Positions 1 to 64,000 of a DNA stretch of 64,000 bases are shown piece after piece; position 1 is the stretch's first letter, and every line of letters starts with the position of its first letter. The notes under the pieces are model-generated. The model made no database searches. It was not told where the DNA came from and saw nothing but the letters and a program-made list of their open reading frames with translations. This DNA is from Lutjanus erythropterus. Its lineage: Eukaryota; Chordata; Actinopteri; Lutjaniformes; Lutjanidae. The position numbers and the translations under genes are program-made. Location of the stretch: assembly GCA_020091685.1 (NCBI GenBank), contig CM034597.1:35829301-35893300 (forward strand), written 5' to 3'.

Positions 1-730
1 CCCCTAGTGGAGGAAGGGAGAGAAGTTGGAGGATAGAAAGAACCAGTATTATGGATCAGGATCAAACACAGTGGGACTGCAGATTAGGGCTGAAGAATTG
101 ATCGAAATTTTATTGAAATCGCAATATAGCCTTCTGCAATTTTCATATCACAGGAGGCGCCTTATCTGTTAAAGGCAACGTGTGTTTCAAAATACCATTT
201 TAAGTTTAATCTTGTTGTCCTGGCCTAGACATAATTTTCTACAGACTTAAGAAAACATCTTTGTTTGGTACAGATCCCTGCAAAAATGACACTGTAATCA
301 TTTCATTATGTTTTTTCAATGGAAGAACAGTTATGTTAAAATGATCATTTCCTTTAATACTGCACATCCTACCAGCAAAAATAATCAGAATTAGATATTT
401 TTGTCAGGATGGAAATCTTTTCTTTTCTTTTCTGCCACCACTGACTGTAGTATTCAGAAGTATAGAAAGACAGAGATTAGAGTTAAATAATGTGTTAAAT
501 TAGCTGAGGAACTCTTATAGTGTGTTAGTTTTAATGAGCAGATCAGTACAGTCAGGGTCGACTCATAACTGTGGATTTGATTTATTTAATGACTGTTTGA
601 ATAATTAAGTTTAGAGCTGATCTGGTCTGTGGCAGTTTGTTAATGAACTCATATTCATTATTCAATGTTTCTATTAAAAAATATCACTGCGAGGCCAGAA
701 ATAAATCCCCCCGGCTGCTGTGTGGCAGTG

Positions 731-765
<35 letters not shown>

Positions 766-885
766 TTCCACTAAAGCCGCTGCATAAAGTTTCCTCTTTG
801 CCTCCTCTCATTAGCTTCAGTCCTCAAACTTGTTATTACCAACTAGAATAACAAAACGTTTCATGTTGTGTGTTTGTGTCTGTAG
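1..885 (+). other. mccc1 intron, 3' part
   Basis: AT-rich intron. No exon matching the MCCC1 residues just upstream of the first exon seen here was found. It holds a (GAT)n microsatellite at about 731-765. Confidence 0.7.
731..765. repeat. (TGA)n trinucleotide microsatellite
   Basis: About 11 uninterrupted TGA/GAT units in the mccc1 intron. Confidence 0.95.
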
Positions 886-935
886 AAGTTAATGTGGTCG
901 TCGTGTACAACAGAGATGGAAGCTACAGGATGCAG
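886..935 (+). CDS. mccc1: mccc1 exon: BT domain segment
   Basis: Fifty bases after a tctgtag acceptor, ending at cag|gtgagc. Two bases complete a codon from the upstream exon. It then reads [16 protein letters not shown], matching human AVTYNHDGSYSMQ. It ends in phase 0. Confidence 0.85.
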
Positions 936-3900
936 GTGAGCTGGAATACGTCCTGTATCCTCCACTGTTAATCTCTGTTTTCATGTTTTGTTGTTTTTCC
1001 ACAGAAAAGGACCCAGATTTTTTTTTAAAAAGGAGCAGATCAGTTTTTGGTGTTTTTAACTACTGATTGTAGATTATTTTACTGTAATTCAATTTTCACC
1101 AATTTTAATTTTCTACTCAAGTAAAGACAAATGAATTCCCTCATACTACAGTAGTTTAACAAACTTATCTTAAATCAAGGTCCACAATACATGACACAGC
1201 CTTTATTTGATTAATTTAATACTGAACAAACTCCAAACGTTTTAGAAAAGTAACCTCTCATTTTAAATAATTGTATTTTTTCTTTCAGGTTGGCGAGGAG
1301 GTGTACCACGTGACCGGGGAGGTGGAGATGGAAGGTGAAGCATCATTCCTGCACTGTTCTGTCAATGGTGTGAAGTCTCGTCCCAAACTGGTGATCCTGG
1401 ACAACACGGTGCACCTGTTCTCCACGGTATGTTCCTCACACTGCTGTCGACAGTAGAATAACAAGCTGAGTGACCTCAATGCAAATTTACGATAATGTAA
1501 AATGCAAATCTGTGTCTTTACTGTAGGTCAGTGAGGCAGAGGTCATCTTTATTTCTCAGGGATTTATGTTTATTCAAAGTAACAAGAAACGGAAATGTGT
1601 GATTTGTGAATGGTGTAAATTTGGTTACTTTTTTTTAAATTACATTTTTTAATTTAAAATATAGATTATATAGAATAAGTTAAATCAGAGAAGCAGTAAC
1701 TTTTATTTTCTGGTGATTATTTTCTTGGTTAATGGATTCATTGTTTGGTCCAAAAAATGCAGAAGATGGTGCAAAACGGTCATCACAATATCCCAGAAAC
1801 CAGAAAGTTGCTTGTTTTGTTTGACGAATGGCACAAAAGCCAAAGATATTGCATTTAATATTACATTAAGTCAAAACAAAACCGTATACGCACACATCGA
1901 CAAAAGCTGGAACCGGAGAATATTTGGCACCTTTGCTTGGCAAATGACTTATGACTGGTATTTTTAAACCTAAGTCCTATTTACACACAAACAAACTAGC
2001 AGATTTGCAGCTGTTGGTTGACTTGATCTACTGGACCTTTTTCAAAACATTTGTACCTACTCGTCATTTAGACCCTAAAATATGGAAAAATAAGGCCTAG
2101 GTTTGAAAATACCTGAAAACACGTTGTTCTAAACTTAAATAGAAAGCTCTTCGTTTATGTAGTCAGTTACAGTAACTCCCTGAAACTCATTTGTTGAAAC
2201 ATAAATAAGTCTATATTTACCACTGTCTTTGTGAACTTGAGCACTTTTAAATCTGTACAAAACATGTATTTGTTTATTAGGTAGTTTGTCTCATTAACAG
2301 TTGATTTTATTGTAGGTTCATTTTCACAAAGAAGAGATTTTTCTAAAAGCTGCAAATCCACAGTTTCTCCAGTCAGTTTAGAGAGAAGTGCACTTCACCT
2401 GTCACTGCAGAAACTCTCTCTATTTCCTGTCTTTAGCATCTGTCATCTTTTAAGACGGGTGACAGGGGACACTCGACATCTGGCATCAGGGGAAATTGAA
2501 GACTGCTTGGATCCTCTTACCTCAGCTGTCAGTTGACTGTGACTCCTGTTTCTGACATCTTTACATCTTTTCTGCAGGAGGGAAGTGCCCAGGTGTCTGT
2601 TCCAGTACCAAAGTATCTGGCCGGCGTGAGCGGCTCTGGGGCTCAGGGTGGAGCTGTGGCCCCGATGACCGGCACCATCGAGAAGGTGAGTTTGGTTGTA
2701 TCAGCAGAGGAGTCTGTTTATTTTTCTTCAGGCCTAACTTGTTGTCACACAGTCGTCATATTAAATAATTAATCTTAATTTGTATAAGCCTTTCATGTCA
2801 CTGTTTCAATAACAGTGCAGAGTTTGCTCACTTACAGTAAGTGACAGCAGTTACAAGTAGGCAAGAAATAGTTAATGTCTCGTGCATTAAGTGTACAGAC
2901 TATTGACTGTAAATAGAGATGGATGGTATGTGAGTTCCTGAAAGTGAGACCAAAACATCTTGATCATCTCCTGATGGCTGGCTGCAGTACAGGTCATAAA
3001 ACTGGGTCAAACTAAAAAGTACATGTCAAATAATTTTTTCCCAGAGATGTTTTCTGTCATTTTAGGCAGGTCTTATCATGCTGATCTTTGTTCAAGTGTT
3101 AGTTTTTCTGATCAGTTTGGTTTCACACCATGATTGACAGCTGAGCTCTATTTGTGATTGAGTCAGCTGGGTGCACTGGCAGCTGCTAGATAAAGCGGCT
3201 TTGTGTGCGACTCTAACCCCGATCACTACTGCAGAGACTCTGGCTCCAAATAATATAACCAGTGCAAGATGGCAGCACTCATACATGGAATATTTTGGCT
3301 TCATTTTTCTACAGTAGGAGGAAGTAGAGATGGAGTTTATGGTGAAGACATTAAAGAGGAATCAATCTTCCCATCTAACACTTGGCAAGAAATTTCTGTT
3401 ATGTTGAACCATTTAAAGTTAACTTTTTGTTTGGTTTTATTAATTAGAAGGGTTGCACAATTTATCAAAATATTGCAGAAATCGCAGAATGTCAAAATGC
3501 AGTAGGAATTATTGTGCTGTGATTTTTTTTTTCACCATATTGTGCAGCCCTCTTTATATGCTCTGATGTCAGCTCATTTATTACAGCTCTAAATCAGAAA
3601 ACAAGGTAAATTAGAAATGCAGGTAAACATTGCAACGATAATTTAACTTCACATCATGCCTCCAGTTCACTCACTGGTGGAACCACTCCAGTAAGTGGCT
3701 GTAGTATAAGCAACACAGTAATACACTCCTGCTGATATAGAAATTAATTGACACCGTGCCTCCACCTTGTCTATTATTTGTGTTTACGGAGACGCCTCCG
3801 AGTGTATTGTTGTTTACCTAAAGCAGAGATGATAAAGATCAGACTGACTGCCATGAAACAAACAACTGGAGAAGAATTTAAAGATGGCTGAGGAAGATAT

Positions 3901-4349
3901 TTAAAAGAGAAAAGAATTACTGCAATCCAAGAAAGATGACATAAATTACTTTCTTATAATTCTTGAGGTAAATAATGCGCCTGAGCTTTATTGTTGCGAT
4001 TACAAATAAACAATCTGTTGTATTGTGTTCAGGTGCTGGTGAAGGTCGGAGACAAAGTGGCTGTAGGAGACGCGCTGATGGTCATGATCGCCATGAAGAT
4101 GGAGGTGAGGGACTTCTGTTGCCTCACACACACTCACCTTTACTTGGTGTATCACAGGTTCACACACTCTGCGCTGCGTTTGTGGTAAAGTTGTTTCTGT
4201 TTTTGTCACTGCAGCACACGATCCGGGCGCCCAAGTCCGGTGTGATCAAGAAGGTTTTCTTCAGCGAGGGCTCTCAGGCCAATCGCCACGCTGCGCTGGT
4301 CGAACTTGAAGAGGAGGCGGAGGAGGAAGGGGAGGGGAGCGGCCAGTAA
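886..4349 (+). CDS. mccc1: 3-methylcrotonyl-CoA carboxylase alpha subunit, last five coding exons (5' part outside window)
   Basis: MCCC1 is the biotin-containing subunit of mitochondrial 3-methylcrotonyl-CoA carboxylase. It carboxylates biotin with ATP and bicarbonate for leucine degradation; the beta subunit then carboxylates 3-methylcrotonyl-CoA. Exons are 886-935, 1289-1426, 2578-2685, 4033-4104 and 4215-4349, all bounded by AG/GT and joining in one frame for 166 codons plus TAA. The translation follows the C-terminus of human MCCC1: the BT-domain end ([20 protein letters not shown]), the linker [16 protein letters not shown], and the biotinyl domain with MIAMKME. Biotin carboxylase and ATP-grasp exons must lie left of the window. 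The tail is longer and more acidic ([14 protein letters not shown]) than in human. Family assignment is near certain; orthology rests on my recall of the human protein. Confidence 0.95.
1289..1426 (+). CDS. mccc1: mccc1 exon: BT domain segment
   Basis: Acceptor ttctttcag, donor acg|gtatgt, 46 codons in phase 0. It reads from [16 protein letters not shown] through [19 protein letters not shown] to HLFST, matching the human stretch ending in IILENTIYLFSK. Confidence 0.92.
1427..2577 (+). other. mccc1 intron
   Basis: Intron between phase-0 exons. The left half holds a copy of dispersed element A (about 1705-1955). I see nothing specific in the rest. Confidence 0.75.
1705..1955. mobile_element. 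element A copy 1, short non-autonomous DNA-transposon-like repeat
   Basis: Shares its internal words (dATTATTTTCTTGGTTAATgg, TTTGGTCCA, AAGCCAAAGATATT, AGCTGGAACC, CTTGCTTGGCAAATGACT) with other copies in the window, where the element starts AGGGCTGCAA and ends in the inverted form. Both ends are worn. I know this repeat as common in percomorph genomes; I cannot assign the superfamily. Confidence 0.6.
2578..2685 (+). CDS. mccc1: mccc1 exon: linker into biotinyl domain
   Basis: Acceptor tctgcag, donor aag|gtgagt, 36 codons in phase 0. It carries [11 protein letters not shown] and ends in [10 protein letters not shown], the start of the biotin/lipoyl fold in this family. Confidence 0.95.
2686..4032 (+). 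other. mccc1 intron
   Basis: Contains a dispersed repeat (element D copy 1, about 2887-3320). The remainder is AT-rich without recognised content. Confidence 0.7.
2887..3320. repeat. element D copy 1, dispersed repeat
   Basis: Opens GACTGTAAATAGAGATGGATGG and includes GGCTGGCTGCAGTACAGGTCATAAA and a tgattgacagctgagctc stretch. The same words recur near 20705-21250. I recognise it as a common percomorph interspersed repeat; class not determined. Confidence 0.5.
4033..4104 (+). CDS. mccc1: mccc1 exon with biotinylation site
   Basis: Acceptor tgtgttcag, donor gag|gtgagg, 24 codons in phase 0. It encodes [13 protein letters not shown] followed by MVMIAMKME. The lysine of AMKM (codon 4096-4098) is the residue that holocarboxylase synthetase biotinylates in this family. 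Confidence 0.96.
4215..4349 (+). CDS. mccc1: mccc1 last coding exon
   Basis: Acceptor tcactgcag. It encodes [19 protein letters not shown], then [14 protein letters not shown] and an acidic tail ending GSGQ before TAA at 4347-4349. It matches the human end (KVFYREGAQANRHTPLVEF) apart from the divergent acidic tail. Confidence 0.95.
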
Positions 4350-5000
4350 ACGGACTCAAAACACACAACCACACCCACAAACACACACTGACAGGTAGGA
4401 GAGAGACGGAACTAGTTACTGTGACAACTGGAAGGTAGATAAGGGTGGTGTCCAGCACTTGATACATATTTCTTAAAGGCAAAAACCTGAATTATCAGTT
4501 GGGGTGAGTTTGGTTCAGTCTGGAATGGATGAGACAAAAACATTCACCCAGATGACTCAAAATATATTCAGGAAGCTGCGACGGTGACCTGAAATCTTAC
4601 TGGGTTTGACAGCAGTAACACCTCAAACATCTCTGTTTGAACATTGAACACATAATGTCAGAACATTAACCTTTATATGTTAATTATTGAACTTTTGTTT
4701 GTTTCTGCTTTTCTTTCTTTCTTCTGTGTTTAAATGTTTGCAATAATCGGTGAAACTCAACTTCTGTGTCTGAAAATGTACTTTTTTTTTGTTTCCTCCA
4801 AGTCTTCCCCCTCCGTGTTGGTTTCTGTCAGTGGTGTAGTGTTAGTTGAAGGGTTGGGTATTATTTTGTTCAGCACAGTTTAATACACCTCTCTGCTGGT
4901 GAGGTTGACAGCTGAGTGTCCTTTCTATGCACAAACTGTGTACTTCCTTATCTTCACACAGTGACAAATAGTAGCTTGAAAGCATATCAAATAAAGTAGG
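4350..5000 (+). other. mccc1: mccc1 3'UTR (right end approximate)
   Basis: Non-coding, no frame of note. The AATAAA at 4990-4995 is the first canonical polyadenylation hexamer I see after the stop. A 3'UTR of about 650-670 bases is therefore inferred; the cleavage site is not visible directly. Confidence 0.5.
4990..4995 (+). promoter_or_regulatory. candidate polyadenylation signal of mccc1
   Basis: Canonical AATAAA about 640 bases after the mccc1 stop and just before a dispersed repeat starts at about 5064. Position and sequence fit a polyadenylation signal. Use in vivo is inferred. Confidence 0.45.
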
Positions 5001-5063
5001 TGGTGAAATCAGACAAAATACTTTAAGAATTATACCACGGCAGACTATAGAAATAGTTACTGA

Positions 5064-5619
5064 AGAGGGATAGTTTGGATTATTTGAAGCGGGGTTTTAT
5101 GAAGTACATATCCACATCCTGTTTATGACCCACAGCAGCTGGCGGTCGACACAACCCCAGTTTGGTGAAGTAGACAGGAGCATCTGCACAGATGCTACTG
5201 CTGCTGTGGACAGGGTCAGCAACAAAATGTAATTTAGTTACTTAAGAAAAAAAACAGCGTGTGTAACAGTGTAAGTGTATGCTGTATTTAGAACATTTAC
5301 ACTTTAACTTGCTGTCAGACGGCCTTTTCTTGTGGGAAACTGGTGGCTTTGGAGAGCGCCATATTTGGTTTCTTGAACAGCAGACTCCTTTAGCAAAAAT
5401 AGTAATTTTACCTCACAGAGCGCAGGAGTTTCTGGCCTCAATTGGGTAGTTTTTGTGTTATTGTGAGAGTCCAAACTAACCCCTGAAAACACAGAAGTCA
5501 CATGTAACACACACACACACAAAAATGATTGAGGCAGCAATATACCAGCAACTCTCACACTGGTTATAGACAATTACCTCATACAATCCCACTTCAGAAA
5601 GTCCACACTATCCCTTTAA
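5064..5619. mobile_element. element B copy 1, complete-looking inverted-repeat element
   Basis: Left end GAGGGATAGTTTGGATTATT continuing GAAGCGGGGT; right end is its imperfect inverse (ATACAATCCCACTTCAGAAA then GTCCACACTATCCCTTTA). The ends therefore form terminal inverted repeats of roughly 38 bp. About 555 bp long, with no transposase frame, as expected for a MITE. Related copies at 6875-7440, 9955-10275 and 11080-11292. Confidence 0.7.
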
Positions 5620-6874
5620 AATATTAACTGAGTGAATACAATTAATCATCATCAACTTGTAATGCATCATTACTTTTTTTGTCAGGGGGAAAAGGCCATG
5701 ATTTTATCATCACTGTCCAGTAAAGAGCCATGTGTCACATTAGACAACTGTTCTACCACTTGTAAATATCATAAACCCCGGCAGTATTTAAAAATACATC
5801 ATCACCGAGCTTAAAGCTAGACTGTTTTTCTTAGTGACTCACTGGACAGTGATTATAAGAGAAAAGAGGCTGGATGTAAATGTGTGTCTGGTGTGGGAAT
5901 ATATTTTGTATTGAGTTTTATTGTTGTCCAGTTTGTCAAAAATCCACATACAGTGTCTTTCCAGACTGACTCCAAACTCTTCATTAATTACCCCTGATGT
6001 TTGCCTTTATAAAAAACAACAGGTCTGCTGTAAACCTGTTGTAGAGGAGATTATAACATTGCACTAAGGGGAAAGGCCTTAAAAAAAACACTCCAGAATG
6101 ATCAAATGATTCCCAACTTTTCCGGCAGGATTTGGCTCTGATTTGAAAATGACCCTTAAAGGATGAAATGTCGGTCACAGAGGGCTTTAAACAGACAGAT
6201 GGTTTGGTTCTGTGTAAATCCGCTGTCAGAATAAGTGATTTAACCCACAGACAACATGTGAACTTGACCTGTTTCTGCTGATCTCTCTCTTCTTACTAAC
6301 TGATGTGTTCTGAGGCCTTGTAGACTAGAACTCATAAACACCTGTGTTCATTTTGTAGATGTACGGCAGATGATTTTTTTTTTTTTTTTAAATAATGATA
6401 TTGGACTGGTCAGATACTGTAATAAAAATATTTCAAATGTGAATGACCCCTTTGCCATACTTGAGATACTCGTCTTTACTGTGTTGGTGTGTGCAGACTG
6501 AGATAGATCCTTCACCCTTTTAACACCTATTGATATTAGGGATGGATTTTTTTCTTGTATTTGATATATTGTTACATCCATAAATTACATGTATTGAGCT
6601 CCATCCAACCACAACATGAAGGTCCAACCAGTCAGAATAACTGTAAACAACCGTGTTGTGAAAATGTCTATAGATGTCTACAAATAAGAGTAAAGGTCTG
6701 TGAAACGGTGATGAATCGAGGCAGTATCTGCGTTAACGGAGGTGGACCGGTTAAGCAGGAGTACGCTTTCCAAAACAACCAGTTAGCCTTCTTCCCTGAA
6801 GTCTTTTCTCTCGTGAAACTGAAAAAACGCTGTTTGAAAATACTTCAGATACAACATAAATCAGGAAAACGGCC

Positions 6875-7440
6875 TTAAAGGGATAGTTCAGATTATTTGA
6901 AGAAGGTTTGCGTCATATATTTTTACTGATACTCATTATACTGCCGACTGCAGATGTCTGTTGGCACGCCTTTAGTTTGGTGAAGCAGATAGGGTCACCG
7001 ACAAAGAAGCTGCTCAGCAGTGTTTTACTGTGGACAGGCAGGGTCGGCAATAAAAAGTATTTCAGCCACTTAAAAAAGGTCCACCTGAAAAACTTTCTGT
7101 GTTGAAGTGTATGCTGTGTTTAGTCTGTTTTCTTTACTTTGCCGTTGGACAGTCTTTTCTGATGGGAACCCGTTCTTCATATATTGCTCTCTCCAAACCA
7201 ACCAAACTCCATAAGCAAAATCAGTCATTTTACCCTGCAGACCGTGGGAGTTGCTGCTCCACTGCTGTCAGTTTTTTTGTGTTATTGTGTGACTGTGTGG
7301 ACTTGTGTGTTCAAATTCATGCAGCCGCACAGCAACACAAACAAACTGATGGAGGAAGAGGTAGACCAACAACTCCTGTGTTCTGTGAAGTAGAAATATT
7401 AATTTTGTGTATGGAGTTTGGTTAGAGTGTGATATTTGGC
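6875..7440. mobile_element. element B copy 2
   Basis: Starts TTAAAGGGATAGTTCAGATT and ATTTGAAG as in copy 1, followed in the same order by GGTGAAGCAGATAGGGTC, CTGTGGACAGG, TTTTCTGATGGGAACC and TGGGAGTTGCTG. The right end is uncertain. Confidence 0.6.
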
Positions 7441-7516
7441 TTGTGTTGATGGCACAGAAAGCAGTGAAAATGTTCCAAACATTATATTGATTTTTTTTTT
7501 TCTTTGAGCCTTTTAA

Positions 7517-7834
7517 GTGGCTAAAATAGGTTTTGTTGCTGAGCCTGTCCGCAGTTTACCGCCGTCAGGCCGCAGGGGGGCGATAATGAGCAAATCACTG
7601 AGCGGCGCACAACGTGCAGTCGAAGAAGAAGAAGAAGACCTGCAGAAAGAGCGACGACACACAGGTGAGACTCGAGCTTCAACACAAGTGTTTTCAAACA
7701 GCATTTTTCAGTTTTACAAGAGAAAAGACTCGATGGACGAAGGCCGATTGGTTGCCTTGAAAAATATGCGTCTGGCTAAACATCGTAACTCAGTTAAAGA
7801 TCAGCGAACAGCCGCTTTCTCTGAACTTTTCTAA
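7517..7834 (+). other. GC-rich segment with a 105-codon open frame, nature unknown
   Basis: An unusually CpG-rich stretch (about 7545-7680) in AT-rich surroundings, with a frame from 7517 to 7834. The part from the inner ATG (7586) reads MSKSLSGAQRAVEEEEED, then LQKERRHTG. The SGAQ plus acidic/basic run loosely recalls the N-terminus of TTF-type zinc-finger proteins related to hAT transposons. No conserved domain follows. It could equally be a retroposed or repeated GC-rich fragment with a gaagaagaag tract. I do not claim a gene. Confidence 0.2.
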
Positions 7835-9954
7835 ATGTTTGAGTAGCTGGACGACCTCGTGTGTCCTGTGGCTGCTGCTCAGTGAGGTGTGAGCAGGTGT
7901 AGTCTGCCCCAAGAAAGAAATGAGACAACATAGTTATGCAAACTAAAATAATTTGGTGTTTAAGCAGGTGGTTGTTGGACACTATTCTCCCATAATTCTT
8001 GAAAAAAAAAAGTTTTTAAAAAAGTAAACTAATCGTTCAAGTTCTTTTCTAAACTTATAGATAATTTTTGATTCCAGCAATTTTAAATTTTGAAGTTTCT
8101 CTTTCCCAAAAGTTCTTTTATTCCATAATGCTACTTTTCATCACAAAGTCAGTTATGTGACTGTCTCAAATTCAACTCAAACCCCAGCAACAATAAGTAT
8201 ATGTATATATGTATATACACATACATACATATAATTGGATTATTTTACAATTTTATAATTTTTTATAATTTTTGTCTGCATTTCCCCATAATGATTAATT
8301 TCAAAATATTTGTGTGTTGATTAACACTTTGGGTCTTTATATCCCAGAGTCCAAATTGTCATCTTCAGATTGCTTGTTTTGTCTAGGGCCTGACTGATAC
8401 TGGATTTCTGGCACTGATACTGATATTAGCGGGTAAAAGAAAATTCTGACAGATCTATCATCTGATATCTTTATACAGGATATATAATGTTTACACACAC
8501 TTTTTGTAATAATCCCTAAAAAGATATGTAATGAAGGCATGATATTTTACAGTTCAACAATAAACTTTTATTGTCCAAAACAATATCAGGGCACCAAAAC
8601 AGTAAACTTTAGCTGGTATTTTTTATTAATTCTAAATAAAGAGAACAGAAATAGAGCTAATTTTATGTCTATATTGAGCCTGGATTAAGGGAAATGATGA
8701 ATATAAACCAAATGCTGCCTATAAATCTTACAAATAAAAACAATCTGCATTATGTTGTGTTAAAAAAAAAAAGAAGTTTTAATATGGCTGTATATCAGAC
8801 AATATAAATGCTGACACTGATATAAACCACTACAGCTCTGACGTATCATCGGTTTCTAGTTTTTCCTGGCAGTCCAACCCAAAGATATTTGACCCATACA
8901 AAACAGGCAAATTGGCAAATTGTTGGTTAAATTGTTAAAGCTATACATAAAAAAAAAACCAAAACATGTTTAATGGTTACTTAAAACACAGAAACCTGCC
9001 ATCTTGTTAGTCAGTTACAAACTTTTTAATTTGAAACTTTTCACTGTGTAATTGAACAGCTCACTTCAGATCGTCATGTAAGAGTGAGTCTGTTGCATTA
9101 ATTGCTGCTATGTGCCTGATACTAAGCCTTGATTGTTTTCTCTCCTTCATTAACTACATGAGATTTCCTTTCAGTTGTTTATCAGTCGTGAGCTGCTTTG
9201 CTGTTGTTTCGTCTGGTTCTGGTCAGTTAACGTTTCCGTCTCACATTATAAGAGCTTTTAAATGAATGTAGACGCACTCCAAAGAACCGTTTCTTAAAAA
9301 TGTATTTATTTCGTAAATAGAACTGCATCTTCATAAACATCAGCTATAAGACAGATTTTCAGACAGGAGGAGTAGGGAGAACAGACAGACAGACAGACAG
9401 ATAGATCAACAGGTATCAGTCAACAGAAGAGTGATGATGGTGGTTTATTAATTGTCTGGTGCAGCACGAAGATTTACTGATGAGAGAATAAAAATGATTT
9501 AAACAAACCGTTCAGCACTGACATGATCTGCAGCCTCGTGTCGCACCGGCTGATGCTGAGTCACAGGACATTCTGCTGCAGAAATCTGAGCGCTTGACAT
9601 TTTAATTTAGACTCCACTTTTGAGCTGATTTGATCAAGGGAGCCTTAATTTGATTCAGGTCTGCAAACCACGGCCGAGTTTTCCAAGAGCATCTCTGCAC
9701 TGACGTCACCTGTCAGCATCTCTAAATGTTTTCTCAGCTCAAAACTTTATTTTCTACAGAACATCCTGACGTTACCTAAGATTTAGTTTGATCCCTCGTA
9801 AAAATTTAAGGTCGCAATGACAATCACTTCTTTAACTGAAGAGTTTAGGATCGTTCTTCAAGACTAATATCACAGAGAGTCAGTCTGATCACTGGATGAT
9901 ATTTGCAAAGAGGACATAGATGACTACTAAAACCATGCCTAAAGACAGAATTTG

Positions 9955-10275
9955 GTTAGATAGTTCAGATTATTTGAAGTGGGGTTGTATAAGGTACTTA
10001 ATTATCCATGGTCAGTGCAGTAGATGGTGATGTATATGCTATATTTAGAATATTTTCACTGCTTTACTTTGCTGCCAAACAGCCCGTTTTGACAGGAAAC
10101 TGCCATTAAATAAGACAAAGTATTGCTCTCTCTTCAAAGCAGCCAGACACCTTTGCTAAAAACATTAACTTTTCCTCACAGAACAGGAGTTGCTGGTTCA
10201 CCGCTGCCCCGATTAGTTTGTTAGATGTGTTATTTTGTGTCATTGATGAATTCAAACTAACCCTTTAAACAGTGG
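9955..10275. mobile_element. element B copy 3, shortened
   Basis: Has GATAGTTCAGATTATTTGAA with GTGGGGTTGTATAAGGTA, then ATATGCTATATTTAGAATAT, TTGCTGCCAAACAGCC, AGGAGTTGCTGG and TTCAAACTAACCCTTTAAA. Same order as copy 1, with an internal gap. Confidence 0.6.
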
Positions 10276-10282
10276 TACAGAT

Positions 10283-10930
10283 ACATTCATTTAAACAATC
10301 GTGATATGCAAAATGTATTTGTACAATGTGCTTCATAGTTCAGTGAATAATATTTTATAAATCTAAAATAGTTCATAGATTGCATTTTAATCCAATGAGC
10401 TATAATTCGTAATAAATATTTTTAAATCTTAATGGACAGAAACACATGCACTATTATATTCAAGTTCCTGGCTAGACTTATTATTTTTCTTTTTAATATT
10501 TTTTTATTAAGCCATTGTTTTCTGTTATTTGTATTTTATATAGAGCTGCAACATCTAATTGATTATTACATTATCTTCTGCAATTATTTTTCTAATTGAT
10601 TAATCAGTTTGAGAATTTTTTTAAAAGAAAAAAGTCAGAATTCTGTGATTCCAGCTTCTTAAATGTTAATATTTTCTGGTTTCTTTTGTCCTCTGTGACA
10701 GTAAACTGAATATCTTTGAGTTGTGGACAAAATTGCTAGTTGCAGCAATTTATATGCTTTTATTGTACATCACTTAAAATAATAAGAATAAGAATGAAAC
10801 TTACTCTCCTGATGTATGTGTATGCATGTTATAGGTAGTTTGTGTTGACATGGTGCAAATATTTTTAATACATGTCTACATCTTTCTAGTAGCTTTTTCT
10901 TTCATGTAACTAAGTACACATGCAAAAAAG
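10283..10930. repeat. element E copy 1, interrupted by element A
   Basis: The left part (10283-10420, ending AATCCAATGAGC...CGTAATAAATA) aligns by eye with 30590-30720. The right part (about 10790-10930, TGTTGACATGGTGCAAATAT onward) aligns with 30760-30850. The middle is occupied by an element A copy (10542-10755) that is absent from the 30581-30905 copy. Confidence 0.5.
10542..10755. mobile_element. element A copy 2, nested in element E
   Basis: Starts AGAGCTGCAACATCTAATTG and has the inner words GATTCCAGCTTCTTAAATGT, TTCTGGTTTCTTTTGTCCTC, GACAGTAAACTGAATATCTT and TGAGTTGTGGACAAAA. These are shared closely with the copy at 46262-46540. Confidence 0.65.
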
Positions 10931-11079
10931 GCTACATCAGATTATACCAAAGGACATAAATGATGGTCCCTGTTATAAAGACCAGCAAGTCACGTTGGAA
11001 TGCAAGTTGAACTGACTGTTTTTGTCAAAGGAGTCTGGTGGCTTTTGAGTGAGCAAAAGGCTGTGTGAAAGAAAAACAA

Positions 11080-11292
11080 AGCTGTGAAAATGTTCTAAAT
11101 GTAGTGCACACTTAAACTGATAAATTATATTTTGTAGGTGTCTGAAGTACGTCTTTCTGCAGACGCCGTCTACAGCAGTACACTGCTTCACTTCCTACAC
11201 CAGTAACCTTGCTGCTTCTCCAGACTGTCTGACCGCCTCCTGTAAGTATCTCATACAACTCCACGTCATAAAAATCCAAACTATCACTTTCA
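11080..11292. mobile_element. element B copy 4, right-hand part
   Basis: Ends TCATACAACTCCACGTCATA then AAAATCCAAACTATCACTTT, matching the right end of copy 1. The gtgaaaatgttc word also occurs in the copy-2 region. Confidence 0.5.
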
Positions 11293-13055
11293 CAGCTCAT
11301 GGTGTCGTTAATAAGGAATCCAATTAAGCCTGGATAGTGTCTCTGATGGATGACATGATCATCAGCTGTAGTTGAGGCATGCTAAAATATTAAATAACCA
11401 TATAAAAAAAAAAAAAAGATTATGTGGCTGAGTAATCTCCTGCTTCTAGAAATACCCCAGAGGCCTCGTATCTAAACTCGGCTGGTCTCTTGTGATGAAG
11501 CTGCGATGACGTCAGTGCTGTGATGCTCCGGAGAATCAGATCTTGGTTGTTACCAATGTCAGACCTCATCTTGAAAAACCAAAAAAAAAAAAAAAAAGAG
11601 TCATGTTTTCAGCATGAACAGCAGTAAAGATATCACCCAAGAGCCACTTGGGCCCCAATTACATTTGATATATTAAACAAAAATCTGTACCTGGATATAC
11701 TGAATCGAAACTATGAGTTGATGGTTAACATAGAGGCCCAATATGTTCAACAACATAAATATATGACTAAGAAACTGTGTAGATTTTTAAAACTGTACTA
11801 AATTCTACTTCTTTCACAATAAGTTTGATTGCAGATCGTTCTTATGTCACTCTTTATCTAAAGGAACAGGGCAGAGACAGTTATGCCACTGACTTTTCCT
11901 TAGAACACACCGGAAAATTTCTGAAATGAAACCCTTAATTTTTGTCCTGACTATCATGTAGCTTTGTTTTTATCTTGCAACTATGATTTATTTGTGTATC
12001 ACTGAATAGGACAGACTTTTTATGTGTCTTAATATATTGTTTACTGATTTTGAACACTCTGGGTCTCTGGAGGTGAGCACAAGGGGGCATCAGAACTACT
12101 CTCACACTGCGGGTGTCTCTGCACATCACCTCCTTATTTGCCTTTGGCTGGAGAGGACTCGTCTCCCCTCCTCTGCCATATGCTCTGATATCATGTAATA
12201 ACTCAGACAGGCTCCAGCTCTGATGCCCCCAAAGTCGTCCTAAACACCGAGTTTACTGCTGACTCCAGAGAGGGGTTTTCACTAAAAATAGAACATTTTC
12301 TGTCTGATTCTGGCATTTCACACCTTTAGAGATGCGCGATGATTCCATATGGTCGTCTGCTGACCTTAAGAGGAATTGCACTCCGACATTAAGGTGATTA
12401 TCTTTTCCCAAAATATTGTATGTGGTTTTGCATAATTTTAATGGAAGCCCATTTCAGCCAATCTGATGAGACGATCCTGTCATGATGAGAAATCTTCTCA
12501 AAGTAATGACCACGTCTCAAAATAGTGAGTTGGTATGAAATCAAAAATGAAAAACTCTCAACAGTTCCATAATTTTGAGATATTCAGTTAATATTTTGAG
12601 TTTCTAATTATTTCACTTCCAGAAAGTGTCTTGTGATTTACATTATCTTTTTTTCATTATATTGGCAGATATGGGCTTCCATTCATTTGCTGTACCATAT
12701 GCTTCGATATTTTAAACGTTTTACTTGTCACAAGGAAGTACTGCTCAGTCTGTTGTATAACGTCTTCTGTGCCTCTGGAGAAGCTTTACCCAAAACACTG
12801 ATGTTGTCGTCATTGGAGTTAACTGTGGAGACTTGTGTGGAGTCGGAAAGATGCTGGCATTTACCAGACAGAGAGGGAAGTTGAAGGATCCAGTGCTTAA
12901 GTCTGGATAAGTCTCTGCTGCTGCATTGAATTTGACCTTTTTTTTAAAGGTATTAAAGAGGTACTACTAGATTTAGTATTGCGTTTCCATAAATTCCTAA
13001 AAAAACAATGCTTCAAATTTATCCAGCAGAAGCAAAAATATCCTGAATTTAATGC

Positions 13056-13440
13056 TGTGTCGCAAATTGTATACTTTTTTGTTTACTTTAGTGCTTACTT
13101 CAGCTGCCTTTGCAGTATGCACTGTTGCATATAGTATGGATACAAGTATGCATTGTTTCTTTAACTTTGACCCTCCTACTCAGACATCTGCTGGAAGCCA
13201 CTGCACAAAAGTTTATGTAAAAAGAAAAAATATGTGATCTGGAAGGCAGCTAAAGAGCTGTCATCTGTCTGTGCCCAGACACACCTTCTGCTGTGCAGAG
13301 AATTGTGGGTCAGTTGCCAGAAAAGCATGCTGGCTTGCATACTAAAAAATGCAACCAGATGCAGTACGACATCCTGGTATGTCTAGCATACTGCTTTCGC
13401 CACACTACGTATTGGGACATACTCAGTCCCAAGTCTTTCA
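13056..13440. repeat. probable inverted-repeat element with recurring 'GTATAC/GCATAC' words
   Basis: Left side reads GTCGCAAATTGTATACTTTT with AGTATGCACTGTTGCATA; right side reads TAGCATACTGCTTTCGCCAC and GTATTGGGACATACTCAGTC. The alternation of AGTATGC and GCATACT over about 380 bp resembles a non-autonomous element I know from other fish. Boundaries approximate. Confidence 0.4.
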
Positions 13441-14540
13441 TTTCAAGCTCCAAAAATACTGGAAACTACAATTCCCACAGTGAAGCGCAGTGGCATTTTA
13501 ACAAGCACTATGGCAATGGTCTGCTACATGCCTTCATCTTTTGAACTCCATGTCAAATATTTGAAGTCTCAACTACTTTCACAGGCTAAGTAGTGCTCTC
13601 CATGTTGAGTAAACAGACCTTTTATGTGTGAAATTAGTGAGGTGCCCCTTTTAAAGCATTTTTCCTAATCCAGGTACAGATTACAGATATAGGTATATCC
13701 AGGTAGACATTTTCATAGCTCAAACTGCTAAGAATAACTGTGGATGGAGTGATCTAACTGTAAGAGTTCTTTTAAATGTCCTGCAACAAACTAACATTGA
13801 GGTTTGCAGCTGGCAGCTCCCAGCTGCACTGTCACCTTTCAGGTCAAACAACAAATAACTTCAATGGAGGTTCAACCTCCTGATTACATGTCTAATATCA
13901 AGTAAAACATCTCGGGAAAGTTGGTGCATTCAGGCCATGACAAACATATATATTGATATGTAAGAGAAGTTCAACACAAACACAGGAGAAAAAAAAGTAC
14001 TGCAATAATAAATAGACATTTTCATCGTCACCTGTATGAACAGAAAGGATATAACAGGCCCAGGTATGCGTCAAACAACAGGTACCGTACGGAAAATAGA
14101 ATATTCAATGAACTGACCGACAAAAAATATTATTCTGATTTTGAGCTGCTGAGGAACACCTACATGGTAACCATAGCAACAAAACATCCTATGACTCTGT
14201 ATGTTCCCTGTGTGGACTGAGGCGTGTAACGGTCATTGTTGTGTGGTTGTTGATGTCAAGTTTAAAACGGTTGTCTTTAAAGGTTTCTACATTACACTTC
14301 TGTCAGCTGTCAGTCACCTTCTGGACTGAACTGAATTCTACAAAAATAGTGAACCGTTAAACTTTTTCCTTGTTTCGCCGTTACTGGAAGAAGAGGACAA
14401 ACTGGGCATCAAAGTGAAACATTTAACCTTTGACCTGCAGACAGCATGCGGACTCTGAGATCGCACAAGAGCTTATAACAAGGCTACATACCGTACTTCC
14501 TTCAACCAACATGGCTGCCATACAAGAATCACACCACTTT

Positions 14541-14542
<2 letters not shown>

Positions 14543-14571
<29 letters not shown>
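14543..14571. repeat. (CA)n microsatellite
   Basis: About 14 CA units, uninterrupted. Confidence 0.95.
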
Positions 14572-14573
<2 letters not shown>

Positions 14574-14989
14574 CATCAACATGTGGACAGACACACGCAT
14601 GACAAGAATGTAACAGCAAAAACATGATTCAGGTGATTTCAATGGTGAGAGACGAGCAATGATTGGAGAGAACACAAACAGAAAAAATATAATGTGATTT
14701 GTATGTGTGAATTGTGCAAATGCTCTGCTTTTCTTTTCTTCTCTATTGAAGCTGAATATATTTATCTGATATAGCTATCTCTTTAAAGATAGAGACATTC
14801 TGCTGTCTGGGTTGACGTGCATCAGCCGTGGTTTGCAAAAGAATCTTGCCATTAAAGCCATTTTTGTCTCACTGAAGTAAAAATGGTACCAATATCTGAT
14901 CAGATACCCAGGAAATATTTTGAAGTAACTAAGAGGACAGTGCCATGCCATTGTTCCGAAACCTCAATAGTCTTGACAAATGTCCCATT

Positions 14990-15060
14990 GGACCAGAAAC
15001 CCATTTGTCTGGCAGCCCGTTATCCTGAAAACCAACGCCAATTGCTCTGAAAAAACACTC
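14990..15060. repeat. inverted partial unit of the 15141-15662 tandem repeat
   Basis: The stretch TTGTCTGGCAGCCCGTTATC then CTGAAAACCAACGCCAATTG is the near reverse complement of part of the neighbouring tandem unit (CAATGGGCGTTTGTTTTCAG, then GATAACTGGCTGTTGGAAA at about 15458-15495). Confidence 0.6.
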
Positions 15061-15140
15061 ATACGTACGTACATACATACATACCCCCAATCAACTGAGG
15101 TAAAACGCATCAATTTTAGTCCAACATGAGAAATTATCTG

Positions 15141-15662
15141 CGACAGTAAGAGTGTGTGAAGTTGTTGGTGTGAGGCCACAAAGAGCCTATAAAGGGCAAA
15201 ACATCTACCAATTCAGCACCATGGCCAGCTGAGCTAACGACTACAGGGACAGTATGTGTATTCATAGCAATGGGTGCTTGTTTTCAGGAAAACAGACTGT
15301 TGGAAATGTGTCTGTGACAGTAAAATCGCTTGAGATGGCTTCGGTGTACGATCACAAAGATAGCCTATTGAGGGCAAAATTCCCACAGATTTAATGCCAT
15401 GGACCAGGGCCAGCTGTCACTGAACTACCGACTGCAGGGTGAGTATTGTTGGAGCAATGGGCGTTTGTTTTCAGGATAACTGGCTGTTGGAAATTTGTTT
15501 GTGACAATAAAACCACCTTAAACGGTGTTGGTGTAGGCCACAAAGAGCCTGTTAAAGACAAAATTCCCACAGATTCAGCACCATGGACTATGACAGGCAG
15601 TCACTGAACTAATATCCGCAGGAAGATTGTAATTCGGAGCAATGGCTGATTGTTTTCAGGGT
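15141..15662. repeat. tandem repeat, about three units of 175-187 bp
   Basis: The words CACAAAGAGCCTATAAAGG, CACAAAGATAGCCTATTGAG and CACAAAGAGCCTGTTAAAG begin near 15177, 15352 and 15539. Each is followed in the same order by GGCAAAAT..CCCACAGATT, (G)CCATGGACCA, GAGCAATGGGTG-like and TGTTTTCAGG words. Units are diverged. It lies about 1.6 kb past the atp11b stop, perhaps within the 3'UTR. Confidence 0.75.
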
Positions 15663-17231
15663 GTAGGGAAATTGGGACATTTTTGCCAGACTACTGGGGT
15701 TTCAGAACAAAGGCCAGTTCTTTCTCTGATTCTGTTTGTCAAGATGTTATGAAAACTACACTTAAAATATTCCCTGAGCATCATGGTCTTCAATGATAAG
15801 ATGCCTTTTGCAGACCAGGCTGAATGAGAAAAGGCATTTAAAGGGGAACAAGTTTCCAAACACAGAGTAACAACGACAGGCTCAAACAACTTCTATCTGC
15901 AGTACCTTCAATCATCTATCAATAATATAACCTCTTGAAAATGTATGGCTTTTTAAACAGACCCCCATCCGGCCTCCTTCAGAGCTACGCACCGGGCAGA
16001 CAGAGGCCTGAACAGTCAGACGAGAAAGCAGCACGAACAATTATAATAGTCTTCTTAACAATATAAGCTTCTGTACAATCAGGCACAAAAATAAACACTT
16101 TATCTTTTAAACTCCAGTCTGAATCCTTTGGTCTTTGGTTCCACAGCAGAGATGAATCTCCTTGCACAGTATCGAGGGAGTACTGTAGGTCCTAGAGAAA
16201 CAAGTCTAGACGTTAGCAGAACCAGCAAGGCTCTGAAAGCTACAGGACTGAGGGTGGTCTAACTTTTTCCCTTTCCATCTGAATAAGAAACGAGGGCGCA
16301 GCGGGTCCAAAAGCTCAAAGAGGAAGTTTACATAGCAGTTTATGGAAGCAACACCATGTTGGGCTTTGGCCAACTCCTCTGAGATGTACTCTTCATGTTT
16401 GCAGAAGAGTTGAGTTTGCAGAGCATCTGTCCCGGTGCTACATGGACGATCCCGGTAGCTGGTGTCTACAAGCCACCTCAGTCCTGTGTTGAGGTTATTC
16501 AGCATTTCCAAACCAGCTTGATTAGGTTACAGTCTTTATGATGCAATGTTTCCAGCTCCCAGTTTCCACTGATGCCTGACATTAGCTAATGTTTGTAGCA
16601 AAAAGTCCAGTAATCTCCATTCTGTGACTACAAATATAAGAAGACTTACAGTACAAGGTCATTTTTATGCCAGTTGCAGGGAAAAAAGTTTGGCAACTGT
16701 GCTGAACATGAATAATAAATAGCTGCATGACAGTTCATGTACCTGGGCTGATCTCAGAGGGCAGCACCTGTGATCTGACATGACTTCTTTAGTTTTTAAA
16801 GGGTACTGATTTTAAATAGGCCTTTTTCAGACTTGCAGACGCCCCGTAAGCAGCAGGAATCTGATAACTGTTGCTGCTCAGATGTCGACCTGATCTTTTT
16901 GCAGATGTCAGCTTCATGCGATGCTGACTTGTTCCAAAATTCGTGTTTCATTTCCTTCCATGTTGCAGCTCCCTTTGCAACTTTTCTACTGAGAATTGAT
17001 TCACTCAGAGAAACAGTTTGGTGAAGGATGAAGAAGCCTCCTGCATCGAGCCAAGTCCTTTGGTTTCACATAATGCGACAGCTCCCATCTGTCCAGCTGA
17101 GACCGCATTGACTTTAAACTGAAGTAGGTTTATAAAATGGTGGTGATGGAGGGGTGGGGGTGTGACTATGAGTCATAGTGAAGGAGTTGCTCTCCCCCAG
17201 CTCTGTGTGTTACAGTCAGTGGCGCTGGGAC

Positions 17232-17313
17232 TCAGCAGTGGGTGGCCTCAATGGGCGACAGCGTCAGGATGCTGCGATCGTTGGAGTAGAAGTTCTCCGT
17301 GTCGCTCCAAGAC
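17232..17313 (-). CDS. atp11b: atp11b last coding exon
   Basis: Acceptor ctgttttcag; one base completes Arg, then [20 protein letters not shown] and IEATHC before TGA (17234-17232). Human ends [20 protein letters not shown] then MDSSTC, so orthology to ATP11B specifically is well supported. Confidence 0.95.
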
Positions 17314-20300
17314 CTGAAAACAGGCAGCAGTGACTGAGGGTTAGGAGACTGACGGAGTGAGTGTGTTTGACTGTGTGTGTGTGTGTGTGTTTGCGCTTAC
17401 ATAGTACACAAACAGGCTGGAAGAAGCAGAGAAGGGTGAGGGGTGAAGAGTGAACAGTTAGTAATGGGTGTGATGGTGTTAATGATGAGTATCAAGTCTC
17501 TTCTCATTAACTCTAATATTAATTCAAGTCTATTATCTATTAATAAAGTCCCAGAAATGTGTTTTTTAATCGGTTAAGGGGTCCAACAAGAACACACAAT
17601 TATTTGCCAAAGTTAGAACTTTTTAGTTATTTCACATGGACGATTTCTGCTTTTCTTGCCTGCTTTTTTAATTGGTTTGAAGAGGGCAGGGCCCAGTGGA
17701 AAAATGGCGACATTTGAATTTAAGTTTACAGTAGCTGCGTTTTTTTTTTTATTGTTCTAAGAATAACTGATAACGGATGAAAAATCTAGTGTATTTTTGA
17801 TTAAATTGTTTTTAAACTATAGCCTAAATTGCAATTTAAAAAACGACACTGAAAAAAAAAGAGTTCCATTAAGCAGATGCAATGACTACTTTGACAGTGT
17901 AGTACAAATGCTGTTCTATATTAAACTTTAAGAGCACATACAGAACAAAGAAAACATGTCAGTACGCAATAAAAAATAAGTCACTAATTACTTGCTCCAA
18001 GGCCTCGAATTCTGCAACTTAATTACCAGCTGATGCCCTGATCTGGATCAAACAAAAGGAAAAAGAAGATAAAATCAGGATATATCCACTATAATCTCTT
18101 ACTAGCTTCATTAGTGTAAAAAAAAAGCAGCTGTGTGGATTCACAGTAGATCCACAGCCTTAGAGTGTGTGGAAATGCAAATGATGCAAAGGCTTCGGTG
18201 CTGAGACAGTCTCAAGGTTTACAGTTCATTACTGCTGTATGTCTCCAATCTCACACTTCAAATATGATGATAAAAGTTTTTTGGTTTTTTTTGCTGCAAA
18301 TGCTTCGTAAAACACTTATCTGTATATTTAATCTCTAAATATCTTTGTACTGGGCACGAACAACGAATGCTCCAACAGACACATGACATGCGAGGCAGCC
18401 ATCATGCACACACAGGAGGTGTAGTGTAGGCTTGAGTTGTGAACAAGTTTGACACCTATTTTGGTTTTCTGAATCTGTTTTGTTTTTAGAGGAGGTGAGA
18501 TGAGACTTGAGCTACTCAACTCATGGATAAAAATCAACACAGTCATCAGAAAGACAAATAAATCATGACAAATAAGCACAACATTCATGCCTCATATAAC
18601 CACTCTCATGATAACCGGGACTAGCATCTGATTTTCTGCAGGCAACAGACACAAGTTTAAGTTAAGTCAGCTACATATCTTCATTTTTATATAGAAAAAT
18701 AGGTATAACTATCTTCCACAACATTAACATATATGCATATAGTATAAAATCTATGTTATACGGTATTATTTTATTTAGAGATATGACAGGCACAATCCCT
18801 TCCTGTTATTATTAGCTTAACAAGCTGGATCTCTTTTGAAAATGTCAAACAAACACTGATCTAGAACACAATCTCATCCTTTTATAAACCACCCAAAACA
18901 TTGTTAGCCTACATGGCCAGTGACGGGCCTGGACAAGAAAAGAAAATACAACATGGTTACAGCTCGTAAAGGTCACAACAAACCGACCACTGCCGACACA
19001 CTGACTCACATCAAAGTATCGTGATCAGAGCTGCTTGCCTCAAAGCACCAGCAGGGAGGAGCAGAGAGACCGTGGTTCAACATTCACCAAGTTCAGACAA
19101 CTGATCTTCACATGACTGCATGAGTAGAGCCAGAACCGTGTGCACAGCTTTTACATGCTGAATAGTATTATAGCTGAATACATGAGAGGAAGACTGCAAA
19201 TTTTCTACACGTCCATCCATCCGTCTAAAATGTCAGCTGCTCTACTCTGAACAATTCTCGTGACCTTTAATTCAACACTGTACTCTGAGATGAAGACAAC
19301 CGTTTTAAGACCTGGTGAACAGGAAAACAGGGCCACCCAGGGACTTTAAATAGGCCGATGACTCAAATGGCGGTTTGACTTGAGGCACTCTTGCGTGCTG
19401 CATCACCAGCTCGGCTGTCTACCAGGGCTGGGGTCAAACTGAAACATCTCAGTGCTAAAACCATCGTTGCTCCCCGGGTTACGGCAGAACAAAGAGGACG
19501 TTAGCACCAAAACACAGCTGGGATAAGCCGGTGGGGAACATGAACCCAAGAAAAGGACATAACGGGCTGATTTCTGACAAGACAAAGCTCACGGGGGGAA
19601 CGTTAACGGCACATGAATAATTAATCTGGAAGGCCGAACGACATTATGCAGATTTCAGACACAGAAGGACGAGGACACAGAGAGGACAGAAAAAGACAAG
19701 TGCAGGAGGAGGAGTGTGTGAGGGGGGCACGAATACATACAAGTTTACATTGTATACAAAGTACCAAAGGCAACAGCAGCCCCCATGCAACAAGACAGAG
19801 TCTGGGCACTCTTGTTTTGTAGCCGAGAGTGGACAAGACAGGTGGAGTTTATATACTGAAATATAAACCAGTGGAGAAGAGCATCTCCACCCACCTGGAA
19901 CACCCCTGGTTATAAAATGAGCATGCCCTCAAGTTGGCCTCTTCTCAGAAGCACATATAAGGCTTCAGGATCCAGTAGAAAAAGACTAATAGATACAGGA
20001 AGTAGGAAAACAAAAAAAAAACACTCTCTGAGACTACATTTCCCAGCAGCCTCTCTGGTTTAGGGTGTGGTCCCCTTGTTCTAAGAGAAGAGGAGGAGGA
20101 GCAAGGGGTGTCACACAGCAGCTGAGTTTCCATCCAAGATTATTTTCTTTGAATTATAATGCATTAAGTCTGAAAAGGTGAGAAGATGGTAGAACTAAAT
20201 TTCTGAAAAAAAGGTTTGTATGTTTAATTTTTTTTTTTTGACCAGTGGTTCTCAAATAGTGGTCCTGGGTCCCAAACAGGTCTGTGAAAACTTTCTGGCT

Positions 20301-23300
20301 TCAGTTTGTTACAGCCTGCAGTTATGACTTTTATCATTCATTACTTGTTGACTAAGTTTATAGGTCAACGTATTCAAGCACTGCACAAGTCCCAGGATAA
20401 GCCTATTACTGTTCTTTTTACCAGGACATTTTATTTTGTATTATTTCTATTATTAGGGTTATATACTGTGCTAAAAATAAAATAATCTACATATTTTATG
20501 TATGCACAGTGAAACACACTCTCGATTGATGTATATGTATGTAATATCTTTCGAATATATTTCACTTATGTTGCTCTTTCACATGACAAAGCAGAAGTAT
20601 AAAAAACTATATCACATTATTACATGGGACAGACGTGAGGGGCTCCCCGGTATGTTCCCTATCTTGTGAGGAGTTCTCGGCTGAAAAAAACTGACCACCT
20701 CTGCCATAGACTATACATAAAAATGGACGATGCGTCTCCACTGTATAAAGTATAAATAAAGTATGGATTTACTGCCGCGTGTAAGAATGGCTATGAGATG
20801 ATTGCTGTAAAAGGTGAGGTCGATATATGGTAGGTGCAGTTTAATTTAAAACTAGCATGAGTGAAATTTGTGAAGGAATCGATAATCAGAATTGCAAATT
20901 AAAGATTCCTTTAGAATTGTAATTTTGGAATAAATTTATTTGGAAATGGTTCTTGATGTCCAACCCTAATCTCAAACAGAGCTCAGCTGTCGACCATGAC
21001 GTGAAAATTACCCTTTTAAAGCTTTTTCAAAATTATTGATATATTTTTATATATTCAAACCAAACTCATCAGAAAAGAAACACTTGCACATAAATCAGCC
21101 AGATAAGAACTACCTAAAATGACAGAAACTATTGATCTGCTACCATGGAGGGGGTGGGCTTTATGATATGTACTGCAGCCAACCACCAGGGGGCGATGGT
21201 GTTTTGGCCTCACTTGTGGGAAGCGGTCATATTCCATCTTCATGTATGTCAATGTGTCTGAGTAAAATTTGTTTGACATTTGGATGGAGACGCAGCTGCT
21301 GGGATGTGACAACTACATACGGGCGAGTATCTCATTTATGATGAAAAACATTTCCTGACATCTGCGGCCATTTTTTCTCTGTTGCCCCTCGCCATGATTC
21401 AACTGTGGCCAGCATTCAACAACAGGCCAAGTAAAGGAGCCGGCTACAGTTGGGCTTCCAATATATAACAGATAGATACTTTATGTATAATATATGTTTG
21501 TTAATATGCTTGATATATGTCCCTTCCAGTCATTAAGCATGTTATATAGGACTGGGTGGATATATTCCCTTTCCCCTATGGCAGTATCGTAGCATTAAGG
21601 CCAAATGTGGGCTGAGTCTCACAAGTTGTTAATTTGTTCTGTGTGGTTTTCTGCTTGATTTGCTCAAACCCCGAAGATAAAGGAGGGAAGTGAGAGACAG
21701 ATGAAGGCATGTGGAGATTAGAGAAGGGGTGAAAAGAGGAGAGACAAGGAAAGAAGGAGAGGAGAGGTAAAATTAAGTGAAGGAATTGAGGGATAAAAAC
21801 TAAACCTGTACATTTAGCCCCAGTTTATTACTTGATTGGGTATTTACAGTGTAAAGCACACCGCAGTGGAGCATTTTACCTATGTTCACTGTTTATGTTT
21901 ATCCCTCTGGGAGTACAAATTGCCTGCTGTTTGCTCAGTTGGAAGAATCCAATTGGCTGCTTCGTGCCAAGGTCAGAAAACAAATCAATCATTCCCAAAG
22001 GAAGAAATTCATCTAAATTAAATCCAGCGTTTAGTGGTAATTTGACCCCGAAGCGATGGGAATACTTTCATTTCTTCCAGTGAAATGACCCTGACAACAA
22101 TTGAAATAGACTTTTTCATGGTGCATATTCCACCCACTGCTGTCAGCGGAGTAATGAAAGTGATAAATATTAAAATGTAGGATCAATTTTCTGCTCCCGA
22201 CAGACTGAATCAAAGTTTAAAATGATCAGATGATGTCTGAGATTTGTTAAAAAAGATAGTGTTAGGGCCAGTCACAATTTTATTTCTCTACTATAGTATT
22301 GCTCATAAGACTGCGGTACCCCCCCGACTGACTGGGATGACCCGGCTCTCTACTTGACCACAGAGACTCTGCAGGTTGCTAGTGTCCAGAGGGGCTGATG
22401 GGAGGGTGAGGAGGGACAGTGCATCCCTTATTTGACCTACATGCTGTTGTCATTACTTTTACAAGCGCACACACACACGCACAGTCATGGACGAACAAAC
22501 ATGCGTGCCCACACCACCCGACTCTGTGCAAGGTCCACTGCAAAAGACTCACACACAAAGAACAAGAATGCTACATCTTCATTACTGATGTGATCAATAC
22601 TGAGTGTCCCATGTTGTTTTGGGGAGTATTGATTGCTCAGCAGAAAGGGCCGATCAGGTCAATTAATCAATGACCCCACTGAGTCTCTGGGATTCAGGTT
22701 AAAAAGACACAATAGCACTGAAACTGCAGATCGGGCAGCCCAGCAAACTGTGAACTCAGCTTACTCGTCTTTAAAGCTGCACTAGGCAACATTTTTATGA
22801 AAAAAAAAAAAAAAAAAAAAAATCAAGTTGTCGATGTTTTATCATCCTTTAACACAGTGGAGCTGCAGCAGAGAGAAGTTTTATCTGCACTTGCTGAGAG
22901 CTCACATTGTGCAATAAACTGACAGCATGTTTACTTATTCATACCTCTCTGTCAATTAGGGCCACCAAAATGAAAAAATTGCCAAGTGCAGCTTGAAAGT
23001 TAAAGGGACAGATCAGTTCAAGATCAAAAATACACATTTTTCCTCTGGTCTGTAGAGCTATTTGTTTCTTATCAATGAAATTTGTGTTTTGGTGTTTGGA
23101 GTTGCTGAGCAACTGGATCATGTTTTCTGGAAAGACACACTGCTGTTGATGCCGTGTGCTATCCAGATACATTATGCAGACATCTCAACAGCCAATATTT
23201 CCAAAACTCTAAAGTGAATTGTCCCTTCGAGATGGCACAACCCATCACTTATGAAGCACTTACACATCTCTCCAATCATAGGTTAATACTGGAGATGCAC

Positions 23301-26300
23301 ACACCCAATTTTGGTGTTCAGATTATGTAAGATTCAACCGGCTAGCCGTTTTCTAGTCCAATGAACAAGAGGACCTACTGGACAATATAAGGGTCAACTA
23401 AAGTCAACTTAATAATTGACATATAGACATCTGTTAAAGTGCTTTACAGATTAGACAGTTTTCCTTGAAAACTGGCTAAACATCAGGCTTACTCCCTTTT
23501 GGACACCAACCTTTGATTTTCAGGGAGTATTGAATGGAAACAGAGGAGACAGACAAGACAGACAGATCAACAGATCATAGCATAGATGATTAGGACACAG
23601 ACACATGGGCTAATGGACAGACCCACCCTAATGCAGGGGCCAGACAAGACAGGTTACATAGTGTGATATTAAGACCTGTATATCGCAGCAGGTCTCGATT
23701 GTAAGGGCCTTAATAAAAATGCTGGAATTCAAATTCTCCCTGGCTAAACTGCCAAGCATCCCCAGCTGCATGCTATGTAGAAGGCATGGCCATCACAATC
23801 TATTCAGTCATTGGTCTCTCTGTTATTTTGGCTACAAGGTGTACTGATATATTTCTGATAGTACACTATTAAACACACCTTTCTGTCTGGCTAATCAAAA
23901 TGTTCAGACTCCAGAACCGACACACACTTTGATGGAAATAAGAAACTCAACAGTGCATTTGATGAGTGCAGAACTCCTCGTTCAGCTGTTGTCCCAAAGT
24001 CGATGCTAAGCTGCACCTCAAAACCAGTCTCTGACTGTCTGAGACCCTGCTCTCTCACAGCTGTATGCTCAACTACACATCTGAACAGGGTTGTAGCCAC
24101 ATTAAGGGCTAAAACAGTCACGACTGAAGCCCAAAATTTTTGAAACCAAGAGGCGCTGTGGGTTCATCAGGATTCATTATCATTGTTTCTTGCTGTCGTC
24201 GTCCTCCCCACCTGTTGCTGCGGCTGGATGTGTGGCAATGGTTGGCGCTGGCCTGGCACTGCCCGGTCATTTGCTCCAGGAGGCGGGCCAGGCGGGAACA
24301 GCCGCTCTGCCCATGTTGGTAGCAGCACAGGGACTCCACACAGCTGAGGGCCTGCGCCTGGGGGGCTGATAGAGACTGGAGACGAGAGAAAGAAGGTGGA
24401 AAAGCAGGAAAAGAGCAGAGGAATAAAAGGTTGAAGGTAAGAAAAACAGAAGTAAGGAGAACAGAGAAAAAAAGGAAAAAGAGCAAAAGAGAAGAAAAGA
24501 GGGAGAAGTGAGTGGACACAGAGGAGAAAAGAGAAGACATTATTACTAACACAATAGAGGTTCACTGTCACACTGACAGGATGATAGATGACTGGAAGAT
24601 GACATATTGCATGCTGTCACAGGAACAATGATGTACAGGGAAAACATCCAAAACATGCTGCACAAAGGGCTGAAATGTTGCAAATAAATACATAAATCAT
24701 AAGACATATAAACAAAGAAATAATTGAGAAAACAAATGAAAAAGCTCAAAATTTTAAAAACCACAATGATTTGCAGCATATTCTACCCCAACCTGGGGTC
24801 TGGGACCCCCTTAAGGGGGTGGCAAAAATCACAGGGGTGAACCAAGGCTTTGTCTGCTCTGAGGATGTCAAAATTACATTTGGAAATGTTAACTAAAATC
24901 ACAATTGATACAAAATATTATAAAAAGATACATTTTTCTGTCCTCAATCAAAGCTCTGTGATAACAAATCATCATGAGTGTGTAAAAGCTGTTCTGTTGG
25001 GTTGTTCAAGGAAAAAATGCTAAGCTTATACTGAAAAAAAGACATTTACTAAGGGTAAAGGTTCTAAGAACTGAAACCATTATAATTGATGTTAAAGCTT
25101 CGAAATGAATCGCTCTTTCTTATGGCGTATGTGCTGCAAGGTTGGGACCCACTGTTCTAGGGTTTCTTATAAAGCAGATTAAGTCTGTCCTTGTCTGACA
25201 ATCACATAATAGTAAGACTGGAAATATATTCTATTCATAAAACTTTTCAATGAGCCAGTGATGCATTGGTAGGCAAAGCTGAATGAAGGTGCTGCCTAGA
25301 AATCTGCAGGATCAGGTGGCTCTGTTAACCTGAGTCAGCACCTGAGAGAGAGAGACAGCGTGTGATGGAAAAGAGAGAAAGTGGAGAGCAGAGTGAGGTT
25401 ACACTCGTAGATTGCATCACTTTTTTTTCTTTACAAGAACAGGAAAACATAACCTCGGATTAACATCAGACTAACTTTAGTGACCTACTTGTACTCAGCT
25501 TCAGGTAAAAAAAAATACTGTTTGCTATTATCAATTACAAGCTGTATTTGTGAGGCTAAAAATGTAACTGAGGTGCAGCAACTTTTTGATTTTGTGAAGT
25601 TTTAAAACCTTCAGTTTCTTTCAGCATATGTAGAGTCAAATAAACACTAACTTATTTTACTTTGATACATAGGTAGTTCATCATAGCTAACCCAGATGGA
25701 TATGTGACCTCTGTATTTCAATGCTTCGGACTGTCATGTTGCCACTGTTACATTTCTCTGCAGCAGAAATTGGAGACACTGTTGGCTTGAAACCAAACTT
25801 CTGCTTCTTGGCTGGCAACAGCAAAACACAGACAGGACAAACTGAATATGATTTATTCTGGCAGTGTCAGATGTCTCTGGAGATTAAATGCATGCAGAAC
25901 ATATTGTTTTTTTTTTCCTTTTGAAAAAGGGCTGTTCTTGTTACCACCCGACATAGCAGCGAGAAAAGTTGAGGTTGGAGAATGTGGTTATTCCAAACAC
26001 AAATACAGTCCAAACCGCAGTAAAAGCAGTGACTGCAGCCAAGCCGCAGCTGGATGGTAATGTAACCTAGACTAGTGTGAGGTGTCCTTGGTGTTTCTAT
26101 ACTGGTATGGCCATATGGATGATAAACACTGTCAGCTTTTCATAAACTTTAAGCCTGAGATACTTGCATTAATCTACCCGTAACCAGTCACATTAATCTG
26201 TGAGGCAGCAATCGGTCATCACAGGGCTTGTAAATCAAAAGCAAAGGAAGGCAGAGTTGAGATACTGCAGTTTGTCAGTTACGTTACCATAAAACTTGTT

Positions 26301-29300
26301 CTGTTGTTTATGAGGGAGATTAACAAGAAAGAACATCAGCTGATCTGGTGATTTCACCTTTGAACTGTTTGTGAAGAACTGTTTGGTGCAAGTCAAGCTG
26401 CAGCGAGACCATGCCCAGAGTCAAACCAGGCCAAGCCTCATGATTAATAGTTCTCCAGTAAACTGTGGTTCTCCCAGTAAACGATGCCTGAATTGAAGGT
26501 TTTCTCGTAAAATGACCAAGGCCTCAGCGACAGCTATGTGGGTGAGATCATCCCTCGGCTGATTTACTGTATTAGCTGTCGAGTTCAGCTGCAGTTCATG
26601 CTCGGTATTCTTTTATTTATCACAACACCATGTTGGTTTATACAACTAAGGCAGCAGAGGGTCTCAGGAAGACCTTTATGCCAGCTGCTTAAGAAAATGT
26701 AATGATCTTGCTGCTCACAAAGCCCACTCTGTTTGTAGAGAAAACCAAACACTGAAAGTCTTAAATTACAGAACAAAAGACAAAATAACTTAAAACACTT
26801 AAAACTGCACACTTAAGGCAAAAGGGATTATACCTGATATTGAACACACACAAGCAGACAAAAATATGATTCAGGCTTCAGTATGGAGTATTATCATTGA
26901 GTATGGTGGTATTTCAACCCAAATTACCATTAATTCGGGATGCTGGGTAAAACGTAAATACAAACAGAATGCAATGACTTGCAAATCCTTTTTGACCTAT
27001 GTTCAGCTGAATATAGCAAGACAAGATATTTAATGTTCTAAGTGATTAAATATAAAATCATGCTGAGTTCAATGCCTGCAACATGTTCGAAACAAAGTTT
27101 GAACTGGGGCATGTTTACCACTGTAATACATCACCTTCTTTTAACAACACTCAGTATGCATTTGGGAAATTAAGACACCAACTGTTGAAGTTTTGAAAGC
27201 AAAATTCTTGCTTGATGTACAACATAAGTCACTCAACAGTCCTAGTTGGTTAGTAGGTCCTAGTTGTTGCATTTTGTGCTTCATAATGCACCACACATTT
27301 TTAATAGGAGACAGGTCTGGACTGCAGGTCAGTCTAGTACCTGAACTCTTTTCCTACGAAGCTGCTATACGCTATTGTAACGTGCAGAACGTGTCTTGGC
27401 CTTGTCTTTAAGCAGGGACGTCTCTGAAAATAACATTGTCTGGGTGGCAGCATATGTTGGTTTGAAACCTGTATGCACCTTTCAGTATTAATGCCTTCAC
27501 AGATGTGCAAGTTACCCATGATACCATGGGCTCTAACACACCCCATACTATCAGAAACTTTAGAACTGCTATTAACGGCTATTAACATGCTGCAATGTCA
27601 TTCAAAATGAGTGTATTTTTTTTTTACAAAAAACAATAAAATTTATCAGTCATAATATTAAATATCGTGTCTTTGTACTGTATTCAATTGAATATAGGTT
27701 GAAAAAGATTTGCAAATCATTGCATTCTATTTTCTTTGTTTTACACAACATCCCAACTTTTTTGGAATTGGAGTTGTAGATGGTTGAACAAAAATACAGA
27801 AAAGACAATGAAGTCAGCATGCCAACAGCATTCTCTCTGTCTAAACTCTGAACCCAGATCTGACCAATAACAGCAAGGGGTGAATTGAGACCAGAACAGT
27901 AAAGGATTGAGACAATCATGGTTGGGTAAGGGAGGATGGGGTCAGTCATATCTGGGTAGGGATGGATGAAGGTTCGGGATGGATGGAGTTGATAAAGTTG
28001 AGTGGGAGGGGATGAGGTCATTCATATAGGAAGTGAGGTCGACAGAGAGACAGAGGAATAGTATTTTTACAAATGACATAAAAGGGCAGTGCAGGGGCAG
28101 CTGTGACATACAGCCACGGGCGAATGACTGAAGGTGCAGGTTGTTTTAACCAAATATAAGGACATATATGTGGTTGACTGCAGCTGCTTGGGGGTGCACA
28201 GGCTTGGTTGGTCCTCGGGTGAAGCCATAATGCTGGGGCAGTGACAATACGAGAGGGACAATGGGAGTGAAGTATGGTACTACCTAGGGGAGCAGGGGTC
28301 TGGGCCGGGGGCAGCAGGGGGAGGATAAGCAGCTAGCAGGTGCCAATTGTCCTCCCCTGGGCTCCGCTGGGCTTTAACAGGGTCATATTCTGGGCCGACT
28401 GAACCCTCACCCTCTTCCATCTGAAGGACACAAGATGCTTACAGTGAGCCCCGCTGGCTTGTCAAACAGCTCATCAGTCAGCCAGGGAGACTGTTGGTAG
28501 GTCAGACATCGACACAGCAACATAACCAGTAAAGCCAGCAGCCTCTTAACTAACCAATCGCACTGTAAAAGTATCTACAGGAGTCATTTTGTCTTGTATC
28601 AAGTCTTTAAATTCTTGTTAAACGAAGATGAGATAACTCCTTGTTTCAAATTGTGCTGGGCAGCAGGAAATGACAGATGACAGATTTCTCTGCATTTGAA
28701 CATCGTTGGAAAAAAATTGCTCACAAGTACACGACTGAGCAAAATATTTAACATAGGTCTTACATTTTTTATAAACCTCAATGTGGTAATGTTACATATT
28801 ATAGCCTTAAAGCCAGGAAAAGACAACACATATGCCAAATCTAGTCTAGATGATATCTTGTATCAAATCACAATGTCGATATAATAATGATATATTGCCC
28901 AGACCTAGTTTCAAATGCAGTGTCGCTTTCCCTATCACAGTTTTTGGAATTTTCAGTAAACAAATGTCCATTTTTAAAAGGCACTAGCATCAAAACATAA
29001 TGACGTTTTGAGGCATCATCTCATACCATTGGCATTATTTTACATTTAGTTTCATAAATCTACAGACTTAATACAAGACTAAAAAACTGCTGATACAGTT
29101 GATATGTTTTTCAGTGCTGCTTATTCACCAACCAGCAGATTCATTAATCAGTTAGTAAGCAAGCCGTCAGTCAGTCAGCGAGTCGGTCCAGGCTACACCG
29201 TGGGGAGTGGGGTGGCAATGAATTCAGTTTCTGACCCTCTCTCTACAGCGTGCTCTAATACACTTATACATACAGTATATAGGGACCAAATAAAATGCTG

Positions 29301-32300
29301 GTCCCCGTGTTAAAGTCCTTCACAAGTGACCTCACAAACAATCTTTAACATCGTAACAGACCTGAAAGCAAATTTTTGGCTTACGAGGCAAATAAAAACA
29401 GCTGCCTCTTGCATCCTTGGTCTAATTCCCCCTGCGACAGACCTGACTGTCATCTTAATTGAGACTAGGAGATAATCATAAATCACTGCTTGAGAAGAGG
29501 TCCTTCAGAAAATTCGAGTGGAGTGATGAGGTCACCAGAGGAGGGCTTTAATATCTCACTAAAGCAGAGACAATTGAACACATTGGTGAGATGGCCGGTA
29601 AGCTCAGAAATAGCTGTAAAATTGAGCAACAAATGAGCAGAAAGAAGCTGCAGGCACAAGAAAGATGTCTTGAGGGAGGAGGATCCTTCTAATGCAGATA
29701 AGCGCAAATCTATTAGTATCCAAACCAATTAACCTGCTGCTGAATCTATCAGAGCTACAGAGTAGGCAAACAACAGAAAACCCAGGAGAACCCCCTGGGT
29801 TCTTTTGTGATTACTTCCCTCTAATCTAATTAGGAAAAAAAGACTCAGAGAGATACTGGAAGTCTTTCAACACGACTGCATAAATTGCATTATGCAGCAC
29901 ATGAACATGAGTACATGCTTTGATTTTGAGCCCAGTAAGAGCATCTGGTGTAATTCTACCGATTCAACAAACAAATTACTCAAACTGTGGATCTGCTTTA
30001 CATAATGTGGTTTGTGCCCTCCCTCACCATAACGCACACAACACTTACGATCAGTCAGTTTACAGTTTGTTTCTGCTCATTTAGTTTGTGGGATGGGACC
30101 TGCATTGCCTATATTGTTAGCAACTTAGAATAAACTCAGTTTAGACTGAGACTCAGTTGCCAGTTTTTTAGATACACCCAGCTAAAACTAGCACAATTAA
30201 TCCCACCCATTTATCTACCAATGTTCGGTTTTTGTTCAAACTTTTTGCATAATTTCTAGTAGACACAGATGGGATGACAAAATATTAGAAACGCCTCTCA
30301 GCGTAACACAGTTAATGGTGTAAAGGAATGTAGATGGTGCATATGGATCATGCCCCATTGATCCACATGCATGTGAACCTCGGATCAACTCCAAAATTTA
30401 ACCATCACAGTGTCGAATGCAGTTTTAATGCTGCTGTTACTTTTTGAAGTAATAAATCCCTCAATCTTGATGCAGATTTGCACTGAAAAGACAAGTAAGA
30501 TGTGTGATGTAGTGATTTAAAAGTTTAAGACTTTAAAACTTTTGCCTCCATCGAGTGAAATAGAGGTGAAAAGTTTTCAGGTTCATTTAAATTATAATGA
30601 TAAATAAGAAAATATTTATGTACAAAACTGTTCACAGTTCAGCAAATAGAATTTTCATTATATAATCTAATGCATAGATTATGTTATAATCTAACAATCC
30701 AGAACTCACAATAAATACGCGTCATTCATTACTGTTGGAAAGAGACTCTCTCTACATGTGTATTATGTGTTGACAATGGTTCAAATATTTTCTAATACAT
30801 TTCACTTGTGTTGCCCTTTCACATAAATATGTAGAAGTGTAAGAAAACAGGCTGATGACTACAGACAGAGAGAGGCGACTACATTAGAGACCATATGCAA
30901 CTTAATTTAACCCCAATCCTGCTCTCTTTTTTGCTGTTCCAAAAATGATCTGATCTGTGACTAAAAAAGCACACCATCCAGACCCTTGAGTTTTGTGATC
31001 AGTTGCACTCCTAAATGCAATACAGTTCAACAGCACCATAAACTACAGACTTCAAAATTACCTTGAGTCAACACCTATCAGAGTAAGCACTAAAAGGTGA
31101 AGGTAGGATTTATTGGACGGGTGTTGTAACAGACTGCATTAGTTTTAGCTTGGTGTATGTACTGGCAGCCAAGTGTAATGTTAAACATAGGCTATTATTT
31201 CTTTAAGCATTTCCCAGCAAGTGCTACAGAACCACCAGAATTAACATGCCGTATAGCTGTAATGATAAAGAAGATATGCATGCAGCAAATGTTAGCCTTT
31301 AAAGGAAACTAATATGGATTGACTGCAACTAAGGGTTATACATTATCAAATAATCTGCCCATTAATTTCTTGATTAATCTTTTGGTATAAAATGTCAGAA
31401 AAATAGTGAAAAATGTCCATGATTAAATCCAAGAGTCCACAATGACACATTAAAATCACTGGTTTTATCCAGTTAGCTATCTAAAATCCAAAGATATTTA
31501 ATTTACTATTATATATGAGAAAGAAATTTTTTTTTTTTTTTTTAGGGGTTAGGGTTATTAATTTTTTAAAAATAATTATTGCATCTCTAAACCATCCACA
31601 AAATACTGATATAAGAATATGAACTCTACAATTCACAAGATTCATTCACATGATCTCTGACAGTTCATCTAAGCAAAATTAAAACTCTTTAAAACATTTT
31701 TTTTTTTTTTACATCCAATAGTCAAGACAAACCTATCAAAGATCAAGAATTATTTTCAGCATTTGGTCTTTTCCTTTCACCAACTATTGTTAGATTTCCC
31801 CTGCAGGCTGTTGTTGTTCTGCTTTGACAGCACAAGATCTTCAAGTCATCAGTCTAGAATAGCTGTGATAAAAACACAATCTGTCATGCGTCTGACAGGA
31901 CAGCATCATGCTGCTGTACAAGGCAGCCCAGACCAGTTCAAGAGTCTGTCATGCAGCTTTAGAGGGGCATCGCACTTGTTCTGTGGGTCTGCTAAAACCA
32001 TGCAGGTGGACAACTCTGAGGTGAGGACGGTGTCTCAAGAGGTGAGTCCAGTTTGAGGCTGTTTGGCTGGACAGAAGTCAAAAAGACGGACCATGCTACA
32101 GATAAAAGGGGTGGTTTGATGGGCTGCACCATGCGACCGTAGGATTTGTCACTTAAACATGAGTGTGGCATGCCAGACTGTGGTTGTATGACACGACCAC
32201 GAGCTGATGGTCAGGAGGCGGGTCTGACCAGGTGATTTGGCACTACACAATCAGAATGGCGCCTCATAAATTACAACTTAGGACCCCAAAAAGGTTCTCT

Positions 32301-35300
32301 GTATGGCAATGCTGCTGTGACATTATGCGCTGAGGTTTCCCAGGTGATTTGACATTCATTCACACATTCATCCGTTCATGCAGTGGGGTGAGTAATGACA
32401 GTACCATGCTGTAACAGGCAAGAGGGGTGGAGGTCTCAAAAACACATTCATTATGTCGGCCTCTCACTAGAATGCAAAACATGCAGCGACTGAAATGCTT
32501 GATGTCACGTTATTTTGCTCCAAAACATGTTTATCTTCCCCCCTATCCCAATCACGGAGAATGCTGATTGGCTTGTCCAGGGCATGCAGTCACAGACATG
32601 ACACAAAAGAAACTGCTCCAACATTAACAGCACACATCTCTGCCAGTCGGTGCACTGCCAGTGTTAGAAACAGGCCTTGGTACGACTAAATCGAGTCCAC
32701 ACATGGGAGAAAGTATGGCATACGGATAATCATAAACAGGAGTGCTTGTTTCAAAAAGTCATATTCCTACTTTTTAGAGGCTGTCCATGTTACATTGTAA
32801 ATGTGATTTGAAGTAAATGTTTCAGAGGATTTAAGACTTTTGAAGACTTTGTGATTACTTTGACATAAATCTTTTCAAGTATATTTAGTCTAAGTTCAAC
32901 CTTAATGTTTTTTTTTTGTCACTTGTGGGTCAGAAATCTGTTTGCCAAATGTCAAGTTTTACTTGCTGTTATACAATTTTCTTTTTACTTATTAGCAAAG
33001 ACTTAAGTTGACTGCCGTGTTTTATGAGCAGTCACCAAGAACTACAAAAATGTAGAAAAGTAGATGGCAGGAGGAGTGGAGTTTACACTACAACTATAAA
33101 GCTGTGGTCCATATTCTGCCATCCACTTAGATGGAGATGGATAATTTTTAAAACTATACTTTTATAGTTATAGTTCTTGGTATCTATGACCCTTAATCTA
33201 GGGCTGCAATGTCTATAAAATGTTAGAAAATAGTGAAAAATGTCCATCCCAGTTTTTTAGTCCAAGGTGATGTCTTTGAATATGTTGTTCTGTCGGACCA
33301 AAAACACAAAAATATTCAGTTTAATATAATAAACAGAGAAAAGTGGGAGACCTCCATACTTGAGAGGTTTAGTAGTTTAATTCCTTTTAACCACTCGACC
33401 AGTTGGGCAAGTGAGTTGTATTTACTAGCCCAATATGGCATTTTACTTGCCCTAGGTGAGCTCCTTTTGTCAGTATACTTGCCTTTAGTTTGCTTTTTGA
33501 TCCAGCACCAGTAGAAGTTTTTTGGATGTGCGAGCCCTACACTCTCTGAGTCAGTTTATTTAATATTTGCTTACTAAGTATTAAAAAACATTAATTGATT
33601 GTCAAAGGACATCATGTAAAGTTGAGTGTTTGGTTTAGTAGATGTCATGAAGAAAAGTGCTTTTGTGGTACCAATCATACTCTGTTATGTTTCGCTGTAT
33701 TGTATATTCACATTTAAAATAACTGATCTCTGAGTGGTAAAAAGTCTCTAAAAACTTCACTGAGTTGCTGATTTGACAGCTTTTAACACCTGTTGGTCCT
33801 GAAGCACAGAAAGAGAAATGCAATGCAAAACTGCAAGCACTGGCACTAAAACCCTGTCAGTGAGTGAATAACCTAGGTGTTATCTTTAATATGACTCTTA
33901 GTTTTGACCCGGATATTGTAAATATGACTAAAACTTTATTTTATCATCTTAAGAATATTGCCAGAGTACGATCATTTCTCTCTCAAGCCATTACAGAGAC
34001 ACTAATTCGTGCTTTTATTACCTGCAGAACTGACTGTAAAGCTCTACTTTCTGGTCTCTCTAAGAAGAATATAGCTCAACTACAGTTACTACAGAACTCA
34101 GCTGTATGTGCGCTGATGAGGACCAGGAAGAGAGCAAACAGAATTGATTTTAAGATCCTTTTATTGGTTTATAAAGCTCTTAACGGTCTTAGTACTATGT
34201 ATTTATCAGATTTAATTTTATCCAATGAACCCTCCAGAACCCTCAAGTCTTCTGGCAGTGGCTTCTTTTTTTTTAAATAATTCCTAAAGTTAGAACAAAA
34301 ACTCAGGGTGTGGCATCCTTTCATTATTAATGTCCACATCTGTGGAACAGCTTGCCTGAAAGACCTGACCTATTGTTTTACTGTGTGAAGCACTTTGTGT
34401 TGCATTCTGTTTGCATGAAAAGAGTTATGCAAATTAAGTCTGATTGATTCATTGATTTTGCAAAATGCTGCAATAGATATCTATCTGTCTTCTGAAAAAA
34501 CAGTAGGAAATCATACAGAAGAAAACAAACAGTCCCTGTGGTGGTTTGTAAAAGTATTATATATAATAAATATGTAAAAGTGTTTAGGTATATATATCTT
34601 TAACCAAATGGAAGTGAAATGAAGTTTAGAGGGAGCAACATCAATGTATGAAAACAGGACGAGCCAGTAATGATGGCTGACCATACACAAAAATATACAG
34701 ATGCATCCCAAAAACTACTGATGTAGAAATATTCCTTTTGAATAAAGCACTCCCGGGATATCTGAATTGACTTCTAGATGTATTTTAAGCCCAGGGCTGA
34801 ATCACTCTCATCTCCTCTACCTAATTTTGCCCAGCTGGCTCTTGGCTCTGGACAGAGGCTGCAGAGCGATGAAGTCATCACCTATCGCCACACGGTTGGA
34901 GTACATCTACGCCAGAAGAATACACAGAGAGGAAAGGAGGAAGAACACACACAGACACACACACACAGGTTAGATATCAAACTTTCATACACACGCGCAT
35001 TCAAACACAGTTTATACTGAACCCACCTCTATAATAACACACACACACACAGACAAAGACAAGACGGGACAAAGGTTAGAGCAGAAACAATAAACACCAC
35101 ATCGGATTGGAAAATGCAGTTCCTTTTTTTCTGTAAAAACAAGAGGAGAGTTTTGAAAGGAGGAAGGTAGAAACATAAACAGTCTCCAGCTGGACGAATC
35201 AATACAGTAACAGCTGGGGTCTGCTAAGAAGTGACCATGCACACTGTGTGTTTGCCTATGTGCGTGTACTGGATCAAAAAGACTTTGTGCCGCGTGCGTT

Positions 35301-38300
35301 TGCAACCGAACAACATGCTGTTCCTGTAGAGAAGTGGGTAACTCATGACCACAGAGGCTGACAAAATTACAAACTCTTAAAACAATGTTACAGTCAGAAC
35401 ATTTTCTCTCTCTGTCTAGAATTTGAGTTACTGTGACATTTTAGTTTGTTTTCTTCCTCCAGGCTCTTGTCACATCGCTGGAAATATAATTTCCATTTTT
35501 GTGATACAAGTTGGAATGAGTATTAAATCTAACACTGCACACATAAGACAGTTTAACAACTCAGATGTTTGCCATTCCCTTTGCCATTTCATTCATTTTA
35601 ATGAGTTTTACTTTTGAGTCTGAGCCTGCAGACAATCTGGAGAAACACAACACCTATAAAAATTGTTTATGCACCTAAAACAATTGGTATTATTAGCAGA
35701 CAACTGTGGAAATTAGCTAGATTAACTTTTCTTAAGATGCTGCTGCATGCAAACGTTTTGATCGCACTGCAACATTTACCTAATCATTGATTGACTTTTT
35801 GGAGAAAGTTTCTTTTCTATACCTTATCTTTCATCCTGCCGATTTCACCTTGACAAAAAGGATCTAATCTTGGTTTTAGTCACTAAACCAGTGAGCTAAA
35901 ATAAGTCTGTGTGTGGAAGCTACTCACGCTTCGAAGATGATGAAAACTAAACTACTATTAAGAGCAGAGACGAGCAAAGACAATTTCAACAAAAAAAAGT
36001 TTGAAAACAGGGATTTGAGAACTGTTGTGACCAAGAGGGACTACGCTGCACCTTGTTGGCAGGCCAGCATGGTGCAGGTGAAACACAGGAAAACCTCTAA
36101 GAAGCAAACAGACAAATGCTGAATGAGCCTTTTTAAATCCAAGTCTTTAAAGGAATAGCTGGACAAAGACGTTCCCAGATAAGAACCTGTAGAAGTCTTC
36201 TCTGATCACACATTCTTACTTTCTGCCCGTCCTCCCCATGTTACCTGACTCTTCTGTGTGCTGGTGGGCTGCAGATGCCTGTAGAAAACCTTCTTCACCA
36301 CATCAGGAAAGAGACAAGTTATGACGATGATGATGATGGCGAACCAGGCTGAACCGCTGGACAGCAGCTGCACGAATACAAAGTACATGTCCTGGGTGTG
36401 GAGGAATGGCCTGGAGAAAGTGGAGGGGACACAATGGTTACATACTGCAGAAGAAAAGGGAGACAGCCATTTCATTGCTCTTTATCGGTGATGGAGAGCA
36501 TCAACAATTTGGTTAGTTGGAAAGTGACAGAAACATTTTGGCTGAATTAGCATCAGAACTGATGCTTTTAAGCTGGGGACACAACTGAACCATAAAAGAA
36601 AGCAGCCAGGCTCGGCCCCCTTCACTGTAAATTCAGGTCTGAATGTCAGCTGGAGTCTTGCTCTTTGAATTATTTTATTGTTCCCTGGAACCACAGAATT
36701 TAATAACCTGTGCAGATGTCCGACCACAAATATGAATTATGGTCCAATATCATCAGGATGGCTCCAACCAGCCTGTGAGTTGAGTGGACGGGGTAAAGCG
36801 GTTAAAACTGATCTGATCAATCCAGCAAACCACCAGAAAATCAAAGCTGATTCTAACAAAGCCTCAGCTGATTTATCTGCCAAGTGACAGGATTGGTGAA
36901 TCTGTAAATCAGCCTCTCTCATCCCAAGCCTCATCATCGGGCTGATAACAGGTTTTTACACCTCTCTTATTGTAGGTGAATCCTGTTCAGCGGGAATTTG
37001 GGGAAAAAGCACAAATGTTAATATTATCTAAAGTAAATAAGCGTTTCAACATATTTCAGTGGTCAACGTGAGTCCTCGTCTACCACAGTCTGCTGAGAAA
37101 GTATTTTCAGGGAGGCAGACAAAAATCTGTGAACACAATATATACAGAATAATATGCAGAATATGAAAACTGCTAACATTGATAACAGTCTTCTAATTTG
37201 TTTATCCTTCAGATGAGTCTGCAGTAGTCGTAGATATTTATTGGGTGATGGAGATGCGATACCCCGGTGGACACATTAATTTTTAATCTTTTCCAGAGTG
37301 ATGCTATGAAGGCTTGTCACCTTTGTCCACAACTCTTTGTCATACCAGCCACAAAGTCCATCTCCGTTCAAGCAGCACTTGAACACTGCTCCAAATTAAT
37401 CGCTGTTTATTTTAGTTTTAGTTTAATGAGACTGGAATAAAAGATATAAAGAAAAGTAAGCACCATAACTTTGTAACTGGCCTCCATAGTGCTTTCTACT
37501 GGTTAAACCTTAACCCTGTTTTCCAACACGTTTGTGACACTGAATGTGACACACCAAAAAAAACAAAAAATAAAAAACAAAAACAAAAAACAAAACAAAA
37601 ACAGGCTAACTCCTCTACTGTCAATGGGAAAGGAATCAATCGCCTAATTTTAGCAGGTTTACTCGCATATACAGTCCCACTCTATACCCTATACTAAATT
37701 TGCCATTATTAACTATTAATATAATTATATATTACTAGAATGAAAAAATGTGCTGATTTAATGCTTTAAATTTCACTTCATTTTTCTTTCTCAAGAGAGC
37801 CACATTGTTTAGGCACTGCGGCAACATATTCTCTCTGTGAACCTGCTGCATGGCCGCTGAGTATGTGTTTTGACAGTGTGGGAATTATTTAAGAGATTGA
37901 ACAGAGAGCTGGTGTAACACCATGGTAAGGCATATTCTGTGAAAATGTGAAAGCAGCGTCTTGTAAGAGCCTCTTCTTACCAGATGATGCCTCCGTAGAA
38001 GAGAGAGAAGATGAAGTAGAAGGCGATCGAACCCCACGTCACAAAATGGTTCATCCACGTCCAGAAATGAGTCTCTAAAGCAAGCTGTCATTACACACAC
38101 ACACACACACAGATACAGAGGAGGGGGAGGAAAATAAAGCCAGGTGTAAAACACCGAGATAGAGACAGGTAGGGCATCAATAAACTACATCAATCTGCCT
38201 CTGTTCTATCAAAAAAGACCTTGGCCCCAAACTGTGACAAATAATCTTCTGTTAATGGCCACTGACATCATCCTGATACTTCACAACAAACTGTTCTTCA

Positions 38301-41300
38301 TACTGGGACAGTGACAATACAAATGTGTTCCTGTGGATGTAAACATGCTACACAGCTCTCAGCTAATGCATCTTAAAGCTGCATTAAGTCATTTCTGGCC
38401 AGTAAAAGGCACAAAACAAATATACTGCTGATATATGTTCAGCTCATCAGTTTGTCATAGCAAACATGTCTGCAAACAACTGATTTTAGGTTGAATATTT
38501 CATTGCTGTTAATGTTTAATTGTGGTTGACTGACATCAGAGTATAATATCTGACTCTTAAACTTTCCCCACCAGCCACTCTTTTTTGGGGGGCTGATGTG
38601 GATGCTTGCCATTTTGTGCTGAACAACCAGCATACATTCAGTTTTTGGAAATCTCTGCTTCTATAAATACATTTGCTATATTAATATTACATTATTTAAG
38701 AAAAATACACATTTACAGCTGAATATAAGCAAGTGTGTTACTATATATAGCAACGCAAGATACATAAGAAATTATTGTACAAGTTAAAAAGTCATGAGAA
38801 ACAGACTGAATCACTGTACTGTCAAGCTAACAACGGCAGCCACTTCTGGGTCAACAACTGACAGCTGATCTGCATTACATAGATAGATGTGTTGTGTCTA
38901 CCCAACAGTGACATCTCACTGCTATTGGACTAACTGCCACTTTTGTGTAAACTCAAGCTTTCATTTTTTTGAGTCTATGGCCCAAAAGGTGAACTATATC
39001 TCCAACCTAACAATAATGAAAGTATTAAATATGCATTTTTTTAATGAAAGAGATGTAAACTTTGGAAAGAAGTTATTGTAAATACATATTATGATTGGTT
39101 CTATACATTAGACATTAATATATGTGTGATATAATAAAAATGATATTGTGAAATCTTGAAATATGGTCTTATACCCTTCTGAAAAAAGACCAAGCTCTTT
39201 TACTATGAGAGCAAAAGAATGGGTGTAATTTACCTTTAATGTGACGGTGATGACCATGACAGTGAAGACCAGCGTTCCAAATGTCCAGTTTCCAAACATC
39301 TGGAAAACAGACAGACAACTTTTACTAAAACTGTCAACAGTGTTGCATTACAATGATATAACAGAAAATAGTGTCTTTGTCTTCATGCACAGACTCAGTT
39401 ACCAGCAATATATCAATATGATAACATCATGTATGCAACTTAAGATACCTTACTACTCCTCTTTGACTCAGCACTATTAGCACTATGATATTTTGCTGGC
39501 ATTTCTTTGCAATAAATAATGGAGAAAATCTGGATAAAAGGGAGTCAGGACTGGCAAGACAAGGTGAGTGGTGCTGAGCTTGAGTTGTGAAACCGAACTT
39601 ATATGAGGTGTCGACCTCGGTTAACAAGTTGAGTGATATTATGGTGCCTATAATGAGGCCTTGCTCTCCAACTGTGAGACTACCGCCAGTAGCTCCTGCA
39701 CTTGCTATGAGAATCAATCTACTTATAGGTTGGGAGCTGTGGGGGGGGGATTGTTTTGTTGCCAGCTAATTCAGGACCCTGCTGGAGTCTGAACGCTGAA
39801 AACCAACAGTGTGAAGAAGACTAAGATGTACCCACAAAAGTACTAAGAGTTACAGACTAAGAGTTTCATACAAGTTTGAGCCTGTAAGCATCCACGTCGA
39901 GTTAAACAAAGCTTTGTTTTACAGAAATGTCTAATAATTACTTTGTGACTTTGTCTGAACTTGAGCACTCGTGATGCCTCAATAAATAAAGGCTGATCAT
40001 CAGCTTCCCCCTGTTCAAGTGGATCAATGAGCAAACAGTGGCCAGACACTGGCATATTATATAATTATAATAATGACTTATAAGGTGTCATTAAGCTGAG
40101 TGTTATCCGGAAATGACCAACCTGATATAAGACAACTGTTGATTTAAGCTCTGCTAAGATTTAGTTAGATACGACAGTCTGATGCTGTAACGTTCTGACT
40201 GAACTCCAGCAGCTTCACACTCAGTTATCAGTGGTAACTTTCATCAGTATCATTCAGCTTTTAACCACATTTGTTCATGTATCTTATTTTGCCTTAAATC
40301 TCACTGTGAAAGCCTTGGTTATTAATACACAGTTGTTTCAACTTTCGCATTAATTTAAATGACAAGAGTTAATTCATATTTATTGTCAACTAAAAAGAAT
40401 TAACACTGCTGCCAAAATAAAATACTTCAAATATAATACAATTACCATTCTCTGGGAGCTCAGACATTCTTACTGCTCTCCTTTTCTGATCCTTTCCCTT
40501 CTACGAAGGATGGGGAACCAGAGATTGTGATGCTTTTGTATGTTTGTACACTTTTTGGCATTTTCCTGTTTCTTGCATTATATGAGACCATGATCTATCT
40601 TTCTCCCAAAAGGGGACACTGCCTTGGCAACTGGGGCTTGATGACATAAATGTTAATTACTTATTGCCTTAATTACCTTTCAACCCACTAGTGATGGCAC
40701 TGGTGACAATTATGATGAACCCTACACTATGTTCAGATTTGACATAATCAAAGTATGAACTTGTTATTCTGATGAGTAATAAATATTTGCACTTATTGGT
40801 CTGTGAGACAAATCTACAGTATAAACTGCATAAAACGAGCATAAATGTGAAGCTTGTGTGCTTCATGTCCATATACATTTTCAGTCTGTAAGCATGTTTG
40901 AGATTATAAAATAAAAATTGGAATTAATGTTTTTCAACAGAGGGTTACTAATGCTGTATTCAAGCAAAATACAAACAACTGAGAAATCACCACTTAATTA
41001 ACTTCAAGAGAAAATGGAAGAATCAAAACTGATAACAGTTTGCCAGAATCATCAGGATTCAATGAGCCACAGCATGTTTTATAACTGCTGTCACACTGCT
41101 CATTGCAATGTTTGAAGGGACAGTTCAACCCCCAAAACAAAAATACATATTTTTCCTCTTACTTGTAGTGCTAGTTCATCCATCTACATTGTTTTGTTAT
41201 GAGTTGCTCAGTTTTGAAGATATTGGCTGTAGAGAAGTATGCCTTCTCTCGAATATAACAGGACCAGATGGCTCGGCTTGAGGTGCTTAAAGCACGAAAA

Positions 41301-44300
41301 AAAAAAGACAAGAAAAGAAAAGAAAAATTCAATCCCAGTGTTTCTTTTCTTTTCTTGCTCACATCAAGGTCTGTGGATTATCTTGAGTAACTGGGTCATA
41401 ATTTCTGACATTGCTGTTGGGTTTTTCAGATTTATTTCTTGGCACTTTGAACACCACAAGCACAAGCAGGTATCTAGTCCCACTGCTTTGGAGATAAGGC
41501 AGACCTCTCTACAGCTGTTATCTCCAAAGCTCAGCAGCTCACACCAAAACAATCCAGATGGATAAATAGCACTACAGGTATGAGGGAAAATGTGCTTTTC
41601 TGATTTTGGGGTGAACTGTCCCTTTAAAGAGGAAAGCAAATTTGTGTTTTGTGATTCAGCACAGTGCTGGATAGCACTCAAAATTAGGCAACATGTTAAT
41701 ATACCATAGAACATACGTTTTACATCATCATTAGCAAGATAAAAATATGCTGAGGAACCATCCTGATAGTTGTCTCATTAACCCCCCAAGGAGACATGCA
41801 CTCAACTGTAGAGCAGACTCTTACCAGCTGCCTGTTAGCTCGCAAGATCTGAAGACATGCACAGCGTGAAGGCAGAAGGAAAAAAGAGTAATCAACAAAA
41901 CAGAGAAGAAGAAGACAAGCGTGCGATAGGAGTGAGTTCTGAAATACCAAACTTCAAACAGACAAACTGACAGCAAAGATATGAAGCAGGAAACAGACTT
42001 GGTGAAGGACCAGAGACACAGAAGATATGACTGGAAGAACAGGTAAAGTTACTAGAACTTATTAATTATTAACACACGAATGACATACATGCTGGCACAG
42101 TCATAGAGAGACACACTGTGTCAAAAGCTTATTAAACAAAATGACAGGATGAGGAAAAGACAAGTAAGAGAAGAGCAGAATTTAGGGAACTGACTGAAAA
42201 AAGACCGACAGGCCCCTTCAATAACACATCATAATATGCACACACTGTTATTGTTGTCCTGCATTTCTTTTTAACCTATCATTCATTTCCTAAAAACATT
42301 TTCCTAATATGGTTTAGAAAATCCTCTCTGCAGGAAATTTCTTAGATCATACAGTGCATCATACATTACACACAGCCAAGAACACACCTGTCCATTGCCC
42401 ATAAGTGAGGTGTCTTCTCCCATCAGTATGTAGGAACCGAAGAAGAAGACAAAGGCGTGACAGAAGCCCAACAGAGTCCAGTACAAGAACGTCCGGAAAG
42501 ACAGCAGAGAGTTCTTGCTGATGTCCCTGTTGGATACAAAGAGTTTCTATTTATTTATTTATTTCTCGGTAGATCTGCTGCATCAAAGCACACTTTCATG
42601 TTTCACAGTGATGTAATAGCTGGAAGAGAAAATGCTGAGTAAATTCTGGACCAGCTAGTGTGCTGACGGCAACAAACTCAAACTTTATTTTGATCTTATT
42701 TTGATCGAGTTTATTGCTGATGCCTCTATATGACCTACATAAGTTAACAAGACCATCTGAAGAAGACTGGATATTTCTGTATTTATGTCTGCCACCAGGT
42801 CAGATTCTCCTTGAAATCAAATGAAGCAAGCTTGTGTTTACATTTTCCCCTATTAAGTTACAGTGAGTAGTATGTTAGCCAGTTAAAAAGAAACAGAGTG
42901 AGTGAGTGACTAGATAACACTTCTGGTGCTCAAAGTGCCAAATAATTAATCTGAAAAACCCAGCGGCAATGTCTCTTCCCAGAAATCAAATTCTTTGGCT
43001 CTTTGAGCACCACAAGTGTTATCTAGTCCCATTAGCTTTCTTGGTTAGTTTTACTCAATTCATGGATGCCTATGGGATCATGATTAAGTTATTTGATCAC
43101 AGACACTCAACAACTGAGTCAAGATAGCTTAATATTGCTGTTTTACATAACTTCAGGCTACACCAAACACAAACAAAGATCCGTTTTTTATTACTCTGGG
43201 ACAATGTGAAAAACAGTTAAATTCCCCGATACTGTATTTCTGAGCTACTTGTTTAACCATATCACACATATTTAGGCTCACGTGATCTAATTTTGATAAT
43301 TAATAGAATATTTTTTCACTTTTATTCAATGAGCCTCACATTAATAGGAAATCACAGGTAAGAGGAAAAAAAATTTAATTTAATTTTGGGTTGATCTGTC
43401 CCTTTAAAAGGACGTGTTTCCCTTGCAGCTGTCGTCTTAGTGCTTGCGCTTGGTAAGACTTGCTGGGTCTTTGTAAATAATACAGAGTACAGTCTAGACC
43501 TGCTCTGCAGGAAAAGTGCCCAGAAATAACTTCTATATACACTTGATGTTTCCATTTTTTTCATTATTGAATTTATGGCAAACATAAAGATTATTTAAAT
43601 ATACAAAAACTAACCAAAACTACAAACAGTTAATGTTCACCTATACAGTATGTAGTGTGCAGCTACAGATGACATGTAAACTTACCTGTACAGACCAGGT
43701 TTATTTTGCAGTATGTGTGGATGGACCAGCTGTTCAAACAGACTGTACACCAGGATGGGCAGCGAGGTGAAGCAGATGTTGTACAGTGTCAGATAAACAC
43801 TGTCGTACAGAGTCTGGGAGTGAGAGCGACAGCATTTCACTTAACACAAACCTGTTAGTTTAAATTGATTGATCTAACTCATCTAACCTGATGATTTGAG
43901 ACATATTACAGGATATAATGTAGCATAGCCTCGCTTTTTTATCTCTTCAGTGTATCCAGCCTAATATCTTACAAATAATATATAGGGCTGATATCATTTT
44001 GTCTGGGTCCAAAGTAATAACCTTAATAACAGACTAAAGCTTTAGAAACAGACTTAATGCTGACACTAGTTTGATAAATCATTTAACATGAGTTCTAAAG
44101 CTGTGTTGCATGAATATTTCAAGAGTTTAAATGCAAAATGTGAGACTGTTTAATGTTACAGCAGCTTTTAATGACTCAAAGTAAAAGTCCTGACTGAATC
44201 TAACTGAAGTTCCTGTTGAGCCTTTTAAAACTTAAAAAATGATATCGAATTAAATATGTAAAACCAAACTAGATATCAAACTGCCTAGTTGTCCTGAGAT

Positions 44301-44975
44301 GAGTTTAGGAAAGAAACCTTAAGTATAACTGTGAAAGCGTTGTACGAAATCAGTGTAGGACTGTGCAACATTAAAACCACAAACAAATCCACAGTGACAT
44401 ATGAGAGAATGGACAGAGATGGAGAGATAAAGAGACTTACTTGTTGTGAAAACAGACAGAAGAACTGGTATAAAAACTGGGGCGTGATAAAACACACATT
44501 CTAGAAAAGACAGAATGAAGGAAAGAAACATTAAAAACCTTGCAGTGAAAGGAGGCATGGCCGAACACAGTCTTATTAACGGCTGATGTCAAATCTAATT
44601 TCTGTCATTTAGCATGTAAAAAATACAAAACCTCAGAGTAAGTGTAGTGTATCACTGAAAACCAGCTCAGTTCCTAAAGACTTCTCTGCTAAAGGAATGC
44701 ATTTAAATTAAGAAATTAAGGTGAGATCGTATCCATGTAAGCTTGTGCAGGTAAAGCTTAAAAAAATATCCGTAATCATGGTGAAGTCTTACCTTGTAGA
44801 AAAAGTACTGTACAAGCGTTGCTATTCGAATGTAGTAGAAGTGACCGTGGACCAGCAGTAGTTTAGCCAGGAACTTAAACCTGGCAATTGCATAGTCACT
44901 GTTTCTCACGGCCTGACGACCCTCCTTCCCCATGATACCTGCAGACACACACACACACACACACCGACACACACC

Positions 44976-45046
<71 letters not shown>

Positions 45047-47075
45047 ATATTAATGGACGCTAGGGGTGGGAGAGAAAAAAATCAATTCTCCTAAGTATCA
45101 AGATTTTTTTTCATGACATCTGAATCAATGTTTGGATTGCTGACTCTATTTTTTTTTCTGTATATAAATAACTAGCACTTACTCTGTTAGCTCAATGCTA
45201 ACAAATAATGGGAATTCCTGTTCATGCGCTAATGGAAATTAGCATCATGGTTGTGGTAAAAGTATCTTATTAAATTATCCCATTTTACCTCACATGCTTA
45301 AGATAATAAGACACGTGCTCTTACTTTCAATCATGTACTTAATCTGCTCTGTAGAAACAAACTAACAGCTGCTGACTTCACTTAGCTAACTCAGTCTGTT
45401 ACCCAAACCTTTATTAATTTTGGCCTAACGTCTTATTTTATTAATTATTTTCTTACGGCATGAAAAGTTAAAAGTAGCACTTTACTTCAAAGGGTATTTT
45501 ATTTACTACTTTTTCATCTTTCACATCATAACAATGCGGCTGAAATAAAAATCAAAGATTTAGGGAAATACAAATTACGTTAAACAGTTCCTAGAACTGT
45601 AAGATTCACCCTTTTCTGATGGTCTAGTGTTAAAAAAAACAAACAAAAATCTCAAAATTTTTTTAATATTAAATCGTAATACATGTCGAATCAGGCCCAA
45701 GTATAGTGCTAGTATCAAATTGGGAGTTAAGTGTATTGTCCCTGTCCTGGAGGACAATTACAATTGTGCGTGCCGTGAATGTTTACCTATGCCCACGTGA
45801 GCTTCCTGTATCATACTGACATCATTGGCTCCATCCCCAATAGCGAGTGTGATGGGTTTCTCTGGGGAGGTTTTTAAAAGACGCACCACCTGGACAGAAC
45901 AAAATAACATCTGGTAACTTCTGTGAATTTAAGTACATTTTCTGAAGAATCATCATATGAATAGAACATAGGCAAACATGAATATAACAGTTTATATCAG
46001 ATACACACACGTTATTTTCATCAGTCAACAAGACACCACTGAAATGATGGTGGGACCAGAGGTTGCACTGACTCAATATTTTCCGTCATTGACTGAATTC
46101 TTTTCAACAATGAGGGAAAAATCTGAAGACCATCCATCCTTCTGACACATGAAAACACTGAGGGCGATCTACCATGAGTGGCTGTTTTGGCTGTAGCAAG
46201 TGAGAGATCATCTTAAGCCACAGAAAGATGTATAGAGAAATCTTCAGCCAAATAAGGCTAAATAGCCTTAGTAACGATTATTAAATTAATCACAAACTAT
46301 TCTGATAATCGATTAATTGTTTTGAATAATTTTAAAGAAAAAAAAAATCTAGATTCCAGCTTCTCAACTGTGAATAGCTTCTGGTTTCTTTATTCCTCTA
46401 TGAGAGTAAACTGAGTATCTTTGGGTTGTGGACAAAACACCATTTTCTGTTACTTTATGGACCAAACAACTAGTCCATTAATCAAGAAAATAATCAACAG
46501 ATTAATAGATAATGGAAATAATCGTTTGGTGCAGCCCTAAGGCTAAATAAGTCCTGCCTGCAGATTGCACAAAGGAGATGGAGAGAACCCGGCGCTGTTG
46601 GCAGAAGAGCTGTCGACTCCATCACTCTGAGCAGCACGCATGGGAACGAATTACAATATAATATAGTTCAATATATTTCTTGCATTATCCCTGAGTCTGA
46701 ATTTCTAAATTTGTCGCTCGTCACTTTTTAGAAATAATCGCTAAGAGGGTCTGACAAGCTGCTAAATCTAACACTACCAACTTGGTGGCACCGCTAAATT
46801 ATGATGTGGTTGATAAATGAGGTGAAAAAAAGAGGGATTGATACAGTGGAGGATGAAGGACAAGCAAGTGTCTAAAACTACGTTTATCAGCCAGCTGCAG
46901 CGCTTTGTGTTGTCAGCAGACCTCCACTGTTGACATGACTGCATGATCAGTTTCTCTGTTCTTCTTTTCTCTCTTTTTACAACTCTGTCCGCCACCATGA
47001 TGGACAGCAAGAAAATCCAACAAAACTTTTGGGTTGGACCATCCAAAAAGTCACTTTAAATATGAGGGTAATGTA

Positions 47076-47112
<37 letters not shown>

Positions 47113-47780
47113 CAGAGGACTGGTACCTTAGCTTTCTGCAGAGGGGCCATGCGGCAGCACAGCACAGCTGAACAGTTTTTACAAACTTCCATAAAGAGCT
47201 TCTCGTGTTCCCTCAGCGCTAAAGACAGACTGGCCCCGTCCACGACTAACCCATGCTGTATGACATGGTCCTCCTTTATTCTGGAAGGAAAATGGAGAGA
47301 AAGAGTTTGAAAAGGACAGAAATGAGAAGAGACAGATAATAAGAGGAATGGAAATTACTACCATCTAATGCCTTATCAGATTTTATTGTTACTTCACTCA
47401 TCAATGTATTATTTTCTGACATAAATGTTTTATTTAATTTGCACTTGTTAGAGATACATCCTGCTTTTGTAGTGTGAGTCTGTGTTTTGAGGATTCATCA
47501 CTTAGGAGCACTTTTAAACTGTGACAGCCTCATTTTTTGTTGGTGCAAATTATGTCGTAGCGCCTTAATACATACAAACATCAATCACTATAGCAACAGC
47601 TCTTCTTCTGCCCACAGCCTTTATGAAAGGAACCAAAGCATTTAACTGATGAAGTCAGCCTGTTCAGATTTTTATGCTGCATCTGAAACAGCAGCACTTT
47701 GAGCCTGGTGACTTCTGAATTTTCTTGCAGAAATTTGATTTGCAGAAACTTCTTCCCATAATCTTCCCATAAACTATATG

Positions 47781-47818
<38 letters not shown>

Positions 47819-50800
47819 TACATATATATATACACAGAGAGAGAGAGACAGCAGTGTTGTAAAAATACTGATACATTGATAAATATCGATATGAATATTT
47901 GAAATGCTTTGAATACTCATTTTGCAGTATTGATACTTCACTACCAGCTGCTCTTTCTCACTCTCTTTCCTCTTCGATAGCGAGTTGACACACACCACTG
48001 CAGTGCCCACATAGCCCCACCTCCTCCCACTTACTCACACTGCTGTCTTCTTCTCATCACTAGTCTCATTTGCTATATTCGTTGTCATGTTACAACCTTG
48101 TTATATTTGTCTTTTAATAAAAATTTTAAGTTTTCTGTCCTCAATGTTAGGTCAGTTTCTTTCTCTCTGGTATCAAAATGGTATCAAATATCAGTATTTT
48201 TCAAGCAGTTTCATGTAGGAACTATTTTCTGTCTAAGGTAGAATCTACTGGAACTACTTTCTTTCTACTAGAAAAGAATAAGTTCCTACATGAAACTGCT
48301 CACAACAAGGTCTTTGGTTTAACTTGAGTAACTGGGTCATGATTTCTGGAAAGAGACTTGCTGAAATTTTCAAATGTATTTTTTGGCATTTCAGGCAACA
48401 CAAGCCAAGTGTCACCTGGTTCCACTATGTTGGAGAAAATACAGACATCTCAACAGCCAATATCTCTAAAACTTGTCAACTCGCACCAACACTATCTAGA
48501 TGGATAAATAACACGACAAGACAGAGGAAAAATATGTGTTTTTGATTTTGGGGTGGCATGTCACTTGGACGAGCTCGAACATTATCAGAATACATGGCTT
48601 TAAGTTGCATTTTAAGATAGTTAGTCACACACACCTTCTGGCCAGTATGCGGAGCTGCTCAGCACACTCGTTGTCAGAACGCTGCTGCAGAAGCTCCAGG
48701 ATGTTCATGGTCCTGTGGAAGTGGCCACAGGACAGGCTGACACTGACCGCTGTCTCATGTTTGTCCCCCGTCAGCACCCATACTTTGATCCCTGCCAGCC
48801 GCAGAGCCTCAATGGTCTCCTGGACTTTGTCTTGGAGTCTGAGAGAGACAAAGGAAGGAGAAATGTATACCATGTAGTCATGCTGTTACGTGTACTGTAT
48901 ATGCAAAGCTTCCGGTGATATAACTAAGTTAGGTCAATGCCCAGGGTAACATAAACTTTAAGAAAATTTTGCTGTTGACTTATTGTGGGTGAGGTGATGA
49001 AGCTAGCTGGCGTTTTAAAGCTGTGGGCGTGATGTGGCCCAACCTCGGAAGCTTGCTTTAAGTATGATAATTTTAATCATGCAGCTAAGGTCTGGAAGTA
49101 GAGACAAATCTGCTTCAAAACACACAAGTAAACAAAAAAATGTCTAATGAGAAAAGGGGCGTGAAAACTGGCTCTGAAATTGCTCAGCACTGATTTTCTT
49201 TTTAGAATATTTCTGGCCACAGTTAATATTCCTAAAGCCAGAGGTTAACAGATAATGAATATGATCTAACATTCCATGCCTATCAGTGTTACGCTATTCA
49301 TATTAGTCTCAAAACATAGCGAAGTTTTAGTCCTGTCTTCCATAATTGAGGAGATCCTTTGATTGTGACCATGTGTGCCTGAGGAGGAATTCATTCCAGA
49401 TACAGAAACGGAGCAGCAGAGAGAAAAGAGAGAGACAGCGGGGAGATAAACAGAGTGGGAGAAGCGAGCGAGGGGCTTATGTGTAGAGCAGATGGTGAGC
49501 GGATGCAAACACATATCAACATTCATTTCCAGAGAGGCTCAGTGAGACAACGTCTCCATCTTTCTGCTGACTATACATTGTGTGTTTGTTGGGAGTTCCC
49601 CGCCTACTGTGTTATCAGCCTGTGTTATCTCATTGTTTTATAACACGCCAGTTATTCTTTGATGTCAAAATATTTTTAATTCACATAGCTTTAAGATTTT
49701 ACTGTAATGTACAGTAATAATCTTTAGTAAGCCATCTAGTCTTCATCCCTCTGGCTCTGAGGAACTCCCATCTTTACTGAGAGTGGAGTCAGAAAGCTGA
49801 ATCTACGCCCAGGTACAGCAATTCTTCAAACTAAATTCTAATGTTAGCATGCTAACATGCTCATGGTGACAATGCAAACATGCTGGTGTTCAGCGGGTAT
49901 GGCGAACATGGGAAACAGACCCGCTAAACATGTTGTTGCAGAAGCTCTTGATGATAAGCTTAGGTTGTCATAAATGGCTGGAATAGCTAGTTAGACTACT
50001 AAATGCTGCTCAGACAGAAGAGGCCATAAATGACTTGCTGATGCTTCTGTAGACTCTTGTGCAGCTTTTTTCTACTTAGTACTAAACATTAACACTGGGT
50101 TGCGGCATTGCAGAGATTAATTTAAGATTATTTCTAATCAGAGTTTCGCAAAACATTTAAGTTTAAAGGTTTAAAATGGGTATCCAGAATTACGCAGAGC
50201 TCTGGTGCACAACTAAAAACTAATCCAAGCTTACTATGGAGATGCTTTCTGAATGAAATTAAAATAAGTAAATAAAAAGTACATAAATTTGAGTAATGTC
50301 AGGACATAACAGGTATAAAAAGAAGCAGGAAAATTTCTGCCTGCTCTGTATTCTTTAACAAAAAGTTACATTGTTGCTAGTTAGCTCAAAAGTTAGTAAG
50401 TCTTGTTAGCCTGTCTTGGCAGAGAAGCTCTAACTTCTCCTCATTCAGTTCAACAGAATAAACTTTAATCTAGTTTTGTGTAAACTAAGATTTAAAGTTA
50501 ATCTTTCATCATTTTAAGCTTAGAAGTAGTTTAAAAGTTTGGTGCAACACATTTCAAGCTTAAACCATGATTTAATCAGGTTTAAAAATGTATCCTTTAT
50601 GGTGCAACCAAGCCTCAATGCAGCTGAGTCTGATGGGAATGTGATTAGTTTTATAAGTTTAGTCATGAACAAATGAAAAATTTAAACTGGTCATTGCGCT
50701 ACGTGAAAACCACCATTGTCAAGAAGATGAATCATCTCAGGACAGTTCATGGCAATCAATCTAACAGCTGTCAAGACATTTTGCTGAGACAAAAATGTCA

Positions 50801-53800
50801 CCAAAGACCACCAAAGTCAGTAGACTAACTGTCGGTGGACCATGAATGTCTGCAGACAATCTCACAACTATCCATCCAATAGATACTGTTGTCTGGAACA
50901 AAGTAACAACTGACTCACACTGCCATCCATACATTCATGACACTAGCATGGCTAAAAATACACAGAGGCAGTAACACCTCAATCTACTACCACGTTATGC
51001 AGACTGTTGTTAAAGCTAACCATGTGGAAATGAAACATATGCTTTATCTAAACAGTGACTATATGTTATTTACTCACTGCCATTGGCAACACATGATGAA
51101 AAAAACGTGTGTTACATAATTATACATCATATTGCATGCCGAATATAATTGTAATTGGGCAGTTGAAGCAGATGACGGTCAATTACCTATACCATTCAGT
51201 AGCTTTATTTAATGCCAATAGCCATACTATACTCCCTTATATTTTTAAAAGCCAACAACTCTTGATTCAGAATACATTTCTTTCAGTTAATATCCATTGT
51301 ACATATACAACTATATCAGAGCTGAGCTAAACACAGCCTACACTGCATTGTGCAACTGCTTTCCGTTTGGAACGTGCTGCTAAACTCACAAGATTTCCTC
51401 TTGACACGAAAGACTTATAAATCATGGACATACAGTATGCATGAGGGGATGAGAACTGTTTTTCAGGAGGGACAACACCAATATATTTCAATTATTTCAA
51501 TTCATACTTGTCCTCAACTCCGGTTGCACCCAGCAGCTGCAGGTCTCTCTCGATGTAGCTGAAGGCCTCCTGCAGTCTCTCCTCCCTCTGCTGCAGCGCG
51601 GTGCGAGCAGCGTTCAGACGCCTGTCCACATCAATGTACTCCTCCGGGCTGAAGTGGCGACATGCTACCACCAAGGTCCGCAAACCTTTCTACAGTGGGG
51701 GGAGAAGGGTGGGTGATGGGTAGAGAAAAGAGGAGTCAGAATATGAGAAAAATTAAATGAGAAAAACAGGAGGAGAGCATAATAAAGAAATGAAGGGAGA
51801 GATATAATCATGTGAAACGAGTTTGTATAGAGAGGAAGGATGTATGTGAGGAGTCAGGAAGATGTGGATTGGAGAAGAAGAGAAAGAAAGGGACATGAAC
51901 AGAAGCAGAGAGAGAAAGAACAGAAAACAAATTATCAAAGCTTGGCCTTAAATCACGGAACCAGCCTGAGGGCTAGATGACCACAAATCAACCCAGTCCG
52001 GAGCACCGGCTCCTGGGTACTGACGTCTGATGACATGATGTCGGGGCTGGATATGTGTATGTTTGTGTGTGGCTGTTATGGAGACGAATTCACAGTCTAA
52101 TGGGAACAGAGAGCGACAGAGCCAAAAGTAATCACAACAAGGCCGGGAAATGCCAGGCAAACGCATACAGAGATGCATCGTTGTGAAAATGTCAATATTT
52201 TTAAGGTGTCATTATCAGGTTAAAGAGGAATTTTTCTGCGAGGAAATGTATATTAAGTTTATTTAATGTGTCTCGAAGGACAGGCAATGTCTGCTTGTGG
52301 GAAAAGATAAACATAGATAGTCATATTAAACCAAACTCTCAGGTAGGTTGTGACTCATGATAAAGTGCATGCAATCTAAAAGATTAAGGTATGTATTACT
52401 GATCAAGTGTAGGGAACATATCAGTATAAGCCCTCTGACTCCAGACTGTCTGCACATTCAGAAAAAAAAATAAAAATTCTGCCACAAATGTGAGGAGATA
52501 TCAGGATTTTGAATTTCTGCTGACCACTACCCACTGAACAGATGACAGTGAAATATAGAAGTATTGGTAAAAGCTGCCAGACAACATACACATTTCAAAA
52601 AACTCAAACAAACAAACAACAACAACAAAAAAACATTCTTACCAAGGCAAACTCGTCAACGTGCAATCTCGTCTTTTCTATCTCACCACCCTTGGCGAAA
52701 GGCAATATGGCTGACTCTGCCCCCTTGGTGAACAGCACTTTGCCTCCTTGAAGGTCAAGAAGACAACACAGAAGGCAAAAAATAGGTATAAAAAGATATA
52801 TTAAATATATATTATGGACATCTGTATTAAGAATTAACTCATGAAACATTTATCTCCACACTCTCAAACATACTGATTTTAATTGCATTTATTTCTTGTC
52901 TTGTTAGTTTTTATAGTTTCCCTTTTTTTTTTGATTGTCAGTCTTCTGTTTGACCATCTCATTAAAGCTTTCATTCATCAATTCTGACATTAAATTATTT
53001 TCAATAATGCTAGAAATATAGTGTAATTTACGAGGTTACCTGAAGGAGTCTGCAGTATGACGCTCATCCTCCTGCGGTTGGCGTCAAACTCTAACACATG
53101 AAGCAGCTGATATCTGACAGAGCAAAGAGAGACACTCATGTTAACTCACTTTGGACTCACAGACTGATCTGACCATTTCGTTTTCACAGGTAGATTTAAC
53201 AACCATTTTTTGTCTGCAGTGGGTATTTATGTAATTTAAAAGATGAAAAGGGTAAGACATACCTCTCTGACTTGCCAAACGTTTTGATCTCCATTGTATC
53301 TCCACTGCAGCCAGTGAAGGCCACTCCGATCCTGAGAAACAAAAAGACAGCAGTTAAAAACTAGAGTTCTGGACATTCTGACCTTTAAAACTCTGGGTGA
53401 AAATCCAATTTGGAGACTGGAAGGTATTCAAGGTAACTGAGCCTTCAAAAGATAAAAAAATAAAATAATTTTAAGCCTCAGCACTCCCCATTCACAGCCT
53501 TATTTTAATTGGCTTCAAAAGCGTCACAGCTTAAAATGAGACAACAGCTTTCGCATTTCAAGACATATCATTACTCATCTTTATTATGTACAATATTAAA
53601 TTTTCATGTACAATATTAGGTCTGATATCATGTGAAATATTAGCTGTGATATTGAAAAGTAATGAATAGTGTAATATTACTCTAAATGTCACTGCAACTA
53701 TCTGTTTTAGATCATTTTAATTTACTTTTTAGTTTGATTTAGTTAAATCTATTTTGGATAAGTATATGTAGAAAAAAAAAACAAACACAAACAACTTAAA

Positions 53801-56800
53801 TCTGACATTTGATGTGCTGTAAGGAATAAGAAGGAACAACATGCTTGTCCAGCTCTACCCCTAATGAGCCTTTACTTAACTTATGTTACTTCTATTGATA
53901 TTCTATTAGGTGCAGTTGTTTTGCATTTACTCCTTCTACACTTTATATTTTATATGCCACTTCATATTTAATAATACTGTTTTCTTTTGTTTTTATTCTA
54001 TTACTGTAATTTTGGAGAAATCTCTAGAGTTTCCTTTGGGACTGATAAAGTTCTATCTTATCTTATTACTTGAAACTCCATTTTTGCTAAAGGAAAAAAA
54101 AAAAAAAACAGTTGGCAAGGATGATGACTGATGAACCACTGCAATCCAACGTCTCACACATACAAAATAGAATACAGAATTTTAATGGACCTGTCTGATG
54201 TGTGTAGATAAATGTGTGGTTATTTTATAGCAGCCTGCTGTCATTTGCCTAACCCTAACCCTAACACACCCCTTTAGTTAATTAAATTAAATTAAAGTAT
54301 TTCATACATTATAAAGAAGTTGTGGATGACAGATACTGTAAGAATAAGCCATATTAAAAACACTGAAGCCACTGTGACACCATGCAAATCAGTCATTTTC
54401 TGAACACCAGAATATAAGATATGTCATCCCTGTATGTTTTGTGAAATCTTACCAGTAGTGTTACATTTCAGCATGAAAAACAATTACTTTTGATTACACT
54501 TCCCCTTTGCAATCAATGTTAAGTGTTGTTTGAGAGTTTAGGTTGAGTGATTATTGAGGTTATGGTTCCAACTGTGTCTCCTTTCGGTTAAAACCAGCAC
54601 AGATTCACTGTCTGTGACTCAATGGAGCATGGAGGTACTTGGTCACGGGTGCAGCTCCTCACTGTTTGACATAATTTAATTTGATGGCGTGAAAACTACT
54701 ACTAGGATCACTGACTTCATGCATCACGAATCCTGGAAGTTTTGTAAAACAACACAATTGGACAATTTAGATGGGAGCTACACAGCCACATTTCTTAACT
54801 GTCAATTCTCCATTGTTTTCTTGTTGAACTGGAGGAGTTTTATAGCTTCAGAGTCTTTAGATACCTGTTACCAAACTGGTATAGGAGAAATGGGTCACTT
54901 TCTATTAATGTTTTCCCCTTTTTCAGCAATTTTCCACACAGAACTGCTGCAGGGTTTTCTACCGGTCCCGGGACATTAAATTGTTGCCTGTGCTTTTTTT
55001 CTGTGACAATAAAAGTGAGTAAGAGTAAGGCCACTTTGGCCTGCAGTCCAACCTCCACAAGTATTTCAATGTCTCTTAGCAGCTGACACAGCCAGAACAG
55101 CGCAGGAAGCAGAATTTAACATTATGTCGACAGCCAGGATTCACAATGCTCAAGAAAAGGCATAAACATAATCTGAGTTTGAGTTTTGACCCTTTGAGTT
55201 ACTGTAGGTGGTCGCTGTGTTTTAGACAGAGTAATAGATTGAGTTAGTGATGTGAGACCAGCAGCTATTAGCTAGTTTCTGAGGATTGCAGGAAATGCGA
55301 TGCCTTAAAATCTGAGCACAAATGTTGTTTTATGTTAAGCATGTGAAGTAAAATGGATCTGTTTGTTAAGATAATATTACCACAATCACAATGCTAATTT
55401 CCGTTAGCATGCCAATGGGAAATTCAATTATATGTGTTCTCCCACCCCTACATACATTATGACCTATGCTTTTTGGCTTAAGTCCAAGCTCTTATGTTAA
55501 ACTTACAGTAGACTGAAGAGACTGGCCATCACACGCAGCTAACAGCTTTCACATTTTTTTGTTTTCTTGCATCACACAATGTAGTAAAGATTGGAATATA
55601 CACATTTCCTGAGCTGTAACAATCACACAACTGTGCAACATGGTGAAACCACAAGCTCTTGCAAAAGTACTGTTTAAAACCACGACACACATGAAAATTG
55701 CAATCTTTTTTCAGATTTCCTTATTCACTTCTCGCACCCTAAACTTTCACTGAGACGTTAGATCCCGTTGTCATGGTAACGGCGGTGCATGCAGATGCTG
55801 CAGCCTGTAGCTCCTTCAAACTTTGCTACATTTCTGTTTCAAACTGTCTTTTTTTGGCTTTACTGCTGCTAACAGTAATACATTCATAAGCAGTGGAACA
55901 AGGAAGCATGGGGTATGGATTAAGAACAGCAGACACTGAGATGATCACTGCCCACAGAACACCCAGCCAGACCAAATCCCCCAGGAGAAGAAGGAAGACT
56001 GCCTGGATGAGGGCCATGCTAGTCCAGCTTGCACCTAAGGCTGCTTTTGGCTAATATCTGGTTGCAGGAAAATGAAACTGATAAAATGGGACTCAGGCTG
56101 GCCAAAAAATGGGAAATCAGAGACAGTTGTGCCAACATCTTACAGAGATCTGCTCCCCCACAGCCTCCCAGAAGAAGCCATTACAACTGACAAGTGGACC
56201 ACGTTCCAAGCCGACAGGAGGCAAGATTCCAGCAGAACGAGGGGAGGCGGAGGAGGTGTATTTGTATCAATGTTTAGTGCACAAACGCAAAGTTGATGGA
56301 TAATGTTTCTGAGATGTTGACCTTTTTATGTGAAGATGTCAAGTATACTACCATCACCATCTTGTTGCTGCTGTTTACATTCAATCTGACACAAATCCAA
56401 AAAATGCACATTATTTCCTACATGTATATGTATATAAATAACTGTATTTATTTATAATACTTATTTTATATTTTATCCTATGCTATTTATTATCTTTATA
56501 GATGTTCTGTCTGTGTAGCATGAAGTGAGTACAACTTTCATTTTGTTGTGCAACCCTGTGTTATACAACGACAAAATAAATGACCTTCATACCTCGAAAT
56601 TCTCACACCTGTCAAAACAATCTGTGCCACCCCCTACAAAGTAGTGCAGACACAAACCAGGCTTGAAAATCATCTCTGACTGAACTTCAGAACAAAATGC
56701 CAGCACTGCAACTACAGGAATATAGCTGCCAACAGTTTCCTGTGTTTACAAGTGGCCACAGAGTGCAACCTTCACCACTGTTTCAGTGATAAAGGTTGAT

Positions 56801-59800
56801 GGAAAAAGACTGCAATAAAGGCTGCTTAAATCGGCTAGCTTAGCTGGTTCTCCAGCCCACGCACGCCGACTATTTGAAATTTTCAGAAGAAACTCTGATG
56901 TAACTGTACCTCTTTGCTGCTTCTACCAAAGCTTTCTCATCCGGGGAAGAGGCGTAGTATTCCATGTGACTGGACGAGAAACCGTTTGCGTGGGAGAATG
57001 GATCTCCTCCCCCGACCACGCAGTCTGGCTGGTCGTAGCTGATCTGAACCGTGTGACACAACGACACCGCCTTGAGGAATAACAATTCATCGCCAATCTG
57101 AATGGAAAGACAGCGAGGAAGGATGACAGATTAAGAGACACTATCAAACACTCTCAAATCTTGTACACATACAGTGACATACTGTATGTCTCACTTAATT
57201 AGCAAAGAGCAACCTTTAATTGGTTGGTGAATAGCTTATAATGCACATATTGTGTGTTTGCACATTTTATCTATAGTCTCTCTATTGTATTATGGTAAAA
57301 AGCCTAAGGTGAAAAGTCATCCCTGACATTAGAGGTTAATTTGTTCATATGCTCTGGTTGTGCTTGTTTGACAGCAGCAGTGAGAACAGTGTATATAAAG
57401 TAGGTCTCTGCTGACAGAAAATAAATATAATGGGGATATATATGTATACTGGATATGTGACTTACCAGGTGAGGCGTAGAACCATCTGGTGAATCTTCAG
57501 TCATTCCCTCTGGTACCAGTTTTCCATTAACTTCTCGGTACTTTGTTCCGTTAATTGAACACTCACGGAAGTGCATCTCATTTTCGGTTAGCGTACCCGT
57601 CTTATCTGTAAACACATACTCCACCTGGGAAACAGAAACACACGCGCGTGCATATAGGTTGAGTGCTGTGTGGTTGCTGAGTACTAAAGGTGAAGCAGAG
57701 TTCACGTTCCCAAAGAAGTGAAACTTTGTGTTGAAATATGCGCATAAATAGAAGCACTTGAATTATGAATGAATTATTCCATCTTGTGAAGGGCTCGTTG
57801 CAGGGGTGAATTAAAGTCTCAATAATGAATTCAAAACTCAAGTCTTCTTCAAAAACAATCCAAGGCACACTGTCAGCTCCTGTATGTGATCAACAGAAAC
57901 ACCTAACATCGCTTCCGCTCTACAGTCTATTATGTCTGTTCCAAGTTTCTTGTCATACGGATCCCTTTTCTGTGGGAGGAGCTTAGATGGAGGCAGAATA
58001 ATTCCCAAACACATCAGCTAAAACTAGCTAGCACGTTTTGCTGGTTTACTTCTTAACAATGGATGAAAAAAATACAAGCTCATCTGAATGTGTACGGTCA
58101 CTCACTCTTCAGAACCAAGAGTGCTACTTAAAAAAAGTTCACATTATCCACTGGGAGTGGACTGGCTAACCCGTACAAGCTCACTCAATGGATCAATGAG
58201 CTTCCTACAATTGACAAAGAGTTAGTGATTGACGAATATATTGATTACTGGCTGAGTCCATCGTGCCGTTCTAGCTCAGGAAGCTGCCCTTGGCTGGAGT
58301 TCGGGGTGCTGAGCTGGGAGTATGAGTGAGAATAAAAAAGAATGTAAAACTATACCGTTTTCACATCTGACCCACTGAATCAAGGATTTATTTTGACCAA
58401 ACCAGAGTTGGTGATTGTTAGAACAGTGGACAGACTGCCTAAAACTGTTCTGGAGAGTTTTATTTTGTTTCTTTCTGTTGAGTTTAAATGAAATGTGTCT
58501 TACAGAGTTAATAAGGCTGTTAAAGCTCATCTTTGTTTGGTAAAAGAGAGAAACTTGAATTCAGGTGATTGAGTGTATTTTTATGTTCAATAAGAAAAAC
58601 AGATGTGAGAATATCTACCTTCTTTCATTTTGTGAATTCATTTCGCTGATTTTGTGGCTGCTCACTCACATCCCCCAGCTTTTGTCTTGTATTTTTTTGA
58701 CTAGCAGTGACAGCTGGTATGCAATAAAACCTCAGTTTTGAGCCATTACTGCTTCGATTTTGGCACCCAAACAGCACAAGAAGATCACATTTTAGCTTGG
58801 TTATGTGACCTACTACTAGTTTTTTCTCCAGCTAACACTGTGACATAATCATGACGTCCCCCATTAAGGGTCTGTGGTCATCTTTATTGCAAAAAAATGT
58901 ACATTAAATTACATATTCTACAGAATATCTAACTTGAAGACTCTTTTCAAGTTAAGAGAAATGACAGATACAGATATTCAAATTGTGTTTAGTGTATGCA
59001 TATCTATGTTTCTTCTCTCCTTTGTCATAGGTATGTGTTCCTGCACTTCTAATCCATACCTGCCCCAGCTCCTCATTGAGGTCAGAGGTGTTGACCTGAG
59101 CTTTCTGGTCGCTCTCCTCGTGGTATAGGTCCAAATCCCAGCCAATGAAAAAGGAGCCCAGGAACTTCTGCATCTCCACAGTAACGTAGAGCGAGATGGG
59201 GATGATGAAGTTGTAGAGGACCAGAAAGGCCAAGAAGTCTGAGATGAACTTCAAGATCTAAAGAAGGATGAGAGTACATTTTATCAGAATGAGACACAAG
59301 AGGAGGGTGACACACACGTAACAAGACAAAACACACAAAAATGAGTGAGTCAAACAAGATAGGAAGATAAAGCAACGTCAAAGTAGGAGCAAGAGAAAAG
59401 ACAAAACAACTGAGGAGGAGGATGATGATGAGTACAAAGCAGGACAATAAAATTTGTATATACCTAAATAATAGTGCTTTTCAAGTGTTTGACATCATCA
59501 TTTGACATGAAAAAAACAGACAAGCACTTGGTGATATTTTAAGCACAATCTTAAGGTTAGATTATAACTATGCACCTTTTTTTTGGAGAAATGACATGTC
59601 TAACGTTTTTACAGTATTATTTTTTGTTTTCTTATTTCTTATATATCTTATATCTTATTTTTCTCTGCACAACTGCTGAAATTCTGTCACATCTTAATGT
59701 TTTCATTCAGCATTTTAATCCTTTAAGAGGAGAAAAAGATTAAAATTGAAACATAAATTTTGCTGAGACATATCTAATGAAAAAAAAAAACAATGGAGAA

Positions 59801-62800
59801 CAAACACACATCCATAGACCCAAAAGGATGGGTGCTGAACCACAAAAATACTTGAACAGAGAGAAAGAGAGAGATCCACACACACGCTTCATAGAGAAGC
59901 AGACTGAAGTAGTCTGAGGGAAAGCCTGGAGCTTGAAATGTCTCGCAAATAAGATGATTTTAATGGGAGCTCTTTGGTGTGTGGATTTCTCTTTCTATTA
60001 ATACACATCTAAGCCACACAGACTGACAGTGCTTTGGCGCTGATCTTTCTAAATCAAAGTAGGCAGGGTAATTCATTCCAATTAATGAGTTAATTACTTT
60101 AAGTGACAGGAAAGGAGAGTGAGAGAGGACCACAGACTGAGATAAAAGCCACACTTTTGACATGCTAAACCTGGAGTTGAGCTCTGACTCACTTCCTAAA
60201 GACAATAAAGCAATTAAACTAATAAAATTAGCCTTTTACTGGTGTATAGGAGCAGGAAAGACGCACAACAAAACATACTGTACTTGTCACAGAATAATGC
60301 AAATACAATTTTTTTTGGACTTGGATACTATAAACTTTAGGTCTCAAAATCTAGAAAACTTTCAGACTTCCAAAGTAGTGGTAGATTCCCTTGTGAGAGG
60401 AGATAGATGTAATGTGGAAATTGGTAGAGGTTATACACTGTAAACAGGCCAGGAGGTTTCTAGAGCATCCGTTATACTAAATCTAAGCATTAATTTGTTG
60501 CTGGTATTCCTCTCTCTGTCTCCAGAGAGAAAGGAAGAGAGTGTATAAATGCAATTTTTTCCCCCTCTCCATCACCATACATAGAGGCTACTGTTCTCTG
60601 TGACTGATTAGTGTTGGCAGGTAGGCTGATAGGCCAGCAGACTGGCCCTGTGACAGGCACTTCCTCTCTTATGCCTTGTCACAAAATCTAGAGACGCTAA
60701 AAGTGCCCTACCAGCACCTTTCTAGAACTCTGAGTGTGTATGTGTGTAAATGTGGGCTCAGACGTGGGTTCATTTTTAGATCTTCACCAACTCTCTATTA
60801 ATTTATATCTGCACTAGAGAGAAAAGTCCCATTAATATTTGGCGAGGAGATGAAGTGGAAAAAAAAAATCTCACCTCATCTTGTCTGTGGGGCTTATAGC
60901 CTGCTCTAGTTACAAAACCAAATCAATAAGAATGCATTCATCTGAGGCTTAATGGAAAGCAGACTAACCGGACTGCTGTTTCTCTCTTGCTCTGTCTTAT
61001 GGTTGTAGAAGGGCTCATCCCATTTGTCCTCAGCCTGCCAGGCGTACTTCAGGATGGTGCTGAGGATGGCCTCGAACAGCAAGATGCCCAGGTAGATGAT
61101 TAAGAAGGTATTCATGGACCTGACACGGGAGAATATTTTTTGAGTTGAACGTTACTAAGCATTTCCTTAAAAACACAATATTTTCTTACTCTGAGAGACA
61201 ACAGAAAGTGCTCACTTCTCCACCGCGGAGCGTTTCTGGGATTTGCACTTATAGTTGAGAGCCATCTTGGACTCCATCCCTGTGTAAACTGCCACACCTG
61301 CAACAGCACAGTAGGTTTAAGTATTACACCAGGCATTTAGGAGATTAGACCAGTAGACTACTCAATCAACGTGTGGATCAACTGACCCTTCACTGAGCCC
61401 TGCCTCCGAACGACAGCTGTCCAATCATAGATTAGCAACTGTAACTAGACTAGACTTGTATTTCTTACTAGCTGCAAACATTACCTCCAGCTTTACCTCC
61501 TGCATTTGACAAACTCGTGGCTTATTCCCATGTGTAACACTGGGATTTGTTGTGCGAGGGGTTTGAGCAGAGGAGAGAGGATGAGGGCTGGACCGAGGAC
61601 AACACATCTCTCTCGCTCCCTGTCTTAGGTCTAAGCCGGGTTAGCTCTGCTCTTTTCCTAGGTGATCCGTCTCAACATCCGCTGCACTTCATCTAATACT
61701 TGCGCTTCCTTTTCCCACATTAATGAGTGTATTTCTGTTCTCTATCGTATGCATGTACGTGTTGGATTCATCCAGCCAATGTTTGCTGGGACATAGCTTC
61801 AGTCTCAGTCTTTTAGAATTAATGTTATGTCATGTCTGCAGCTGTTGGATGGATGGAAACGTCAAAAAACTTGGTTGGTGACAGACTTCTCAGTCGTTTG
61901 ATTACTTTTCTATGGAATCAAAGGCCGAGTGTGCAAACAATTACCAATTTCGTTATTAAATATGTCACTGTTGTCATTGTAAATGGCATATGTGCAGTGC
62001 AAGAATGGAAAGCTTGACTGGCGAAGCAGCAGTGACTATGAGAAGTGTCTATGGTAGATCACTGACTCTGGTTCTCCATGCTAAACAACTGCAATAGTAA
62101 CTGCACTCAAGAACGAAATTCAGATAAAACCCTTCTAAGATTTAGCCGACAGACACATTTTCCGTTAACTATAATCAGACCTAAGTTATATGATAATAAG
62201 CCTGTCTTACCAACAATGTCCACTGAGCTTGACTTATTTTTGTCACTAGGGCTGCAAGTAACAATTATTTTCATTATCAGTCCATCTTTCGATTATTTTC
62301 ATGATTAACTGATTAGCTGGTTGGCAAATAAAATGTCAGAAAATGGAAAAAATGTTGACCGCTTTTTCCCAAAGCCCAAAACGTCAACTTCGAATGTCTA
62401 AAATGATTTGACTAAAGAAACCACAAAAACTTTCACGTTTGAGAAGTATTTCAGAAGCGACCTCTTCTTGAACAGCTTTATTCTATTTTTCTTTCTTTCT
62501 CTCTCAGATCAACTGGAACCTTCCCATTGTAAGAAATTATTTACCTCCCCCAAGTGCTTTCTTCTCAGAGGGAGGTTTTGTTTTGTTTTGTTTTTGCAGG
62601 ACCTTTTATTTTCATACAAACTATACTGACTCACCAAAAATCTCTTTGGTATTTTTCAACCTGGCTCCTCGCAGCAGCAAATTCTCTGGACCCAGCGGCC
62701 TGACATATAAGCAAACAAAAACATAAATACAGAGAAAGATAAAATGTGACAATAGGAATTTAGTACAAATAAGATGTGTACTAAAACACTTAACAACAGT

Positions 62801-63201
62801 CTATGGGGCTTATTTAGTTACCATATTTTCACATAGCTGCCCACTGCTCAAACTTAGTTTCTTCAGACTGGTGGTTAAGTCATTTTGTAACATTTTCTAA
62901 CCTGTAAATGACTGCATGTTGTATGAACAACTATTCACACAGACATGCTTTCATGTTTCACCCTCAACTAATGTCACATTTCATTTGTCTGATGGTGTAA
63001 CCTTGGCAACAACCCTTACACTAATCACAGGTGACTATGTCAAATGCACATCTTATCATGGATGTCTGTTTAGCAGTGTTTATAACCTGTCTACGACACA
63101 TACAATTATTAATCCATTTAGTAATCAAAGCATCTGGATAAATCTGGTCTCACCTCACTATCTCTTCTCCATGTTGAGTCACCGTAATCCGACCGACAAA
63201 C
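17232..63201 (-). CDS. atp11b: phospholipid-transporting ATPase 11B (P4-ATPase flippase), 23 coding exons to the stop; 5' exons outside window
   Basis: P4-ATPases flip aminophospholipids toward the cytosolic leaflet; ATP11B works with a CDC50 partner on endosomal/Golgi membranes (family knowledge). Exons, 5' to 3' on the - strand: 63201-63154, 62699-62635, 61297-61216, 61119-60969, 59257-59060, 57624-57466, 57097-56910, 53331-53263, 53113-53040, 52746-52643, 51689-51508, 48838-48635, 47280-47127, 45889-45787, 44938-44793, 44500-44441, 43813-43686, 42526-42388, 39299-39234, 38084-37981, 36410-36245, 24375-24212, 17313-17232. All have AG/GT ends and all phases agree, giving 944 complete codons. 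Diagnostic motifs are PISL in TM4, [30 protein letters not shown] and the ATP11B tail NDRSILTLS. Human ATP11A and ATP11C differ in the tail, so ATP11B is the best call. The first exon seen corresponds to roughly human residue 230. Confidence 0.95.
17372..17391. repeat. (TG)n microsatellite
   Basis: Ten TG units, about 60 bases upstream (gene strand) of the last exon's acceptor, where they read CA. Confidence 0.9.
19403..19469 (-). CDS. weak candidate alternative last exon of atp11b (candidate 3)
   Basis: In the last intron, a consensus-like branch sequence (gtgctaac), a pyrimidine run (gtcctctttgttctgcc) and the first AG after it (ggggag) precede one base plus 21 codons and TGA. That is the phase needed after the penultimate exon: [20 protein letters not shown] then W. 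The base before the AG is G, which is unfavourable, and the same frame is open further upstream, so this may be chance. Confidence 0.18.
20240..20700. repeat. element E copy 2
   Basis: Opens CAGTGGTTCTCAAATAGTGG then TCCTGGGTCCC, a typical edge for DNA-transposon relics. It carries CGATTGATGTATATGTATGT and ATATTTCACTTATGTTGCTC then TTTCACATGACAAAGCAGAA, shared with 30745-30850. Confidence 0.45.
20705..21250. repeat. element D copy 2, broken
   Basis: Two pieces of the repeat at 2887-3320: CATAGACTATACATAAAAAT with GGACGATGCGTCTCC, and ACTGCAGCCAACCACCAGGG with GGCGATGGTGTTTTGGCCTC. Separated by about 400 bases of other sequence. Confidence 0.4.
23000..23229. mobile_element. element C fragment
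   Basis: Opens AAAGGGACAGATCAGTTCAA with AAATACACATTTTTCCTCT and closes AACAGCCAATATTTCCAAAA and TGTCCCTTC. Same family as 41115-41627. Confidence 0.55.
24212..24375 (-). CDS. atp11b: atp11b penultimate exon: cysteine-rich cytosolic tail
   Basis: Acceptor tctcgtctccag, donor ag|gtgggg, 164 bp. Encodes [20 protein letters not shown] then [20 protein letters not shown] and [14 protein letters not shown]. Aligns with the human tail exon (LDSMCCFPEGEAACASVGRM), including the paired Cys and the RLLE/RMLE helix. Divergent compared with the core, but frame and splice phases fit. Confidence 0.85.
24785..25162. mobile_element. short inverted-repeat element
   Basis: Left edge CCAACCTGGGGTCTGGGACC; right edge GCAAGGTTGGGACCCACTGT then TCTAG, its imperfect inverse. 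About 375 bp without a frame, so a MITE-like relic. Confidence 0.5.
26913..27779 (-). mobile_element. Tc1/mariner-type element, internally deleted relic
   Basis: The right end ACATCCCAACTTTTTTGGAA then TTGGAGTTGTAG and the left end (aattcgggatgctgggtaaa) are inverted to each other. Both are followed inward by matching CAGAATGCAATGACTTGCAA and ATTGAATATAGGTTGAAAAA segments. Between them, the - strand codes remnants of the C-terminal half of a Tc1-like transposase ([27 protein letters not shown], then CSPD/ENVW-region remnants too worn to read). Full-length relatives are about twice as long, so the N-terminal half is missing. Frame disrupted; not functional. Confidence 0.8.
28280..28420 (-). 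CDS. putative alternative C-terminal exon of atp11b (candidate 2)
   Basis: After acceptor cttgtgtccttcag, 46 open codons in the phase required after the TM10 exon, then TAG (28282-28280). It opens [20 protein letters not shown], continues [20 protein letters not shown] and ends PCSPR. Strongly GC-rich (Pro/Gly/Ala codons) in AT-rich surroundings. A donor-like ag|gtagta overlaps the stop. If that donor were used (exon 28420-28284, 137 bp), the 24375 exon would be read in another frame and stop early. The terminal-exon reading is simpler. Product not recognised. Confidence 0.45.
   Translation of the reverse strand: MEEGEGSVGPEYDPVKAQRSPGEDNWHLLAAYPPPAAPGPDPCSPR
30581..30905. repeat. element E copy 3
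   Basis: Carries TTCATTTAAATTATAATGAT, ACTGTTCACAGTTCAGCAAA, TGTTGACAATGGTTCAAATA and TTCACTTGTGTTGCCCTTTC in the same order as the copy at 10283-10930, but without the nested element A. Confidence 0.5.
31321..31590. mobile_element. element A copy 3
   Basis: Has GACTGCAACTAAGGGTTATA, then ATAAAATGTCAGAAAAATAG, TGAAAAATGTCC, TCCAAAGATATTTAATTTAC and GCATCTCTAAACC. A poly(T) run interrupts the right part. Confidence 0.6.
33201..33345. mobile_element. element A copy 4, left half
   Basis: TAGGGCTGCAATGTCTATAA, then ATGTTAGAAAATAGTGAAAA ATGTCC and TTCAGTTTAATATAATAAAC. Right part lost. Confidence 0.6.
33859..34458 (+). mobile_element. L2-type LINE, 3' fragment (end of reverse transcriptase plus tail)
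   Basis: The + strand frame from 33864 reads [59 protein letters not shown] and [19 protein letters not shown], then [20 protein letters not shown]. This is the C-terminal end of fish L2-clade reverse transcriptases. The usual HWLPV-type segment between TRTRK and RIDFK is missing (short internal deletion). The 3' end (GTGAAGCACTTTGTGTTGCA ... AAATTAAGTCTGATTGATTC) is the typical L2 tail. 5'-truncated, inactive. Confidence 0.85.
34817..34906 (-). CDS. putative alternative C-terminal exon of atp11b (candidate 1)
   Basis: On the gene strand, in the intron after the TM10 exon, a long pyrimidine-rich tract (cctttcctctctgtgtattc ttctggcgtag) is followed by 29 open codons and TAG. The frame opens [20 protein letters not shown] and ends SQLGKIR. 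The TM10 exon ends in phase 0, and this frame starts exactly at the AG, so splicing would give ...TSTQKSQ-MYSNRV... without a shift. The stretch is GC-rich with coding-like codons in AT-rich surroundings. It does not resemble the human ATP11B tail. I do not recognise it. Inferred from splice and frame evidence only. Confidence 0.5.
   Translation of the reverse strand: MYSNRVAIGDDFIALQPLSRAKSQLGKIR
36245..36410 (-). CDS. atp11b: atp11b exon: TM10 and start of C-terminal tail
   Basis: Acceptor ctttctccag, donor cag|gtaaca, 166 bp, ends in phase 0. Encodes [20 protein letters not shown] then [17 protein letters not shown] (TM10) and [12 protein letters not shown]. The donor gtaaca departs from consensus at +5. 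This is the exon from which alternative tails could be spliced. Confidence 0.95.
36411..37980 (-). other. atp11b intron
   Basis: About 1.6 kb. An A-rich (AAAAC)n tract lies at about 37555-37602. No other recognised content. Confidence 0.7.
37981..38084 (-). CDS. atp11b: atp11b exon: TM9
   Basis: Acceptor taatgacag just after a TG tract, donor tg|gtaaga, 104 bp. Encodes [20 protein letters not shown] then [14 protein letters not shown]. Confidence 0.95.
38085..39233 (-). other. atp11b intron
   Basis: About 1.1 kb. A (CA)n tract lies at 38093-38111 beside the acceptor. At about 38371 a ttaaagctgcattaagtcat word, common at the edge of fish interspersed repeats, begins an uncharacterised stretch. 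Confidence 0.65.
38093..38111. repeat. (AC)n microsatellite next to the TM9-exon acceptor
   Basis: On the gene strand this is a TG tract ending 8 bases before the exon. Plain repeat otherwise. Confidence 0.9.
39234..39299 (-). CDS. atp11b: atp11b exon: TM8
   Basis: Acceptor tgttttccag, donor aag|gtaaat, 22 codons, phase 0. Encodes [20 protein letters not shown] then LK. Almost invariant against human. Confidence 0.95.
39300..42387 (-). other. atp11b intron
   Basis: About 3.1 kb, containing the complete-looking element C copy at 41115-41627. No other feature recognised. Confidence 0.7.
41115..41627. mobile_element. element C copy, complete-looking inverted-repeat element
   Basis: Left end AAGGGACAGTTCAACCCCCA then AAAC; right end TTTTGGGGTGAACTGTCCCTT is its inverse. 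About 513 bp, with an A/G-rich interior and the words GTTTTGAAGATATTGGCTGT and TTGAGTAACTGGGTCATAAT. No transposase frame. Other copies at 23000-23229, 42900-43407 and 48296-48565. Confidence 0.75.
42388..42526 (-). CDS. atp11b: atp11b exon: TM7
   Basis: Acceptor atccaacag, donor cag|gtgtgt, 139 bp. Encodes [20 protein letters not shown] then [20 protein letters not shown] and LMGNGQ. Confidence 0.96.
42527..43685 (-). other. atp11b intron
   Basis: About 1.2 kb, mostly an element C copy (42900-43407) with a strong fold-back. Confidence 0.7.
42900..43407. mobile_element. element C copy with internal fold-back
   Basis: Right end TTTTGGGTTGATCTGTCCCT then TTAA matches the family end. Inside, 42908-42939 and 42997-43028 are reverse complements at 30 of 32 positions. 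The left end is not clean. Confidence 0.6.
43686..43813 (-). CDS. atp11b: atp11b exon: TM6
   Basis: Acceptor ctcccag, donor ag|gtaagt, 128 bp. Encodes [20 protein letters not shown] then [22 protein letters not shown]6 is the [18 protein letters not shown] segment. Confidence 0.96.
43814..44440 (-). other. atp11b intron
   Basis: About 630 bp, AT-rich, nothing recognised. Confidence 0.7.
44441..44500 (-). CDS. atp11b: atp11b exon: TM5
   Basis: Acceptor tcttttctag, donor caa|gtaagt, 20 codons, phase 0: [20 protein letters not shown]. One residue from human. Confidence 0.96.
44793..44938 (-). CDS. atp11b: atp11b exon: P domain end and start of TM5
   Basis: Acceptor gtgtctgcag directly after a ~100-bp TG tract, donor aag|gtaaga, 146 bp. 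Encodes [20 protein letters not shown], then [20 protein letters not shown] and FYK. Confidence 0.96.
44944..45044. repeat. long (CA)n microsatellite abutting the TM5-exon acceptor
   Basis: About 100 bases of CA with two CACCGACA interruptions near the left end. Read on the gene strand it is a TG tract running up to tctgcag, the acceptor of exon 44938-44793. Confidence 0.97.
45061..45746. mobile_element. non-autonomous element with 'taggggtggga' edge
   Basis: Starts TAGGGGTGGGAGAGAAAAAA with ATCAATTCTCCTAAGTATCA. Near the right end it has AATATTAAATCGTAATACAT, GTCGAATCAGGCCCAAGTAT and TTGGGAGTTAAGTGTATTGT then CCCTG. I know relatives of this layout from other fish genomes. About 690 bp, no frame. 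A related edge in inverse orientation lies at about 55385-55455. Confidence 0.55.
45787..45889 (-). CDS. atp11b: atp11b exon: P domain, GDGAND hinge
   Basis: Acceptor gttctgtccag, donor g|gtaaac, 103 bp. Encodes [20 protein letters not shown] then [20 protein letters not shown] coordinates the catalytic magnesium. Confidence 0.97.
46262..46540. mobile_element. element A copy 5
   Basis: Has CTATTCTGATAATCGATTAA, GATTCCAGCTTCTCAACTGT, GAGTATCTTTGGGTTGTGGA and AATCAAGAAAATAATCAACA, and ends CGTTTGGTGCAGCCCTAA, the inverse of the family's AGGGCTGCA start. Confidence 0.7.
47079..47111. repeat. (GT)n microsatellite near the donor of exon 47280-47127
   Basis: About 16 units. On the gene strand it is a CA tract starting 15 bases after the exon end. 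Confidence 0.95.
47127..47280 (-). CDS. atp11b: atp11b exon: P domain
   Basis: Acceptor ccttccag, donor aag|gtacca, 154 bp. Encodes [20 protein letters not shown] and ends [14 protein letters not shown], the conserved CCR.(S/A)PLQKA motif. A (CA)n tract starts 15 bases into the following intron. Confidence 0.96.
47784..47814. repeat. (CA)n microsatellite with TATA flank
   Basis: About 15 CA units followed by catacatacatatatata and a (GA)n run. Confidence 0.95.
47861..48201. mobile_element. short element with 13-bp perfect terminal inverted repeats
   Basis: AAAAATACTGATA at 47861-47873 is perfectly inverted at 48189-48201. About 340 bp with no frame. It fits a non-autonomous DNA transposon. 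Confidence 0.55.
48296..48565. mobile_element. element C copy, right half
   Basis: Shares TTGAGTAACTGGGTCATGAT, GACATCTCAACAGCCAATAT, TAGATGGATAAATAACAC and TTTTGATTTTGGGGTGGCAT with the copy at 41115-41627. Left half absent or replaced. Confidence 0.6.
48635..48838 (-). CDS. atp11b: atp11b exon: P domain, TGD motif
   Basis: Acceptor gtctctctcag, donor ag|gtgtgt, 204 bp. Encodes [20 protein letters not shown] then [24 protein letters not shown] is the conserved P-domain loop. Ends AEQLRILAR. Confidence 0.97.
48839..51507 (-). other. atp11b intron
   Basis: About 2.7 kb. Contains two pieces of one dispersed repeat (49836-49935 and 50610-50955). The rest is AT-rich without recognised features. 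Confidence 0.7.
49836..50955. repeat. dispersed fish repeat in two separated pieces
   Basis: Left piece: GTTAGCATGCTAACATGCTC, ATGGTGACAATGCAAACATG and CTGGTGTTCAGCGGGTATGG. Right piece: CAGCTGAGTCTGATGGGAAT, CACCAAAGTCAGTAGACTAA, GGACCATGAATGTCTGCAGA, ACTATCCATCCAATAGATA and CTAGCATGGCTAAAAATACA. I know these as the two ends of one common percomorph repeat. About 670 bases of unrelated sequence lie between them. Confidence 0.5.
51508..51689 (-). CDS. atp11b: atp11b exon: nucleotide-binding to P domain
   Basis: Acceptor ccactgtag, donor aa|gtatga, 182 bp. Encodes [18 protein letters not shown], then [15 protein letters not shown] and [14 protein letters not shown]. Matches human throughout. 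Confidence 0.95.
51690..52642 (-). other. atp11b intron
   Basis: About 950 bp. A purine-rich stretch at about 51700-51930 (gene-strand pyrimidine) follows the acceptor side. Nothing else recognised. Confidence 0.7.
52643..52746 (-). CDS. atp11b: atp11b exon: nucleotide-binding domain, KGAES motif
   Basis: Acceptor accttcaag, donor ttg|gtaaga, 104 bp. Encodes [20 protein letters not shown] binds nucleotide in P-type ATPases. It then gives [16 protein letters not shown]. The acceptor uses aag rather than cag. Confidence 0.93.
53040..53113 (-). CDS. atp11b: atp11b exon: nucleotide-binding domain
   Basis: Acceptor atctgtcag-like (gctctgtcag), donor g|gtaacc, 74 bp. Encodes [20 protein letters not shown] then QTPS. 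The LEFD..R.RMSV stretch is an invariant P4 signature. Confidence 0.95.
53263..53331 (-). CDS. atp11b: atp11b exon: nucleotide-binding domain
   Basis: Acceptor gtttctcag, donor ag|gtatgt, 69 bp. Encodes [20 protein letters not shown] then SER, matching human IGIVFIGNSEETMEVKTLGK. Confidence 0.92.
53850..54075 (+). mobile_element. probable LINE 3' tail
   Basis: Ends TTTCCTTTGGGACTGATAAA then GTTCTATCTTATCTTATTA, the usual close (ttccctttgggat(c/t)aataaagt + short tandem tail) of several fish LINEs. No reverse-transcriptase frame is present. Confidence 0.4.
55960..56590 (+). mobile_element. LINE, internally deleted: endonuclease start joined to 3' tail
   Basis: Around 56047-56190 the + strand reads [20 protein letters not shown], then KKWEIRDSC. 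In another frame it reads [19 protein letters not shown] then [11 protein letters not shown]. These match the start of the apurinic-endonuclease domain of fish LINE ORF2 (layout LxNxRSLxNKxDEL ... FRADR ... RGGG). At about 56300 the coding part ends and a LINE-like tail follows (CTATTTATTATCTTTATAGA ... TTTCATTTTGTTGTGCAACC ... ACGACAAAATAAATGACCTT). The rest of the endonuclease and all reverse transcriptase are absent; at least one frameshift. Clade uncertain. Confidence 0.65.
56910..57097 (-). CDS. atp11b: atp11b exon: nucleotide-binding domain
   Basis: Acceptor ttccattcag, donor ag|gtacag, 188 bp. Encodes [20 protein letters not shown] and, after a Gly-rich stretch, [21 protein letters not shown] is the usual P4 N-domain motif. 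Confidence 0.93.
57098..57465 (-). other. atp11b intron, short
   Basis: 368 bp with no internal exon seen; see the finding on the shortened linker. Confidence 0.75.
57466..57624 (-). CDS. atp11b: atp11b exon: phosphorylation site
   Basis: Acceptor gtttcccag, donor ctg|gtaagt, 53 codons, phase 0. Encodes [17 protein letters not shown]. The Asp of DKTGT is the transient aspartyl-phosphate site. It then gives [11 protein letters not shown] and ends [10 protein letters not shown]. Confidence 0.97.
57625..59059 (-). other. atp11b intron
   Basis: About 1.4 kb, nothing recognised. Confidence 0.65.
59060..59257 (-). CDS. atp11b: atp11b exon: TM4 with PISL motif
   Basis: Acceptor cttctttag, donor cag|gtatgg, 66 codons, phase 0. 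Contains [20 protein letters not shown] (TM4). The PISL motif is the P4 counterpart of the PEGL motif in ion pumps and lies in the lipid path. Ends [11 protein letters not shown]. Almost invariant against human. Confidence 0.97.
59258..60968 (-). other. atp11b intron
   Basis: About 1.7 kb, AT-rich, no recognised content beyond simple A/T runs. Confidence 0.65.
60969..61119 (-). CDS. atp11b: atp11b exon: TM3 and first exoplasmic loop
   Basis: Acceptor ccgtgtcag, donor ccg|gttagt, 151 bp. Encodes [20 protein letters not shown] (TM3), then [20 protein letters not shown] and NSSP. The last residue is Pro where human has Lys. Confidence 0.93.
61216..61297 (-). CDS. atp11b: atp11b exon: end of actuator domain
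   Basis: Acceptor gctgttgcag, donor aa|gtgagc, 82 bp. Encodes [20 protein letters not shown] then KRSAVE(K), the conserved P4 segment leading to TM3. Confidence 0.95.
61298..62634 (-). other. atp11b intron
   Basis: About 1.3 kb containing the element A copy at 62248-62458; otherwise nothing recognised. Confidence 0.7.
62248..62458. mobile_element. element A copy 6, left part
   Basis: Starts AGGGCTGCAAGTAACAATTA with TTTTCATTATCAGTCC, then GGCAAATAAAATGTCAGAAA and AATGGAAAAAATGTT, and has CAAAGCCCAAAACGTCAAC and TCACGTTTGAGAAGTATTT. The best-preserved left end of the family in this window. Confidence 0.7.
62635..62699 (-). CDS. atp11b: atp11b exon: actuator domain segment
   Basis: Acceptor tatgtcag, donor g|gtgagt, 65 bp. 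Encodes [20 protein letters not shown], then F. Nearly identical to human. Confidence 0.95.
62700..63153 (-). other. atp11b intron
   Basis: About 450 bp, nothing recognised. Confidence 0.65.
63154..63201 (-). CDS. atp11b: atp11b exon: actuator domain segment
   Basis: Acceptor gttctccag, donor ag|gtgaga, 48 bp. It reads [15 protein letters not shown] with split Arg codons at both ends, matching human RFMGRMIITQQMEEIVR. Confidence 0.88.
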
Positions 63202-64000
63202 CTGGAGAACACAGAAGGCATTTTAGTTGAGTGGTGTGATAGAGGCGGTAACAACTTTCACATGCACGCTGGAAGCCAGGCTATAGTAAATAAAAAAAAA
63301 TCCAGCAAATGTAACAAATCCCAGAAAGGCTTTGATATGCACTTCACTTACTTGGCTGCTGTAAAACCTGTGTTTATGTGCAGCTGGGCATTAATCATAT
63401 TTCTCCCCTATTCTCTGATATATTTTATATGTATGACATGAATGCCTCTGCAGCCTGCACAGGTGGAGAGCAGGCTCTGAGGTGAATAGCTTTTCTTTAA
63501 CTTAAATATTAACAAAAAACAATGGTTCAGCAGAGGAAACTGACAATATTCAGACATGTCAATTTCAGTTTGACTTTGAATTAAATTATCTGGGAAACAA
63601 AGATGCATAACGACAAGTACATATCTTCCAACTGAGCTGCTGCTCGGGTGATAGTTTCCCTTTCTGGGGGTTTGTCATGCACATGCATGTGTGTAGTAAC
63701 CCCATGAGTGTATACAATCACGTTCCTTCCGCAGAATTTTAACAAGATTTGTCTAGATCCTTTAACCTAATTTTATGGAAACCAAGTTTCTAATTAATGT
63801 GATGTTGAAGAAATCAGATTACCACACAAAGCTGACAATAGCTGGGTCAGTTAAGTGCATTTAAAGGCAGCCGGCGTTAAGAGAGAGTGAGACAGCGACC
63901 AAGAGAGGGGGATGGGAGAGAACTGCCACAGAAACAAACTGCCTGATCTAAAAATACACTGATCGATCCTGAAGTATCCAGCTGAGACAGACATGAGGAA
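63202..64000 (-). other. atp11b intron, right edge of window
   Basis: No exon for the preceding human segment (CQQPEADLY) was found, so the next upstream exon lies beyond the window. Confidence 0.7.

Follow-up and report, generated by a model that had tools for sequence, protein, structure and literature searches.

A candidate alternative coding exon for the cytosolic tail of the flippase gene atp11b in Lutjanus erythropterus

Introduction

C-terminal variants of the ATP11 flippases were reportedly described by Takayama in 2019 and by Okamoto in 2020, and cysteines situated near a membrane helix are common sites of S-acylation. In ATP11C, a PKC-dependent di-leucine motif of the tail (SVRPLL) drives endocytosis, according to PMC5680300. 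For ATP11A, a section of PMC9035003 cites Okamoto 2020 for the control of its location by the C-terminus, and describes for the human gene several 3' exon choices (NM_015205 and NM_032189) together with an extra exon of 104 bp.

The locus described here, an atp11b gene with a candidate alternative exon behind its last membrane helix, resembles ATP11A, as presented in that section, in having several exon options at its 3' end, and the 104-bp exon of ATP11A leaves a remainder of two when divided by three, as do the two atp11b exons of 86 and 164 nt compared below. It differs in that the ATP11A variants were seen in cloned RT-PCR products, whereas the atp11b candidate is predicted from sequence. 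In PMC5680300 it is a short tail behind TM10 that controls the endocytosis of ATP11C, and the atp11c-like locus of the present genome likewise combines a tail containing SARPLL with a second tail exon; unlike ATP11C, the segment encoded by the atp11b candidate contains, by eye, neither a [DE]XXXL[LI] di-leucine nor a YXXphi motif, and a sorting role for it is our suggestion.

An ATP11B isoform is already in print, since the title of one reference calls RFBP 'an ATP11B isoform', and Table 1 of PMC5352146, on M. tuberculosis infection of human macrophages, includes ATP11B among the genes with switch-like splicing; the passage concerned does not name the exon. Neither a description of the candidate exon nor its peptide core was found in the open-access literature searched, and the exon was not found in passages of PMC12424579, PMC9288385, PMC12222028 and PMC13247117. 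It may be present already in predicted gene models. A comparable exon may exist in mammalian ATP11B, a possibility to which we gave no weight.

Results

Gene identity and canonical tail

The window, i.e. the whole stretch of 64,000 nt that was analysed, carries on its minus strand a gene of which seven of seven translated pieces (64000-36247) had chains of ATP11C (Phospholipid-transporting ATPase IG) as their top match in PDB, and the gene is therefore a class-6 P4-ATPase (ATP11 type). The exon boundaries in the pump core are approximate, having been placed by PDB alignment and splice score; the exon starting at 57097 has no good donor, and its end was set at 56871 in the comparison of frames and GC, and at 56900 in the Markov, shuffle and retrained-table tests. 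When used in tblastn, the tail of human ATP11B matched exons at 24348-24256 and 17321-17235 (E 7e-8 and 9e-8) and also the end of TM10 (E 0.004), and the tails of ATP11A and ATP11C reached a best E of 0.05 in the window, all three queries being approximate. Judging from this Cys-rich tail of the ATP11B type, which is unlike that of ATP11A or ATP11C, the gene is atp11b, and the name that it had received in the first-pass annotation is thus borne out by both the PDB matches and the tail search.

The TM10 exon of atp11b (36410-36245, minus strand) matches the PDB chains of ATP11C in phmmer and ends in phase 0; its match to Pfam PhoLip_ATPase_C (27.7 bits) lies slightly below the cut-off of 28.3. 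Its donor, CAG/gtaaca, starts at 36244 and scores 2.9 bits, 15th among the 19 donors scored (one atp11b exon without a good donor was excluded), where this and all other splice scores come from approximate textbook weight matrices and not from a trained program; the donor had been called sub-optimal, which is mildly true. The canonical tail continues with the Cys-rich exon (24375-24212, minus strand; 164 nt, phase 0 to 2, ending in SRSN), which has an acceptor of 9.4 and a donor, CAG/gtgggg, of 6.6, and it finishes with the last coding exon (17313-17232, minus strand), which ends with a TGA at 17232 and can be joined in frame from either the Cys-rich or the candidate exon.

Position, frame and acceptor of the candidate exon

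In the intron behind the TM10 exon, 29 open codons and a TAG (34906-34817, minus strand) follow a pyrimidine-rich acceptor in phase with that exon; open frame, acceptor and phase had all been claimed from a first reading of the letters, and all three held on translation and splice scoring. The candidate exon starts in phase 0, straight at the TM10 exon junction, and, if it ends ahead of the TAG as discussed below, it comprises 86 nt (34906-34821, phase 0 to 2). Its acceptor AG lies at 34908-34907, with a score of 2.4, and closes a UG- and pyrimidine-rich region of 75 nt that is free of any further AG (34981-34907, minus strand), near the far end of which there is a branch-point-like CTAAC (34973-34969). 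AG-free zones of at least 75 nt precede 15 of the 709 AGs of the intron, the candidate's acceptor included, as against 7 of 20 atp11b exons. Low acceptors also occur elsewhere in the family: the homology-supported short tail exons at the paralogous loci C6 and C8 (see below) have acceptors of 0.9 and 0.7, compared with 2.4 for the candidate.

Upstream of the acceptor, UG repeats and a CUCUCU tract are present at 34926-35052 (minus strand). Tracts of these types are often bound by splicing regulators (CELF, TDP-43, PTB), and regulator-type tracts at this place would suit a regulated exon.

Coding character of the candidate exon

An open frame is by itself nothing special at this locus, since the 11,869-nt intron contains 14 ORFs (the candidate included) that are in phase 0, reach 29 codons or more and have an acceptor at least equal to that of the candidate. 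The codon score of the candidate was about +13.2 to +13.3 bits in the right frame, the remaining two frames giving -5.9 and -2.7 (per codon 0.47 bits vs -0.22 and -0.11), and the runner-up among the 14 ORFs scored -4.9; one antisense frame of the candidate also scored +7.8 (0.28 per codon). Twenty-one exons of atp11b span -0.24 to 0.69 bits per codon, among which the candidate would rank third. A retrained table, limited to the 823 codons up to TM10, gave the candidate 13.1 and placed it first among 42 ORFs of the intron. When the intron was imitated 150 times by a second-order Markov model, no copy contained a candidate that reached its score; of 5000 stop-free shuffles of the exon that preserved composition, 17 did. 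The GC content is 53% in the candidate and 39% in the intron, 4.3% of whose windows attain that value. The 29-aa peptide matched only itself in the genome (938 Mb, 444 contigs) at E<=10, which indicates that the candidate exon is no repeat, and it had no match in PDB or Pfam.

The codon test is imperfect: in one of three paralogue introns, that of C8, it gave 12.1 to an ORF of 72 codons that lacks homology support, and so ranked it above a homology-supported tail exon (5.4), and the short tail exons of the paralogues had low codon scores or fell outside the top five. Because of the codon and acceptor evidence combined, we favour the candidate as a real coding exon, and consider this probable.

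Tail exons of the ATP11 paralogues

When the TM10 exon was compared with the genome, it matched, besides itself, loci on C24 (57%), C6 (53%) and C8 (42%) and, weakly, C17 (36%, E 0.09). We searched 30 kb from the TM10 exon onward on C24, C6 and C8 for tail exons, all of which are predictions from sequence, and each of the three paralogues had two predicted phase-0 tail exons at the homologous junction codon. C24 and C6, which are ATP11A-like by the approximate tail queries, have short tail exons of 25 codons, ending in STIFMLSQTSSRISF or STIFMLSQSSSRMSF before the stop, and long ones of 92 or 90 codons, both ending in GPETSV before the stop. C8 has a tail exon of 29 codons, ending in STIFMLSQTASTHSFSWSD, and another of 34 codons, ending in SARPLLMRTFSDESNTVI, each again followed by a stop; it is ATP11C-like and holds SARPLL (cf. 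SVRPLL of ATP11C in PMC5680300). The STIF exons are alike on C24 and C8 (a match score reached in 0 of 2000 shuffles), and so are the long exons on C24 and C6 (0 of 1000).

The short exon with STIFMLSQ is present in both ATP11A-like copies and in the ATP11C-like gene (L007:1142-1216; L010:8049-8123, minus; L013:2422-2508), which suggests that at least one alternative tail is older than the split of these paralogues. That tail exons are predicted in pairs in all three paralogues suggests that this architecture is family-wide, and supports the atp11b candidate as a real exon. As four of the four ATP11-type genes found in this genome have at least two predicted tail exons starting from one and the same codon, the choice of tail looks like an old habit of the ATP11 family, not an accident arising gene by gene.

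The candidate exon itself showed no significant similarity to the paralogue tail exons with which it was compared, the best score being reached in 102 of 1000 shuffles with gaps and in 138 of 2000 without. A homology between DDFIALQPL of the candidate and SEFTPLASL of a paralogue, suggestive by eye, was rejected on the same grounds, as it fails the shuffles. We also rejected AG/GTCTGA as the end of the long tail exons of C24 and C6, where reading continues to the common GPETSV and stop. These long exons (L007:3145-3420; L010:2680-2949, minus) have a divergent middle and an identical end, GPETSV, which we take to resemble a class I PDZ-binding end.

Stop codon or splice donor

The TAG with which the candidate had been proposed to end lies at 34819-34817 and overlaps a possible donor, TAG/GTAGAG (34823-34815, minus strand; the GTAGAG itself at 34820-34815), and the location of the stop within this possible donor, which the first reading of the letters had overlooked, alters the predicted protein. 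The donor is weak, with A at +5 and a score of -0.6, at the bottom of the range of atp11b donors; AAG/GTACCA at 47126, which scores lowest among the atp11b donors placed by homology, equals it to one decimal. Another atp11b donor, TAG/GTAAAC at 45786, is also preceded by TAG, and in the atp11c-like paralogue the TM10 exon is followed by CAG/GTAGAG, a hexamer identical to the candidate's donor. Read-through of an exon that ends in phase 2 at a GTAA or GTAG donor will always meet such a stop.

The 86-nt candidate and the 164-nt Cys-rich exon are both 2 mod 3, run from phase 0 to phase 2 and end in AG. The candidate joins the last exon open and in frame, a phase fit that has a one-in-three chance of arising by accident. 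Via the candidate exon the tail would have 55 residues, compared with 81 via the Cys-rich exon; inclusion of both exons would shift the frame and lead to a stop within the Cys-rich exon (64 residues), and skipping of both would give 21 residues in another frame. Since only the use of one exon at a time keeps the frame, the two act, on paper, like mutually exclusive exons. They resemble such cassettes in their equal phase class, by which either one maintains the frame into the last exon, but unlike known mutually exclusive pairs they are dissimilar in sequence (their score was reached in 1183 of 2000 shuffles) and about 10 kb apart. The joined tail of 67 aa had no relative in viral contigs (10 pattern matches) or in those of prokaryotes (64 pattern matches), 0 of these matches being confirmed, as is expected for an animal gene.

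We searched for comparable cassettes with an acceptor of at least 2.4, a donor of at least -0.64, a length of 40-250 nt and compatible phase. The intron of the candidate contains two, the other of which scores -5.8 on codons; this count is not above that of Markov introns (mean 2.87), and it is the codon score alone that stands out. In the remaining noncoding DNA of the sense strand (46,682 bp) there are 10 such cassettes, with a best score of -2.2, and among the 26 that the window has on its plus strand only one surpasses the candidate, namely the one that holds an exon with a Pfam biotin domain.

Discussion

The explanation to which we give about an even chance is that atp11b has at 34906-34821 an alternative coding exon, a cassette that substitutes for the Cys-rich exon while the protein retains its final 27 residues. 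The TM10 exon (36245) would then be spliced to 34906, and AG/GTAGAG (34820) to the last exon (17313). The Cys-rich exon encodes six cysteines and the candidate none, and choice of the candidate would drop six candidate S-acylation sites shortly past the last membrane helix; in their place would come a cysteine-free segment, with an acidic-hydrophobic part (GDDFIAL) and a basic, Ser-containing one (SRAKS), and the end of the protein would remain constant. Given the loss of these cysteines, and given that the tails of sister proteins decide on endocytosis or location, we infer that the swap would alter anchoring of the flippase in the membrane or its sorting, and that the pump would be untouched. 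Use of the candidate exon in RNA, its mutual exclusion with the Cys-rich exon, S-acylation of the cysteines and an effect on trafficking are what we would predict from this arrangement.

Alternatively, the exon might be real and its TAG used, so that atp11b ends in SQLGKIR, either in a terminal exon that has a poly(A) site of its own, or with a later donor followed by non-coding exons. The paralogues lend this form some weight: their short tail exons, at the equivalent junction and before the longer tail exon, end in their own stops after 25, 25 and 29 codons, where they lack a donor, and thus favour the stop-containing form as first proposed; unlike the cassette reading of atp11b, the ATP11A-like tails of the present genome are stop-containing exons. 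Poly(A)-signal-like motifs are also found beyond the TAG, ATTAAA at 34216 and AATAAA at 34165 (601 and 652 nt from the stop). Against this form, the stop lies exactly where a phase-2 AG/GTAG donor would put it, a context that is infrequent by itself (the two tail introns contain 422 ends of ORFs with at least 15 codons, and in 7 of them AGG precedes the stop), and the phase also happens to fit the last exon. Termination at the TAG is in our opinion possible, though on the unlikely side. Of the original proposal of an alternative tail exon for atp11b, the exon thus gains support, both from its own coding evidence and from the tail exons of the paralogues, and the end of the protein at the TAG is made doubtful by AG/GTAGAG.

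That the candidate is instead a pseudo-exon, open by chance, preceded by a tract rich in TG and pyrimidines, and left unspliced or spliced as noise only, seems improbable: the 13 other phase-0 ORFs behind comparable acceptors, the weak donor and low acceptor, and the similarly scoring ORF without homology support in a paralogue intron (12.1) speak for it, but against it stand a codon score reached in none of the Markov introns and in few shuffles, third rank per codon among the atp11b exons, the long AG-free zone at the acceptor and the paired tail exons predicted in three paralogues.

If the cassette exon is used, ATP11B would join its sister flippases as a pump whose cytosolic tail is picked by splicing, and it would offer a clean comparison, namely the same pump with the same end and with the cysteine cluster either present or absent. 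More speculatively, ATP11B might possess a conserved and regulated either/or pair of exons after the last membrane helix, a Cys cluster as opposed to a cysteine-free sorting segment, through which splicing places the flippase on different membranes; we hold this extended scheme to be unlikely.

Outside atp11b, the plus strand of the window carries at 4033-4104 an exon of a biotin-dependent enzyme (Pfam Biotin_lipoyl), which may belong to mccc1, a neighbour of ATP11B in vertebrates.
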